Source of the DNA: Zygnema cylindricum
Taxonomy: Eukaryota; Streptophyta; Zygnematophyceae; Zygnematales; Zygnemataceae
Length of the DNA stretch: 64,000 nucleotides
Direction of reading: 5' to 3'
Assembly (NCBI GenBank): GCA_037447655.1
Contig: JBBHKE010001236.1
Span: 135,303 to 199,302 of the forward strand
The notes under the pieces were generated by a model. That model made no database searches. It was not told the DNA's origin and saw only the letters and a program-made list of their open reading frames with translations. This document shows, piece by piece, positions 1 through 64,000 of the stretch (its first letter is position 1; the number at the start of each line of letters is the position of its first letter). The position numbers were made by a program, and so were the translations under genes.

Positions 1-137
1 TATCAAGGCAAAAGCGAATTGGTCAAAGATTAAACCTGCAATTTCTAAGAAAGACATTTAATGCGCTAATCACTACACCATTTACCCTCGTGTTGGTATT
101 CGTGAGCTTATATTTCTATTATCAATGTGGTCGTAAC

Positions 138-1384
138 TGAAATTTTGTGGACTCCATTGTCCCACGGAATGTGAGGCTCGGATTAAGCCTCTACGATCGC
201 ATTCACTAACTTTAATTCTTACAAGAATGACTTTCACCCTAGCAGGCAACAACTCTGACCAACTTTACCGTTGTAAATTTAGAACTCCCTTGAGTCGGCA
301 ACAAAAAGAATCACTAAAATTGCTCCACTGAGCAGTTAGTTATGGATGTTCAAAGAGTGCAGTTATATACGGATGGCCTCTAGAAGAGAGGACTTCTAAA
401 AACTTCCTAAAAGTGTCTAAGTCCTAGTTTACGTACTCACATAGCCTATCTACTAAACCCTCCCCCAATAGAAGGACTGTGAAGTACACTAGTATGTACA
501 AAAATACACTAGCCGCCATAGAATGTGTACGGTAGCAGTACGGCACCACTAAAGAATAACTACCTTCTATATACGATGCCATGGTTTTGTCTCTTTCATC
601 TTCGACGTCCAATCGAGTGTTGTCACGTGTCAATTTGTGGCTCTTTTGGCGTAACTCGCCAAAAGAACCATTCCGGTCCGTAGGCCTTTACTCGAGCCGT
701 CTGATCGTCGGATGTCTTTTTATGTCGTCCAACAAATTAAGTTGTGCGCCAGATGTTTCGTACGTGTATAATTTTCTCCCTTCTCCATGTGCGCCAGTTT
801 TGATTCATTCCGTTAAGTGGATTAATGCGCACAAAACATACTTATTGTTGTTCTTTGGTCTAAAATAGACCGCAGAAGCCACCCAAACTATCACCCATAA
901 AGCTAAGCAAAGCTAGGCCAATGAACTATCATATTGAAATGTGCACCCTCCCAATGCGTACATAGAAGCAACAAACAACAATTAGGGATCCATGAAAATC
1001 ACAACTCACCCTAAGACAATAAGTACACAGACGCAACAAAATGCATACACAGATGCATTAACAATCCGTACACAAACGGAACAGCATGCGCACACAGATG
1101 CATGAATAACATCTAGGATTACATGAAAATCACAAGAAACCTTGGGACAAATGCATAAATAATGCATAATAAACAAGTAAATGAATAACATATATAAATA
1201 ACAACAAATGAATTCATCACACATACACAAAAGTATAATCCGATAATAAATGTGTCATTTAAATGCATGACCTAATCGGCAACCCTAAATTACTACATCT
1301 TTGGTCCCTACTTTTCACGCTAAGCATTAATGATTAATTCCTAACAAAGCTCATACATATATATACACCTCTAAGCTGTCAACA
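138..1384 (-). mobile_element. Degraded LTR of copia family A
   Basis: This is an LTR remnant read on the - strand. Its 3' terminus is at 138 (complement of TGAAATTTTGTGGACTCC). The first ~500 bases keep the family landmarks in the same order as the better LTRs further right: the block around the GAGCAGTTAGTTATGG motif, an imperfect GTAC-rich inverted repeat near 485-545 and a CACGTG near 625. Beyond about 860 the similarity fades. The right limit at 1384 (complement of TGTTGAC) is a guess from the expected ~1.2 kb length. No gag can be read to its left. Confidence 0.5.
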
Positions 1385-1745
1385 AACCATTGAGTTTCAA
1401 AATAACCAACATGAATTACGTTACTGTCATTAAGTCCTTTTTAAGCATATTAACCTACTACTAAGAGTGAATTAATCGTAAGCGTACACGTGATAGTCAA
1501 GCAATCGTAAGCGTACACTTGTCTGCGAGTACAACACTAAATACACACAAATTAAACTGTTGAAACCCTAATTGATCATGTAAAATATAACTATTTTAAT
1601 CAATACTAAATCATTAATTCGCATAAGACAAAACATTGTTGTTTCAAATATTTACACTGACGCGTCCACAAATCCGCATCACCGTCCGCCCTCCAAATAT
1701 ACCACGAAGTCACGAACCACTTGCCGAAATGAAATCGTACCATCT

Positions 1746-2124
1746 TGAAATATTGTGGTCTCCATTGACCCACATAATGAGCAGCCTATATAAAGCCTCA
1801 AGGATAATATTTGCCCCTTCCACTTTCCCACTGAATAAGCACCGCCCATGCACAAAAATATTCAGACCACCCTCACCACAGTGGGGAAAAGACTCCCATA
1901 AGTCAAATGCAAAAAAAATCACTGAATTTGCTCCCTTGAGCAGTAAGTTATGGCTGGTCAAATATGACCTTTATAGTTACAAGCTCTCTTAGAGAGAGGT
2001 CCCTAAATATCACTAAGTCTTCGTCTGCCTACTCACGACTACCTACTACTAAACCCTAGTTCAATAGGAATACTATATAGTATAAGAAGGTACAATGGGC
2101 GATGTACTTATTGTACGACCTCAC
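1746..2124 (-). mobile_element. Partial LTR of copia family A fused to a family B pol
   Basis: About 380 bases are clearly homologous to the 3' two-fifths of the family A LTR. The segment 1760-1960 matches 9838-10040 closely. The LTR begins at its 3' terminus (complement of TGAAATATTGTGG) and stops abruptly near 2124, in the GTAC-rich segment, where it joins the RNase H reading frame of the neighbouring copia element. That frame runs about 20 codons into the LTR before stopping. The rest of the LTR is missing, so this is a deletion or recombination junction and not an intact 3' LTR. Confidence 0.7.
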
Positions 2125-3517
2125 CAGGAGTTCTTTGAGGGCCGAGCTGGCTGCCATATATTCTGACTCCATCGTCGATTGTGTCGTGACCTTTTGAAGT
2201 TTGTTGCTCCAACAGCAAGTCCTGTTCCCAATTTGCAAAACGAATCCAATGGTGGATTTTCGGCTTGGCATGTCGCCATAGCTTGCATCACTCCATGTTT
2301 GCGGCTTCACTTCTCCTCCTCCTAGTGTGAGTTTAAGGTCTTTGGTTCCTGCCAAGTATCTTAAAACTCTTCTTGCTGCATCACGGTCAGATTTCCTCGG
2401 ATTCTCTAGACTTTTGCTCAGTACCCCAACTGCTGCAACAATATCTCGACGGGTACAGTTCATGAAATATATTAAACTTCCCAGTATCAGTCTGTAAGGT
2501 ATCCGTGTCATACAATCATCCTCCCGTGACTCACAAATTTCAGTGACAATAACACCCGGTTATGTTTCTTCCCCCTCTAACTTATGCCGAAACTCCATTG
2601 CTGTTACACATCCTTTTGCCCCCCGCATTCTATATTCATCTAACATGTTTCCAATAGCCACCTTTTTAGTCAATTTTATTAATCTGTTTTTCTTGTCCCT
2701 CTCTACCTGAATACCCAAAATATATTTTGCCTCACCGAGGTCTTTCATCTCGAACCGTGATTTTAAAGCATTTTTAATTTTGTTAATTTCAGCCATTGAT
2801 TTGCTAACTAATAGTAAATCATCTACGTATACCGCTATATACACTATTCCATCCTCACCCTTTAAAACATAGACAGAGTGATTAGAACTTATCCTTTTAA
2901 ATCCTAGGCCAGTTAAGAATTCATCAAGTTTTAGATTCCATTGCCTTGGGGCCTGTTTTAGGCCGTACAAAGATTTTAGCAGTTTGCATACTAAGTGCTC
3001 TTTTGCTAGTTCTGCATACCTTTCAGGCTGCTACATGTAAATGGTCTCCTCTAGTTTGCCATGTAAAAATTGTTGTTTTTACATCCATCTGATGTATTTC
3101 CATATCTTTTATAGCTGCTAGAGATAGCAAAATCCTCTCTGTGGAAAATCTTACAACAAGAGAAAAAGTTTCTTCAAAATCAATTCATTCCTTTTGATTT
3201 TAGCCCTTTGCCACAAGTCTAACCTTATATCATTCAATGGTATAGTCTAGATTTAACTTCACCTTGAATACCCATTCGCTGCCGATCGCTTTTCGGTCCG
3301 GAGGAAGGTCCACAAGCTCCCACGTCTGAGTTTCCATGATCGACTTCATTTCATCAATTGCCGCCTCGATCCAGTGATTCCGCTCCGGTGATGAGAAGGC
3401 TTCGCGGATGGTTAGAGGCCTCTCTTGAGGCAGCCGAGTAGGCGAAATGAGAGCTTGCTTGTAGGCGGCTACTAGATATTCTTCCCCCCGGAAATTATGA
3501 GGCTGAAATTGTCGCAT
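2125..3517 (-). pseudogene. Copia reverse transcriptase and RNase H (family B), broken
   Basis: This is the RT-RNase H part of the polyprotein, which copies element RNA into cDNA in cytoplasmic particles. The RT N-terminus is near 3517-3230 (EAFSSPERNHWIEA...DEMKSI, then GSEWVFKVKLN). After a damaged stretch at 2975-3230 it continues as MYGLKQAPRQWN, the catalytic YVDD box (AVYVDDLLLVSKS) and KYILGIQVERD. RNase H follows from about 2511 with GSLIYFMN and WSDASYGD, ending at ALKELL. The YVDD and the SDASYGD aspartates are kept, but stops and frame changes separate the pieces. The last residues before the stop come from the attached LTR. Confidence 0.88.
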
Positions 3518-4578
3518 CTCCTACGTTGCGCTTATTACGCTGGTTGCGATCCGTAGTCACTGCATGCTGTCGCTCCGCTTCGGAATGAACTTGTTGAGGA
3601 ACGCGATTGTGTGCTGACTCCTGTGTTACCACTGGTGAATTATGCAGCTGTGGGACAACATTCTGGATGCTATCCAAAATGACATATTCCTGTACTTTTT
3701 GTTGATTCTGCTGCTCTGTCATTTTAAATAATTCTATCGAGTCTAGTTGATCTTTGACAGCAATATTCCTTGCTACAACAATTTTGTGCCTCTCAAAAAC
3801 AAAGACTCTATAACCTTTAGAGTGATCATCATATCTTAGGAAAATGCCCGGCAATCCCTTAGGTTCCATTTTCCACCTATCATTAGATGTATCCAAATTA
3901 TAGCATTTACTTCCAAAGACTTTGAAAAGACTAACATCCGGTTTGTCGCCCGTCTAATTCTCGTAAGGAGAGGTTTTTACCGATCTTGAACCTATCCTAT
4001 TTTTTATATAAACTGCACAATTTAATGCTTGAGCCCATAATTTCGGATCCACGTCCTTATCCGCAAGCATAGACCTAGAGCTTTCTGTGATAGTTCTATT
4101 TATTCTTTCTGAGACCCCATTCTGTTTCGGAGAGTATAGGATAGTCAATTTGTGACTTATACCTTCTTTGAGTAAGAAGTTGTCAAACTCTTTCGATGTA
4201 TATTCCCCGCCATTGTCCGATCTGAGCTCCAATTTGCAAACCCTGTAGATTCTCCGCCAACGCTTTCTAGTGTTTAAAGTGATTGAAGACTTCACTTTTT
4301 TCCTTCATGAAGTAGATTTTAGTAAACTTCAAAAAATCATCTTTAAACGTAACAATATATTTTATCCCCCGAGAAAATGGTACCTTTGCACGGCCGAAAA
4401 TATTAGAATGAATGAGTTGTAAAAGTTTAGTAGACCTATGTTCAGAATCCTGAGGAAAAGCTAATTTGTGTATTTTTCCTAGTGCACAACCATCACACGT
4501 TTTCGGTGACTGATTTGACAGAGTGACTCCTTCTATTTTACCAGCATTGACCATCTTTTTCATACTGTCATAGTTCAC
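3495..4578 (-). pseudogene. Copia pre-integrase and integrase (family B), broken
   Basis: This is the DDE integrase that would insert the cDNA into the host genome. The segment 4578-4267 carries the zinc-binding CDGCALGK motif and the start of the core (KYIVTFKDDFLKFTKIY). The segment 4295-3954 continues with the second catalytic Asp in SDNGGEYTSKEF, then QNGVSERINRT with the catalytic Glu. The segment 3896-3495 holds the copia-type C-terminus (PKGLPGIFLRYDDHSKGYRVF) and an acidic, Gln-rich linker to RT. The three pieces are in different frames. Confidence 0.87.
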
Positions 4579-4707
4579 ATGGCCTTATCTTTTATGCCAC
4601 AACTCATCTGAGGATAATGCGCCGAAATACAAAACATCCTTTTCTTTATAATCGGGCATATCCATTCGATACATTTTGTTGGCATCTCTTATTCCCGTAA
4701 CTGCAAT

Positions 4708-5043
4708 TTACCCATTTTTGCTAACAACCTGCCTGTCATGTTTTAGATTAACTTCAAACCCTTTACTTTCTACCAAAGAAGTTGAGAAAAACAATTTATT
4801 AAAATTTGGAACATAGAGAACATTATGAAGAGTTCTCTCAACTGCCTTGCCCTCTACATCAAATAGTAAGGATACATCACCTACAGCCCGCGTTTGCACA
4901 CTCATTCCACATGCATAATAGATATTTTTCTCCGGTGTTGATTTCGAATTTTTGAAAACTGCCTTTTTCCAGCACATGTGGGCCGACGCTCCTGTGTCCA
5001 TTATCCATCCATTGTCTTTCGCGCCCTCCATCGCTGATGCCAT
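4708..5043 (-). pseudogene. Copia aspartic protease (family B), remnant
   Basis: This retropepsin-type domain would cleave the Gag-Pol polyprotein. The active-site loop reads WIMDTGASAHMC and keeps the catalytic Asp-Thr-Gly. The sequence continues through VGDVSLLFDVEGK and LHNVLYVPNFNKLFFS, the usual copia protease C-terminal half, before stopping near 4708. It lies between gag on its right and integrase on its left, as expected for the - strand. Confidence 0.85.
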
Positions 5044-5344
5044 AGCAAATAGATCATCATACTCCTCGTTAACGAGTGAAAGAGACTCGTCGTGATGAGA
5101 TGAAGACGCCCAGAATAGTGCATTTCCTCGTTGTGATGATCCCGTGAAGCCTTGATGAAACCAGCTCTCATGCCATCCAGGCCTATACAGACCTGTTTAA
5201 TTAGGTTTCTTAAGCTTGGGACAGAATTTATATCCATGACCTTTTTCATTACAATAAAAATAAGCATTGAAAGATTGTCTATTTCCTCTTGGATTAAACT
5301 GTCTAAACTGATTCAGATTCTGATTAAACTGATTTCCTTGCTGA

Positions 5345-6027
5345 TTAAACTAGGTTTTTTTGTCAAATTCTGTTACAAATGCTTCTACTTTTTTTTCACC
5401 ATTAAGAAATTTAGAATCTGCCTCCTCTTCCAATATCAAATTAATAGCTAACTGTATTGTCCAGCTAGCTTTATCTTTTTGTTTCAGCCTATCAGACGCT
5501 GCTCTCATAGTGTTAGGAAGACCCCTCATTAGCAAAGCAGCCTGCTGAAACTGAGGAAAAGATCCACTTGCACAAACATGAGAATCTATTAGTATTCGAA
5601 ATTTATAACAATATTCTGCCATTGTGCCACTCGTGTATTTGTAGTCCCAAATTCGTCCAGCCAAAAATAGTTATTCCTGAACATTCGCCTTTTCAAAATC
5701 ATCTTTGAGAGATTTCCAGGTATCGATCGCCTTTTTCATTTTTATCCGTGACATAGCCAATTCTTCTGAAATACAAAATTTCAAAATTGACCGAGCTTGC
5801 GAATTTTTCTTTGACCAGGACAGATCTCATTCCGCCAGTGAACCATCCAAAATATCCAAATGATTAACATTTTCGAAGTGTGTTTCCACCATATCCACCC
5901 AATATGCGTCTTTTTCTCCCGAGAAAATAGGAATTCTTGATGACATGCCCATAACCTGTTGTTCTACGACCACAAGAGCGGGTGAAGCATCAGCAGTGGT
6001 AGTGGAAGTAGACATAATCTCACTCAC
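5345..6027 (-). pseudogene. Copia gag (family B), broken
   Basis: This is the structural capsid protein of the family B element. It starts at 6027 with MSEIMSTSTTT. The capsid start is RIPIFSGEKDAYWVDMVETHFE, the F-G-x-Y-W-x-M signature of copia Gag. The central part is readable at 5664-5350 (FRILIDSHVCASG...FQQAALLMRGLP, then WTIQLAINLILEEE). No intact CCHC knuckle was found, although the stretch 5001-5267 may be its decayed remains. A stop or frameshift separates the two halves near 5665-5826. Confidence 0.8.
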
Positions 6028-6889
6028 AAAAGCTTATCAAGAATTCTATCAAACAATTGTTTTCTACAGCTCACCAAATCTGACACAATTAAACAAACTG
6101 CTTCAAACTATACCACAGTATAGAATATCACAAATACTGACAATTCACAAATTTTTAGCTTAATTGATCCAACATACACTAAGATATACAACTCAGAAGT
6201 TTCCCATAAAAAGTTTGAATATTACACAATCTGGAAGTCTAGATACATAAAATGTTCTACGTCCTAGGTCTTATACTCTTCACTCAGTTGTCCTACTATA
6301 TACTGCTGTACACCCGATACAAGTGTTCCTAAAAGATACGTCCAAAAGAACTAAACTGCCACTAAGGTCTGAGTGCTCCTAATTAAGCTCAAACTAATAT
6401 ATCATTGTACAATCAATGTTATTGAGAATCATATACAGGCGATTTGTTTAGATACTTCTCGCTTGGCTTAGTGACAATTGATTGGGTACGTCCATCCGGC
6501 TGTTGCAGAACATTTGTTAGCAAGTCACTTAATTATTATGTTATGAATCTCGACCATTGACTCGATTCATATCAACCGTAGCAGCGCAGTCCAAATCATG
6601 ATCACATTCAAATATCTGCGGCTTCGTAGCAGCTACGCTATCCCATACCAAAAACAGCCGCAGCTACATTTGTCTTGTTCAGTAGCAACTGCGTTGACCT
6701 GTACCAAAATATCAGTAGTTGTGTTTGTCCCGTTGCGTCGCAGGATGCATTAATCCGTACTGCATATCAAAAATAACCGCAGCTACACTTATTCCATCTA
6801 CGTCGCAACTGCGTTGTCGGTACCATTCAAAAACCTGAACTGTGTTTCAAGTGACGACGCGTGTCCCTATAGATCTAATTTCCCGCCAT
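6028..6889 (-). other. Probable leader and 5' LTR of family B, no gene seen
   Basis: This gene-free stretch lies just upstream of the family B gag. A weak primer-site candidate (TGGTATAGTTTGAAGC on the - strand, near 6100-6118) shares only its first bases with the common plant copia site. From about 6565 to 6830 there are three or four imperfect copies of a ~65-base unit built on CGCAGCTAC and CGCAACTGCGTTG words. LTR termini could not be placed because the partner LTR is missing. Confidence 0.35.
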
Positions 6890-7305
6890 CCTATAAATTT
6901 GCTGAGACTTAAAGCTTTCCAAAAACAACACCATCCACTATTCCCTTTTTCTTTATTTTCTGTAATCTATCTAGATTCACATGCCCCAACCTCTTGTGCC
7001 GAAGCATCATATCACTTCCACACAAGTAGAGAACACTCTTTTCATTGCAAAGACAATTCAGAACATTCCTTGACTACCCTTTTCAACTATGAAATAAACC
7101 TCATTATCAAAGCTAGCTGTGAAGATTCATTTCTTAGTTCCTATTTTGAACTTTTTTTCATCTAGAACAGCTGTAGAAACTAGATTCTTGCTAAGCTGTG
7201 GAATGTAAAGAACATCTGAGAGTGTTACAATTAAAGCCTTTCCATCAACTAGAACTTATAAATCAACCAATCCAACAAGACTTGTGGTTTCTACTCTACC
7301 ATCTC
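6890..7305 (-). pseudogene. Copia family A protease C-terminus and pre-integrase, fragment
   Basis: Read on the - strand this starts YGDGRVETTSLVG and goes on through LSDVLYIPQLSKNLVSTAVL and FTASFDNEVYFIVEKGSQGMF to a decayed HKRLGHVN-type pre-integrase motif near 6970-7000. It is the direct continuation of the protease fragment at 8552-8883: the split falls inside the IEYGDG motif that is intact in the 58.8 kb copy. Several stops are present. Integrase is lost near 6890. Confidence 0.85.
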
Positions 7306-7310
7306 CATAC
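7306..7310. repeat. Left target-site duplication of the solo LTR (CATAC)
   Basis: CATAC directly precedes the TG of the LTR. The same five bases directly follow its terminal CA at 8547-8551. A 5-bp duplication is the usual size for copia elements and fixes both ends of the insertion. Confidence 0.9.
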
Positions 7311-8546
7311 TGTTGAAATTGATGTATTTTCTAGGTCTGTATTGGAAAAATAAATATAGTAAATCAGCAAAGGCATCCTGCTTCTCTCTCAACTCTCTCC
7401 GGTCTCCATACTTGTTGCAGTAACTGAAGACCAGAGAGAGAGCTAGAGCCATGGGTGTCTAAAGAGGATAGGCTAATTCATAGTTTGTACCAAAAGAGGA
7501 CTGCCAAAATTAAGATTTGATCCTTGAACCTACCATCTTTTATAGCCGTTAGCTTTAGCCTATAGCTTAGAGTCAACAAACGATGCTTAGGGTACAATAA
7601 GTATTTATAAACGTACAAGTAAAGAATTCTAAACAACTTACAAATAACCAAAAGCTGCTCTTGACCAGATTTGAACCAGAGTCTATGTAAATAATTGTAG
7701 TGGTTTGCTTTATCCAATAAGGCATTAACGAAACGATACAAGTGAAGGGTTTCAAAGATTCATAAACATTAACGTGACAGCTAATTAACACCATACTAAC
7801 GAAGAGGAACAATTCATGCATCTACGTGAATCTGAACCGTGTAAATTAGGTTTTAATCGAACGACCGGCATTGTAGCCGCCACTCGAAGTGAGCTTTTGG
7901 CGGCATTCGGAGATAGCATCACGCGGTGCCACGTGGCGTTACATTATTTGATATTGGAGAAGATGGGAGGAGGAACCATGGCTCCCGATTTGACAGGTGT
8001 CACCTTGTAGACCATGTCGTACAATGGTCGTACAAATAAGTACATCTCCCATTGTACCTTCTTGTACTATATAGTGTTCTTATTGGACTAGGGTTTAGTA
8101 GTAGGTAGTCGTGAGTAGGCAGACCAAGACTTAGTGATATTTAGGTACCTCTCTCTAAGAGAGCTTTTAACTATAAAGGTCATCTTTGACCAGCCATAAC
8201 TTAATGCTCGGGTGAGCAAATTCAATGATTTTTTTTTCTGCGGACTCAAGGGAGTCTAAGCTACATAGGGGTGTAGTCGGTCAGTGTCTTTGCGTGCCAG
8301 GGTGGCACTTATTCAGTGGGAAAGTCAAAGTGGGGAATATTGTCAAAAACACATATTCAAGCTTTGCATTCCGTGGTGGAATTGAGCACACAGAAGGTCT
8401 TCTCTTCACTGAGGTGAAGGTGTATTGTGGTTTTGATTGTCAAGGGATCATTCATTTGGTTTAATATCAACTTGGAGTCGGCACTATCTAGATTAGCTTC
8501 TTTTGGATCTGCGAATTCTGTGGAGAATGGAGCCCATAGAATTTCA
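7311..8546 (+). mobile_element. Solo LTR of copia family A
   Basis: This 1,236-base LTR begins TGTTGAAATTGATGTATTTT and ends ATAGAATTTCA, with the family's 5'-TG...CA-3' termini. It is flanked by the 5-bp duplication CATAC. Internal landmarks match the LTR at 62466-63707: the GAGCTAGAGCCATGG segment near 7442, a GTAC-rich imperfect hairpin near 8013-8070, the CAGCCATAACTTAATGCTC block and the closing GAGTCGGCACTATCTAGATTAG segment. It has no internal region of its own. It sits inside the protease of an older, oppositely oriented family A copy, so the internal part was lost by LTR-LTR recombination. Confidence 0.93.
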
Positions 8547-8551
8547 CATAC
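8547..8551. repeat. Right target-site duplication of the solo LTR (CATAC)
   Basis: This is the second copy of the CATAC duplication. The older element's protease sequence resumes immediately after it on the - strand. Confidence 0.9.
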
Positions 8552-9822
8552 TCTATCTAAACTGCTGGAATTTTTCTTAATTTAGTAAACCACCTCTAAT
8601 CCTTGCACGTATGCATTGAGGCCCTTGATTCTATAATCTACCCATCCTCAAGTCGATCCCTCTTCCCTCTGAAATCACACTTTTGTCTTCGTAAAATGTC
8701 TGTATACTTCTTAGAGGTATTTTGTTTAAGAAGAAGCTCCTCAAGCTCCTCTTGCGGTTCGGTTACTTCATCATCTTCCTTGTCATCAACTTGGGTCAGA
8801 AAAGCCTTTTGTTTTCCTCTATCTTTTGAGGAACCTTGTCCATTTTTTAGTCGGAGATGGGCAAGCTTGACACAATCTGCCATCTAATATCCCGGTTTCT
8901 TGCAGAAGTGACATAGACCACCTCGAGGAGCTCCTCTCCCCTGTCGATCAAATCTGCCACCTCCTTGTCCTTTTCCTCCAAAGTTTTGATAGGGATCCTT
9001 TCCTTTTTCCTCATCACGCTTCCGCCAATCACATCCTGCAGCCAATGCTTGAACACTCAGACTTCCTCTCCCAAGTTCTATGGAACAGTCTTTCACTAAA
9101 ATCATCCCCACTGTATCATCCCAATTCCAATTGCTATCAGCTAGATCCTACAACCGATTAATGATATTCTCATACTCTTCAAGTAGTTTCATTATCATTG
9201 TATTTAATCTTTGTCTCTCAGACCATGAGTAACTTCCGCTCTCTAGTTATCCAAATAATGCTCTTAAGTCATCGCAATAATCATTCATACTTCCTCCCTA
9301 GTAAGTATAAACTGAAATCTTATTTTCTACCAGTTGTTGCTGCTGCAGTGACCCACTCTTATATTTATTTACAAGAGATACCCAAATTTGAGAGGAAGAT
9401 CTAACATTCATAATGGGAATGGCAATACCCTTCACTACATTTTTGAGAATTAAGAGCTTAGCCACCTTGTCCTTATACTTCTAATTTTTATATTCTGACC
9501 GTTCGGTCTTACTTACTGTCGCCATTGCTAGTGGTGTTCCTGCTTGTATCGTCCTTGACAATGAAGTCTCTCGCGAAGCAACTCCTCTCTTTTCTCCTTC
9601 CATGATTGTTTTCTCCCTTTCCTCGTCATCGTTCGTGATGTTGACTGTGGTGTTGGAGGAGCTAGAAAAATGTGTCCCTCCAAACCCAAATGGAGGTGGA
9701 CATCGAATTTGCCCGAACACTATGCCACATAGGTGATTCTCAAAAACTTCTCCCTCCATCATCATTTCCCAATAAATAAAGTCTGATCCATTAAACATGG
9801 GCACCCAAGAGGGTGGGCCGAT
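8552..9822 (-). pseudogene. Copia family A gag and protease start, broken
   Basis: This is the Gag of an old family A copy. The frame begins just inside the primer-binding site: ATC replaces the ATG, then GPPSWVPMFNGSDFIYWE, EGEVFENHLCGIVFGQIRCPPP and a spacer. The centre is damaged between about 9111 and 9481. Downstream, the zinc knuckle reads CHFCKKPGY with a stop and then MADC, so the CCHC histidine has become Tyr. A basic and acidic tail (QKAFLTQVDDKEDDEV) leads to a protease loop in which the catalytic region reads ESRASMHTC, with the Asp and Gly replaced. The protease then breaks off at the solo LTR. Confidence 0.87.
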
Positions 9823-9826
9823 AACG
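9812..9826 (-). other. Primer-binding site (anticodon-arm type), family A
   Basis: On the - strand this reads CGTTATCGGCCCACC directly after the LTR terminus. It differs at two positions from the best family copy (63708-63722), which is complementary to the anticodon stem-loop of plant initiator tRNA-Met. The ATG is altered to ATC in this copy. Confidence 0.75.
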
Positions 9827-10714
9827 TGAAATTATGTGGTCTCCATTAACCCACAAAATGAGCAGCCTATATAAAGCCCCTATGATAATATTTTCCCCTT
9901 TCACTTTCCCACTAAATAAGTGCCACCCAGGCACACAAATATTCAAATCAACCTCACCCATGTGAGGACAAGACTCCACTGAGTCAAACGCAAAAAAAAT
10001 CACTAAATTTGCTCTCCTGAGCAGTAAGTTATGGCTGGCCAAAGATGGCCTAAAAATATAAAAGGTCACTTGGAGAGAGGCGCCTCAAACACGCTAAGTC
10101 CCTTTACTCCTACTCACAACTACCTACTACTCTACCCTAGGCTAATCAAAAGTGTGTATAGTACAAGAAGGTACAGTGGCCGATTGTACTTATTGTACGG
10201 CAATTGTACAACATGGCCTTTTGGTTAACACTTGTCAACATGGGAGCAATCGATCTTCCTCCCATCCTTTTCGCCTTCCAATGATCTGGCGCCTTGTGGC
10301 ACAGCGCGCCGCTATGTTCGAAAGCCGCCAAAGATTCATTCAGGTTTGGTGGCGGCGACGACGTCCGTCTGATCATGTATTTTACACGGTTAGATTCGCG
10401 TGCGCGAGCGCCGTTTGACTATAGATGTCGTTTCGTCAATTTTGGTATGTTTTAGTGAAAGTGACGTTTGCGTAACAGTTTAATAAAATAGAAAACTAAA
10501 TACGTGTATCGTTTCGTCAACACCATAATGATTAAGGTGTACGTCTACATAGTATTCGCACACCTAGGTTCAAATCTGGTTTAGGGCAACATTTTGGTAA
10601 TCTATTAATATCTGTCAGTTTCTTTTTGATTATGGCGGCAGCCATGGTGACTCTCTCTCTCTCTTTTCTTAGAGTCTAATTTAAGTAGTGAATATTAATT
10701 ACTTCTTTTCAACA
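9827..10714 (-). mobile_element. 5' LTR of the - strand family A copy
   Basis: This LTR of about 888 bases is read on the - strand. Its 3' end is at 9827, next to the primer-binding site, and its 5' TG is at 10714 (TGTTGAAAAGAAGTAATTA). The CAGCCATAACTTACTGCTC block, the GTAC-rich inverted repeat (about 10155-10205) and the GA-rich CACCATGGCTG segment (about 10640-10670) are in family order. A tRNA-like B-box word (GGTTCAAATCTGG at 10568-10580) lies on the + strand, antisense to the LTR. The matching 3' LTR is lost. Confidence 0.8.
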
Positions 10715-12010
10715 ACAATATCTACCACCTAGTGTTGAACGACATATCTTGCATAGAAAAACACCCCTGTAATAGGTAACCATCCACAAGCCACGACCAC
10801 GTTGGCTTGAAAACCATGTTCGATTCAATAAGGTCTTGGGTTTGGCGTTTTTCCACCCAAAGGAAAACAGAGACATGGCCTTTAAATTGAGGTGCGCTAA
10901 TAAAAGTGTAACCATCACTTATGTCCGTACCGGCATAACTATATATTGAAAATCGGTTTGTGCGTGTAACCACCACTTGGCAATGAACAAAACATATGTC
11001 TCCATAACGTTATTCCTCAAGGCCTTCAACTTCCTCGAACTCTTCACCAGTCCTTATCATTTTGATCACCGTTATTCGTTTTTCTTTGCTCATATATTTG
11101 GTATCCCCAGCCTAAATCAATATATGATCTTAACTTATCAAATAGATGCACACCACATATCCTATACGACAACTTTCAATGCCCCATCTTTAATTTTTAG
11201 TTATTTAGAAAACTTTGTATTGTTATCTCATACCTCAATCAATTATGATTCAAACACCCTGTTTGAATGTAATTTTCTCACTCAATTATTCACAATTTGA
11301 ACTCTGTATGCTCAATATATTTAATGTAATTATTTATTTTTAAGTTGTTTTGAGTTCACGCTCACTTCTCACACTCACTTCTTTATTCAACGTTCTACGC
11401 CTATAATCTATGTTTGAATCCACTCGTTTTCCAACTCCTTTTTATCATAGCGTGTGAAGTTTACCATGGTCACTAGTACCGTAACTCTTTTTATATTTAT
11501 ATGGTTACACAATTTATCACATCTTATGAAACTATAATTCTCTTTCCAATTAGCAAATTAGTTAATTGTTGATGTTAGACCTGCTCATTTTAAAAGTCAT
11601 TAGCTATTTATATTTTGTCGGACACACTATCCTCACATACTTGCTATCATATGAACCACCCACAGGTTAATATCCTCCCAAAACTCCTCATAATGGGTTT
11701 TTTTTTATGGGCCACTAGTTTTTAGCATTTATAATGCATTTGCAAAACTTAAATTGTACCTTTAAGCTGATTTTTTTATTAATTTCACAATACATCGTGG
11801 AATCGATGTTAGCGTTAAGAAACAATAAGTGTTAAAAAGCAATCAGTGAAATTAATCCCAAATTGGGTTTAAGGGCCATTGCCAAAAATAAATGTACTCT
11901 AATTTATTCACTAACGCTAATTTGGGTACACTTTTCCCATAGTGTTGTCGGTATAACGTGTGGTCACATACATGTGAGAACAAGTTCGCTTGATTTTTAT
12001 GTGTCTTTAT
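10715..12010. other. AT-rich spacer with one unassigned reading frame
   Basis: No gene is recognisable. A frame on the - strand (10976-10722, 84 residues) has a balanced amino-acid composition, including SIYSYAGTDISDGYTFI and FLWVEKRQTQD. It could be an exon or a decayed gene fragment, but it matches no family I know. The + strand 10977-11300 is open for 107 codons but is hydrophobic and AT-driven, so it is probably chance. Confidence 0.3.
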
Positions 12011-12222
12011 TAGTGTTGGGTATCGGGTAGTTTCATATCGCGATAATTTCGATATTCGATATATCGAATATCGATCGAACAGATTCCTCGATATATCGTA
12101 CCGGGACCAACATAAATTATCGCGATATATATCGCAAAAATTGCTTGTCCGTACAATGAGAGTACGGAAAACTGTACGAAAAACTGTACGAAAAATCGTA
12201 CGGAAAATCGTACGGATATTAT

Positions 12223-12275
<53 letters not shown>

Positions 12276-12436
12276 GCGCGCGCGCCACTAAGGGGGGGGG
12301 GGGGGGGGGGGGGGGTGGATTTTGGAAAATAAAAAAGAAAAAAAAAAGCTCCTCGATCTTTGATATATCGATTATCGGGTACCTAAAATTCGATACATAT
12401 CGAATATCGGGAAGTGGTCCTCGATACCCAACACTA
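12011..12436. mobile_element. Miniature inverted-repeat element, hAT-like (TAGTGTTGGGTATCGG)
   Basis: The ends are inverted: TAGTGTTGGGTATCGG on the left, and on the right GATACCCAACACTA, its complement over the first 14 bases. Subterminal blocks rich in CGATATATCG continue the inversion. Related copies lie at 30686-31485 and 40405-41229, and the latter has an 8-bp hAT-size duplication. No coding capacity is seen. This copy carries a C-run and G-run at its centre. TATTA directly flanks the GTGTT...AACAC core on both sides, and no clear 8-bp duplication is visible. Confidence 0.75.
12224..12315. repeat. C50 run, 18-base GC spacer, G24 run (inverted homopolymer)
   Basis: Fifty consecutive C (12224-12273) are followed by AAGCGCGCGCGCCACTAA and then 24 consecutive G (12292-12315). 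The runs are complementary and could form a 24-bp G:C stem. It sits in the middle of the miniature element 12011-12436, after a short repeat of GTACGAAAAACT-like units (12150-12215). Homopolymers this long are rare and also typical of assembly trouble. Confidence 0.9.
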
Positions 12437-12566
12437 TTAACTTAAAAACAATTAGAGTTATGAGTTCTATTTTAGGTTCGAGGGTCAAAATTTAGGTGTG
12501 CCGTATTAGCATTGTTAGTAATAACGATTTATTGTAGTTTCTTACAAGTGTTTACTATACCAACAT

Positions 12567-12730
12567 CAGAGGTCACAATCTGGTAAACGAATCCGTACCC
12601 GACCGGCCGCGTCAGATCCGGAACGGATTTGGCCGCCAAATATGATATTATCCAACATTATTGTAAGTATCGCGGTGTTATGATGTCATCATAACTTTTG
12701 TACTTTTGAAACTTTCGTACAATTGATTTG
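12567..12730. mobile_element. Fragment of the CAGAGGTC hAT-like miniature element
   Basis: It starts CAGAGGTCACAATC and continues through a GATCCGGAACGGAT segment and an AACATTATTG segment, collinear with the complete element at 38791-39478. The right half is missing. Confidence 0.6.
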
Positions 12731-12876
12731 AATTGTTCTACATTTTTAAGACTACGATATTTTTAAGTTCGTACGTTTTTATTCATGATGCATCCCTCTG
12801 TAAAAGTGATGCTCCGCGAACTCAGTTCCCCGTTTTACGGCGTTGTTCAACCGGATTTTCTAAACTGAATGTGGTA

Positions 12877-13092
12877 CACCGTATACCGCTATTAGCGTTA
12901 GTAATATTTCGCCACTTAAAACATCTTTTACCCGTACACACTTGTCCGGTTTTCACATGGAGACCGCCAATGGGAAGGTGAGAATCTTGTTTTTCAATCG
13001 CAGCCGTCATATACATAATCCAACAAGTGTGTACTGAGAAAATATGTTTTAAGAGGCAAAAAAAAACTTAACACTTATAGCGACACACGGTG
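12877..13092. mobile_element. Foldback miniature element, TA-flanked
   Basis: This 216-base element has imperfect inverted arms of about 70 bases: CACCGTATACCGCTATTAGCG on the left (first 20 bases: CACCGTATACCGCTATTAGC), and on the right the complement of CACCGTGTGTCGCTATAAG. The arms share the words CTTAAAACAT and GTACACACTTGT. TA dinucleotides flank both ends. Its right end abuts the next Tc1-like element and they share a TA. Related arms recur near 23316 and 28588, and in every unit of the 13.7-14.5 kb array. Confidence 0.65.
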
Positions 13093-13094
13093 TA

Positions 13095-13693
13095 AACCGC
13101 GAATCGTAATTAGAGTAATGAAAAAATTAGAGTAAATAAACAAAAAAAGCAATTAGAGTAATGAACTCTAATTTATGTGATAGAACATTTTTACAGAGGA
13201 AGTTTACTCTAATTTATTTAAGTACTCTATATTGGGTTATGTCGACATTAATTAGCCGCGCTGAAACTATGAACACTAAATTAACTAGACGTACAAAATC
13301 TGTCAGTCTGTATAGTTTTGACGTCATTATGACGTTATTATTATTTGTCGCGCTGAATGTCAGGTAATGTTCACACTGACGACGATGCTATCGACGGACG
13401 AAAGTTATGCGAATGGCTTTTTCTCGATGTGATTGATTATTTGTTTAGAGCGATTTCATGTGCGAGCGCGATTCTATTAAATCATTATTTGTATCTTTTT
13501 ACTTATTAAGGTACAATTTTGCACTGTCGCACGTCATTCGTACTCCACACTATTTAAAACGAACCTATATTATATTTTTTTACGCTAATTAAACCTTACC
13601 TAAATTAGAATAATGAAAAAAATAGAATCATTAACTCTATTTGGCGTGATAGAGTCGAAATTTCAAGCGACCAAATTATCGTTATTTACGGTG
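13095..13693. mobile_element. Tc1/mariner-like miniature element (old copy)
   Basis: The left end AACCGCGAATCGTAATTAG matches the perfect termini of the copy at 17694-18194. The right end (ATCGTTATTTACGGTG) is a degraded version. The interior has the family's GTACAATTTTG...CACTATTTAAAAC block (13510-13560). There are no long reading frames. Confidence 0.6.
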
Positions 13694-14560
13694 TAGTGTT
13701 TAAAAAAGCAATGACTACAGTAGATCATGAATCATTATTATTGTTGATGTTTTTTTCTTCTCATAAAACAACTTTTCTAAGTACACGCTTGTCAGATTAT
13801 AGATATGAGAGGTGCAATTGAAAGCTAAGATTCTCACGATTTGCGGTCTCTATGTAATAATCGGACAAGTGTGCACGGAGAAAAAATATATTACGTGGCG
13901 AAAAAATTGTTAACACTAATAGCGATACACGTTGTAGTGTCCAAAAAAGCAACGCCTACAGTGATTGGAAAAGTACACTAGATCATGAATCATTATTATT
14001 GTTGATGTTTTTTCGTCTCGTAAAAAAACTTTTCTCCGTTCACGCTTGTCAGATTATAAAATATGACAATTGCAATTAAAAGCTAAGATTCTCGCGATTG
14101 GCGGTCTCTATATAATAATCAGACAAGTGTGCACGGAGAAAAGTTATATTACGTGGCGAAAAATTTGTAAACACTAATAGCGATACACGTTGTAGTGTCA
14201 AGAAAAGCAATGACTATAGTTATTGGAAAAGTACAGTGGATCATGGATCATTATTATTGTTGATGTTTTTTTCGTCTCGTAAAAAAAAAATTCTCCTTAC
14301 ACGCTTGCTATATTATAGATATGACAGTTGCAATTGAAAGCTAAGATTCTCACGATTGGCGATCTCTATGTAATAATCAGACAAGTGTGCACAGAGAAAA
14401 GTTATATTACGTGGCGAAAAACTGTTAACACTAATTACGATACACAGTGTACTCTCTTGAAAAGCAATGACTATATTTATTGGAAAAGTACTGTAGACCC
14501 TGGATCACTGTTAATGTTAATGTTTTTTCGTCTCTTAAAACCCATTTTTTTCGTACACGT
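13693..14560. repeat. Tandem array, ~255-base unit, 3.4 copies
   Basis: The unit recurs with spacings of 258 and 258 bases when measured on TGCAATTGAAAGCTAAG (13813, 14071, 14329), and 240-259 when measured on the unit edge. Each unit contains an inverted repeat of about 26 bases (TTCTCCGTTCACGCTTGTC and, inverted, GACAAGTGTGCACGGAGAA) around a short core. It ends in a CACTAATAGCGATACACGTT segment like the ends of the TA-flanked miniature elements. The array is cut on the right by the LTR that starts at 14561. Confidence 0.85.
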
Positions 14561-14612
14561 TGTTGAAAAGGTAATTCATTAGTTCACTTATTTTGATTTT
14601 CTTCTAGAATCG

Positions 14613-14666
<54 letters not shown>

Positions 14667-15554
14667 CAAATCATGGTTGCCTCCTTGTTGGCCAAGGTGA
14701 CAGACCGAGGCAAGAGAGAGACATAAGTAGCCTTAAACAAAAATGGATGGATCGACCAGGATTTGATCCCTGATTGTATTCGTCCATAGTAGCCGCCGTT
14801 CGTATCAATTATTATTAAAGATGTCGATACCTACGTGGAGTGTTATACGATAATAAAAATATAAAGCAAAAATGTCATTCAACAGATTGAAACGAACTAA
14901 TTCTCATGGAACTACAACGGGTTAAAGACGCACGAAATATTTTGTGCGCTGCATGATCGGACGGACGAAGATAAATGTAACATTCAATCGGACATCTCGA
15001 GTCCGCGCCGAGAGCCTGAAATGGCCCTTTTAGCGGATTACACCGAAAATGTCGCAGATTGACACGTGGTAGCATCTCTTGGGACACCTAAGAAGAAAAG
15101 AACAAAACTATGGTGTCGGTTGTGAAAGGGACACCTTTTCTATTAGTGTCATATAGAAACGGTACAAAAGGTATAGTGGCTTGTGTACTTTTGTGTACAT
15201 GTCCTTGTAGTGCACGGTCCTCCTATTGGCCGAGGGTTTAGTGGATAGGGTCTATGAGTAGGTAGTTTAAGACTTTAGCAGATTTAGGAGGTTTTAGGAT
15301 CCCTCTCTCCCAAAGACAATTTGAAATAATTGTTGATTGTGATCAACCGTAACTATCAGCTCAGTAGAGCAATTTCAGTGATTCTTTTTGCGGCGGATTA
15401 AAGGGAGTCCAATCTTCACAAGGGTGAAGCGGGTGTATGTTGATGTGTGCCCGGGTGGCAGTCATGTTTTTGTAAACTGGATTGGGTTGAGGCTATCTTA
15501 GATGCTTTATCTGAGCAGTGCATTATGTGGGACTATAGAGTCCACATTATTTCA
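14561..15554 (+). mobile_element. 5' LTR of a decayed + strand family A copy
   Basis: This LTR of about 994 bases starts TGTTGAAAAGGTAATTC and ends CACATTATTTCA, immediately before a degraded primer-binding site. It carries the GA-rich block expanded into a (GA)n run, the ATCATGGTTGCC segment and the antisense tRNA-like word near 14760 (AGGATTTGATCCCTG). It also has the GTAC-rich segment near 15165-15215 and the GTAACTATCAGCTCAG block. It is inserted in a unit of the 255-base array. Confidence 0.8.
14616..14662. repeat. (GA)n microsatellite inside the LTR
   Basis: About 23 GA dinucleotides lie in the position where other family A LTRs have a shorter GAGAGGGAGCTAGAG block, so this is a local expansion of LTR sequence. 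Confidence 0.95.
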
Positions 15555-15569
15555 GGTTATTGGCCAACC
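15555..15569 (+). other. Degraded primer-binding site, family A
   Basis: GGTTATTGGCCAACC follows the LTR terminus directly. It matches the anticodon-arm type primer site of the family at 13 of 15 positions. ATT replaces the ATG. Confidence 0.7.
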
Positions 15570-17394
15570 CTCTAGAATGCCCATATTTGATGGAACATGG
15601 TTGATTTACTAGGAAACAATGATGGAAGGGGCTCTATTTGAAAAGCACCTTCGAGGAATAGTTTTAGGAAATTAATGGGTCCTCCACTTTGTTTTAGAGA
15701 AGTTCGGTTTTTAAGATCTTTTAGACTTACCAGAGGGAAAACGAAAGTGTAAGATGAGACTGACGATGATGAAGAGACAATTACCATGGAGAGTGAGAAA
15801 GGAATGGGGAAAGAAACACCGATGGCAACAAGGGCCATAATGACTCCAACTGAACCGAAAACGAATGAAAACGATACTACAATATAGACATACAAAAATA
15901 TTGAAGCTAAACTCTTTATATTTAAGAGTTTCACTGAACCAATTGCACTTCCTCTCATCAACTTAATTAAAATTGTCGATATATTTGAGTCCCATATGAA
16001 CATATAGAGGAGAGGAACAATTCACCTGCAGCAGTTAGCAGATCAAAAGATAAAAGCCTATGTGTATAAGGGAGGAAGCATAATGGATTATGCAATGAGC
16101 TCGTTGGATTGTTTGTCGAGCTTGAAAGTGTAGGGAAGCTTGAAAAAAAAAAACATAAGGTCAATACACTAATCATGAGGCTTCCAAATGAATTTGAGAA
16201 TATAGTGAACAAGGTACAAGATTTACCAGACAATCGGTGGAACTGGATCGCAACGTGGGGATGATTTTGGTTAGGGAAACTACCAAGGACCTTTGACGAG
16301 GAAGTCCTAATATACAAGCTTTAGCAAGTGGGACAGACAATAGGAACCGTGATGAGAAGAAGCTGTACAAGAACTTTAGAGGAGGAGGAAGAGGAGTCCA
16401 ATTTTGTGGACCTGGAAAGGGACCTTCTCCATTTTTGCAAGAAATCCAGGCATTACATGGCAGATTGTACCAGGCTGGCAAAATTGAGAATTAACGATGG
16501 ATAAGCAAATTCAAGCCAAGGAGGAAAGAAGAAAACACTTGTAACGACACAAGTGAATGGTGATTAATAAGATGTGGAAAAGACACATGACGAGGAGATT
16601 GAGGAGCTTCTCCTAAATGAAAAGCTAGAGAAAATAGACATGGGGACAAAAATCATAAATAAGCAAAAGTGTGCTTTCGGAGGTATGAAAGAAACATGTG
16701 AGAATGGTTGAATCATTGAATTCGGGGCATCATGCATATGAGTCGGGACAAGAGGTGGTATACAAGGCTTAGAAAAATTTCCTTAGTAGACATATAGTAT
16801 GGGGATGGGAGAGTAGTTACCACTCGTTTAGTGGGATCAATGGATCTCAAGGTCTTAGTGGATGGAAAAGTGTCCATTATAACTACGTTAGATGTTTTGT
16901 ATATTCCCAGCTGAACAAAATTTGATCTCAACAAATGTTTTAGATGATAATGATGAGATTATAAAGATTTCGTAACAGGAAACAAATAAGGATAACAGGA
17001 ACCCATATAGGTGTATTTAGAGCTAGATTTGAGGATGAAGTTTACTTCACAACTATAAAGGGAAGTCGAGTAATGTTCCGGACTGTTCTAAAGTAAAGGA
17101 AACAAAGGAGTTTTGTATTCCTGTGTTAATGAAATGATGATATAGCATGAAAGGTTTGGACATGTGCATTTAGATAGATTAAAAGAAATGAAAAAGAAAG
17201 GAGTAGTGGATGGAAATCAGTTTGAAGATTATGAAACCTTGATGATTGCAATGGGCGCGCACAAGGCAAAATTCAAAATCTACCTATTCCCAAAATTACA
17301 ACTTTTAGAGGAGAGAAGGTTTTGGACTTAATACATACCGATGTATTGGGGCCAGCTAAAGTTCAATTAGTTGGAGAGAAAAGGTATATGTGAA
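15570..17394 (+). pseudogene. Copia family A gag, protease, pre-integrase, heavily decayed
   Basis: Reading starts PSRMPIFDGTW and shows the family Gag signatures in shifting frames. LMRLPNEFENIVNKVQDLPD lies near 16177-16230, and a zinc-knuckle remnant (LHFCKKSRHYMADC) near 16427-16470. The protease remnant near 16705-16860 keeps YGDGRVVTTRLVGSMDLKV, but its Asp-Ser-Gly site is lost. The pre-integrase lies near 17140-17260 and integrase begins near 17320. The element is cut off at about 17394, where unrelated sequence starts. No single part is intact. Confidence 0.82.
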
Positions 17395-17693
17395 TCATTT
17401 CAAAATATTGTAACAACCGGTTACAATTTCGCCGCGCTTGTGATCGTGGACCGTCATAATAAAATCAAGAATTCACACGACCATCAAAGGTTTACGGTAA
17501 CAAAACTGCGGCAACCACAAGTAAATAAAAGTGTTGCGCATATTCACTTTCGGACTTTAAGTGAGCTCCACTGGAAGAGCACACGTTGGCTTTTAACTTT
17601 GCCGCAAAATTGAAATTTAATTGCGAAGCGTTACATTGAACTTAAACGCATATTGAAGAACGATGCGAAATGAAACCTCTCAAAACTAAAGTA
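17395..17693. other. Unassigned spacer
   Basis: No coding, repeat or RNA signal was recognised between the broken copia copy and the next miniature element. Confidence 0.5.
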
Positions 17694-18194
17694 CACCGCG
17701 AATCGTAATTAGAGTAAATTACTCTAATTCGGTCGCTCAAAATTTCGACTCTATCACATGAATTAGAGTAAATGATTCTAATTTTTTCATTATTCTATAT
17801 AAGGTTAAGTTTAATTAGCGTTTTTAATTCTAATATAGGTTCGTTTTAAATCGTGTAGAGTACAGACGACCTCTGACCGTGCAAAATTGTACTTTATTAA
17901 GTAAAAAAGTACAAATAATGATTTAATACAGGCCGTTATCATGTAACTGCGTTTTAACAAACCGCGTAGTTCAAACGTCATAGTGACGATAAACTGTACG
18001 TTTTGCCAAATTCCGTACGAATACCTTATTTACAGTAGAGGATATTAGCGTGCCAAATTAGAGTACTTAAATAAATTAGAGTAAACTTCATAGTTGAAAC
18101 AGCTCTATTACATAAATTAGCGTTCATTACTCTATTTTTTTTTTTTAGTTTTTGTACTCTAATTTTTTCATTACTCTAATTACGATTCGCGGTG
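17694..18194. mobile_element. Tc1/mariner-like miniature element with perfect inverted ends
   Basis: The element is 501 bases long. Its first 25 bases (beginning CACCGCGAATCGTAATTAG) are the exact reverse complement of its last 25, and flanking TA dinucleotides (17692-17693 and 18195-18196) extend the match to 27 or more. A TA target duplication and a simple CACCG terminus suggest the Tc1/mariner group. There is no transposase. Interior words (GTACAATTTTG, TTTGTACTTTTT and CACTCTAATT runs) are shared with the copies at 13.1, 29.2, 33.6 and 39.6 kb. Confidence 0.85.
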
Positions 18195-18363
18195 TACTAT
18201 TAAGTCTTTGTACGGATAAATTTAATTGCAACGAAACAAAATAAACTGTGCACTGTAATTAAACGGGCCCGCGTAAAAAAATATCAATGAAACCAAATTA
18301 AAAAATGCGATAAAATACGAGTCGTTTTATTCATGAGACACATTTCCTGCATCTGCCTCTACT

Positions 18364-18540
18364 TCACTCTTCCTCTCCCTCTCCTCCCTCCCTCGCTCCC
18401 TCCCTCCCTCCTTCCCCCTCTCCCTTCTTTTCCTCTCCCCCCACCCCTCCTGCTTCCTCCTCTCTTCCCTTCCCCGTCCACCTCCTCATTCTTTTTCTCA
18501 CCCTCTCCCTTCCTCTCTCTCCCCTCTCCCTCTCCTTCAT
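18364..18540 (+). repeat. Polypyrimidine tract upstream of the PP2A activator gene
   Basis: An almost pure C/T stretch (CCTCCCTC and CTCTCCCT words) runs straight up to the ATG at 18541 and continues, mixed, into the first ~60 codons. Such tracts are common in plant 5' leaders and can act as core-promoter Y-patches, but no TATA box could be assigned with confidence. Confidence 0.7.
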
Positions 18541-19677
18541 ATGGCGGACCCTAACCCCTCTCCTCCCTCCTCCTCTCCTCTCTCCCAATATGGCTACAGT
18601 CTCTCTCAAAGATCTACGGATGAAATTCCTGGTGGTATGGCTCCATGGGCTCATCCTTCCTCTCTCTCTTCCTCTCTCTCTCCCTCCCCTCCCTCCTCCC
18701 CCTCCCCCACTTTCTCTCCCTCTCCCTCTCTCACACCCGTTCCTCCAATTCGCTCCGTTCCTGTCCTTTCTGGTCCGTACGATTTTAAAATACCCCAAAA
18801 AAAAATCACGAATAAATCTTCGATGGATCGGTTTTCTCGATCGGAAACTCTCTCTCTTTTTTTAGGGTTTGTGGTTTCTCTCAGCGAATCAGTAAAGGGG
18901 AAAAAATTATCCGACGATTGCCACGTGTCAGATTTTGTCGTTTCCTTAGTGGGTTTGTTGGACGTCATGGACGGTTGGATTTCCATGTGTCCTCCAGTTA
19001 CGACAGCTGTCCGTTACGGAAATCCGTCTTTTCGACAATGGCAGTTTCAGTTACAAGAGAAAGGACCGGCACTCGTGGAATCCGTACTTCCGACGGAACT
19101 GAAAACTGCACACATAGAACTGTACCTTTATTTTGCGGACAGTTTTGGGAATTCGACGAGAATCGATTACGGAACCGGACACGAAGCGAATTTTGGGGCG
19201 TTTCTTTTTTGTCTTACTCGACTAGGGTTGATTTCGTCCGATGATTTTCAAGCGGTTGTGACACGTGTCTTTGTAAGATATTTGGATTTGATGCGAAAAT
19301 TGCAAACGACCTATTGGTTGGAGCCCGCGGGAAGTCACGGAGTTTGGGGATTGGACGATTACCATTTTCTTCCTTTTATTTTTGGAGCTTCTCAATTAAT
19401 AGGGCACAAATACATGAAACCCAAGTCGATACATTCGGACGACATTCTCGAAAATTTTGGGAAGGAATATCTTTATCTTTCTTGTGTGGCTTTTGTTAAA
19501 AAAGTGAAAAAAGGTCCTCTTGCGGAACATTCTCCGATGTTAAACGACATAAGCGGAGTTCCTTCTTGGGAAAAAGTACACTCCGGGATGTTAAAAATGT
19601 ACCGCGCCGAGTGTTTGGAGAAAGTACCAATCATGCAACACTTTTTGTTTGGTTCGATCATCCCATGGCCTCTATAA
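18541..19677 (+). CDS. Serine/threonine phosphatase 2A activator (PTPA family)
   Basis: PTPA binds the PP2A catalytic subunit with Mg-ATP and converts it into its active metal-loaded form. It also has prolyl isomerase activity, and acts in cytosol and nucleus. The 378-residue frame is complete and intronless. Residues 1-75 are a Ser/Pro-rich low-complexity extension encoded by the polypyrimidine tract. The conserved domain starts at about 84 (PQKKI) and includes YGNPSFRQW (159-167), DSFGNSTRIDYGTGHEANF (200-218), WLEPAGSHGVWGLDDYHFLP (259-278) and QHFLFGS (366-372). These are the family's ATP- and peptide-binding blocks, and all appear intact. The domain length (~295) fits the family. Met1 is the first ATG, but Met33 or a later Met could be the true start. 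A stop (TAA TAA) follows. Plant orthologues usually have introns, so a retrocopy is possible. Confidence 0.93.
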   Translation: MADPNPSPPSSSPLSQYGYSLSQRSTDEIPGGMAPWAHPSSLSSSLSPSPPSSPSPTFSPSPSLTPVPPIRSVPVLSGPYDFKIPQKKITNKSSMDRFSRSETLSLFLGFVVSLSESVKGKKLSDDCHVSDFVVSLVGLLDVMDGWISMCPPVTTAVRYGNPSFRQWQFQLQEKGPALVESVLPTELKTAHIELYLYFADSFGNSTRIDYGTGHEANFGAFLFCLTRLGLISSDDFQAVVTRVFVRYLDLMRKLQTTYWLEPAGSHGVWGLDDYHFLPFIFGASQLIGHKYMKPKSIHSDDILENFGKEYLYLSCVAFVKKVKKGPLAEHSPMLNDISGVPSWEKVHSGMLKMYRAECLEKVPIMQHFLFGSIIPWPL

Positions 19678-20900
19678 TAAAGGCGACTACTTTTATTAGT
19701 AAAGAAGATTTTTGTTAAGGGGAGATTTTTGTTAAGGGAAATTTGTCGTTAAGTAGAGATATTTTTTTAGTTTTGTTTCTATATAAAATTATTGTTAAGA
19801 AGAGGTTCTTGTTGAAAAAGATGTCGGTAAAGGAAAACTTTCGGCGAAGAAGATTTTTGTCAAGGGAGGTTTTTTGTAAAATGTTTGTTTATAAGATTTT
19901 TTTGTCAGGGAATGTGGATAGAGGAAGTTGATCACAGTAATTAGGTGAATAAATCGATGAAATAATGTCGGTAAGATGATGTTTTTTTTTTTTAGGGTTA
20001 ACGGATAGAAATAAACCGACCTTACATTTTGTACAAACGAAAGTGAAACTCAAATAAAAAAGGAAAAGGAAAGGGACTTGTGCTATTTGTGTGGATTATT
20101 TTAGTTTTTAAAGTCCTATCTTCTGAATGTTGGTGCCACTTAAAAAGAAAAAATGCATAAAAAGAGAAAATAACGCATTTTAGTAGATTTTGAAATGTCG
20201 CATGCAAGTGCCTAATACGTAGCTTGAAGTTGAATTTAAAAAAGGAAGGAGGTAAAATACTTTCCAATAAAAGTATTCTAATGGTCTGTTCCTTCTGCTG
20301 TTAAGTGCCTTTTATGATCGTGTACTACTCGTTCTGGTTTTTATTAACTCGAGACTTATATTTTTTCCTCTACTGGATGGTTTTCTTTTAATTTTCAAAA
20401 TGGACTCTTTTTTTTGCAAAATGAAATTGTCCCATATTTCAAATGTCACTCAGTAGAATTTAAAATTTGTCTCTTATGGCAGAAACAGTAATTAGTGATG
20501 ATTAAGAGGTCTAAAATGTGAAAATAATTTAGGTTTTAAAGGGGATTCGTAGATTCGGTGAATTAAAGTTACGGTTTAATAACAATTAAAAGGACTCAAA
20601 TGTGAAAATTACATTTGAGTTCTTAAACCATGTGATTTAAAAGGAAAAACCCAGGTTTTCCTGTTTTTGTGAACTTTAACTCCCAGTTTTCATTAACCCT
20701 AATTTGATGAAAAGGCAGGTGTATTTTGTCTTATGTGTCAATTGTCACGCACCAGCATCCAAAGACATTTAGTATTTCCTTTCTCTTTACTTCCTGTTTA
20801 GTTTTTCTTTTGTGTCTTCTTGTTGACTTTGTTTCCCTTCTGTTATTTTCTTGCTTCTGTTTTTTCTTTTTCCCCTTCTCTCAGCAGTTTTAGTCGATCC
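19678..20900. other. AT-rich 3' flank of PTPA, no gene seen
   Basis: The first 200 bases repeat AGATTTTTGTTAAGG-like words (19705-19740, 19840-19870), probably the 3' untranslated region. The remainder is AT-rich with short chance frames only. Confidence 0.5.
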
Positions 20901-20919
20901 CTAAAAAGTTGACAAATGC

Positions 20920-21128
20920 ATAGAATCCTCTCTCCCTCTTTCCCTCTCTCCTTCTCCCTCTCTCTCTCTCCCTCTCTTCCTCTGCCCATATGTCCCTCCC
21001 CCCCTGCCCCTCTCCCCCTCTCCCTCTCTATTCCTCTTTGTCCCTCTCTCCCTCTTCCTCCCCTCCTCTCCTACTCTGTCCCCATATCTTTGTCCCTCTG
21101 TCCCTCTCTCACCGCCCATCGTTATTAG
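20920..21128. repeat. CT-rich (CTCTCCCT)n low-complexity tract
   Basis: A pyrimidine-rich stretch of about 200 bases made of TCCCTCTC words. The long frames on both strands are composition artefacts (Ser/Leu/Pro on one strand, Arg/Glu/Gly on the other). Confidence 0.85.
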
Positions 21129-21429
21129 AGAACCATTTTTTGGGCAGCCGAAAGTTTTTAACTCTGTGATGGACTGTTGTTTTTTTTTTTTTTTTTTTTA
21201 ATGTAAGCGATTGGAAGGTGACGATCTCACCCTGTGATTGTGACGCATTAATACGGTTATTCCTACAGTTGTTATTGTTGTAGTCATTATTATTTCAGTT
21301 ATTGTTATTATTATAGTAGTTATTGTATTATATATATTATTTCGTGAGCGTTTTATACCTTTTGACATCGACTCCTGCACCAACTTAAAATTCGTTCTTA
21401 CGAGCAAAGTTAAAAGTTAACCTCATTTT
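21129..21429. other. Spacer with poly-T and TTATTGTTATTA runs
   Basis: It holds a run of about 19 T at 21181-21199 and an irregular ATTATTGTT stretch at 21240-21330. No gene is seen. Confidence 0.5.
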
Positions 21430-21945
21430 TTTATTTCAGTTTTTTGTTTCGTGATGTTTTTTTGGTTTCTGTTGAAAGTAATGAGTTCTACATGGATGTC
21501 AAGACAATATCATTTTTTTTTTCAATAATCATTAATAATGTTTTGTTTCGAATATTTTTCATTTCGAATATTTTTTGTTTGAAATATTTTTTGTTTCAAA
21601 TAATTTTTGTTTCGAATACTTTATTTCAGACAGTTTTTGTTTCGAATGTCTTCGATCGTTTATTGTTTCGAATATTTCGTTTCGGATGTTTTGTTTTGAA
21701 TATATTGTTTCTAATAGTTTGTTTCAAATGTTTTTTGTTTCGAATATATATATATATATATGTTTCTTCGAATGAATATTTTGTTTCGAATATTTTTGTT
21801 TCGAATAAATATCAAAATATTTGTATTTCGTTTTTTTTTTGTTTCGAATATTTTTTTGTTTCTTCGAATAAATATTTGTGTTCGAATGTTTTTTGTTTCG
21901 AATAAACATTTTGTTTCAAATATTTTGATTCGAATATTTTGTACA
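21430..21945. repeat. Degenerate minisatellite of TTTTTGTTTCGAATA units
   Basis: More than 25 copies of a 13-20 base unit centred on GTTTCGAATA, with length variation. They include a (TA)n island (21746-21761) and TTCTTCGAATGAATA variants. The 153-codon Phe/Ser/Val-rich frame across it is produced by the repeat and is not treated as a gene. Confidence 0.85.
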
Positions 21946-22454
21946 AAAAGTACGATGAAGTACAAAAAGTATAATGAAGAACAAAAATAAGTGGAAAACA
22001 GAATACATCAACGAACAAAAAATACATGTACTAAAAGTACAGCAAAAGTACAATTGACATAAAGAAAGTATATTAAAGTACTAAAAGTACAATTGGTATT
22101 ATAGTCACTGTTCGGTGCTTTATATCTGTAAACATAATACATATAATACGGGCGATGGAGGATCACAAAAATTGTCCTTTTTATGTTACTAACAACAATT
22201 TTTGAGAGCGAAATTCACAATAAATACATTTTGGAGAAGAATTGTAGTAATTTTTTTTATTTTTTTTTTCGAATCGTTTATGTTCTGTTTAATTTGTTTT
22301 ATTTTGACTCGCATGCTTTATTTTGAATCGTTTACTTATTTTTCCTCTTATGTATATTAATTTCTACACGTATATTATATTTAATATACGTATAAAATTT
22401 ATGGATATTTAGTATATTATATTTATTTAAATGGTTATCAAGCACAGCACTGTT
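21946..22454. other. AT-rich spacer with AAAAGTACA words
   Basis: Between 21950 and 22095 the word AAAAGTACA(A) recurs at irregular spacing. The rest is AT-rich. No gene is seen. Confidence 0.5.
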
Positions 22455-22850
22455 GACAAATGCAAATTATCGCAAATTATGTCAAAAATTCTCAAAAATC
22501 ATCAAAAAAAACGCAAAATTATCGAAAATTATTGAAAATCATCAAATTATCAGAAAATACTCAAAATTTATCGAAGATTATCAATAATTATCACAAATTC
22601 TACCGAACAATATTGAATAATAAAGAAAACCATCGAGAATAATCCCCATTTTTTTTTTTAAATTACTGAAAATCACTAAAAAGTATTGAAAATTACAACG
22701 AAAGTTATCGAAAATCATATAGTTGAAAATGACTGAAAATTATATTGAAAACTACTGAAACTTATTGGAAATTATCAAAAAAAAATTGAAAAATTATCGA
22801 AATAATTGAAAACTACTGAAATTTATAAAAAAAAAATGAAAATGACAAAA
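22455..22850. repeat. Degenerate tandem repeat of AAAATTATCG-type units
   Basis: Roughly 11-base units (CAAAAATTATC, GAAAATTATCG, GAAAACTACTG) run for ~400 bases, interrupted once near 22640-22665. The repeat is strongly A-rich on the + strand. Confidence 0.8.
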
Positions 22851-22905
22851 CATCGTTCCTCAAAATGAATCCCTGGTAATGACAATTTAAAAGATTTCAA
22901 AAAAA

Positions 22906-23060
22906 TAGACAAAAAAAAAAAAAAAAAAAAAAAAATGAAAAAAAAGGACATAAAAACAAAAAAATATGCATAAGAGCGTACAAATGTAAATGAATAAAAC
23001 AAGTGTTTTTAAAAAAAAAAAAAAACACACACTTCAAAAATTAATAAGAAAAAAAAAATG
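22906..23060. repeat. Poly-A runs
   Basis: Several A-runs, the longest about 25 bases (22911-22935), occur with AAATGAAAAAAAAGG spacers. No gene precedes them that would make this a poly(A) tail of a retrocopy. Confidence 0.7.
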
Positions 23061-23130
23061 GTCAAATTATATACATAAAGAATCAAACCCCAGAATTAAA
23101 AATTTCCTATCCACTCAACACATATAAGAA

Positions 23131-23275
23131 GCCTCTCCTTCCCCTCCCCCTCTTCCTCCCTCTCCCTCTCCCCCTCCTCCCACTCCACCTCCCTCTCCTG
23201 CAACCCCTCCCCCTCCCCCTCCCCCTTCCCCTCCCCCTCCCCCTTCCCCTCCCCCTCCCCCTTCCCCTCCCGCAC
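23131..23275. repeat. Polypyrimidine tract with an 18-base tandem unit
   Basis: A C/T tract in which CCTCCCCCTCCCCCTTCC is repeated about three times near 23205-23270. The Gly-Arg alternating frame on the other strand is a product of the repeat. Confidence 0.85.
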
Positions 23276-23495
23276 GCAAGAATCGATAGATCTGTACATA
23301 AAGTCATCTCCGCCACTTAAACATCTTTTCCGTGTACATCGAGACGGTTTTCAATCTGACGGTCGAAAATGCGCGCCTAAATAATCACACCTCTCGACTG
23401 ACGACGGTCTCCAATCGAAAGCTCGAGGGCACTTAATTAATGTATCGTAAAGAAAGTGCGACGAGTAAAGTGCAAATCCGTAACCATTTAATTTG

Positions 23496-24164
23496 TACTA
23501 CCAGCTGCAGTAGCAACTGCACTAGTACTGGCAGCAGCAGTAACTAGCACTACCAGCTGCAGTAGCACTAGTACTACCAGCTGCAGTAGCACTAGTACTA
23601 CCAGCTGCAGTAGCACTAGTACTACCAGCAGTAGCACTGGCACTACCAGCTGCAGTAGCAACTGCACTAGTACTGGCAGCAGCAGTAACTAGTACTAACT
23701 AGTACTACCAGCTGCAGTAGCACTAGTACTACCAGCAGGTGCAGTAGCACTAGCACTACCAGCTGCAGTAGCACTAGCACTACCAGCTAGCTGCAGTAGC
23801 AACTGCACTAGTACTGGCAGCAGCAGTAACTAGTACTAACTAGTACTACCAGCTGCAGTAGCACTAGTACTACCAGCAGGTGCAGTAGCACTAGCACTAC
23901 CAGCTGCAGTAGCACTAGCACTACCAGCTAGCTGCAGTAGCAACTGCACTAGTACTGGCAGCAGCAGTAACTAGTACTAACTAGTACTACCAGCTGCAGT
24001 AGCACTAGTACTACCAGCAGGTGCAGTAGCACTAGCACTACCAGCTGCAGTAGCACTAGCACTACCAGCTAGCTGCAGTAGCAACTGCACTAGTACTGGC
24101 AGCAGCAGTAACTAGTACTACCAGCTGCAGTAGCACTAGTACTACCAGCTGCAGTAGCAACTGC
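23496..24164. repeat. Higher-order minisatellite, 141-base repeat of AGTAGCACTAGTACTACCAG units
   Basis: The basic units (ACTACCAGCTGCAGTAGC and variants) are organised into a higher-order repeat. The marker TACTGGCAGCAGCAG recurs at 23526, 23671, 23812, 23953 and 24094, with the last four spaced exactly 141 bases apart. The 141-base copies look essentially identical, so amplification is recent. Each unit is packed with PvuII/PstI-like palindromes (CAGCTG, CTGCAG, ACTAGT). No frame stays open through it. Confidence 0.92.
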
Positions 24165-24480
24165 CCTAATTCCTAATTAGAGTAATCGATTTCTTCCAAA
24201 ATTTCCAAATTCCCAATTAGCGTACACCACGCTAAATAATAGTATACGCTAATCAAACCTACACGCTAATAGCGATTGGCGGTGTAGCACTAGCACTACC
24301 AGCAGCAGCAGCACTAGTACTAGCAGCAGTAGCCCGAATAGTTATAAAAAAGCAAGAAAAGGAACTTCAAAAAATCGCGATACGGTAAATCGGCAATATA
24401 TTGGCGATACATCGCTTTTCGATATATCGAAGAGATATGTCGATTATCGGGTACCTAAAATTCGGTAAATGTGAGTTTAA
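24165..24480. mobile_element. Fragments of two miniature elements
   Basis: Near 24195-24288 there is a Tc1-like right end (CGCTAATAGCGATTGGCGGTG followed by TA; first 20 bases given as CGCTAATAGCGATTGGCGGT) with inverted GCGTACACCACGC words nearby. Near 24375-24470 a stretch matches the right half of the hAT-like element at 12011-12436 (CGATTATCGGGTACCTAAAA). Neither element is complete. Confidence 0.55.
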
Positions 24481-27400
24481 TCCGATGAACGGCTCATTCA
24501 TTTCAGCTCATAACAACCACTCATCACTTTTAAATCTTCAATTCAATTCAAATGAAGTTAGTCTTCAGCTGCATCTCCGATGATTAATCGAAACTCCTTT
24601 TTAATCGTTTAAAGTTGCAGTAAAGAAGCATCGAACTTACCTATCATAACGAGCCGATAGCGTGGACCTCATCGACGAAAATAATTCAAGGATCCTAAGA
24701 ACAAATAAAGCCGAAATAAGAGAGGTGTGACATTTGTCTCAACAGCGGACCAAAGTGAAAAAAAAGTGAATTAACAAAGAGTGCATTTGAGGATTTAAGA
24801 CGCGTTCAAAATTTACAGACGACCGGCTTTCAAAGGTGAAACAAGTTTCCAAAATAAATAATAAACTACTTATAATAGCTAAACCTATAAAACCTCTAAA
24901 CCTGTAAAACTAAAAAATAGCTTATAACCTAAAAAGTACAGAAATCACCTACAACCTTAAGAAATACAAAAATCAAGCGTAACCTGACGAGTACAAAACA
25001 ACAGCTTACCATGAGAAAGGTCATTCCGTACAAACGAATTGTCCGGAAGCACCGAGGATATTCTTTCCAAATGGTTGCCATACGGTACCCTCAGAGAGTG
25101 CCACGTGTCCATTATTCAAAGGTCTGTCTCGGACGGAAATTGTATTCTACGTCTTTGTCGGAAGTGTGAAGGGAAGGGTTGCTCTCGGAGGGAGGAAGGG
25201 AAAGGAGGAGGAGAGAATTGAGGAATCGGAAGTGCGTAGGGGAAGGGAGAAGAGAGAATCAGGGAAGAGAGAAAGCGATAAGAAAGCAACAAAAGGAAAA
25301 ACTGGACAGTATTCTGAACGACACAAAAATGTGAGACGACGTATATCGTCCAATCAGAGCGCGTCGCCTGGCAAACAGAAGTACAGAACCGATCTCGATC
25401 GTTTGGTCGTCGCAGTGTGCGGCCCACGACGCGAAAGAAACAGAAAACGGTTTCGATTCTTCCAGTGCGACCGCAATTTTTTAAGTGCGGACATTTCGTT
25501 TTACGTCGGTCGTACATCCACAGATCTATCGAACGGCTCTGGTACTGTACTCTCCAGGAGTACATTTTTTATATTTTTGGGCAGAACAAATAGTTAGCGA
25601 TATTCGAAACATCGGCCTACACGTGGCACGATCCACCAGGCTGCCCTGAGTACAAATCGAAACCGGCATGTCCCCCGGAAGCCTGCCATTCGTTAACGCC
25701 TTAAATAAGTTACCACCGTCCACAACCACTAAATGTTAATCGATCTTGTCGCTTTTTCTTTTTGGGGGGTCCCTACCTTAGAATATGCGTACGAACACCG
25801 ACAACATTCAAATCGTTCGGAAAATAACGCATACTTTAGGTGAGACCGCAGCGTCGCTTGTACTTGTGCGTACAACGCACGCTTTGGCTGTAACGCCCGG
25901 TGTCAACTCGGAGTCAGCGGCCGACAGTTGGCCATGTCAGCATACCTGATCTACAGCCGACATTTATGTTTTTACTTTTTACTCACCGGAAGTCCGTCTA
26001 ATGTTAACCACAACCTAACCCTCTCTCCTGTGCTTCACTCCAATTTGTTTATTCTAACGTCTGTTTCAAACCTCCTTTCACAACTATTTCACCATCCGCT
26101 TCGAAATCTGAATTCTTCGTAGTCTACACTTCTTGTGAAAATATAACGGTCCGTTTCTTTACGCCTTTGTTTGTTAAGACTTTTGGCCATTATTGCCAAT
26201 CTTGAGTTTTTTTGTTTTCGTTTTTCAAAAGTAAATCCTAGAAGAAAGGACTTTATACAAAATTGTCATCTTGTGAAACGTGATTTACCATAACAAGTGA
26301 GTGCATGTAGCGTGAAGTAACAAAGCGAACTTGAAATGTACAAAAAAAACTATGGAAAATGAATGGATTCTACGTTGTTGCGTAAATCACCTTGATGTCA
26401 TAATAATAACTCTTTCATTTTTTTTTATTCGTAGGTAAAAAAAAGTGTTGCCGAGTACTTTTTGAAAACGAGTCAACCTATCTACGATGCGGCGTTCGTC
26501 GTTTAATGTATTGTTCCTTAAAGTGTCTTGAGACCGTCTTTTCAAAAACAATTTCCATGACAACTACGCCTCGTTTCACATTTGCCTCCTTTGTATTTGT
26601 TTATAATAATTAGCGATTGAGTTTTGTGATATACACAGACGTTAAGGTTTTATTTAATATGGTCGTTTCTCGCAACTTATGGGATTTACAATGTAAGCAA
26701 GTCTTTTTGTAGTTTTTGCTACTTATCACGACCAACACATTTTATTTTTATCGACTTTTATATTCTAATGTACAACTTAACACTAGTAGCGTCGGGCTCC
26801 GTGTAAGACTATCGAGTTTAATACGGTACGAGTGATACGAGGAATTTCATAATTTCGCACAACTTTATACCACAACTCTTTACAAATATTAAGAACAACA
26901 CACATTATAACATTGGAAATACCAACTAAGAGTGATTTCCACGTGCGTTTGTATCTACTCCACCATTAGTGCAAACAATGGCGAACAAGTGACTTTTGAC
27001 GAAACAAAAAATAGCCAGGTAGAACAAAACCTTGATTTCATCTACTACTTCAAAAGCGGAAATGAAAGCGTGGACAAAAACTCAATAATAAAATAATACT
27101 TTCGATGTGTACAAATATTGGAAAACAAAATGGTACCTTCTACTTTAAGCATAAGAATGTATTGAAGAACTCGTCGCTTTCTACGAGTTGTTATAAAAAA
27201 AACTTCTCATGTGTTAAACGCCCAAACATAATCAGCGATAGTCGCAAAACTCGTTGATCGTTAAGGGGAAAAATATTTCAACATATTGTAAAACCGATCG
27301 AGACGTTGAACTATAGTAACACTTAAAATGGGTGTTTACAACGGTCCTCGACATAATGTTCCCCCAAAATAAGTCATCGTCAATCTTATTAGCGATAAAA

Positions 27401-28205
27401 CCCGTTTTCACAAAATGGGCCCAATATCCAAACAAAATGTAAAACCGATTAGTAACCTATACAAGAATGGAGTGAATGTATTGGGTAACTTTTCGGTATT
27501 TAAAACATAATGTATGGAGTCGTCGTAGAGAGGAAATTGTTTCACGTGAAGTTGGAAGTCGACCCCACTGAACCGTTTACCATTTAAAACACCGGTAAAA
27601 AAAGATTCCTCGTATAAGGGTACGCGCCGACGTAATAACAACTTAGCGACATAAGCCGTTTTTTTTTTAGATTATCCGTTCTAAGTTTGATAGTGTTCCA
27701 ACGTTCGCAAACAAAATTCGTCACTTAATTTTGTACCACTTATTGACGATACAAAACTTTGTGAACAGTTAATATTGTAAAAAACATTATTTTTGCGAAA
27801 CTGTGGAATTATAGTTTTTTGTAACATTGTGTCGTTACACTTACTCGTCACAGCACCAACATCACTAATTATGGAAATTTTAGCCACAGCTTCCCAATTT
27901 TCTATTTGATAACATCATGCTTACTTGTGACAATGTCGAAGTCACTAATTTCGTAACTTTCACCCACGACAACCCGATTTTCTTTTTTTTTCTCTTTGCT
28001 CTCGACGTTTCATCAAAATACGCCAAGGATAGTAAAGCAAAAGTTTTTTTAGGTGTTTTCTCTTCTCACCGATACTGTCATCTTTCATTCCAAAATTCGG
28101 GAGAGTGGAGCGGAGGTGGGAGAAGGAGGGGAAGAGGCGACGAAGGCGCCTACTTTTACAGAGTAATGAACGTAAGTGAGGTCCGAAACCGCCTGCAATG
28201 GGTTT
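24481..28205. other. Long gene-poor spacer
   Basis: No protein family, RNA gene or complete element was recognised. Notable points are a TGCCACGTGTCC G-box-like word at 25100, a GC-richer island of about 25040-25740 with short frames on both strands, and AT-rich DNA from 26100 to 28000. The - strand frames at 27232-27887 are short and unconvincing. Confidence 0.4.
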
Positions 28206-28211
28206 TCGTAC

Positions 28212-28312
28212 ATGCACGCGATGGGTTTTATTAAATGCACGCAACGGGTTTTATTAAATGCACGCAACGGGTTTTATTAAATGCACGTAACGGATTTTCT
28301 TAAATGCACGCC
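28212..28312. repeat. 23-base tandem repeat, about 4-5 units
   Basis: ATGCACGCAACGGGTTTTATT-type units (first 20 bases ATGCACGCAACGGGTTTTAT) start at 28212, 28235, 28258, 28281 and 28304. The last units drift (ATGCACGTAACGGATTTTCT). Confidence 0.9.
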
Positions 28313-29240
28313 GCGAGAAGAAAAAAAGATCGACGTGTACTTTCCATCGTGCATGAATGGTCAACTCGTTCGAAACGTCCTTCAAATTTGTACTATTTGC
28401 GGTCAGGTGTACCCTTAACACGACCCTCGGAGTGATTTGTGGTTTCTGTTTGAAGGTGAGCTGATGTGACGTGGCCGAAAGTAGAAAAGATAAAACGCGA
28501 GAAACACCTTTTCCCACACGGCCGGCAGGGTTCGCTACTCTGTACAGTAAGTCCTTTGCTTAATGCTATTAGCGTTAAACGTTTTTTCCGCCACTTGAAC
28601 ATCTTTACCGTGAGCACTTGTCATGCTGCTAATCCGACGGTCTAAAGGGAGCGAAACTATTCACGCCTGCAAATCGACGGTTTCTCGGTTTTTTTGGGTT
28701 TTTAAGGGTTTTCTAGGGGTTATTAAGGGGTTTTTGAGGGCTTTTTAGGAAGCGCCAGATCGGAATCGAACAGGTGTGAACAGCGACAAAACGTTTTAAG
28801 TGGGCGAATCTGACACCTTTACGCTGTGCCACAGCGTAAATTCGCAGTGATTTAGTACGTTGCGACACTATTTTGTGGATGATCTATGCGCCGTATGCGA
28901 CGTACTACTTCACCGTCGATTTTGTCCGTGGATGTTTAGTTCGTCATGGTTTTCCTTTTAGTAGGCGTTCAGGTGGGCGCTCATTAAGCACGAAGTCAAC
29001 TGTGGCAAGGGAATAACTATAGTACCGTACTGTACCTGCGGAATGAACAGCCGAAATTATTTTCCCATCAACACAAAATGAATCAATATCCATATCGTCG
29101 TACCAGATTTGTCCTTGGATTTAAAAATCTCAACCGTACAAAAATCGTAGCAGCAGGAAGTTTGACGGTCGACAAAATATCGATCAACGAACCGACAAAT
29201 TCTATCGCAAATCTGTCGCATTTTTTATGGTACTCAGGTA
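28313..29240. other. Spacer with one foldback-element arm
   Basis: Near 28562-28650 it contains one arm of the foldback family (GCTATTAGCGTTAAACG, then CGCCACTTGAACATCTTTAC). No partner arm is clear. A TTTTTGGGTTTTTAAGGG-type telomere-like but irregular stretch lies at 28690-28745. No gene is seen. Confidence 0.45.
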
Positions 29241-29778
29241 CACCGCCAATCGTTATTAGCGTGGGAGTTTGATTAGCGTATAATAATAATTACAGTGGTG
29301 TACGCTATTTAAGAATTTGAAAATTTTGGAAAAAATCATACATTCTAATTGTTTGATTATGGTAATTTGGATCTTTGAAAAAAAAATTGTCGGTCGCAAA
29401 CATGCTTACAACTAATATAGGTCTCCGTACAAAATCTGACAAATCATACACAAATCGTACATTCACACGGTCGAAACGCGGCTGTCGGACGAATATGTGG
29501 GAACGGGATTTTTTACGACCTGGTTTTTTTTCCTTTTTAGAACGCACATTCTCATGCGTCTGCGGTTACTAAAACTAATTTATTGTAATTTTTAACTTAA
29601 AAAGGTACATTTATGTACGGTCTGACACTGACCGTACACAACTCTATTTAAGAGAACGCACTGAAAATAACCCTAAATATAATAAAGAAAAAAATAGAAT
29701 GAACTACACTAATGGAGAATAAAACAAAAAAAAACGGGACGGAATTAGTGAACACAACGCTAATAACGATTGGCGGTG
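29241..29778. mobile_element. Tc1/mariner-like miniature element with perfect inverted ends
   Basis: The element is 538 bases with 22 or more perfectly inverted terminal bases (CACCGCCAATCGTTATTAGC...), flanked by TA on both sides. It shares the interior CGTACATTC...CACACGG and GGTACATTTATGTACGGTC blocks with the copies at 17.7, 33.6 and 39.6 kb. No transposase frame is present. Confidence 0.85.
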
Positions 29779-30685
29779 TACTGTACAAAAACGACAGGCC
29801 CTTGGCAACCAAAGGGCAAAGCACCGTGTCCCCCGCGCGCTACACTACAGTACAGCGACGACGACAAAGTGATCGCGTTAGCTGACCCGCGGCCGACGAC
29901 ATCGAGGTGGCCACGACAGGTACCAGGATGCCGTCGATGCCGTACAAGTAAGTAAAACGATATCGCAGCGACGGCGACGATCGATTCTTTGTAGTTTGTA
30001 CCCTTGACAGGGACGGTTCGAAACCTCTACACTACAGTACAGTACAGCCACGACGCTAAATTTTACGCCATTTAGGGTTCTTTTCCAACTTTTATCATCT
30101 AAATAGAGTGTTGTACGGTTGGTGTCAGACCGTACAAAAATGTACCTTTTTAAGTGAGAAAGTATAATTAATGGGTTTTAGTAACCACGGACGCATGAGA
30201 ATATGCGCTCTAAAAAGGGGATGCAATCGGGTTGTCAAAAATCACGTTCTCACATATTGGTCCGGCAACTGCGTTTCGACAGTGTGAACGTACGATTTGT
30301 GTACGATTTGTCAGATTTTGAACAGAACCTATATTAGTGTAAACAAGTTTGGGGCGGGTGTTTATTTTTTTAAAATCAAAATTAGTATAAGTAAATATCC
30401 AGTATGTATGTTTTTTTTGAAAAAATCCAAATTCTCAATTAGCGTGAATAACGGTAATTGTTCCTACACGCTAAAGAAACCTTTACGCGAATAACGATTC
30501 ACGGTGTAATGTAGAGTATTTCGCCGGGCTATCCCAATCATTGAGCTTTTTTCAAAACGAGCGTTTTTTGACCCGCAATTTTACCCAATGGAGCCCAATC
30601 CTAGCGTGCGAGATGGCCTTGCCTTAATCTTGTCCCACTAATAATGGTTCGAACTATGGAATTCTACTGGTTGAATGTTTTGTTG
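29779..30685. other. Spacer with a degraded Tc1-like element
   Basis: A Tc1-like right end (GAATAACGATTCACGGTG then TA) ends at 30505. The family interior (GTACGGTTGGTGTCAGACCG, 30113-30132, and GTACGATTTGTCAGATTTTG near 30300) is present. The left end could not be placed. A GC-rich piece at 29780-30060 repeats CTACACTACAGTACAG twice. No gene is seen. Confidence 0.5.
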
Positions 30686-31485
30686 TAGTGTTGGGTATCG
30701 GGTAATTTCATATCGCGATAATTTCGATATTCAATATATCAAATATCGATCGAGTAGAATCCTCGATATATCGTACCGAGACCAACATAAATTATCGCGA
30801 TATATAGTATTTTATTAAATTTAATATTTTATATAATATGTTATATTAGCGATAAAGACAAATTGCCTGATACGCGACGTACGACATGATTTGCGTTCCG
30901 TGACTTAAAGGTAGACGCCGCAAAATGTAACCAACAAAAAGTACTAATATTGTAATTCACATAATTGCTTATTTGGGGTATATGGTTACATGAGGAGGTC
31001 TCTGTAATAGTACGGACAACAAAATTTTTGTATTACAGAGGCCTCGGTTAACATCGCGTGTCTTCAGTAAACAAGTTTTTACATACGTGTTTTGATTTGA
31101 GTGGTTCATAGTAAGTTGACGATCAAATCTCTAAAATCGTCAAAGATTTGAGAACCGACCATTTTCGTATGGAAATCCGTACTTGCGTATTACGTACGTT
31201 ACTTCGCAAGTGTACCGCGTCAATGTACCTCAGAGATCTCCTTCACTCTGCTGACTTTCAGGAAAAAACCGTACTTCTTTTCGGCAAAGAGTTTACGATC
31301 ACCTTGTCCGAAGGCACGTGACTTTGGAGACCTGAGAAAAATTTCATTTTTTTTTAATGCCTCGATATATCGAAGATGCGATATATCGCGATATTTTAAT
31401 TTTCAATATATCGAAGCGATAAATCGATTATCGGAAATTCGATATATATCGAATATCGGCAAACGGTCCTCAATACCCAACACTA
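30686..31485. mobile_element. hAT-like miniature element (TAGTGTTGGGTATCGG family)
   Basis: It starts TAGTGTTGGGTATCGGGTAA and ends CAATACCCAACACTA. Its first ~110 bases are nearly identical to those of the 12011 copy. The flanks TTTTGTTG and TTTGTTTG agree at 6 of 8 positions, possibly a decayed 8-bp duplication. The interior (30840-31340) is different from the other copies and has no recognisable gene. Confidence 0.75.
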
Positions 31486-31828
31486 TTTGTTTGAGAGGAA
31501 AAGTCATCACCGATCTGTTAACTTTTTGGGGGGCTAACGAAAGGGGGCTCCGCGTTACAATGGACACGCGTCAAAATGTATTGAAACAACCTGTCACCAT
31601 GACAGCTCAGGCTGGCCCGCACCTAGCATATGTCGGGTGTGTATGCAGCTAACGGTGAACCTCCATCAGGCGAAAAGTGAGGTTGTTTACTTAAAAAGTG
31701 CATTTTCGTACAAGGCCGTACTGTTTTTCTTTAACATGATTACTGGAGATTCGACAAGATTCTCCAAACTTTCGGGCGACAACTTCAACCGTCCGATTAT
31801 GTGTTTTCGAAGCAAGCGGTCATTCTTA
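31486..31828. other. Unassigned spacer
   Basis: No gene or repeat was recognised. A 71-codon frame at 31637-31852 has no family resemblance and runs into the next element. Confidence 0.4.
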
Positions 31829-33594
31829 GGGTATGTCCCTATGTACTTTTAACTTAGCGAACTTATTTTGTATTTTAGAGGGGTACGTCGGACACGGTTT
31901 TCAAGTGTCCCTATGCGTAAGAACGAAATCGTAACTTACGTTTGTGACTATTGTATATGTCGACAATACCTGTGACTGTTGTCAGCGTCTACAATCTACA
32001 ATATGTGTTGTCGCACGTTATTTTTTGTAACTGCTTATGACGTCGCATGTTTTACTGTGACATCGTAGACGTACTCCCCTTACAGCCTGTGTCGTTCCAC
32101 GGTTTGAAGAAGACGTGCTTTGCCTTAGCGTCTCATGTCCGCTCGACGTGAAATGGCATCGTAATTTGAAGACCCCTGTAAAAAACAAAATCCGTACCGG
32201 GCGAAAACGGACAAAACAAAACGAATTGTGTACTTTTAGTTGTCGTACTGGACGCCAACGGACAAAACATAACAAATTCGGTACTTTTATTTGTCGCTAG
32301 AAATTGTTTGAATTTTTTTTTGGACATTACAGTATGGGCGAACATGTGTTTCTATTTGTTTATCGAAAATACCTAATATTAAAACACATCGCCGATGTGT
32401 TTTGAAGATAAGTTTGAAGATGAAGTTTTTTGTCGTGGCTGTGGGTCGAGAAACACAAGACGACAAATTCTCGTACATATTAAGTACGAAGGTGACGCAA
32501 ATTGTACTCTATAAATTTGCGATTCCTTCGTACGGTTGCAACTTAGGCAGTACGGCGCTAAGGGTACGTCCCCATGTATTAAAGTATCGACTTTATTTTG
32601 TCGATTTTACCCAAAACGCAGTTCCGTACGAGAAAAACTGTAGCCGTACAAAAAAACCAATTATTGAAAAGTATAGCAAACGTCAAGTCGACACTTTGAA
32701 TGTATTTCATGTTTGTCGTCATGTTAATGAATTTTGGCGTTTTCCTTTTTTCGACCCCTGGCAAGAGAATCCAGCCCGTCAAAAAACTTCATCAAAAATC
32801 ACCTCGCGACTTGATTTCATGAAAAGTACCACCCAAACAATGAATGAAAAACGGTCCACGCACGCGCCACACGAGTGGTAAAACCTTAGGACGAGGGAGA
32901 GCACTCTCTATTTTTCTCCCTGCCCGTCACGTGCATGTACGGAAGAGACGAGCATGTACGGAAAAAAATCTGCAGGGGTCTCGGACCTCCACTTTCATTC
33001 ACGGGTCTTTTGCAAAATTTTGCGCCGTTGTCGCCTCTCCCCTCTCCCTCTCACACTATCGCTTTTTTCTCTCACTTCCTAGAACGAGGCACGACAATAC
33101 TGTTATTAAATGAAATATTTTAAAAAAATAATTATTTTGAGTACCTTTATGTATAATTTTATGGCAAGTCGAGTGAAAAAAGTCGGAAAAACGAAATCGG
33201 ATAGCCATGGCCGAAAGTTTTTGAATTTTGTGACGTCGACGTTGTCACAAGTGAGCATGGCGTCACAATGTCACAAAACCCTAAACGCATGCCATGTCAC
33301 AAAATTAGAAAAATCTAGCCGTCTACAACCGTCACTGTTTTTGTTGGCGTCACCAATTGTCGAAAGTTTCGTTAGTCGTCTTCAACCGTCACAAAGCTGT
33401 ACCTACGTCTACAACCGTCACATTTTAAAGTTCCGATTTCATTTTCGCACATAGGGATACTTTTCTAAGTAGTACGGAACACCTCACTAGTGTCCAAAAT
33501 ACTTTTTCAAAGTATCGCTTACATGGGGACGTACCCTAAGTTTTACGGGAAAATGACAGAAAAAACCCTTACTTATGCACATGGGGACATACCC
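31829..33594. mobile_element. Outer Harbinger-like element with TTA duplication
   Basis: The ends are GGGTATGTCCCTATGT and ACATGGGGACATACCC, complementary at 15 of 16 positions. TTA lies directly outside both ends (31826-31828, 33595-33597). A 3-bp TWA duplication is typical of PIF/Harbinger elements. No transposase was recognised. It contains a two-copy repeat (GTACCGGGCGAAAACGGACA- and GTACTGGACGCCAACGGACA-like, 32190-32300) and a complete inner element of the same type. Confidence 0.7.
32562..33536. mobile_element. Inner Harbinger-like element with TAA duplication
   Basis: This 975-base element has the inverted ends GGGTACGTCCCCATGTA and ACATGGGGACGTACCC, with TAA directly outside both (32559-32561, 33537-33539). 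Similarity between the arms extends inward (AAGTATCG words). It lies entirely inside the element 31829-33594. Its right half repeats GTCAC words in both orientations. Reading frames (for example 32402-32881) cross its edge and are not considered genes. Confidence 0.75.
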
Positions 33595-33612
33595 TTATCC
33601 AGTGTCTATCTA

Positions 33613-34170
33613 CACTGTGAATCTTTACTAGCGTCGAGAAATAAATAGCGTAAAAGAAAATTTAGTGTTATTAACGCTAATTGGGAATTTGAAATTAAAA
33701 AAAAAATCACTCTAATTTTTTACCAACTCTAATTTGGGTTTTTCCAAAAAAAAATAATACTCGTCATAAAAACGTTTACATTAATATAGGTACACGTACA
33801 AAATCTGACAAATTGTACACAAATTGTACGTTCACACGGTCGACCACGCGGTTGTTGGGCGACTGTGCGAATGTGATTTTTGACGACCCGATTTCATCCC
33901 CTTTTTGGAGCGCGCATTCACATGCGTGCGTGGTTATGTTGAATCATTTTCTGTACTTTTTCACTTAGAAAGGTACATTTTTGTACGGTCTAACACTTAC
34001 CGTATACCAAACTATTTAAATCGCACTGTACTTTCGTTGTTGACGCTAATTGAAAAAGAACCATAAAAAGCATTGATAAAAAAGTATAACTATTAATTCT
34101 ATTTGAGAATTTGAAAAAAAGATTGGGGGCACCGAATTAGCGTTATTGATGCCAATAGCGATTCGCGGTG
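33613..34170. mobile_element. Tc1/mariner-like miniature element (diverged ends)
   Basis: The left end CACTGTGAATCTTTACTAGC and the right end (complement CACCGCGAATCGCTATTGGC) are imperfect inversions flanked by TA. The interior matches the 29241 copy (GTACACAAATTGTACGTTCA..., CACGGTCGACCACGCGG). Confidence 0.7.
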
Positions 34171-34854
34171 TACCACTGTTGTGTGCCGGCAAGAAATTTA
34201 TCGCAATAACACCGATACCGATACCGTTCCACAGATTTAAAATAATACCGATACCGTTCCACAGATTTACAATAATCTTCTTGACTACCAGCTGTTTCAA
34301 AAACCACAATCTTTTCGTGAATGCTATGACTTTGTACATAGAGAAAAGAAAAATCTATCAAAACCGAAGGACAAAACTCCAAATTAAGTTTGAGCAAAAT
34401 GAGACCAATTGTGCGGGACAACCTCTTAGGCATTTTACTCTCGCCACACATTGAGCCATGAGGTCATTCCGACATTCTAGGGCTGGGTTCCATATCTACA
34501 TGAGAAATGCCGGACTAACCAGTAAAAGAGTCACTTAAGACCTTGGACATCAAATGATGTCACCATGCAGATACAGAGCCCATGCAGATATTGATTCGTC
34601 AAATCCTTTGAAAGGTAACCTGGTCGTAACACAAAGCAACACACGCAGTGTTTTATTCATTGATTGGTTTTCACAAAACTGTCAATTACACGTTCAACCA
34701 ACTGATTGAAACGCTGTATCTCCTACTGCTTCACATGTTTTACTGGTTGAATATAAAACCTTCTAACAAAGGTCGTTAGAAACCCGAGCAGCTTGCCGTC
34801 TTAGGCAACAATGAAAGAATCCAAACAAATCAAAAAACGCAACAGATATCGGGA
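34171..34854. other. 3' flank of the guanylate kinase gene
   Basis: This holds a 32-base direct repeat (ATACCGATACCGTTCCACAG twice, 34211-34270) and otherwise unassigned sequence. It is probably partly the 3' untranslated region of the - strand guanylate kinase gene. A polyadenylation signal was not pinned down. Confidence 0.45.
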
Positions 34855-37800
34855 CTACAGCACTGCTTTCCGAGGGCAAACTCTAGATTTCTCTGCATCA
34901 ATAATAGAGCACATTGTCTGCACTGCCTGCTCCAGTTGCCCGTGGGCATTAACAACAACATAGTCAAACTCACCCAACCGGGTCAACTCATCGCGTGCTG
35001 TCTTTATGCGTATCAGAATCTTCTCCATGGACTCTGTTTTCCGTTCTATCAGCCTCTTTACGAGCGCCACCTCGCTCTCCGCCACGAGAAAAATGAACAC
35101 TGCGTTTGAGCCAAGAATAGAGCGAACTGTTGCTGCCCCTTGCACATCCAGTCGCAGAACAACGTCTGTTCCCTTGGCCATGGCATCTTTCACCTTCAAC
35201 AACGTGAAAAGAAAACAAAGGCGGAAAGTCAGTTCAGAGGGTGTCATGTCCAACCTCATCCTTTCTCAATGCCTTCAACCACTTTCTGCGAGACTTCCCA
35301 TAAGGATCTTTTCAAGCAGGGGTTACTCCCAACATTTTTAAGCATGGAAAGTTACTGGACTATCCTTAAGAAGTTTAAGTTGCAATCTGCAAAGCGTTCG
35401 GTAGCTTCCTGTCACCCAGGAGCCAGCTCAAACCTTCTTGCAACAATTGTTAGCAACCTCAACCTGTCTTTAAAGACATTTGCTTGTACCTGTCAAATTC
35501 TGGAAGGAATGGAACTCAATTTGATGGCTGCCTCAAAAGCTTTGAAGTTTTGAACACACTAAAACTAACCGAAAAACTGCCAACAAAGACAGTTACATTG
35601 GCTATTCAATCATGGCCTGTGACACATTCTAAGCCACCTTGTAACGTGGCAAAATGGCCATACAAACCCTATTCAAAACTTCAAATGAAATGCGTCAAGT
35701 AAAACTTAAGTGAACATTAGAAAAGGAAACAAGTGCCACTGATCCTTACTTGAAGTTTTGGTATGCCCTTGTACTCTCCATATACAAGTGCATACTCCAA
35801 CAACTCATTCTCCTGGATCATCTTGTTGAAATTCTCTTTGCTAACAAAAAAGTAATCCTTCCCATCAACTTCACCAGGTCGCCGGGGCCGCGAAGTTGCT
35901 GTTACAACAAAGTGAAGATCTGGACGCACTTCTTGAAGACGCTGCATGAAAAAAACCAATTCCACATTACTTCTACATTACCAGGGGATATAAATTATAA
36001 AACAGATAGATAAATTAGTATGCGGGCATAAAGACACAATGATGGAACAGGGAACCATCTATAGAAGTCCACCGACAAGGTCATGGAACCCTGCCCTCCC
36101 AATACGACAAAGCACACATGTCTCAGCTGAAAAAGCTAAGGACCCATGGTCCTGTTTAGCCAGAAAGAGAGCGAGGGACAGACAATACAGCAAACAAGAG
36201 AAGAAAAGAGCCCTTATCACATTTCACAAAGCAACACCTGCATCTGCATCTGCTTTCAGAATTATACCCGCAGACACTCTTCATGCAAACCTGCACAATG
36301 TTATCAAGCCTATCTGTATTTCCCAGATCTCAAGGGAAGTGTCCCTATGTGGCGGAAGTGCTCGGAGTGGGCATCAAGCAGCAGTGCACCTTTCATCAGA
36401 AAAGTTGGAGGAGCCAGCGCTGGGTCACCTTGATCACAGCATCTTTGCCCACGCCACTTGGCCCGCTGATGACGATCACCAGTGGTTTCGATGGTGAAGC
36501 CTGTGGGCCTGTGTCCAATGGAGATCCCAGCACCTTTTCTAGCGCCTTCAACACAACATTCTAGTTCATGCACGGGGTAGAACAGACTACAAGGTTAGTA
36601 AAGCAGGTAAAGAGATGTGCTTCTTTTTGTAGGCTGAAGCCTTATGATTCTTAAACATGAAACCAAATTTAACAGCACACGTCGCATTCAGCTCAACGGT
36701 GACTTCAGCTATGCAACACATAGGTCGTTATGGAAGAATAAAAAAACAAAGTAACTAGCCCAAAGATACTCCAATTTCACAAGACACAAAAAGAGTGAAA
36801 TCATGCACAAGCGCATGCGTACGTACAAAATTCTTGTCTAGCTTACAGGCTTCAGCTCTATCATAGCCATTTCCTCCTCCCATGTCTTTGCTCTAGCACT
36901 ATCAACACCCAACTTATCGTCTTATGCCCATCTAATACCTACATGGTAGAAATCAATTCGGTCCAGATTTACTAGGGCAGTTAAGGGTCCAAACCTGTTC
37001 TGTTTTCTTGCATTTGCTGCCTAGAAATAGAAAATAATATGTTTCTATAATTGAAAGTACTGACTTAATGCTCTTCAGCGTCATATCATCAAATAAATTC
37101 CGCAGGACTGCCCGTTACAAAGGATGTCAATAACTGTGATGTTAATGACACAGCAAACTTCATACAGGATTCTGAAAATAACACAATAAGCCAGGCTGAG
37201 TTTACCTCCATTAACCCTGCGTGACTGTCCCCATCAGCTCGCCCCTCAGTTCCATCTCGAAATTCTTTTGATGAATATGCTGCAACCTCCTCGTGCAATC
37301 TGACAGATGTCATAGCAGTGTGATGTTGTCCATTGCCACTGTCCGCCATGTAATTTTCGTCCTGTGGAGATAATTGGGTAATTTCCCTCAGACGAGATCC
37401 CTGACACAAGGAATTGATCGCATGCAGTCAAAATGTGGAAGAAATGAGCTATATGCTAAACAGGAACCATCAATAAGTACCTTGCAAAAGGCTGAGGATA
37501 AAAGACCTAAAACTTGCCAAACATTCTGGTTGGTAATACACAATGGCATAAATTCTGGTTTGTAGTCTCGAATATAGTGAAGATTCATAAACATCACGAA
37601 TACTGTAAATTTTAAAAACTATTGAGATCTTCACAATCTTACCCTGTCTCCCGCAAATCTGTGTTTTTCAAAGGGCAATGCATTTGGACATATCCAGCAT
37701 GCATACCTGTTACCTATGGAAATATACAATGCAGCAACGGACAGGAACAGGAGAGTTCACAGCAAGGTGCTCCAGTAGACAACAAATCAAACTGGCGAAA

Positions 37801-38493
37801 TTAAAATCTATAACGCTATGATTATCCTGCTGCAGCTGCAAAAGAAATGCCGAAAAAAGCAAAATCATTCCATTCACAACTCTTTGGTTAACAACAAAAA
37901 AATTGCTAAAGTTTGCGCCTGTCATTTTTAACGTCTGTAGAGGACAACTTTGAGGTATCACTCGTTTTAGTCGTTTATTCTCATGTAGTTGTACAAAATG
38001 AAAACAAATCATTACAAAATACACCTTACAAAAAAAATTACGCTACTTTCACACAAAATGACCAGATTATGCCTTGCCAGCTAATGAATACAATGTATTA
38101 AAAAAATGTACGCCCTTCGTGGTAAGCAACTATTTAGCAAAGGAGAAAAATGACAGATATTAGAATCTATAGTACCTGTAGCTAGCAATAACTCTGTTAA
38201 AACATTTGTGACGGAGATATACTTACTTTATTGAGAGGCTCACAGTCAGACATTCCTGCGCTGGGAATGAGCAAAAAGTCACGATTTGCGGAAGTCATAT
38301 GCAAACAATGATGAGACCGCCTCTGCCTTGCATCTCTTGTGTGCCAGCGAACGCCTCCCTCAACTTCAATATTTCGTACTGTTCCTATTGCAAAATGTAA
38401 ATTTGATCCAGACAGTTCGAAGCATTGTCGGTATAAATGTATTTTACCAATACCGGTGGATGCTCGAATGAAAGATCTCAGAGATACTGCCAT
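34855..38493 (-). CDS. Guanylate kinase, organellar type (plant GK3/V2-like), five exons
   Basis: It phosphorylates GMP to GDP with ATP. The plant GK3/V2 type serves plastids and mitochondria. My exon model on the - strand is 38493-38227, 37400-37206, 36560-36429, 35941-35750 and 35193-34855. It gives 374 residues, all introns in phase 0 with GT...AG borders (for example GTAAGT and CATGCAG). Exon 1 ([17 protein letters not shown]...) is basic, Ser/Arg-rich and lacks early acidic residues, like a transit peptide. Exon 3 carries the P-loop ([17 protein letters not shown]). Exon 4 has the GMP-binding segment ([19 protein letters not shown]) and [12 protein letters not shown]. Exon 5 has the lid and core ([33 protein letters not shown]). 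All key motifs look intact. The N-terminal exons and the start are less certain than the kinase core. Confidence 0.92.
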
Positions 38494-38719
38494 GGGAACA
38501 GAAGAGATAAGTTTGCATAAGCCTCCTGTCACTTACTTCATGTGTTAGATTGAGATAGGTTTGTCCATCGAGAAAACCATTTTGAGGGCACACAGCCAGA
38601 TAAAAACTAGACCTAGTTTGACCTTAAGGGAGCTAAAGGTAGGGTTTCATGTCGTCCACGTGTACGGTATTCAGGGACGGACTGTCGATGACTGATTGTT
38701 AAACCGATATACATATCAG
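38494..38719 (-). promoter_or_regulatory. Presumed promoter region of guanylate kinase
   Basis: This is about 225 bases between the likely start codon and the first transposable element upstream. No TATA box or other motif could be assigned with confidence. The GTG-initiated upstream extension (to 38532) is in frame but has no ATG. Confidence 0.4.
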
Positions 38720-39612
38720 TAATGTTATGTATCGGTAGACATTTGTCAATAGCCGATATGTACATATTTTGACCTGTCGATTATCTAAATCAGAGGTCGC
38801 AAACGGTCAACCGAAACCGTGACCGACCGTTAACCGACCGCCCCCGCTGGATCCGGAACGGATTCGGTTGCCAAATTTTGGGGGTCGGGCGGTTACGGTC
38901 GGTTGACTCACCAGGAAAAAAAAAACGGTCAGTTACGGTCGGTCAAACAAAAAAACCAAAAAAAATGAAAATTTTGTACTTTTTTTTTCCAACATTATTG
39001 CTCTTTGTACTTTTGGTATCGTGGAAGTACGTGGCATCATGATTAGCGTCGCAAATCTGACACGGTACTGTAGTAAGCTATTTATTTCGCAAATCAAAGG
39101 GAACGCGACAAAGCGTCGCAAATCTGACACGGTAGTACAATATTCATTTCGCAAATCTTAGGCAACGCGACAAAGCGTCGCAAATCTGACACAGTAGTAC
39201 ACTATTCATTTCGCAAATCTTAAGGAACGCGACAAATCGTAATTATTGGCTTATTCCGTCGTACATTGATTAATTTTGTACTTTTTCGGTTACGGGCGGG
39301 CACGGTTAGTCGCGAAAAATCAAGATTTGGTTAATTTTTTTTTTCGTAAACGACGGTCGGTTAACGGTTAACAATTTTGGAGCGTGACAAAACTCGGTCG
39401 GGCGTCGGTTACTCAGATTTTGAAAAAAAAAAAACGGTCGGTTTCGGGTATGATTTTTTTTGACTTTTGCGACCTCTGATCTAAATATCAATCCGATATC
39501 TCGGTAGAGGAATTATCGCGATGTTAACCGTTAACCGAAACGCGTTAACGAAAATAAAAGTTAACCGAATCTCGATTTCTAACGACTAACCGTACCCGCT
39601 TGTAACCGAAAA
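38720..39612. mobile_element. hAT-like miniature element split by a second hAT-like element
   Basis: TAATGTTATGTATCGGTAG at 38720 matches the left end of the element at 40405, and the similarity runs on to 38790. There it is interrupted by the insertion 38791-39478, and it resumes at 39487 (ATATCAATCCGATATCTCGG). A right terminus is not visible, so the end given is only where a different element begins. Confidence 0.6.
38791..39478. mobile_element. hAT-like miniature element with 8-bp duplication (CAGAGGTCGC)
   Basis: This 688-base element starts CAGAGGTCGCAAACGG and ends TTTTGCGACCTCTG. The exact 8-bp direct repeat ATCTAAAT flanks it (38783-38790 and 39479-39486). An 8-bp duplication and a CAGRG terminus are typical of hAT. 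The interior contains three copies of GCGTCGCAAATCTGACACGG-like units (39045-39200) and many CGGTCGGTTA inverted words. It has no transposase. A fragment of a sister copy lies at 12567. Confidence 0.88.
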
Positions 39613-40304
39613 CACCGCGAATCTTAATTATCGGAAATAAATAATTAATGTTATGCATTCTAATTTAGATTTTTTCGTTTTTTCAAAAAAAAGGTTTTAC
39701 TCTACACCGTGAATCGTTGTTACTTATTAGCCTTATGTACTCTATATCGGCACCCCAAAATTTTGACATTAATACCTTAAATAGAACAAATTATACTATT
39801 TAAGGAGTGAACCATAATCTGCCACGTCTCCTGGCACTAAATTATAATGAATGACGCTAATTTTTTCTTTACCCTAATAATTTATGTAGTATAATAACAA
39901 TTCGCGGTGTAATTTATCAATAACTTTAATTTGGGTTTCTGTCCGTAATAATTATCCGCTTTAAATATATTTTAGGTACACATACAGAATCTGACAAACG
40001 TACAATTTCACGTCATTATGACGTTTGCAGTACGTTGTTTGTGAAAATGCAGTTACACCATAACGGCATGTATTAAATCATTTTTTGTACTTTTTTCATT
40101 AATACGTACAATTTTGTACGGTCAGACACCGATCGTAAGCCACACTATTTAAAACGACACTATACTAGAGTTGTTAACGCTGATTCAAAAAGTACCTTAA
40201 ATAATGTAAATAAAAATTTAGAGTTATTTTCTCTTTTTAAGGTTTAGGGTCAAAATTCGCGGTGACGGAATTAGCGTTAATAACGCTAATTACGATTCGT
40301 GGTG
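39613..40304. mobile_element. Tc1/mariner-like miniature element (outer)
   Basis: The left end CACCGCGAATCTTAATTAT and the right end (complement CACCACGAATCGTAATTAGC) are imperfect inversions. The right end is followed by TA. It carries the family interior (GTACAATTTTGTACGGTCAG near 40110-40130) and a second, smaller element inserted in it. Confidence 0.65.
39705..39909. mobile_element. Small Tc1/mariner-like miniature element nested in the previous one
   Basis: This 205-base element has the ends CACCGTGAATCGTTGTTA and (inverted) CACCGCGAATTGTTATTA, with TA on both sides. It lies inside the element 39613-40304. Confidence 0.7.
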
Positions 40305-40404
40305 TAGTGTTAATGGAAAATCATGATTAATAATACTATTTAATGCAAGGAGACGTGGTAGGTTATAGTCCACGTCTTTAAATAATGTTGTTAACTATAT
40401 TTTG

Positions 40405-41229
40405 TAATGTTGTGTATCGGTAAGGATTTATCGATAACCGATATGGGCCATTTTCTGGGTAGTCGATAATCGATATATTGGTACGATATATCACTATCGG
40501 TGTTATCGCCGATAAATACCCGATATTTATCAGTTATTATCGGCGATAACACCAATATCGATAATTATCGGCGATATCTGTACGGACCGTACAGATAAAT
40601 GTACGACCAGTACACTCAACTATACGTGTTATTCCCCGGACGCGTCGTGGACCCCCTTCCCCCCGATTTCGGTAAAAAATCGCGATATTTCTTTTATTAT
40701 TTGAAATTTAAGGGGGTTTTACTTGGGTACCCCTTCTAGAATGTCCTTTTGACTGTTATTTTTTTATAAATGGTAGTTAATGGCGACAGTCTGACAGATT
40801 TGTTCGTCTGCTCTGTTCGTCTGCTTTGTTCGTCTGCTTTGTTCGTCTGTACGTCTTGTTTTCGAAAAAGTTTGATTTTACAAATTTACAATGTAATTTA
40901 TTTTTTTCGTTTCGGTACTATAATTTTAGAACTATAAACTATTATTTTAATTTTGTCAACGTTTATGTGTCGCGTTATCAATAATAAATTTCAATTAAAC
41001 AGCGCACGGAATAAATTCTTACACGTGGCATACCACGCTATATAAAGTAAATAATATAACACAGTATATTATAAAATACTATTGTATGCATACTATATTT
41101 TTTTAAGTTATCGGCGATATGGAATTTGTTGGTCTCGGACAGATATATCAGGATCTCTGACCGTTCGATAACCGATAACTATCAGTGTCGCTTTTATCAC
41201 GATAATTTTTTTACCGATACACAACACTA
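40405..41229. mobile_element. hAT-like miniature element with perfect 8-bp duplication
   Basis: This 825-base element starts TAATGTTGTGTATCGG and ends CCGATACACAACACTA. ATATTTTG flanks it exactly on both sides (40397-40404, 41230-41237). Subterminal CGATAACCGATA and CGATAATCGATATA palindromes make long imperfect inverted arms. There is no transposase. The ends resemble those of the TAGTGTTGGGTATCGG copies at 12011 and 30686, so all are one superfamily. Confidence 0.88.
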
Positions 41230-41237
41230 ATATTTTG

Positions 41238-41865
41238 TGATTTTTGGCTATAAGTAGTGGCGACTTATTAACAATTATAACAATGAGTGGTATAGTGGTA
41301 CATCTCCTATTGCAAAAAAACAGCTCGTGTACCTCTTTTTTTTACTATTTTGTCTTTTTACAATCTCCTTTTACGAACATTTTTTTTCCTCGACAGTCAA
41401 CTCTTTCAAGAGATTTATTCTTAATTTTGCGTGTAATTCTTAGATTAATGCTTAAACTGTCATATTAATGTTTATTTTCTTGCAAATCTATTTTTTTCGC
41501 TACAATTTTCGGACGGTTTTTCTTTCGACTACGATACTATGTTATGAATTATGCAAAAAATGTAAAGTTTTAATTATGTGTGTTTGAAAAAAAAAATCAA
41601 AGTTTTTCACACAGAAAATCAATTAAAAAAAAACACATTGTGATGAGCAAAAAAAACAAAAAAATAATTTGTAGTATCAAATATAGAAATAATCAAATCA
41701 CAACCTCGTCCTATTTTCGACTATATTATACAAATTATCAACCTCAAACTTAAAAATTACACAAAATCTATAAATCTAAATGTGGTATAAACGTTTTGGT
41801 AATTTGGTAAATATAAGCATCCCGGCTTAAAAAAAAAAAGACGAAAACTAGAAAAAGTGTGAAAA

Positions 41866-41897
<32 letters not shown>

Positions 41898-41944
41898 ACT
41901 AATACTAAAAAAATAACAATAATTAGAAAACAAAACAAAACAAA
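41238..41944. other. AT-rich spacer
   Basis: It contains no gene and has many A- and T-runs. It probably includes the 3' untranslated end of the hAT element that follows. Confidence 0.5.
41869..41897. repeat. (AT)n microsatellite
   Basis: Fourteen consecutive AT dinucleotides. Confidence 0.97.
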
Positions 41945-41947
41945 AAA

Positions 41948-43920
41948 CTATGCATTTAAAAGATCTCGGTTGGATCTAACACACAAAAGATCACTAACAA
42001 TTGAAGCCGCTAGTGAGCTCCTCTTCTTTGTTATCGTGTTCTCGGCATCCGAAAAATTGAATTCGGACATGGAGCTAGAAGTCGAAATAGCTAGAATTGA
42101 TCTAGCAACACCGACTAGAATAGGAAATCCTCCATCTTTCGCACGTACATTTGATTTTTTTTTCACCATTCAAGTATGTTAAAGTTCAATCTTTCGTCAT
42201 TGGTTAATTCTAGATCAAAATAACGTTTCAATTAGTCACTAACGAGCGTATTTTTGTCGGTTGTATTAAAATCCTCATTTTCGTCATCGCTCTCACCAAA
42301 AAAATTGTGGAAACCGTCCATACTTTGCGATGTTTTTTGTTTTTTTGTGATACGTTGAGGACTACCGAAATTTACGTCATGACCGAGGTCGTTTGCACGT
42401 TCTGGAAGTTTGACCCTCCGGCTTTCAATTTCCGTTTTCGATACCTCAATTATTTCAAGCTTTTGTTTTTGTCCGGGATCTAAGAGAGTCGTGATAATAT
42501 GATACTCATGAAAGCCCCACTTCTGTAGCGCAAATTTCATAAAACGTTTTTTCAATTTTTGCAAGTTTGGGGAATCGGCCGGGCATTCATTCTCACTGTC
42601 ATTGTAAGATGTTTTTCTTATCTTACAATGGTTATGGAGAGATGATAGTTAAAACAAAACCAAATGTAAAGTAGGTTCTTTGATTTTTTCCAACTTTAGG
42701 GTCGCTTCTTAAAACCATTCCAAAAATCATATAAGTTCGGTAAGGTGAGTCTTATCGATACAAGCAAAAAGTTTAAATTTATTTTTTGCTTGAGCGATTG
42801 ATCCTATCTCATTGAACGCATCGTAAATTCGCTTAAGCATTCGCAACAAAGATTTCCACCGCGTTGCGTTTTCTTGTTTTAAAGTGTTTTTCAAAAGATT
42901 TTGTAAATTACTCTATTTGAAAAACGTGACCAATGATTTACACGCGTCAATTAGATCAAACAATTCAAGAACTTCCACATCGTATTTGTAATTTTTGGAA
43001 GTGCTGCTCTTGTTCAAAATTGTTGTGACAATTGTAGCAATTTTATGGTCCGCGCAAGGTATCCAAGTAAAGATACTCGGTAGACCTTCAGCTGCACACA
43101 TGTTAGAGCCACTGTCGGTCACAAGAACGCAATGATTTTCCAAAACATCAAAATTGGACATTTCAAAATTGGTCAAACAATTTTTGAAAGCCGTTAAAAC
43201 ATTTTCCGCGGTATATTTTTCCTCCAAAAAATGATCAACTTGAAGCATTTGTGCATGAAGTTTAAATTTGTTGTCAATAAAATGAGCAGTTACTGACATG
43301 AATGAGGTTTTTTCTTGTCTCGGTCCAGAGATCGGTCGTAAATGCGACAAAAATATTGTTATCAATATTTTCTTTAAGTTTTGGGATAATTAAACTACGA
43401 ATAGCTTTTGAAGAAATATAATGTAGTTTTTTACGCTATTGACAGACGGGAGTAGTTGGTCGATGTCAACACTTTTGTTGGCAAAACACCAATATCAAAT
43501 AATGCTTGACAAAATGCTTGAAAACATGGGAACAAAAAAAAAATAAAAAAAAAATTATCATACAATTATAACCATGATAAATAAATAAGGTTTATACCAA
43601 AACAACACCATGACAAACCAAATAATAATAAAAAAATAAAAATAACCGAACGAATATAAATTATAGATGAAAAAATAGTGATGAAGCTCAAGAATATAAA
43701 TTGATTAACAAAACAAGTTATAATGACATATACATTAAAGCCATCCTAAATGGAATTCAAAATAAATTATACCTGAACCGTCGATTATCGAAAATGGTCG
43801 AAGGTCCTTGCAACACATCAACGCCACCATTTTCGCCCATTTTTTTCTGTTACTCGTTTTCGCCTTGGTTTTTGAAAGAAACTTACGATGAAGTCCTTTA
43901 GAACTATCCGTGTCGACCAA
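41948..43920 (-). pseudogene. hAT superfamily transposase, decayed
   Basis: The hAT (Ac-like) cut-and-paste transposase is read leftwards in three or four pieces. At 43920-43735 there is a KMVALMCCKDLRPFSIIDG segment, matching the N-terminal block before the catalytic core. At 43365-42913 comes the core with VTDSGSNMCAAE (catalytic Asp region) and the hAT CxxH motif (IPCADHKIA). At 42564-42232 comes ALQKWGFHEYHIITTLLDPG (IATLLDPRFK-like block). At 42169-41948 comes the C-terminal dimerisation domain (FPILVGVARSILAISTSSS, then FSDAENTITKKRSSL). The frames differ and the BED zinc finger was not found. Terminal inverted repeats were not located, so it is not tied to the miniature elements next door. 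Confidence 0.88.
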
Positions 43921-45783
43921 AGCTCAACATGTGTGAGTGTTAATTTTTAAAGTACCGTTTGTTGTTTGTATTGATAAACTATAAAACATGTATAACAAGC
44001 CATAAAACCTCCCCCCTTTAGTATGTATTTGTTTGATGTTTTAGTTTCATAGACATGTTCAATTTTTTTCCAACAACTTTGTCATGTCGTATTATGTCGG
44101 CCGGAATCAAACCGCATTTAACCGCATTTTAATGGCATGGAAACAGTCCATAAAAACTAACGCCACACTAATTTGTATTATGGTATGTTTCGGTGGCGAC
44201 AGGACCATACGTATTTTCGTTGACACCGTGAAACCCGCGGACAGATTGGATTCTGTACGTGAAGTCGTCTGGCGACGTGAAACCCACGAACATTTAGAAG
44301 TCTGTACGCCTCTTTGTTAGGCGCCGGTATTTACGCAAACAAGCCTAAGTTTCGTATGTACGATTGGCAAACCGAAGCGCCAACCTGGAAATATGTCAGG
44401 ACCAGCGCGAATTGAACGCGCATCTACGGTCGCAGATGATGCAGATGAACGAACGATTGGGATTCAAACTGCGCGCGGCTACAATGATTGGTCTATTTTA
44501 AGTCATGGACCCTTGGAGGTCTCACGCATTCACATGTAGCGTAGGAAGGGTTTTTATCCTTAGGCTGTAGATTTTGCAACGCGAGGCATATGATTCTGGT
44601 CGCCTATTGGCCAGAATCAAAACTAGGCGCAGACGACTACATAGAACGCATGTATGTACAGTAAGTTAGACGCTCAGCCGTAGAGTTGGTACTTAGTGAA
44701 TTTTAGGTGAATTCTTTGCTCACAATTTCAAAAACACATGAATTCATGCTTTCATTTTTTTTTTCTCTTTTGAAAGATTTGACCTTTCTTATGAAATTGT
44801 TAGGATAGTTTTAGTCACTATTTTTATGGTCATTAAGCGTTCTCCTGTCTAGCTCGCACTCACCTTTCTTTGTAATCCGCCTTGCAATTTAATCTACGCA
44901 GCTCACGCCAAGGCCTCACCGGTTTCATTTCACTTCTTCTCTCGTCCTATCAAGTGGATTGCTGCTCAACCTTCTTTCTCAGGCTGTTGCTGAACCTTAG
45001 ATTGTGATTGGACAGTTTTGGGTTTGCTTGTGTGGTTTACTAGGTGATAGTGGATTAGGGTTGGCTTTCCTTATATGTTTTGTGTGTTACTAAATCTTGT
45101 TATCTTAGATTTGCTCGCAGTTTGCTACATTTTCAGTTTGTGTGTTGTGATATTAGATTAAATCATTATTTATTGAACTCATGTAAGGAATATAAACTGA
45201 CCAAGGAGCCTAGTGGCTATCCGTTGGCTAAATATTAATACTCTTTTGAAATTGTATGTTTTTCTATTGTTCTACAATTTGAAATTGTGAGCACTTTCTA
45301 TTTCGTGTAATTTGGCATTGCTGGTTTTGCTCTATTTTTTGCGATTTGACACTGTCTGTGTGATTCTATTTTTCGCAATTATATACTGACCATTTTTTTA
45401 TTTTATCTGCAATTTAAAATTGTCATTTTTTCTCTATTTTCTTCAATTTAGATTTTGCATTATTTCTGTGTGTTTGTGTGATCTAATAATAAATCCTTGC
45501 ATTTTAGAATATCCTTCTAAGTTGTACTTGGTTGTTTAAAAAAAAAATAAACTAGAAAAAAAAAATCTATAACTAGTTTTGCAATATTAGTTATTGTTTA
45601 CTTATTAGTTGACATAATTATCTCATTGGCCAATTTTTGACCAAGAATATACTACACTAATTTGGGTATTTGGAGTTTTTTTGCTAGCTCGTTGTTGATC
45701 GGAGGCATTGATCGTTCACATTGTGACATACCTCACCAAGGAGTGGAGATAGTGGAACTGATTCGTTTTTGGGAGCTCTGCAT
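43921..45783. other. Gene-poor stretch upstream of the gypsy element
   Basis: No family was recognised. The 78-codon frame at 44084-44320 (VGRNQTAFNRILMAWKQSIK) has a normal composition but no known match. From about 44850 the sequence becomes T-rich with repeated GCAATTT/AAATTG words and could be part of the gypsy 5' LTR. Its boundaries cannot be fixed because the 3' LTR is not in the window. Confidence 0.35.
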
Positions 45784-46036
45784 AACTCCAGTTGGAGCGA
45801 ACAACCGCAGTTCACCCTTGGCAATCACCAGATTGCTAAGAGTGGTTTGTAAGTTCACGATGCCTGCAGCGAATAACCGCAACTCCAGTTGGAGCGAACA
45901 ACCGCAGTTCACCCTTGGCAATCACCAGATTGCTAAGAGTGGTTTGTAAGTTCACGATGCCTGCAGCGAATAACCGCAGTTCACCCTTGGCAATCACCTG
46001 ATTGCTAAGAGTGGTTTGTAAGTTCACGATGCCTTG
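45784..46036 (+). repeat. Tandem repeat in the gypsy leader or LTR, 97- and 72-base units
   Basis: The block AACCGCAGTTCACCCTTGGC... recurs at 45803, 45900 and 45972. The first spacing is 97 bases; the third copy lacks the AACTCCAGTTGGAGCGAAC insert. Copies are almost identical. It lies about 480 bases upstream of the first gag ATG. Confidence 0.9.
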
Positions 46037-46517
46037 CGGGTGCAAGCGCGTGTCAGGATAGTTGTTGATCGTTTAGAGAGTACGTGAGTGGATTGGGTCC
46101 ACCTGGACCTAATTGTATTGAGCATTTGCACTGTCCACGCTTTCCATGTTTGCCATCTTGTCGTGAGTGGCCTTGTGTTTTTCTTGTTGTCTGTTTGGCA
46201 TGGAGGAATTTTATTGTTAGATCTGGTTGTTGTTGGCCTTGGATAGAACTATTTTCTGCCTCTGGAGCTTTAGATCTGCACCTTCGGGTGCTTGTTTAAC
46301 AATTTTGTGCCTTTATAGATCTGGCCATTTGGCCTTGCCCACTCGTTTGCAGGGTAGAGGTTTCGGTAAAAGCGGCCTCTTGACTAGATATGGCCACCGT
46401 GGCCTTGTTACAGACCGTTTGAGATTGTTGCCTACGTATGTGGTATGGTTTGACATTTGCTTCACCTCGTATAGGGCGTATCCGTTAGCGGATTAGTTTG
46501 TTATCTCAGTCATATTT
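46037..46517 (+). other. Gypsy leader region
   Basis: This is the stretch between the tandem repeats and the first gag ATG. No primer-binding site matching a tRNA 3' end could be identified. The short frames in it (46084-46299, 46227-46496) resemble nothing known. Confidence 0.35.
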
Positions 46518-47824
46518 ATGCCCACTGATTGGGATAATCTTGACCACTCATACGGATCTACACGTAGTGGTGGAACTTTTCGTTCATCAAATTTCGATCA
46601 ATCGAATTTATCAAATTTGGTTTCTTTGACGTTAAGTCCTTTAATTGAATCTAGAGCGTCCTCTACTTGTTCAGATTAAACCACTGTCTCATCTTTGTCA
46701 TCTATTCTTTCCACGCTATCTGTGGAAGTGGTTGATAATGAAAGGGAACCCGATCACATTTTCTTTCTTTTTGGTCTCTGTTAGCACCGATTCAGGCTTT
46801 CAATTCGACTAACTCGTCTCTTTTGATGGCCTCCACATCGGAGGGTACTCCTGGTAAACTTCAATTTTTCTTTTTCGGAATAAAAGATACTATGAGTTTA
46901 TCTCTTTTTCGAATGCTATTCGACACTGAAATGCGAGATCTAGCTTTCCGTTATCAAGATAGATTTGACATGCGGGTCGCTTTCTCCCTTCTCGGGCGTT
47001 ACCTTTGCGGGTCCGCCCTTACCTTATATTCCCGCAAGTATAATGGCATACTTGCGATGATTGAATATTCTCCACAGTTTGCTGGTACGCCAGAGGTCAT
47101 AGGTCTAGCAAAAATTCCTTATCAAGTTGCTATTCCCGAGGTCTTAGATGCGCTTGGCAATGTTCTTTACCCGGCTGTGGCGGAGCTTCCCCACCAATGT
47201 ATCATTGCAGCCAGAGGCGCCGTCCCGGCACGACCCGGGATGACTATCCCGTTACGAGACCCTCTCACCATAATGTTTAATTTGTTGCAAGAGGAGTATC
47301 TTATGCAACATCCTGATCAAGTCAAGGAATTAATGAATTTTGAGCGTAAACCGAGCGAAACTGCCCCCGCTTTACGAGCCCGTATGGAGACCTTGCGGGA
47401 AGCGTTACCCGATCTAATATCAGGTGCTGAAGCTGTCCAGAAGTTTGTTGGACAGTTTCTTTTCCAGTCAAAGAAATATATTCAAAGCCATCTTACCCAA
47501 ACATACGGTCTCAAATTTACGTTCGACAAGGCTGCTCAATACGCCGTAGAATACGAGATGACGAATTGTTGGTGGGAGGCCCACGATCGACGAAAAGCCC
47601 ATCAAAAAAAACCTAACCCTTTCAATTCACCAAATCCACGTAACTTGGGCCCAAATAATTGGCCACCAAGGGTCCCAGTCATGGGAACCCCACCAAATCA
47701 ACCATCCAATCGGATTTGTTTCCGATGTGGCAATACCGGGCATGATGCTCGGATGTGTTTGGTTAATAATCTAGGACCTGTACACAATGCAAACAGACCG
47801 GTCACTTTGTGTATCGTTGTGTAA
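46518..47824 (+). pseudogene. Gypsy gag, broken near its start
   Basis: The capsid and nucleocapsid protein. The first ATG at 46518 (MPTDWDNLDHSYG) is followed by a stop at 46677 and a frameshift. From 46826 (MASTSEGTPGKLQ) it is open for 332 codons. A capsid-type helical region (ALTLYSRKYNG, then FNLLQEEYLMQHPDQVKELMNFERKPSE) leads to a basic Pro/Asn-rich linker. A CCHC zinc knuckle follows, CFRCGNTGHDARMC, with correct CX2CX4HX4C spacing. It ends in a TAA at 47822, and related sequence continues beyond in the same frame, so the stop is probably a mutation. Confidence 0.85.
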
Positions 47825-47937
47825 TAAAAAACCCTAAATTTTCATATCAAAATTAGATTCAAAATGGTGGAATACCGGCTAGATCGGCCAAAGTAGTCCA
47901 ACTAGTTAAAGAGCCAGACAAAAAATCTCCACCTAAA

Positions 47938-48171
47938 GTGTACCGGAGAGAGAAAGAGAGAGAGGAAATGCAAACTCAAATGGGCTCTATGATCAAAGAC
48001 CGGTTTGCTGCCCTTATGGCTCAAATGAATCCGCTGACCCACCTAACTGGTATGGCCCGTACAGTTTTCCACCTTCCCACGCTAGCGGGTCGAGTTTTAC
48101 GAGATTTAACCATCAAAAAGCGGGCAACCACGTTTGAAAAGGGTACAGTTGATCACAATCACGAGGGTTAA
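47938..48171 (+). pseudogene. Gag-protease linker remnant
   Basis: A 77-codon stretch between gag and protease (EREEMQTQMGSMIKDRFAAL...MNPLTHL). It is hydrophilic and probably a linker of the polyprotein, but no domain was recognised. Confidence 0.45.
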
Positions 48172-48478
48172 CAGTTTAGTACGCGTCTCCCATTATCATT
48201 TTCCAAAGAAACAACAACTAATTTGCCAGAAACAGCTTCCACCATCACGACAGAAACCCTCACCATTCTTGACCGCTCAATTCAGGATAGTCATAGGGTT
48301 AAGGAAAGATTGTGCATTTTATCTATTATGATTTCCGATTCTCCCAACCCTAAAACTACCGTCACATCCATCCTATTTGCAGCATAGGCTTTACAAATGA
48401 GCCGTAATCTTGACGCTCTAAGGTCTAATCTAATCTATCTCTACCGACGAGCGTAGCACACTTGACCGACACATAAGT

Positions 48479-48769
48479 TTTCTAGATAATTGGAAGGGTG
48501 CATTTTCAGTCAATGGTGTCATAGCGTCATTACCACTTATGGACACCGGTGCAAAACCAGTTATTTTGGGGTCATCTTTTGCACGGAAACTAGGTCTGAC
48601 AACTGATAAACTTGAGTCCACCACAACACGCTTACTCACATCAACGGGAACTACGGAACCAGTTTTTGGCATTACAAAGGATCCACTCTGTTTTAGGTTT
48701 CAAAATGGTATCGAATTTGATTTTGCGGAAGTGTGTGCTCATGCATTGGTCACCAAATATAGTGATTAA
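48479..48769 (+). pseudogene. Gypsy aspartic protease
   Basis: This retropepsin domain is in the same frame as gag. It reads GVIASLPLMDTGAKPVILGS, with the catalytic Asp-Thr-Gly-Ala at 48542-48553, then FARKLGL and a C-terminal half near FGITKDPLCFRF. It ends in TAA at 48767. The domain would have cleaved the polyprotein, including release of the downstream methyltransferase. The flap and the second hydrophobic loop are hard to place, so I call the family but not its activity. Confidence 0.78.
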
Positions 48770-49189
48770 ATGTGTTTAGTGGTGCAAGATGTGATTTTCA
48801 GAGTAGGAGGCGGTGTTGATATGTAGGATCAAACTTTTTTCTACCGTACTACCAATTATCCGGAAAAGAAAATCTGTCTCCCACTAATTTCAACACGACA
48901 AACCATACCCATTATGGCTCACGTAGCCCAATCTGTCCCTGCATATTCCGGAAATTTGGTGGGATTTGAATTTTTTCATTCTCTATCCGCAGAGGAAATT
49001 CTGCCCGACAGTCTTTCTTTGCTTGAACTTTTCGATAATCCAGGTTTTATTATTTATTCTCGCGAGTTTGATCACATCTACAAACACACAACTAAGATTC
49101 CATTATCGCGAGTTCTACCTCTTCCTCTCATTTCTGTAGATCCTTCCGGTTTTCTTCCCATTAATTGGAAGCCAATTCAGGTCAAACCT

Positions 49190-50150
49190 CATCAAGATGG
49201 TCTGGTCATTTTAGACATATTCGCAGGCATAGGTACCTCTTTACTCTCATGCATTCGCAACGGATTACTTATCAAGCACTACTACTCAGTTGACAATGAC
49301 CCTTTAGCTCGGAAAGCCCAAACACATCAGTGTAATCTTTTACACGGACAATATCCACATCTTTTCCCGAAATCTGCTTTTGCTCACATGGATACGACCT
49401 TACCTCAAGATATTTGTGTGATATGCAATCAACACCTCCTCGATGTGGAACAAATCCATCTTCTCTTTGCCGGTTAGGAGTGTCTAGGAATATCATGAGC
49501 AGGCAAAGGTCTCAGCTAGGTGATCCCCGCACCAAAATATTCTTTGAATTACTTCGTATCATGTATTTTTTTCCAATCATTAGATCGACCATTGGGATAT
49601 ATTTTTTGGAAAACGTGATAGCCTATAACGATACTCCACCTACAGTGTTAGCCGATTACAAGCAGATAGAAGCATTAATTGGTCCTCCTCTTATCATTGA
49701 TGCCGCTCGTCACAGGTCCTTAGCTCATCGGGTCCGATCTAAATGGACCAACTTGATTGATATTGGTCGCTTTAGAGAAGGAATTTTTTTTTTGTCAGAC
49801 CCCCTTTTACTAATATTCAGACTGCACTTCTTCCATTTCACAAAGTCCAAACATGCTTGCAGCTTGATCACCCGTCAAATTACAACATCAACGTCTCAGG
49901 TCAACCACTCAAAGGTCACCCTACTCTAGTGTCTTATCCCCACTCTCACGCTTTCTTTGGTGATGGGCCCGGCCTGCTCAGAAATATTCACACAGACGAC
50001 CTAGATGAAGCTACAACCACAGAACGAGAACACCTTATGCATTTCCTTCCCAACATTACAGCTGCCCATGGTCTCACAAAACGACAACGCTACATCTTTT
50101 TAGGTTGCGTCATTGACCCTCAATCTCTCTCATTTGTCTTAGGCCTCGGA
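49190..50150 (+). pseudogene. Retrotransposon-borne C5-cytosine DNA methyltransferase (Dnmt3-like), broken
   Basis: Such enzymes transfer a methyl group from S-adenosylmethionine to cytosine C5. Motif I is LDIFAGIGTS at 49211-49240, followed by the acidic YYSVDND (motif II region). The motif IV Cys codon is TGT at 49481-49483, followed by GIS, a TGA and AGKG; the usual Pro before the Cys is now Glu. After a frame change comes LGDPRTKIFFELLRI, then motif VI Glu-Asn-Val at 49609-49617 (YFLENVIAY). The block IIDAARHRSLAHRVRSKW (49693-49748) corresponds to the Dnmt3 IDA...AHR.R..W.N block. After another frame change the likely target-recognition and final motifs follow (GHPTLVSYPHSHAFFGDGPG, TKRQRYIFLGCVIDP). 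Motif order is I, IV, VI, so it is not permuted as in plant DRM enzymes. No chromatin-reader domain is seen. It is flanked by protease and RT in the same orientation. Confidence 0.87.
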
Positions 50151-50525
50151 TTTTCGGCAAGTTGTTACGCACAAACCCATCCATCTCAACCAGCTGGGGG
50201 GGGGGGGAATGCATCATCAATTTCTAAACACATACCTACACTATCTCCTATCACTCTTAGAGGGACACATTCTCAATTTTTTCTCTTTCCATCCCCTATA
50301 AAACTTTCTCCAGATGTCACAATTTATGACTTTTCGAATCCTAGTCACATGTCATGGTCTATCCCAACATATACTGCAACCCAATCGGCTCCCTCTGGTC
50401 ATATTTCAACACCCCCCCACTGGATTGCAACCTCTCTTACCTGTAGCAAGCAGCATTGGACAAACTGCTTATAGGAAACACCGGTTATTTACTCATTAGG
50501 TCAGTCACTTATCGCGGATGAACAG
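50151..50525 (+). other. Methyltransferase-RT connector
   Basis: This stays open in the frame of the methyltransferase C-terminus and RT (to 50474), with a 9-base G-run at 50198-50206. It is Ser/Thr/Pro/His-rich and no domain is recognised. It is probably polyprotein linker sequence. Confidence 0.5.
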
Positions 50526-51470
50526 TTGGCTTTTGCACAAGCCATGGAAGCGATGACGATTAAAGGTTCGAAAACTCCTAAATGGAAATTTGGTGCTAAT
50601 CTCTCTCGACCTGAACATGATTCACTGAATGGAGTGATTCTCCAAAATATTGATGCTTTCACTTTCTCTATGAATGATCTTGGTCGCCATAGAACTTACA
50701 AAATGTCTATAGATCTCGAAGACAATTGTCCCATTTTCAAGCCAAAACACTGCTTATCCGAAACGGAATGGGAATTAGTGGATCAACGTTGCGCTGAATT
50801 GGAGGAAGCTGGCCTCATTTATCGGTCAGACTCTACCTTTGCAACACTAACTGTCATGCCCCGGAAAAAAGATGCCGAAGGAAACTTTACTTATCGTGGA
50901 ATGTGCGGCGATTACCGTGAACTCAATGCTTGAACTATACAAGATCGACATCCGATGCCATTGGCCGAAGAAATATTTGATCATGTAGGAGGCACTAAAT
51001 ATTTCAATATTCTTGATTTGCGACAAGGTTGTAACCAAATTGAAATATAGGAGTCAGATAGGCATAAAACCGCCTTTTGGGGTAGTGATGGTCGTTGAGA
51101 ATGGTCCGTGATGCCTTTAGGACTTAAGAACGCCCCCGCAGTTTTTCAAAAAGTAATGGATTCAGTTTTAGGTGGTTGCAAGTTTGCCCGATGTTATATT
51201 GATCACCTGATTATGGCATCTGCCACAATTAAAGATCACGCAGCTCATATTGAATGGGTCCTAACTGAACTGAAATAGGTCAGATCAAAATGTCATCCAG
51301 CTAAATGTACTTTCAGGTCTAAAGGTGTGCTTTACCTTGGACATTTTATTTCCTCCAAGGGAATCACACCACTTGAAGCAAAAACCAAGGCTATCAGCAA
51401 ACTGCCAACCCCCGTTAATCTCACAAATCTACTAAAGATTAGCTAATTATTATCGCAGGTTTGTCCCTAG
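50526..51470 (+). pseudogene. Gypsy reverse transcriptase, catalytically altered
   Basis: This copies element RNA into DNA. It shows the gypsy RT blocks in order: IFKPKHCLSETEWELVDQRC, LTVMPRKKD, RGMCGDYRELNA (then a stop at 50932), RHPMPLAEEIFDHVGGTKYF, NILDLRQGCNQIEI (stop), MPLGLKNAPAVFQKVMD and CYIDHLIMAS. It ends with GVLYLGHFISSKGI. The catalytic box is Tyr-Ile-Asp-His: the second Asp of the YxDD box is His at about 51199, so the copy would be inactive even without its stops. Confidence 0.88.
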
Positions 51471-51835
51471 TTTCACCACTATCGTTTCACCATTGAACTA
51501 TTTGCTAAAGAAAAAAGTTCCTTTCGTATGGGGACCTGAACAAATTGTAGCTTTTCAGAAGCTAAAGATGCCCTCTTTAGTGCTCACATCCTCTGTCCTC
51601 CTGTGGCCATCTTAACTCAGCCAGAACTAACACCACAAGAATACGAGGTTTCTTACGCAAGCAGAAGTAATAATCGTGCGGAGTCAAATTACAGTAGTTA
51701 TGAAGGAGAATGTTTGGCGGCAGTTTGCGGTATTGTACACTTTCGTCACTACATGTACAGAAAACCGTTTACACTTCTAACTCACTATCAGCCCTTTACA
51801 TTGGCTGATGACTAACGACAAATTGACGGGAAAAT
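51471..51835 (+). pseudogene. Gypsy RNase H, partly deleted
   Basis: After RT the text reads YRRFVPSFTTIVSPL (connection segment) and then VSYASRSNNRAESNYSSYEG, followed by ECLAAVCGIVHFRHYMY and THYQPF. The last part corresponds to the TDHQPL box, and its Asp is gone. The segment with the first catalytic Asp, normally just before the VSYASR block, is missing or shortened. Confidence 0.82.
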
Positions 51836-52031
51836 TAGCTCGATGGGCATTAATTATACAAGAATACGATGTGGAAATAATTCACCATCCATGATTACTT
51901 AGTCTGCATGCAGACGACATTTTCCAAAAATCTTAGCGCGATGGGCATTAATTTTACAAGAATACGATGTGGAAATAATTCACCATCCATGATTACTTAG
52001 TCTGAATGCAGACGACATTTTCCAAAATCCT
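51836..52031 (+). repeat. Tandem duplication of 98 bases within the gypsy element
   Basis: The segment starting CGATGGGCATTAATT occurs at 51841 and again at 51939, with only a handful of differences over 98 bases. It lies in the RNase H-integrase connector and is a local duplication after or during decay. Confidence 0.9.
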
Positions 52032-52288
52032 TTGCCAAGGACCAGAGAACAATGGAGTCCGGCAGGATTTCGATGACGAGTTAGCTACAATGTCAGTAGG
52101 GTTTTATATCACATATTTTTTTAGCTTTGTTGCTCAACTCGCGTTCTGCCCCAGATCCATGGAGGGACGGAGCACTAATTCTTTTTCTCTCCTCACAAAC
52201 TTTCCAACCGGACACTACATCCGAGGAGGAAGAAAGATTGAAGAAAAGAGCTAAAAATTATCTTTGGTTGGATGGATCGCTATTTTGA

Positions 52289-52791
52289 TTGTTAGCGGAC
52301 AGTAGTCACAAACACGTGCCTTGCTCGACTGAACGCCTCTCGCTGATTGAACAAATTCACACCGAGCTTGGTCACTATGGGACCAAGCTCACCTTAAGCC
52401 TGCTGCGATCACACTATTGGTGGTTTGGGATGCAATTTGATGTCGCATCGATATTGCACAAGTGTGTAATGTGTGATCGTCTACGCACCTCCTTTAATAA
52501 CCGGCAGACTACCCTCCAACCATTACCCATCAAGGGATTATTTTACCGTTGGTCGTGCAATTTGGCAAATCTCTTTCCTTTATCTCCGATGGGGAAACAA
52601 TATATAATGATCATGATTGAAAATTTTAGCAAATGGGTTGAAGTAGTGGCGTTACCACACAAAACCGCAAAGCTCACCACGGCAACTTTTGAGGAACATG
52701 TCCCTATGAAATACAGAGCTCCAACTGATGTCCTCACAGATCAAGGAACTGAAATCCGCGGAGATTATCAAGAAATGTTAGATGACGCGCT
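52289..52791 (+). pseudogene. Gypsy integrase N-terminus and core, truncated
   Basis: This is the integrase that would insert the cDNA. The zinc-binding HHCC domain is visible (IHTELGHYGTKLTLSLLRSH, then CVMCDRLR). In the core the first catalytic Asp position reads CNLANLFP, so Asp is replaced by Asn. KQYIMIMIENFSKWVEVVAL and LTDQGTEIRGDY follow, the latter keeping the second Asp. The copy is cut after MLDDAL by the copia LTR starting at 52792; the last six codons before the stop belong to that LTR. The catalytic Glu and C-terminal region are absent from the window. Confidence 0.9.
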
Positions 52792-53930
52792 TGAAACTCT
52801 GAGACCTCGATAAGTCCTCAGAGTAGGCAGCTCACAATAAGCTTATCTACATAGTGCTGACTTCAAGGTGATTTAATCCCAAATGATAGACACTTTGACA
52901 GTCAGAACCCCAATACAGATTCACCCCTGTGAAAAAAGACTTTCTGTGTGCTTAGTTCCCCCACATAATCCAAAGTTAGAATATGAAAATTTGGACATAT
53001 TCACCCACTTTGAATTTCCCTAATAAATGTAGACACCCTGGCAAGTAAAAACTCTGACCAACTACACCTCTGTGTAGTCTAGACTCCCATGAGTTCGAAG
53101 CAAAAAGAATCACTGAAAATGGTCAACCGAGTTAATAGTTATGGTTGCTCAAAGTTAGCCTTTTATACAAGGTGCTATTTGGGAGAGAGGCGGCTATCTA
53201 CCAAAATATTCTAAGTCCTAAACCCCTCTCTAAACCCTTTAGTACTGAGGTACGCACCAATTACATGATTGTACCGTACAAGAAAGTACAAGTGTCGTAG
53301 TACTTTTTGTACGGTCCTTGTACGACATCGCCATAATATGACATTTGTCACATCAAAAATTGTCATCTCGCGTTCTGGAGATCTCGCAATCCTCTAGGAT
53401 ATTGCCACGTGTCATCCGGAGTGGGGGCACCTTTAAACGCCAAAGCGGCCATTCCAGAATCTCGGCTCGCACCACGGCCGTCGATCAATGTCGGCTTTTG
53501 ATACGGACTGTCAAAATAAATGTCCGTATCATGTATTTCATGCAGTATATAAAGTACAGTAGGTTCTATGCTTTACGATTCCGTTCTAGCAGTTAAAAGG
53601 AATGTTTGTCGTGTATCAATTTAAATATCTATCATACCTTATGTAGTTTAGCATTGGTCCAAGTCTATTGGATAAACCTAACTGCTACGGTCGACTTGAC
53701 AAACGGTAGATACCACGATCAATTCCTGGGTCCGTCGGAATCCTTTATGGTAAATCTACCCTATCTACTACTTGTCACTCTAGACAGCTTAGGCAGCCAT
53801 GACTCTAGCTCCCTCTCCAGCCTTCTGTGACTACAACAAGTGTGGGGGCTCGGAGAAGGGAGTTAGAGGCAGACTGTCTCGACCTTTTTCCTATCCTAAT
53901 ACAAACCTACAAAATACACAATTCTCAACA
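52792..53930 (-). mobile_element. 3' LTR of the deleted family A element
   Basis: This 1,139-base LTR has its 5' TG at 53930 (TGTTGAGAATTGTGTATTTT) and its 3' CA at 52792-52793. It contains the antisense tRNA-like word (ATCAATTCCTGGG, about 53719-53731), CACGTG (53405-53412), the GTAC-rich imperfect hairpin (53275-53330) and the block near GAGTTAATAGTTATGG (53128-53145). The segment 52810-53040 matches 55870-56100 closely. Confidence 0.9.
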
Positions 53931-53947
53931 CTCCTCTTATTTTCTAG
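53931..53947 (-). other. Polypurine tract of the deleted family A element
   Basis: On the - strand CTAGAAAATAAGAGGAG ends exactly where the 3' LTR begins. It matches the tract before the 3' LTR of the 57 kb copy (TAGAAAATAAGGAGAG). Confidence 0.85.
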
Positions 53948-54083
53948 TATATTTTCTTTTCAACTCCCACACAAAAAAAACAACCACCAGCTCCCTTTTT
54001 TTTCTTTTTCATTTCCTTTCATAAAACTTGAAAAAAATACCCTCATATTTCAAAAGGTCTACTAGATGAGTTGAAATAAACAT

Positions 54084-54473
54084 TCAATCTTGTTGATCAC
54101 ACATTTTATTTAGCATCCTACTTTTTATAAATCTGAGCAAAGATTTTATCCACTTCATCTCATTTCCATCCACACAAAATCGGATTTCCCTCTTGCAGTT
54201 GAAACAGACAGCCCCATCTCCAATCTGCAACACACACCCAGATGCTAACCCTTTTACAGGCACACCTCTATAAATGGCATCACTCCCATTAGTGATGTCA
54301 AATCCGTTACCCCCCAAATTTACCCTTAAAGTAAGAGTCCCCACTAAGTTCCTCATAAAATCTACATCTTTCGAACTCATATTTTTATCCATGATAATTA
54401 CCCCATTTTCTGAACTTTCCTCACTCCCTCCTATGGAATTCTTTCCACTATCACTTTCCAGTTTTATTCCCAA
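54084..54473 (-). pseudogene. RT-RNase H remnant of the deleted family A element
   Basis: This 129-codon frame aligns with the end of RT and the RNase H of the 57-62 kb copy: SEESSENGVIIMDKN against the acidic RT tail, then VNLGGNGFDITNGSDAIYRG against the LGGE...WSDASYGD block, and SGCVLQIGDGAVCF against SGYVLYVGDGACYW. About 45 residues between the two parts are deleted and the catalytic SDASYGD is altered. It has no enzymatic capacity. Confidence 0.75.
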
Positions 54474-54501
54474 AAAATATTATCCTCCCCTAAACCTTCC
54501 A

Positions 54502-55848
54502 TTAAATATTTCTCTTCTCCCCTATCTTTAAAACCCCCTCTAGTTTTACTTCTCCCCTTTCCTCAGAATTCGTTAAAGTCTCCCTATCCGACCAATTTTC
54601 TGTTTCCAACACATCTTTAAAATTATCCTTATTATTTCTAACTCCCTCAACTACCTCCCTTCCCTTTACTTCCCGTATACCTCCAAAAGCACACTGTTGC
54701 TTTTGTGGAATTTGTGTGTACCTTTCTCTCTTCTCTATTCTATCGATGTGAAGAAGCTCCAAAATTTCTTCATCCTCTTTCTCCTTTTCCCTTTCTTCCT
54801 CCTCATCAACATTCCAACTTCTAAGTTCTTCCAAACAAGGGCATTCTTCCATATAATGACTCGGTTCCCTACAAAAGAAGCAAACCCCCTTTTTCAAAGC
54901 TCCCCTTTCTTTTCCTCTCCCTCTCTTTCCACCGAAGTTCCGATAAGGTTTACCTTTGTCTTTCTTCCTCTCATCTCGCTTCCGCTCGTCACCGTCGTTT
55001 TTGCCATCACGCTTTTGCCAGTCACCACCAGTTGTAAATGCATTCACCTTGTTTCTTCCCCTACAAAGCTCCAAAGTGCTTTCCCTCACAATAATTATCC
55101 CCATGGTAATGCTCCAAGTCCATGAGGAGCCATCCATTCCCTGCATACGGTAAATGATGTCTTCGTACTTATTTGGGAGTTTCATAATTAGTGTATTAAT
55201 CTTTCTCTCCTCAGATTCTACATATCCCGCTCTAGCAATCTCAACATATAACGCAACAATATTATTGCAAAACTCTATCATCCTACCGCTTTTATAAACG
55301 TACGCCTCGATTTCATGTTTTACTAACTGCTCTCTCTATATAGTCTCACTCTTATAAATCTAAGTTAGTGTTTCCTTAATTTCCGAAGACTTGGTTAGAT
55401 TTAAAATAGTGATAGCTATGGACTTAGACACAGATCTAAGTATGAGATGTTTTGCTATAGAGTTTTTATATTCCCAATTTTTCCTGTCATTTTCTTCAGT
55501 TATAATCCACACAAGTGGAACCGTAGCCGAGAGCCTAACTCCCCCCACCATCGGTGTCCCTTTATCCTTCTCCCCTTTTCCCCCTTCCATGCTTATGATT
55601 TTCCCTTCACATTTCGTTGCATCCTTACTCCGGTTGGTTTTCTGGTAAGCCCCAGATGATTCTCCATAGTGAGTTCCCCCCCAAGATGATTCTCCATAGT
55701 GAGTTCCCCCAAAGCCTGGTGGCGGACACCTCACTTGTCCTGAGACAATTCCCCATATGTGCTTTTCGAAAAGTATTCCCTCCATCGTAAACTCCTAATA
55801 AGTGAAGCATGTTCCATCAAACATAGGCACCCTAGATGGTTGGCCCAT
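54502..55848 (-). pseudogene. Copia family A gag of the deleted derivative
   Basis: Gag begins at the ATG at 55848 inside the primer site (MGQPSRVPMFDGT, with a stop soon after). It continues MEGILFEKHIWGIVSGQVRC, an exact tandem duplication (THYGESSWGG, THYGESSGAY; 55671-55718), KTNRSKDATK and SKSIAITILNLTKSSEIKE. A stop near 55360 is followed, in the same frame, by 259 open codons. These include INTLIMKLPNKYEDIIYRMQ, a basic KRDERKKDKGK stretch, the intact CCHC knuckle CFFCREPSHYMEEC and an acidic EEEEREKEKEDEE tract. Only a few lesions are present, so Gag outlived the rest of pol in this derivative. Confidence 0.85.
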
Positions 55849-55852
55849 AACT
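55838..55852 (-). other. Primer-binding site (anticodon-arm type)
   Basis: On the - strand AGTTATGGGCCAACC directly follows the LTR end. It differs at two positions from the complement of the plant initiator tRNA-Met anticodon arm. The ATG inside it starts gag. Confidence 0.8.
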
Positions 55853-56433
55853 TGAAACTCTAAGACCTCCATTAGTCCTCAAAGTAGGCATCGCACAAGA
55901 AGCTTATCTAGATAATGCCGACTTCAAGTTGATATAAACCCAAATGACTGACACTTTGACAGTACAAACCCCAATACAGATTCACCCTTGTGAAAGAAGA
56001 CATTCGGTGTGTTTAGTTCCCCCACATAATGCAAAGTTAGAATATGAGAATTTGGACACATTCACCCACTTTGAATTTCCCTAATAAATGCAGCCACCCT
56101 GGCAAGCAAATAATCTGACCAACTACACCTCTGTGTAGCTTGGACTCTCCTTAGTTCCCAACAAAAAGAATCACTGAAAATGTTCAACCGAGTTAATAGT
56201 TATGGCTGCTCAAAGTTAGCCTTTCATACAAGGTGCTCTTTAGGAGAGAGGCGGCTATCTACCGAAATATTCTAAGTCCTAAAACCCCTCGCTAAACCTC
56301 TTAGTACAAAGGTAAGCACCAAAAACATGACTGTACAGTACAAGAAAGTACAGGTGCCGGATACTTTCTGTACGGTTCTTGTACAACATCGCCATATTGT
56401 GATATTTGTCACTTCCTGAATTGTCATCTCGCG
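55853..56433 (-). mobile_element. Truncated 5' LTR of the deleted family A element
   Basis: This is the 3' ~580 bases of the LTR, ending at 55853. It parallels the left LTR base for base with modest divergence, up to the GTCATCTCGCGTTC word (56420-56433). There it stops and an integrase fragment begins. Confidence 0.85.
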
Positions 56434-56632
56434 TTCCTCAAACTGGTTAGAGGTATATTCCCCCCCATTATCACTCTTTATTCTCATACAGGGGGTTCCA
56501 TGCAACTTCTCACTCCAGGCTTTATATTCTTTGAAGTAAGTTGATGTTTCAAACTTTGTTTTTAGGAAGTAGACTCTAGAGAATCGACACAAGACATCGG
56601 TTATTGTCAACATAAATCTCTTTCCTCCAACC
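56434..56632 (-). pseudogene. Copia integrase fragment
   Basis: About 66 residues of a family A-like integrase core on the - strand: LTITDVLCRFSRVYFLKTKF, then EYKAWSEKLHGTP and SDNGGEYTSNQFEE with the second catalytic Asp. The protein is cut upstream by the 5' LTR at 56633 and downstream by the truncated LTR at 56433. The matching protein in the 59.4 kb copy is closely similar. Confidence 0.85.
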
Positions 56633-57689
56633 TGTAGAAATTAATGGTCTTTTAAAGTATTTTCTAGGTCTGAATAGAAATAAGAAAGAAGCCAAGGCAG
56701 TCTACCTCTAACTTCTCTCTCCAACTCTCAAACTTGTCGCAGTCACTGAGAAATTTTGGAGAGGGAGCTAGAGCCATGGCTACCTAGGCTATCCAGAGGT
56801 TTACGGGAAATATATATTAGTTAGGGGTTTATTTACTAAAAGGTATGTGCCGGCCACAGGATTTGATCCTGGTACCTACCGGCCGGCAGACTGCAGGTAG
56901 CCGGTAGCATTAGCCGTTAAGTCTAGCATCAGTGTTAATTATTATATGGTTTGATAATTAATTAAACAATTATACGTAGGATAGTTCATTTAACTAAAAT
57001 AGTTTTACGGGAGATATATATCCAGTAATATAAAAGTACGGATCACGGTACGGATAAAAAACAAATACCACGCATTTATTTCTTTACCAAAAAGAATACC
57101 GCGCATGTATTTACTACGGCTACGATTAAATGTAAATTTAATCGGACGGCCGAAATTAAACGCCGAGATCGCGGAAGATAATTTAGGCGGTTTTTCATCA
57201 TAGCCATATCGGATGACACGTGGCGGAATGACATTGGATCGCCACATCTCCGAGGATTAAGGGAGCGAATCCGGATATACCACGTGTCGACATTTAGGCC
57301 ATGTCGTACAATGTTCGAACAGAACGTACACCAGCAGCTGTACTTTTGTTTACCGAACTGCAGTCTGATTGGCTTCGTACATCAGTAGATAGAGTCTGTG
57401 AGAGAGATAGGACTTAGAAAAATTAGAAGATAGGACCCTCTCTCCTAGAGAGCTTCTGTACAAAAAGTCAGCTTTGACCCTCTATAACTTAATGCTCAGG
57501 GGAGCAAATTCACAGATTCGTTTTGCTATCGACTCAGGGGAGTCTTGCCTTCACAGGGAAGAAGTTGGTCAGATTTATTGTCTGCCATGGTGGCAGTTAT
57601 TTTTGCTGAAACACAAAGGGGTCAGGGTTATCCTAGAGGCTTCTTAGAAGCTGTCCACTCTGAGGACTTATAGAGGTCTCAGAGTTTCA
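56633..57689 (+). mobile_element. 5' LTR of the near-complete family A element
   Basis: This 1,057-base LTR begins TGTAGAAATTAATGG and ends CAGAGTTTCA. It shares long near-identical stretches with the 3' LTR at 62037. By eye there are about 15-20 differences over the 430 bases that can be compared, i.e. roughly 4% divergence, so the insertion is not very recent. It contains GACACGTGGCG (57214) and CCACGTGTCG (57280). Confidence 0.92.
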
Positions 57690-57704
57690 GGATATGGGCC
57701 CACC
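57690..57704 (+). other. Primer-binding site (anticodon-arm type)
   Basis: GGATATGGGCCCACC follows the LTR terminus directly. It is complementary at 14 of 15 positions to the anticodon stem-loop of plant initiator tRNA-Met (the A at the third position differs). Confidence 0.85.
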
Positions 57705-58780
57705 CTTTAGGGTACCAATCGTATATGAACTGGCTTCATATACTGGGAAAGTATGATGATAGGAGCTCTATGCAAAAAAAAGTTTTGGGGGATAGTGAGT
57801 GGACGGTTGGGGCGTCCATCAAGTCTTGGAATTCCTCCAGGGTTTGGAGGAAGCAGATTCACCAAGAAAGAGGATCCGCCTTCAACGGAGGAAACAAAAG
57901 AAGGAGAGGTGGTGGACAAATGAAAGTAGAAAGAGGCGACCACACCAATAGCAACTGGTTCGGCATTCATGTCACCTATTCCGAGGAACGAGGAGAATAA
58001 TATTGATACCCGGGACATCAACAATATGGCGGCAAAGCACTTTATCCTACGCCATCTCACTCAAGGACTTGCATGTCATCATTTGCAGGTAGAAAGGGCA
58101 TCCGATCTTTGGATGGCTCTCATAGAGATGTATTGAAGTGGTACGATTCAGCAACAACAGTTGGCTGATCAAAAAGTTAAGGAGTATGTATACAAAAGAG
58201 GGAAGATGTTGGATTTTTGCAATGAGCTTGCTACACTCTTCATGGAGCTAGAGAGTGCAGGAAAAGATTTTAGTGAAAAAAATAGGTTAAATGTTTACTG
58301 ATGAAGTTACCTAATGAGTTCGAGAACATAGTCAACCGTGTGCAGGACTTGTCGGACTCAAGGTGGATATGGAACTTAGTGGTAGGGATGATTCTCGTTC
58401 AAGAGAATACGATTGAGATCCGAAGGGGAGGAAAGAGTGTCCAAGCCTTGGCAACTGCGACCGATTGGAGGAACAAGGATTTCTAGAAACTAGTCGGAAA
58501 CTATGGGGGAAGGGAGCAAAAAAATCAGACCGAGGAGTTCGGACCAAGGCCTCCCAAAGGTTTATGTCATTCTTGTAAGAAACCTGGGCACTATATGGCA
58601 AAGTGCACTAAGCTAACCGAGCTTCGGTTAAAGGAGGGGCAGACCGGTGGTACCCTTAGAGGAAAAAAAAAAGCCCTTGTGACACAAGTACATGAGGCGG
58701 AATCCGAGGACGAGGACGATGAGCTCTTTTTAGATGAGGAGTTGGAGGCGAAAAACGAGGTCGAAATTCCACGCATGTAG
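57694..58780 (+). pseudogene. Copia family A gag, broken
   Basis: The ATG in the primer site opens MGPPFRVPI, then frames change. The C-terminal half is well preserved: MKLPNEFENIVNRVQDLSDS (from 58301), IRRGGKSVQALATATDW and a stop, then the intact CCHC knuckle CHSCKKPGHYMAKC (about 58567-58608). A basic and then acidic tail (KKALVTQVHEAESEDEDDE) ends in TAG at 58778. Protease continues in the same frame. Confidence 0.85.
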
Positions 58781-58786
58781 AAATGT

Positions 58787-59385
58787 GCTTACGGTGGATT
58801 GAAAGGTGAAGCAGGCTGGATTGTAGATTCAGGTGCCTCCATGCACATGTGTAAGGATACGCACCTGTTCACCAAGATAAGAAAGATTCCCACCGTAGAG
58901 ATAGAGTACGGGGATGGGAGGATAGTCACCACTACTCTTGTAGGATCGGTAGATTTGAAAGTGTTTGTAGAAGGAAAGACATCCATAGTAACATTCTCCG
59001 ATGTATTGTTTATTCCGAAGCTGAACAAAAACCTCATGTCTACATCTGTATTAGATGATAAGGGTTTTTTTACTAGCACTAGGGAAGGAGTCTTTACTGC
59101 TAGTTTTGAGAAAGATGTCTATTTCATTGCTGAGAAAGGTAGCCATGGGATGTTTAGGGTAGTTTTAAGTAATGAAAAAAAGAAACTTTATTATGCTAGT
59201 GTTCATGATATTATGATGTGGCATAAGAGGCTTGGGCATGTGAATCTAGACAAGCTAAGGAATTGAAAAAGATGGGAGTGGTGGTAGGGATTAAGTTCAG
59301 TGAGAATGATAATATAAGTGATTGTAGTGGATGTGCTCAAGGTAAAACACACAGATTACCCTTTCCTAAAACAGCCACCTAGAAG
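58787..59385 (+). pseudogene. Copia family A protease and pre-integrase
   Basis: The retropepsin active site is intact (WIVDSGASMHMCKD, near 58820). It is followed by EIEYGDGRIVTTTLVGSVDL, VLFIPKLNKNLMSTSVLDD and the pre-integrase HKRLGHVNLDKLR. The frame is lost at about 59265. The CSGCAQGKTHRLPF zinc-type motif (59325-59370) is in a shifted frame, and the frame is restored by about 59385. Confidence 0.88.
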
Positions 59386-60318
59386 GGAAAAAATTCCAGA
59401 TCTAGTAAACACAGATATTTGGGGACCGGCTAAAGTGCCCTCACCGGGGGGGAAGAGATTTATGATGACTATCACTGATGATTGGTCTCGATATTCTCGA
59501 GTGTATTATTTGAAAAACAAGTTCGAAGCTCAGGATTGTTTTAGACAATATAAAGCATGGAGCGAAAAACTCCATGAAACTCCAATCAAGAGAATAAGGA
59601 GTGACAATGGTGGAGAGTATACTTCTAACCAGTTTGAGGATTTTCTGAAGGAAGATGGGGTCCAACACCAAAAGACAGTTCCACAAAACCCGGAATAGAA
59701 TGGGGTAGCTGAAAGGTTAAATAGAACACTAAGTGATAGTGCTAGAAGTATGTTGTCAGATAAGAAGATAGGAAAAAGGTTTTGGGCAGAAGCAATGAAC
59801 TGTGCTAATTACCTCAAAAATAGAGTTCTTACTTCAGTTATAAAAGATCAAACACCTTATGAGAGATGGACAGGCTATAAACCAGACATATATCACTTTA
59901 AGGTATTCGACAGTCAAGTATTCAGTCTAGATACAGATCGGTCTAATTGGAAGCTAGATCCTAAAGGAAAACCGGGATACTTATTAGGATATGATGAGGA
60001 TGTTAAAGGATATAGAGTTTATGATCTAAAAAGAGAAGATGTAATCTTAGTAAAGCATCTAGTAGTTATGGATGAATGAAAGTTTGTGGATCCCTTCAAA
60101 TATACAAAGTCAGTAAAAATCAGCTTTGAGTCAGAAAATTCCGATGACTTTGAGCTTCCTAACTACCCATGTTTTAGAGAAGATGACATTCTTGCAGGTA
60201 CAAATCAGACCGAAAAGGACTCGACTGTGGAAACTCCAGTGACAACTCTACCTGAAGCGGAAGACATGGTGGAAATTGATTCGGAATCAAGGGATAGGGG
60301 AGAAGCCGAGTTTGTTTG
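59386..60318 (+). pseudogene. Copia family A integrase
   Basis: The DDE core reads LVNTDIWGPAKVPSPGGKRF (first Asp), SDNGGEYTSNQFEDFLKEDG (second Asp), then a stop at 59696 and NGVAERLNRTL (Glu), with the D-D-35-E arrangement intact. The C-terminal domain follows (WTGYKPDIYHFKVFDS, PKGKPGYLLGYDEDVKGYRV), with further stops at 60077 and 60317 in an acidic linker to RT. Confidence 0.9.
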
Positions 60319-62011
60319 AAAGAATCCACGAGAACCATCTATTCCGACCTCAAATTTTGAGGGGGGAAGGGGAAGTAGCAAAAGACTGCAAGAAAAACTG
60401 GTTAATAACAAGGTAACTAAACTATCTCATCAAGATGAACCTCAAACTTATAGAGAGGCGATGACTTGTCCAGAAAAAAACTGGTGGAAGACAGCCATCA
60501 ATGAGGAGATGGCCTCAATTATGGCAGCCGATACTTGGGAGCTAGTGGATTGTCCACCTAACCGAAAACCAATCGGTTGTAAGTGGGTTTTCAAATTAAA
60601 ATTGAACCCAAATAACACAATCGAGCGCTACAAGGCATGACTAGTGGCAAAGGGATTTACAAAAAAAAAGGGAATTGACTACGAGGAAACCTTTGCCCCG
60701 GTGGTCACATTTCCCTCCGTCCGCATACTTCTCAGCCTGGCAGCTGCGAAAGACATGGAATTGCACCAGATGGACATCAAGACAGCCTTTTTGCATGGAG
60801 AATTGGAAGAGGAGATCTTCATGCGACAACCCGAAGGGTTTGTGGAGGAAGGAGAGGAGAGTAAGGTATGCCGGCTGATTAAATCTCTTTATGGTTTGAA
60901 ACAGGCGTCTCAACAATGGAATAAAAAGCTTGATGAGTTTATTACTGGTCTGGGATTAATTCGGATCAGCTCAGATCACTCAATCTATGTTTTCGAAGAT
61001 GAGGAAGGTTTTATATTTATTGCAATTTATGTTGATGATTTGCTTGTTTTAAGTAAATCAATGGAAAAAATTAATAAACTGAAAACCGATCTTAAGGGGA
61101 GATTTGAAATGAAGGATATAGGAGAAGCAAAATATATTTTGGGAATTCAAGTAGAGAGAGACCGAAAAAGGAAAATTATAAGACTGACTCAAAAGGAAGC
61201 AATAGGGAACATGCTTGAAAAATTTCAAATGGATAAAGCTAATAGTTGTACAACTCCAATGGAATTCGACAAGGGAAGTGAGGGGAGTGAGGAAGAAGGA
61301 GTCATAGTCTTAGACGAGGAATAATCTCCTGAAGAACAGAAGTTCATGCAGACTATTCGTTACAGACAACTAGTGGGAAGTCTTATCTATTTTATGAATC
61401 GTACCCGGCCGGATTTAGCTGCAGCTGTAGGAGTGCTGAGTAGAAGTCTAAATGCTCCCACTAAGAAGAATTGGGAGGCAGCTAAGAGAGTCCTTAGATA
61501 TTTGATAGGAACTAGGGATCTATGGTTGCATTTGGGTGGAGAGAATACTGACATCACTACTTGGAGTGATGCCAGTTATGGTGATGCTCCGATGAGGAGA
61601 TGCACTTCTGGATATGTATTATATGTGGGTGATGGGGCTTGCTATTGGAGTAGCAAACAGCAAAAAGTTATTGCTCAGTCCACCATGGAGGTTGAGTAAA
61701 TGGCCTCTTGCTCTGCTGTAAAAGAATTGATGTGGGTCAAGTCTTTGCTTGGTGAGCTTGGTCACCTTAAGAGTGGTGTGCAATATTTTTTTTGTGATAA
61801 TCATGCAGTAATCGCTATTTCTGCCAATGCTAAACATCATTTTAAAGCCAAACATATGGACATTAGAATCAGCTTTGTTAGAGAGAAAGTAGAAAACAAA
61901 ATAATCAGTTTAGAGTACCGACCAGATAGCGAGATGGTAGCAGATATGACGACCAAACCTGTGCCTTCCCCTAAGCTAATTTTCTGCAGGGAGAAGTGTG
62001 GTCTGAAATAA
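60319..62011 (+). pseudogene. Copia family A RT and RNase H
   Basis: RT begins near NWWKTAINEEMASIMAADTW and continues KWVFKLKLNPNNTIERYKA, a TGA at 60638, then AKGFTKKKGIDYEETFAPVV and DIKTAFLHGELEEEIFMRQP. It goes on through SLYGLKQASQQWNKKLDEF and the catalytic YVDD (IAIYVDDLLVLSKS, 61027), and ends with KYILGIQVERD. After a stop at 61322 the RNase H reads QLVGSLIYFMNRTRPDLAAA, WSDASYGDAP and STMEVE, then a TAA where YMA is usual, and ends EYRPDSEMVADMTTKPVPS at 62011. All RT active-site residues are kept. Confidence 0.92.
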
Positions 62012-62021
62012 AAGATTGACT

Positions 62022-62036
62022 AGAAAATAAGGAGAG
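62022..62036 (+). other. Polypurine tract
   Basis: AGAAAATAAGGAGAG directly precedes the TG of the 3' LTR. It would be the plus-strand DNA primer, and an equivalent tract precedes the LTR of the deleted element. Confidence 0.9.
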
Positions 62037-62465
62037 TGTAGAAATTAATGGTCTATTAAAGTATTTTCTAGGTCTGAATAGAAATAAGAAAGAAGCCGAG
62101 GCAGTCTACCTCTAACTTCTCTCTCCAACTCTCAAACTTGTCGCATTCACTGAGAAATTGGAGAGGGAGCTAGAGCCATGGCTACCTAGGCTATCCAGAG
62201 GTTTACGGGAAATATATATTAGTTAGGGGTTTATTTAGTAAAAGGTATGTGCCGGCCACAGGATTTGATCCTGGTACCTACCAGCCGGCAGACTGCCGGT
62301 AGCCGGTAGCCTTAGCCGTTAAGTCTAGCATCAGTGTTAATTATTATATGGTTTGATAATTAATTAAACAATTATAAGTAGGATAGTTTATTTAACTGAA
62401 ATAGTTTTACGGGAGACATAGATCCAGTAATATAAAAATACAAATCACAGTACGGATAACAAAAC
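62037..62465 (+). mobile_element. 3' LTR (5' part) of the near-complete family A element
   Basis: It begins TGTAGAAATTAATGG and matches the 5' LTR up to the GTACGGATAA word. There the next element's LTR begins. The remaining ~630 bases should lie beyond that element, outside the window. Confidence 0.92.
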
Positions 62466-62669
62466 TGTTGATATTTGAGTATTTTATAGGTCTGTATTAG
62501 GATAGAAAAAGAGCTGAGGCGGTCTGCCTCTAACTCCCCTTTCCAAGCCCCCATACTTGTCGTAGTCACTGAAGGCTGGATAGGGAGCTAGAGCCATGGC
62601 TGCCTAGGCTCTCTAGAGAAGACAGGGGGTAAATTATGTAGTCTTACCAAAAGTTAGTTGACGGACCCA

Positions 62670-62745
62670 GGAATTGATCCTGGTACCTACCGTCCATCAT
62701 TCCGCGTTAGCCGTTAGCTCTAGCCGTTATGTCTAGAACAGATAT
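62670..62745 (-). other. tRNA-like segment antisense to the LTR
   Basis: Read on the - strand, an A-box-like TAACGGCTAGAGCTAACGG lies ~40-50 bases before a B-box-like ACCAGGATCAATTCCTGGG. The word is kept in the other family A LTRs (near 7666, 10570, 14760, 53720, 56862 and 62260). No complete cloverleaf can be drawn, so I do not call a tRNA. Confidence 0.35.
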
Positions 62746-62873
62746 TACGATATATAGGGTTTGACAAATATATAAATCGCTATATGCAGATTAATCCGTT
62801 TAACGGCTAATAGATACTTAGTACATAGATACAGTTTAGTTTAGTACGAAGTACGGAATGGGGGTTGAACGGA

Positions 62874-62966
62874 TACCACGCATTTGTTTCGATAGCGAAA
62901 CAAATACCGCGCATTTGTTTCGACAGCGAAACAAATACCGCGCATTTGTTTCGATAGCGAAACAAA
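62874..62966. repeat. Three 31-base tandem repeats, each a perfect small hairpin
   Basis: Units start at 62874, 62905 and 62936. Each contains TTTGTTTCG, four bases (ATAG or ACAG) and CGAAACAAA, i.e. 9-bp perfect inverted arms. The sister LTR at 57055-57115 has only degraded traces of it. Confidence 0.92.
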
Positions 62967-63085
62967 TACCGCGCGTCGAATTTCAGCGGCTACGATTATA
63001 GCCGGTCTTGATCGGACGGCCACGATAGGCGCCGCGATCACGGAAAAGGCATTTTTGGCGTTTTACGGTCTTTGTCACGTCATGT

Positions 63086-63095
63086 GACACGTGGC
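63086..63095. promoter_or_regulatory. CACGTG (G-box-like) motif 1 in the LTR
   Basis: GACACGTGGC is a classic plant G-box/ABRE-type core. The same site is conserved in the LTR at 57214. It lies ~245 bases upstream of the TATA box. Confidence 0.65.
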
Positions 63096-63149
63096 GTGAT
63101 AACATTGGACTACGGGAATTCCGGAGATTACAGGAACTAATCCTGATTT

Positions 63150-63159
63150 GACACGTGTC
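63150..63159. promoter_or_regulatory. CACGTG (G-box-like) motif 2 in the LTR
   Basis: GACACGTGTC is fully palindromic. Its counterpart is at 57280 in the sister LTR. Two G-box cores 64 bases apart suggest bZIP or bHLH control of transcription, which is an inference from the motif only. Confidence 0.65.
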
Positions 63160-63186
63160 GACATTTTGGCCATGTCGTACAATGGC

Positions 63187-63225
63187 CGTACAGAAAGTAC
63201 ACCGGCACCTGTACTTTTCTGTACG
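63187..63225. promoter_or_regulatory. GTAC-rich inverted repeat in the LTR
   Basis: The arms CGTACAGAAAGTACA and TGTACTTTTCTGTACG pair with one bulge around an 8-base loop. Imperfect versions occupy the same place in every family A LTR in the window (near 8020, 10160, 53280, 56340, 57320). It lies about 110 bases upstream of the TATA box. Confidence 0.7.
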
Positions 63226-63331
63226 ACACAGTAATTTGATTGGTGCCGTACTTCAGTAGATAGAGTTTTAGAGAGGGAATAGGACTTAGAAAATTTTGGG
63301 TAGGCAGCTGCCTCTCCCAGAGAGCACCCTG

Positions 63332-63338
63332 TATAAAT
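63332..63338 (+). promoter_or_regulatory. TATA box of the family A LTR
   Basis: TATAAAT lies downstream of the G-boxes and the inverted repeat, a position that would start the element transcript ~30 bases later, near 63365. The older LTRs have altered versions (for example ACTATAAAGG at 8170). Confidence 0.6.
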
Positions 63339-63707
63339 GGCAAACTTTGGCCAGCCATAACTATAAATTTACTTGACCATTTTCAGTGATTCTTTTTGCT
63401 GCGCACTCAGGGGAGTCTAGGCTACACAGGGGTGTAGTCGGTCAGAGTTTTTGTCTGCCAGGGTGGCTGTATTTCTAAGGGAAAGTCAAAGTGGGTGAAT
63501 GTGTCCAAATCTCATATTCTAACTTTGCATTCTGTGGTGGAACTGAGCACACAGAAAGTGTTATTTCACAGGGGTGAATCTATATTGGGGTTCTGACTGT
63601 CAAGGGGTCAGTCACTTGGGTTTATATTAACTTGGAGTCGGCACTATCTAGATTAGCTTCTTTTGGATCTGCATACTCTGAGGGCCAATGGAGGTCTCAG
63701 AGTTTCA

Positions 63708-63722
63708 GGTTATGGGCCCACC
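63708..63722 (+). other. Primer-binding site: complement of the initiator tRNA-Met anticodon arm
   Basis: GGTTATGGGCCCACC directly follows the LTR's CA. It is perfectly complementary (15 of 15) to the GGTGGGCCCATAACC stretch of plant initiator tRNA-Met as I recall it, the anticodon stem and loop containing CAT. Typical plant copia elements pair with the tRNA 3' end (TGGTATCAGAGC). Drosophila copia uses the internal site. The ATG in the site is the gag start. Confidence 0.87.
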
Positions 63723-64000
63723 ATCTAGGGTGCCTATGTTTGATGGAACAGGCTTCACGTATTGGGCGTTTACAATGGATGGATTGCTTTTCGAGAAGCA
63801 CTTATGGGGAATTGTTGCGGGACAAGTGAGATGTCCGCCACCTAGCTTTGGAGGAGCTTACTACGGAGAATCATTTGAGACTGTCCAGAATATCACCCGG
63901 AGTTCAGATGCAACGGAAGGTGAAGGGAAAAACCTTTCCGTGGATGGGGAAATAGGGGAGAAGGAAAAAGGGACACCTATGGTGAGGGGAGCTAGGCTCT
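63712..64000 (+). CDS. Copia family A Gag, N-terminal part, open to the window edge
   Basis: From the ATG inside the primer site the frame is open for 96 codons to the end of the window: MGPPSRVPMFDGTGFTYWAF, then MDGLLFEKHLWGIVAGQVRC and a Gly/Ser/Glu-rich segment. A second in-frame Met (the M of VPMFDG) is an alternative start. The F-D-G-T-x-x-x-Y-W signature is that of copia Gag N-termini. This is the only family A gag start in the window without a lesion, so the element may be intact. Confidence 0.85.
   Translation, partial: MGPPSRVPMFDGTGFTYWAFTMDGLLFEKHLWGIVAGQVRCPPPSFGGAYYGESFETVQNITRSSDATEGEGKNLSVDGEIGEKEKGTPMVRGARL

What the first reader, a model, noticed from the sequence alone, without database searches (positions are those of the whole stretch)
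49190..50150. A gypsy retrotransposon that carries its own Dnmt3-like DNA methyltransferase
Seen: between the gypsy protease (DTGA at 48542) and RT (GDYRELN) there is a domain with LDIFAGIGTS, a Cys loop, LGDPRTKIFFELLRI, ENV and IDAARHRSLAHRVRSKW in the order of non-permuted C5-cytosine methyltransferases. Known, from memory: cytosine methyltransferases have been captured by retrotransposons in a few eukaryote groups, including dinoflagellates and a charophyte alga, but they are absent from ordinary plant gypsy elements. Inferred: the enzyme was part of the Pol polyprotein, released by the protease, and may have methylated element DNA or its target. The IDA...AHR block points to the Dnmt3 class, not DRM (permuted) or CMT/MET.
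Basis: partly seen in the sequence, partly recalled or inferred. Interest (0 to 1): 0.95.

Follow-up and report, generated by a model that had tools for sequence, protein, structure and literature searches.

The report
Retrotransposon family carrying a Dnmt3-like methyltransferase
A large family of Ty3/gypsy-type jumping genes in what is probably a green alga close to land plants carries its own Dnmt3-type DNA methyltransferase; such elements were known from one other alga, but this family has an unusual active site and repeats that suggest an unusual way of inserting.

Summary
Confirmed. Window 49196-50192 encodes a non-permuted, Dnmt3-class C5-cytosine methyltransferase (MT) between protease and RT of a decayed Ty3/gypsy Pol. 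Each of the three broken frames matches, unjoined, retrotransposon proteins. A profile of the family hits DNMT3 chains best (E 5e-25), then DRM2 (9e-13), HhaI (2e-8); chains named DNMT1 only at 1.2. It is no chance insertion: the same 353-Mb genome gave 149 further scored relatives (capped), and one open 2395-aa frame reads gag-PR-MT-RT-RNaseH-INT-PHD between identical 931-bp repeats. The kind is known: KnitGypsy-Dnmt3 of Klebsormidium (de Mendoza 2018, PMC5890265). New here: (1) in the window's lineage the catalytic Pro-Cys motif is Glu-Cys in 14 of 14 copies read, against Pro in 16 of 16 loci of a sister lineage and 114 of 114 scorable other enzymes; (2) a C-terminal PHD finger; (3) A-int-B-A-B repeats whose A|B junction varies (27 forms in 46 sites) while B|A has a 2-nt spacer in 42 of 42, with exact 4-bp target duplications in 5 of 10 assessable copies. 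This suggests that the DDE integrase cuts an internal site in end-joined cDNA. What the MT does was not tested.

The parts
44277..45231 (+). Probable decayed left repeat (A1, LTR-like) of the element; borders estimated
   Evidence: Two collinear blastn pieces to repeat A of the C1344 copy: A199-315 at 44476-44587 (73%), A873-919 at 45173-45219 (79%)
45784..46034 (.). Tandem repeat (97-bp unit, 2 copies, plus a further part copy) in the 5' leader
   Evidence: TRF, repeats; the C1344 copy also has short repeats in its leader
46742..47824 (+). Gag-like ORF with CCHC zinc knuckle
   Evidence: ORF 360 aa; zf-CCHC E 0.012, below cut-off; 66% identical to the gag part of the 2395-aa ORF over 46826-47758
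48434..48769 (+). Aspartic protease (DTGA at 48542)
   Evidence: Asp_protease_2 E 1.5e-5, 26.1 bits over the 24.3 cut-off
48770..49195 (+). Linker between protease and methyltransferase
   Evidence: Lies inside the 48434-49606 hit of the 2395-aa ORF
49196..50192 (+). Dnmt3-like C5-cytosine methyltransferase, three frames, two in-frame stops; motif I 49211-49240, motif IV (AG-stop-EC) 49469-49495, motif VI ENV 49600-49617, motif VIII (AHRVR) 49693-49755, motif X to about 50117
50475..51400 (+). Reverse transcriptase (GDYREL 50904-50924), broken frame; about 50475-50640 is linker
   Evidence: tblastn of P0002 at 50646-52037 E 2e-58; RT relative C927:186032-186685 = window 50730-51383, 84% identical to the complete copy
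51540..51815 (+). RNase H
   Evidence: RT_RNaseH E 4.9e-14
52124..52789 (+). DDE integrase (H2C2 and start of rve), cut off at 52789
   Evidence: Integrase_H2C2 E 5e-13; rve E 6.9e-7, 29.9 bits, under the 32.6 cut-off; 69% identical to the ORF at 52124-52792; no continuation of the gypsy integrase found downstream

Best explanation
The window holds one dead, 3'-truncated copy of a large Ty3/gypsy retrotransposon family whose Pol contains a Dnmt3-class cytosine methyltransferase between protease and RT, and (in a complete copy) a PHD finger after the integrase. SHOWN by sequence: domain order, one open gag-to-PHD frame in another copy, Dnmt3 class, retention of the catalytic Cys and, in most copies, of Glu-Asn and AHRVR, the Glu-Cys form of motif IV, at least 150 scored matches, repeat structure A-int-B-A-B, junction variation and target duplications. 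INFERRED: the polyprotein is cut by its protease and packaged; the methyltransferase acts in or near the particle on the element's own cDNA (as de Mendoza et al. proposed for their elements) or at the integration site to which integrase-PHD delivers it, so that new copies carry host-like methylation and are less likely to be treated as foreign DNA. Also INFERRED: RT starts at a self-complementary primer site at the right end of A and at a G-rich tract left of B, giving BA-int-BA cDNA; its ends are joined (circle or concatemer), and the DDE integrase cuts the internal GACA-GC-TGTC site, which yields A-int-B-A-B with a 4-bp duplication.
For: Domain and class. One frame gag-PR-MT-RT-RH-INT-PHD, repeats identical over 931 bp. 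Family size: 123 scored PF00145 matches (782 candidates), 150 scored matches to the window's MT, itself included (952 candidates), 150 listed RT matches, window and query copy included (3111 candidates). MT position relative to RT: 65 of 67 MT-RT pairs are 1.29-1.64 kb apart. Constraint: the L012-L022 pair, Ka/Ks MT 0.11, PR 0.12, INT 0.07, RT 0.05; sister-lineage medians MT 0.26 (38 of 91 pairs usable), INT 0.18 (22 of 36), RT 0.11 (46 of 66). MT and RT trees show the same three groups: P0001 with P0002, the window's lineage, the sister lineage. Junctions: A|B 46 sites with 27 inserts of 0-11 nt, B|A 42 of 42 with a 2-nt spacer, reversed-pattern controls 0; B|A followed by A|B 0.9-1.1 kb on in 10 copies; exact 4-bp duplications at 5 of 10 assessable copies, 3 of 4 bases at 2 more. 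Self-primer: 18 of 18 nt complementary, against at most 10 in 197 control stretches.
Against: No activity, expression or particle data. Published KnitGypsy-Dnmt3 showed no methylation in yeast, called inconclusive by its authors. Glu in place of Pro next to the catalytic Cys could mean altered or lost DNA methylation. Young copies of the window's lineage have MT Ka/Ks 0.32-1.2, as drifting dead copies would; many Ks values are saturated, and L012 itself has a stop in MT. The element shows little CpG loss (CpG o/e 0.81, MT 0.73, window 0.94, two copia stretches 0.47 and 0.76; 90 of 252 1-kb tiles are below MT), so no clear trace of self-methylation of CpG. At 3 of 10 assessable copies no target duplication was found, and 8 more could not be assessed; a second copy has only 15 of 18 nt of the primer match. 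Repeat structure was read in full in one copy only.
Confidence: 0.8

Rival explanations
1. A host Dnmt3 gene fragment inserted by chance into one gypsy copy.
For: The window copy taken alone is a broken single copy; no second copy in the window.
Against: 149 further scored relatives in the genome, constant distance from RT, one open frame, and metagenomic Pol proteins with the same domain.
Confidence: 0.01
2. The Glu-Cys lineage kept the fold but not DNA methylation: the domain now binds nucleic acid or SAM, or is a structural part of the polyprotein (a pseudo-enzyme).
For: Motif IV Pro replaced in 14 of 14 copies read and in P0001 and P0005; Pro in 114 of 114 scorable other C5-MTases; little CpG loss.
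Against: Catalytic Cys kept in 14 of 14, Glu-Asn of motif VI in 13 of 14 and AHRVR in 11 of 14; low Ka/Ks in the one older pair that could be measured.
Confidence: 0.3
3. The methyltransferase came from a phage, giant virus or bacterium rather than a eukaryotic Dnmt3.
For: PHROG methyltransferase families match (best E 3.4e-16); de Mendoza et al. leave a viral source open for their elements.
Against: 31 phage records match P0002's domain, in the 20 rows shown at E 2e-6 or worse and at most 56% coverage; two pattern-based scans of viral contigs found no relative; PDB ranking and fold search put DNMT3 first; three bacterial enzymes branch apart.
Confidence: 0.12
4. A-int-B-A-B is an inherited DIRS-like template structure, and the A|B variation is ordinary mutation; integration needs no end joining.
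For: The same repeat order is stated for K. nitens (figure legend) and is typical of DIRS elements; three A|B sites share the form of the complete copy.
Against: A|B inserts vary in length (0-11 nt, many readable as primer-site and G-tract letters) while B|A does not vary in length; the integrase is DDE (rve), with 4-bp duplications at 5 of 10 copies, unlike tyrosine recombinases.
Confidence: 0.25

Closest known systems
KnitGypsy-Dnmt3 of Klebsormidium nitens (de Mendoza et al. 2018, PMC5890265)
   Same: Dnmt3-class, non-permuted methyltransferase in the Pol of a Ty3/gypsy element of a streptophyte; repeats of DIRS type; purifying selection (parts 1-3 of 7 and passages read)
   Different: No sequence of it was at hand. 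Here: at least 150 scored matches, Glu-Cys active site, PHD finger (the word PHD does not occur in that paper's main text), junction and target-duplication evidence; the MT position in K. nitens is not stated in the text I read
SymbioDIRS-Dnmt3 (same paper)
   Same: Dnmt3 in Pol; A-coding-B-A-B repeats; two of them shown to methylate CG in yeast
   Different: DIRS class with tyrosine recombinase; this family has a DDE integrase
P0001-P0005, unnamed metagenomic proteins
   Same: MT 27-35% identical to the window (P0001-P0004; P0005 30% over 64%); two are Pol proteins with RT, RNase H and integrase, one of them with PHD
   Different: P0001 and P0002 carry MT between RNase H and integrase, not between PR and RT; P0003 has protease-like sequence (E 0.048, under the cut-off) before MT and ends after MT
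DNMT3A/3B/3C
   Same: Best solved relatives, motif order I to X
   Different: Animal proteins with PWWP and ADD (recalled); about 18% identity in the fold match of P0002's domain

Membership tests
Ty3/gypsy (Metaviridae) | Order PR-RT-RNase H-INT with a DDE (rve) integrase | tested here: met
   Window pieces in order; one open frame elsewhere
Ty3/gypsy (Metaviridae) | LTRs with PBS and PPT at their inner borders | tested here: inconclusive
   931-bp identical A repeats; but B stands on both sides of A2, so integration ends and inferred priming ends differ
Dnmt3 class of C5-MTases | Best profile match DNMT3, motifs in order I to X, not permuted | tested here: met
Dnmt3 class of C5-MTases | Pro-Cys in motif IV (shared by C5-MTases) | tested here: not met
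   Glu-Cys in 14 of 14 copies of the window's lineage; Pro-Cys in 16 of 16 loci of the sister lineage. So I call it Dnmt3-class by descent, not a typical Dnmt3
Dnmt3 class of C5-MTases | De novo methylation of DNA | not testable with these tools
   -
KnitGypsy-Dnmt3 kind (gypsy Pol with Dnmt3) | Dnmt3-class MT inside a gypsy Pol frame | tested here: met
KnitGypsy-Dnmt3 kind (gypsy Pol with Dnmt3) | DIRS-like repeat arrangement | tested here: met
   A-int-B-A-B in the C1344 copy, B-A-B in 10 copies
KnitGypsy-Dnmt3 kind (gypsy Pol with Dnmt3) | Common descent with the K. nitens element | not tested
   No K. nitens sequence available here
DIRS order | Tyrosine recombinase, no target duplication | tested here: not met
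   rve integrase; 4-bp duplications at 5 of 10 copies
DRM | Permuted motif order | tested here: not met
   Motifs I-IV-VI-VIII-X in order

The most novel reading that the evidence does not exclude
A gypsy retrotransposon with a circularly permuted LTR: the integrase's site lies inside the LTR, cDNA ends are joined to a circle or concatemer before integration, and the same Pol carries a Dnmt3-type methyltransferase of a new active-site type (Glu-Cys) and a PHD finger, that is a DNA-methylation writer and a probable chromatin reader in one particle.
Probability: 0.45. Interest if true: 0.88.

Novelty: new variant of a known kind. Interest (0 to 1): 0.72.

Why it matters
Mobile elements are usually the targets of DNA methylation; a family with at least 150 scored matches in one genome that has kept its own Dnmt3 suggests that the writer can serve the parasite. 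It gives a natural series (Pro-Cys and Glu-Cys lineages in one genome) for testing what the active-site proline of C5-methyltransferases is for. The A|B and B|A junctions make a puzzling repeat layout testable: whether a DDE integrase can use joined cDNA ends, which retroviral integration is held not to do (recalled).

Tried and rejected
Rejected: CpG loss as a clear trace of self-methylation; an LTR pair of the window copy (the 3' side is lost at 52789 to copia-like sequence). The AlphaFold model of P0002's MT is weak (pLDDT 55); its DNMT3 matches (50 of 50 shown) are supporting only. Tree: three bacterial outgroups only, long branches and several open forks noted by the program; rows left out: L017, L023, L024, L032, L034. 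Ka/Ks: rows left out L023, L032, L034; its RT set of the sister lineage wrongly held L025 and L029 (other gypsy RTs), so I recounted without them (median unchanged at 0.11). In one search I pasted 14 of the 123 matches, those near an RT, beside all 150. TSD not assessable: C249 and C663 (end of B not found), C453 and C1460 (A preceded by a B-like end), C1381, C1939, C2243, C2310 (left end not found).

Host: 353 Mb, copia-like elements in the window, PTPA and guanylate kinase genes whose likeness to plant proteins is recalled, not tested.

Papers: PMC5890265 parts 1-3 of 7 and passages; PMC6338049 and PMC9915684 passages; all others search listings only. That the end-joining reading is not in print rests (and 30, 56, 115 for other parts), whose listings showed nothing of the kind; not exhaustive.

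Full report
WHAT IS THERE. From 46742 the window reads gag (CCHC), protease (DTGA 48542), a linker, a cytosine methyltransferase (49196-50192), RT, RNase H and integrase on the + strand, in broken frames.

MORE THAN CHANCE. Single frames are too weak for Pfam or PDB. Read through with X at the stops, the domain gives DNA_methylase E 2.3e-4, just under the curated cut-off, and 17 of 17 PDB hits are DNMT3A or 3C. In 5.8 billion proteins it finds four with E 1.2e-38 to 1.2e-10. Two of them, P0001 and P0002, are Pol proteins with RT, RNase H and integrase; P0002 also has a PHD finger; P0003 has weak protease-like sequence (E 0.048) before the methyltransferase. The three window frames, unjoined, each match these proteins, so the result does not depend on my joining. 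A profile of the five (A1), limited to proteins of 0.55-1.75 times its length and to the 7994 best candidates, found P0004 (itself in the profile) and P0005 at E below 1e-40; the next hits are Dcm-type enzymes at E about 1e-9.

CLASS. With the A1 profile, DNMT3A/B/C chains score E 5e-25 to 1e-16, DRM2 about 1e-12, HhaI from 2e-8, DNMT2-type chains 2e-6 to 0.01, and three chains named DNMT1 1.2 (one of them, 4fsx, is from memory the plant CMT ZMET2). Motif order is I-IV-VI-VIII-X, so it is not DRM. A weak model of P0002's domain (pLDDT 55) has DNMT3 chains as all 50 matches shown.

FAMILY IN THE GENOME. The genome tool placed the window at C927:135303-199302 of a 352.8-Mb assembly. PF00145 gave 123 scored matches of 782 candidates; the first third of the window's own domain gave 150 scored of 952, itself included, the nearest other copy 91% identical. 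Of 20 loci fetched around PF00145 matches, 16 have an RT match downstream of MT on the same strand, 15 of these with RNase H and 14 with integrase; 3 (L009, L011, L024) have no RT match and one (L025) only an antisense one. One locus (L022) has a single open frame of 2395 aa with CCHC (E 0.0086) and protease (E 0.012), both under their Pfam cut-offs, DNA_methylase (E 2e-11), RVT_1, RNase H, H2C2, rve and PHD (E 1.5e-9). A second lineage (for example L014) has MT-RT-RH-INT in a 1520-aa frame with a weak PHD match (E 0.0044). Of 150 listed relatives of L022's RT, 67 have a listed MT hit within 6 kb upstream, 65 of them at 1.29-1.64 kb; both lists are capped. I looked at 10 of the other 83, the first in the list: 9 have MT sequence in the 1.1 kb examined, in L083 only 19 residues, in L081, L084 and L086 without the N-terminal part; L082 has none there.

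AN ODD ACTIVE SITE. In motif IV the residue before the catalytic Cys is Glu in 14 of 14 copies of the window's lineage (window, L012, L013, L022, L023, L031, L033, L035-L037, L078-L080, L087) and Pro in 16 of 16 loci of the other lineage. P0001 and P0005 have Glu, P0002-P0004 Pro. Of 118 other proteins listed, 114 have a scorable motif and all 114 have Pro. In the window's lineage the catalytic Cys is kept in 14 of 14, Glu-Asn of motif VI in 13 of 14 (not L087), AHRVR in 11 of 14 (not L033, L078, L087). Ka/Ks for the one older pair with measurable Ks (L012-L022) is 0.11 for MT against 0.05-0.12 for the other domains; young pairs are 0.32-1.2; in the sister lineage the medians are MT 0.26 (38 of 91 pairs usable), RT 0.11 (46 of 66), INT 0.18 (22 of 36). 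So the domain seems to have been kept by selection, perhaps less strictly than RT.

REPEATS AND A MODEL OF INTEGRATION. The L022 copy is A1 (931 bp)-internal-B1 (242 bp)-GC-A2-B2 (243 bp); A1 and A2 are identical, B1 and B2 99.6%. A begins TGTC, B ends GACA, and TTGG stands outside both A1 and B2. 18 nt at the right border of A1 are complementary to A positions 457-474, longer than any of 197 control stretches (at most 10), which is what a Tf1-type self-primer would look like (Tf1 recalled). A G-tract precedes B1. Genome-wide, A|B junctions (46 sites with exact flanks) carry 27 different inserts of 0-11 nt, many readable as primer-site T plus a variable number of G; B|A junctions (42 sites) always have a 2-nt spacer though 0-12 were allowed; reversed patterns give 0. 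Ten copies have B|A followed by A|B at 0.9-1.1 kb. Of 10 copies whose outer ends I could read, 5 have a perfect 4-bp duplication (C1344, C215, C878, C888, C992), 2 share 3 of 4 bases (C525, C1848), 3 have none (C1844, C1287, C552). The simplest reading is that RT makes BA-int-BA, the ends are joined, and the integrase cuts the internal B|A site. Joining within one molecule or between molecules cannot be told apart here. One copy only was read end to end, and a second copy's primer match is 15 of 18.

WHAT IT DOES. The authors of the 2018 paper propose that retrotransposon DNMTs methylate retrotranscribed cDNA; two SymbioDIRS enzymes methylated CG in yeast, KnitGypsy-Dnmt3 did not, inconclusively. 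I take self-methylation of cDNA or of the integration site as most likely (about 0.6), a pseudo-enzyme role in the Glu-Cys lineage as the main rival (0.3). The element has little CpG loss (0.81 against 0.94 for the window), which does not help the first.

KNOWN OR NEW. Gypsy Pol with Dnmt3 is known from K. nitens, with DIRS-like repeats. New here are a second, large family, the Glu-Cys site, the PHD finger, the PR-MT-RT against RH-MT-INT positions in relatives, and the junction evidence. The host is inferred, not named: size and copia content fit Zygnema cf. cylindricum.

Noticed in passing
52790-53375 and 55851-56436: Direct repeats 88% identical, with minus-strand ORFs between and beyond them that look copia-like by eye: an insertion that cuts off the gypsy integrase.
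   Followed up: partly
51835-52030: 98-bp tandem duplication (about 95%) inside the element just after RNase H.
   Followed up: no
18337-19674: Uninterrupted ORF with a full PTPA domain (Pfam E 7e-122): host gene or retrocopy.
   Followed up: no
34858-35262 (minus): Guanylate kinase piece (Pfam E 3e-12).
   Followed up: no
12224-12273: Run of 50 C.
   Followed up: no
23567-24120: 141-bp tandem repeat, 4 copies, 97% alike.
   Followed up: no
L084, L086: Two copies of the family lack the N-terminal part of the methyltransferase, with different breakpoints; the RT frame of the L084 copy is open for 827 aa.
   Followed up: partly
G000, pattern of A start: 143 sites match the first 20 bases of repeat A with at most 1 mismatch, control 1; several look like A-B pairs without an internal region (solo type).
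   Followed up: partly
P0001, P0002 against window: In these relatives the methyltransferase sits between RNase H and integrase, so the domain has moved within Pol or was captured more than once.
   Followed up: partly
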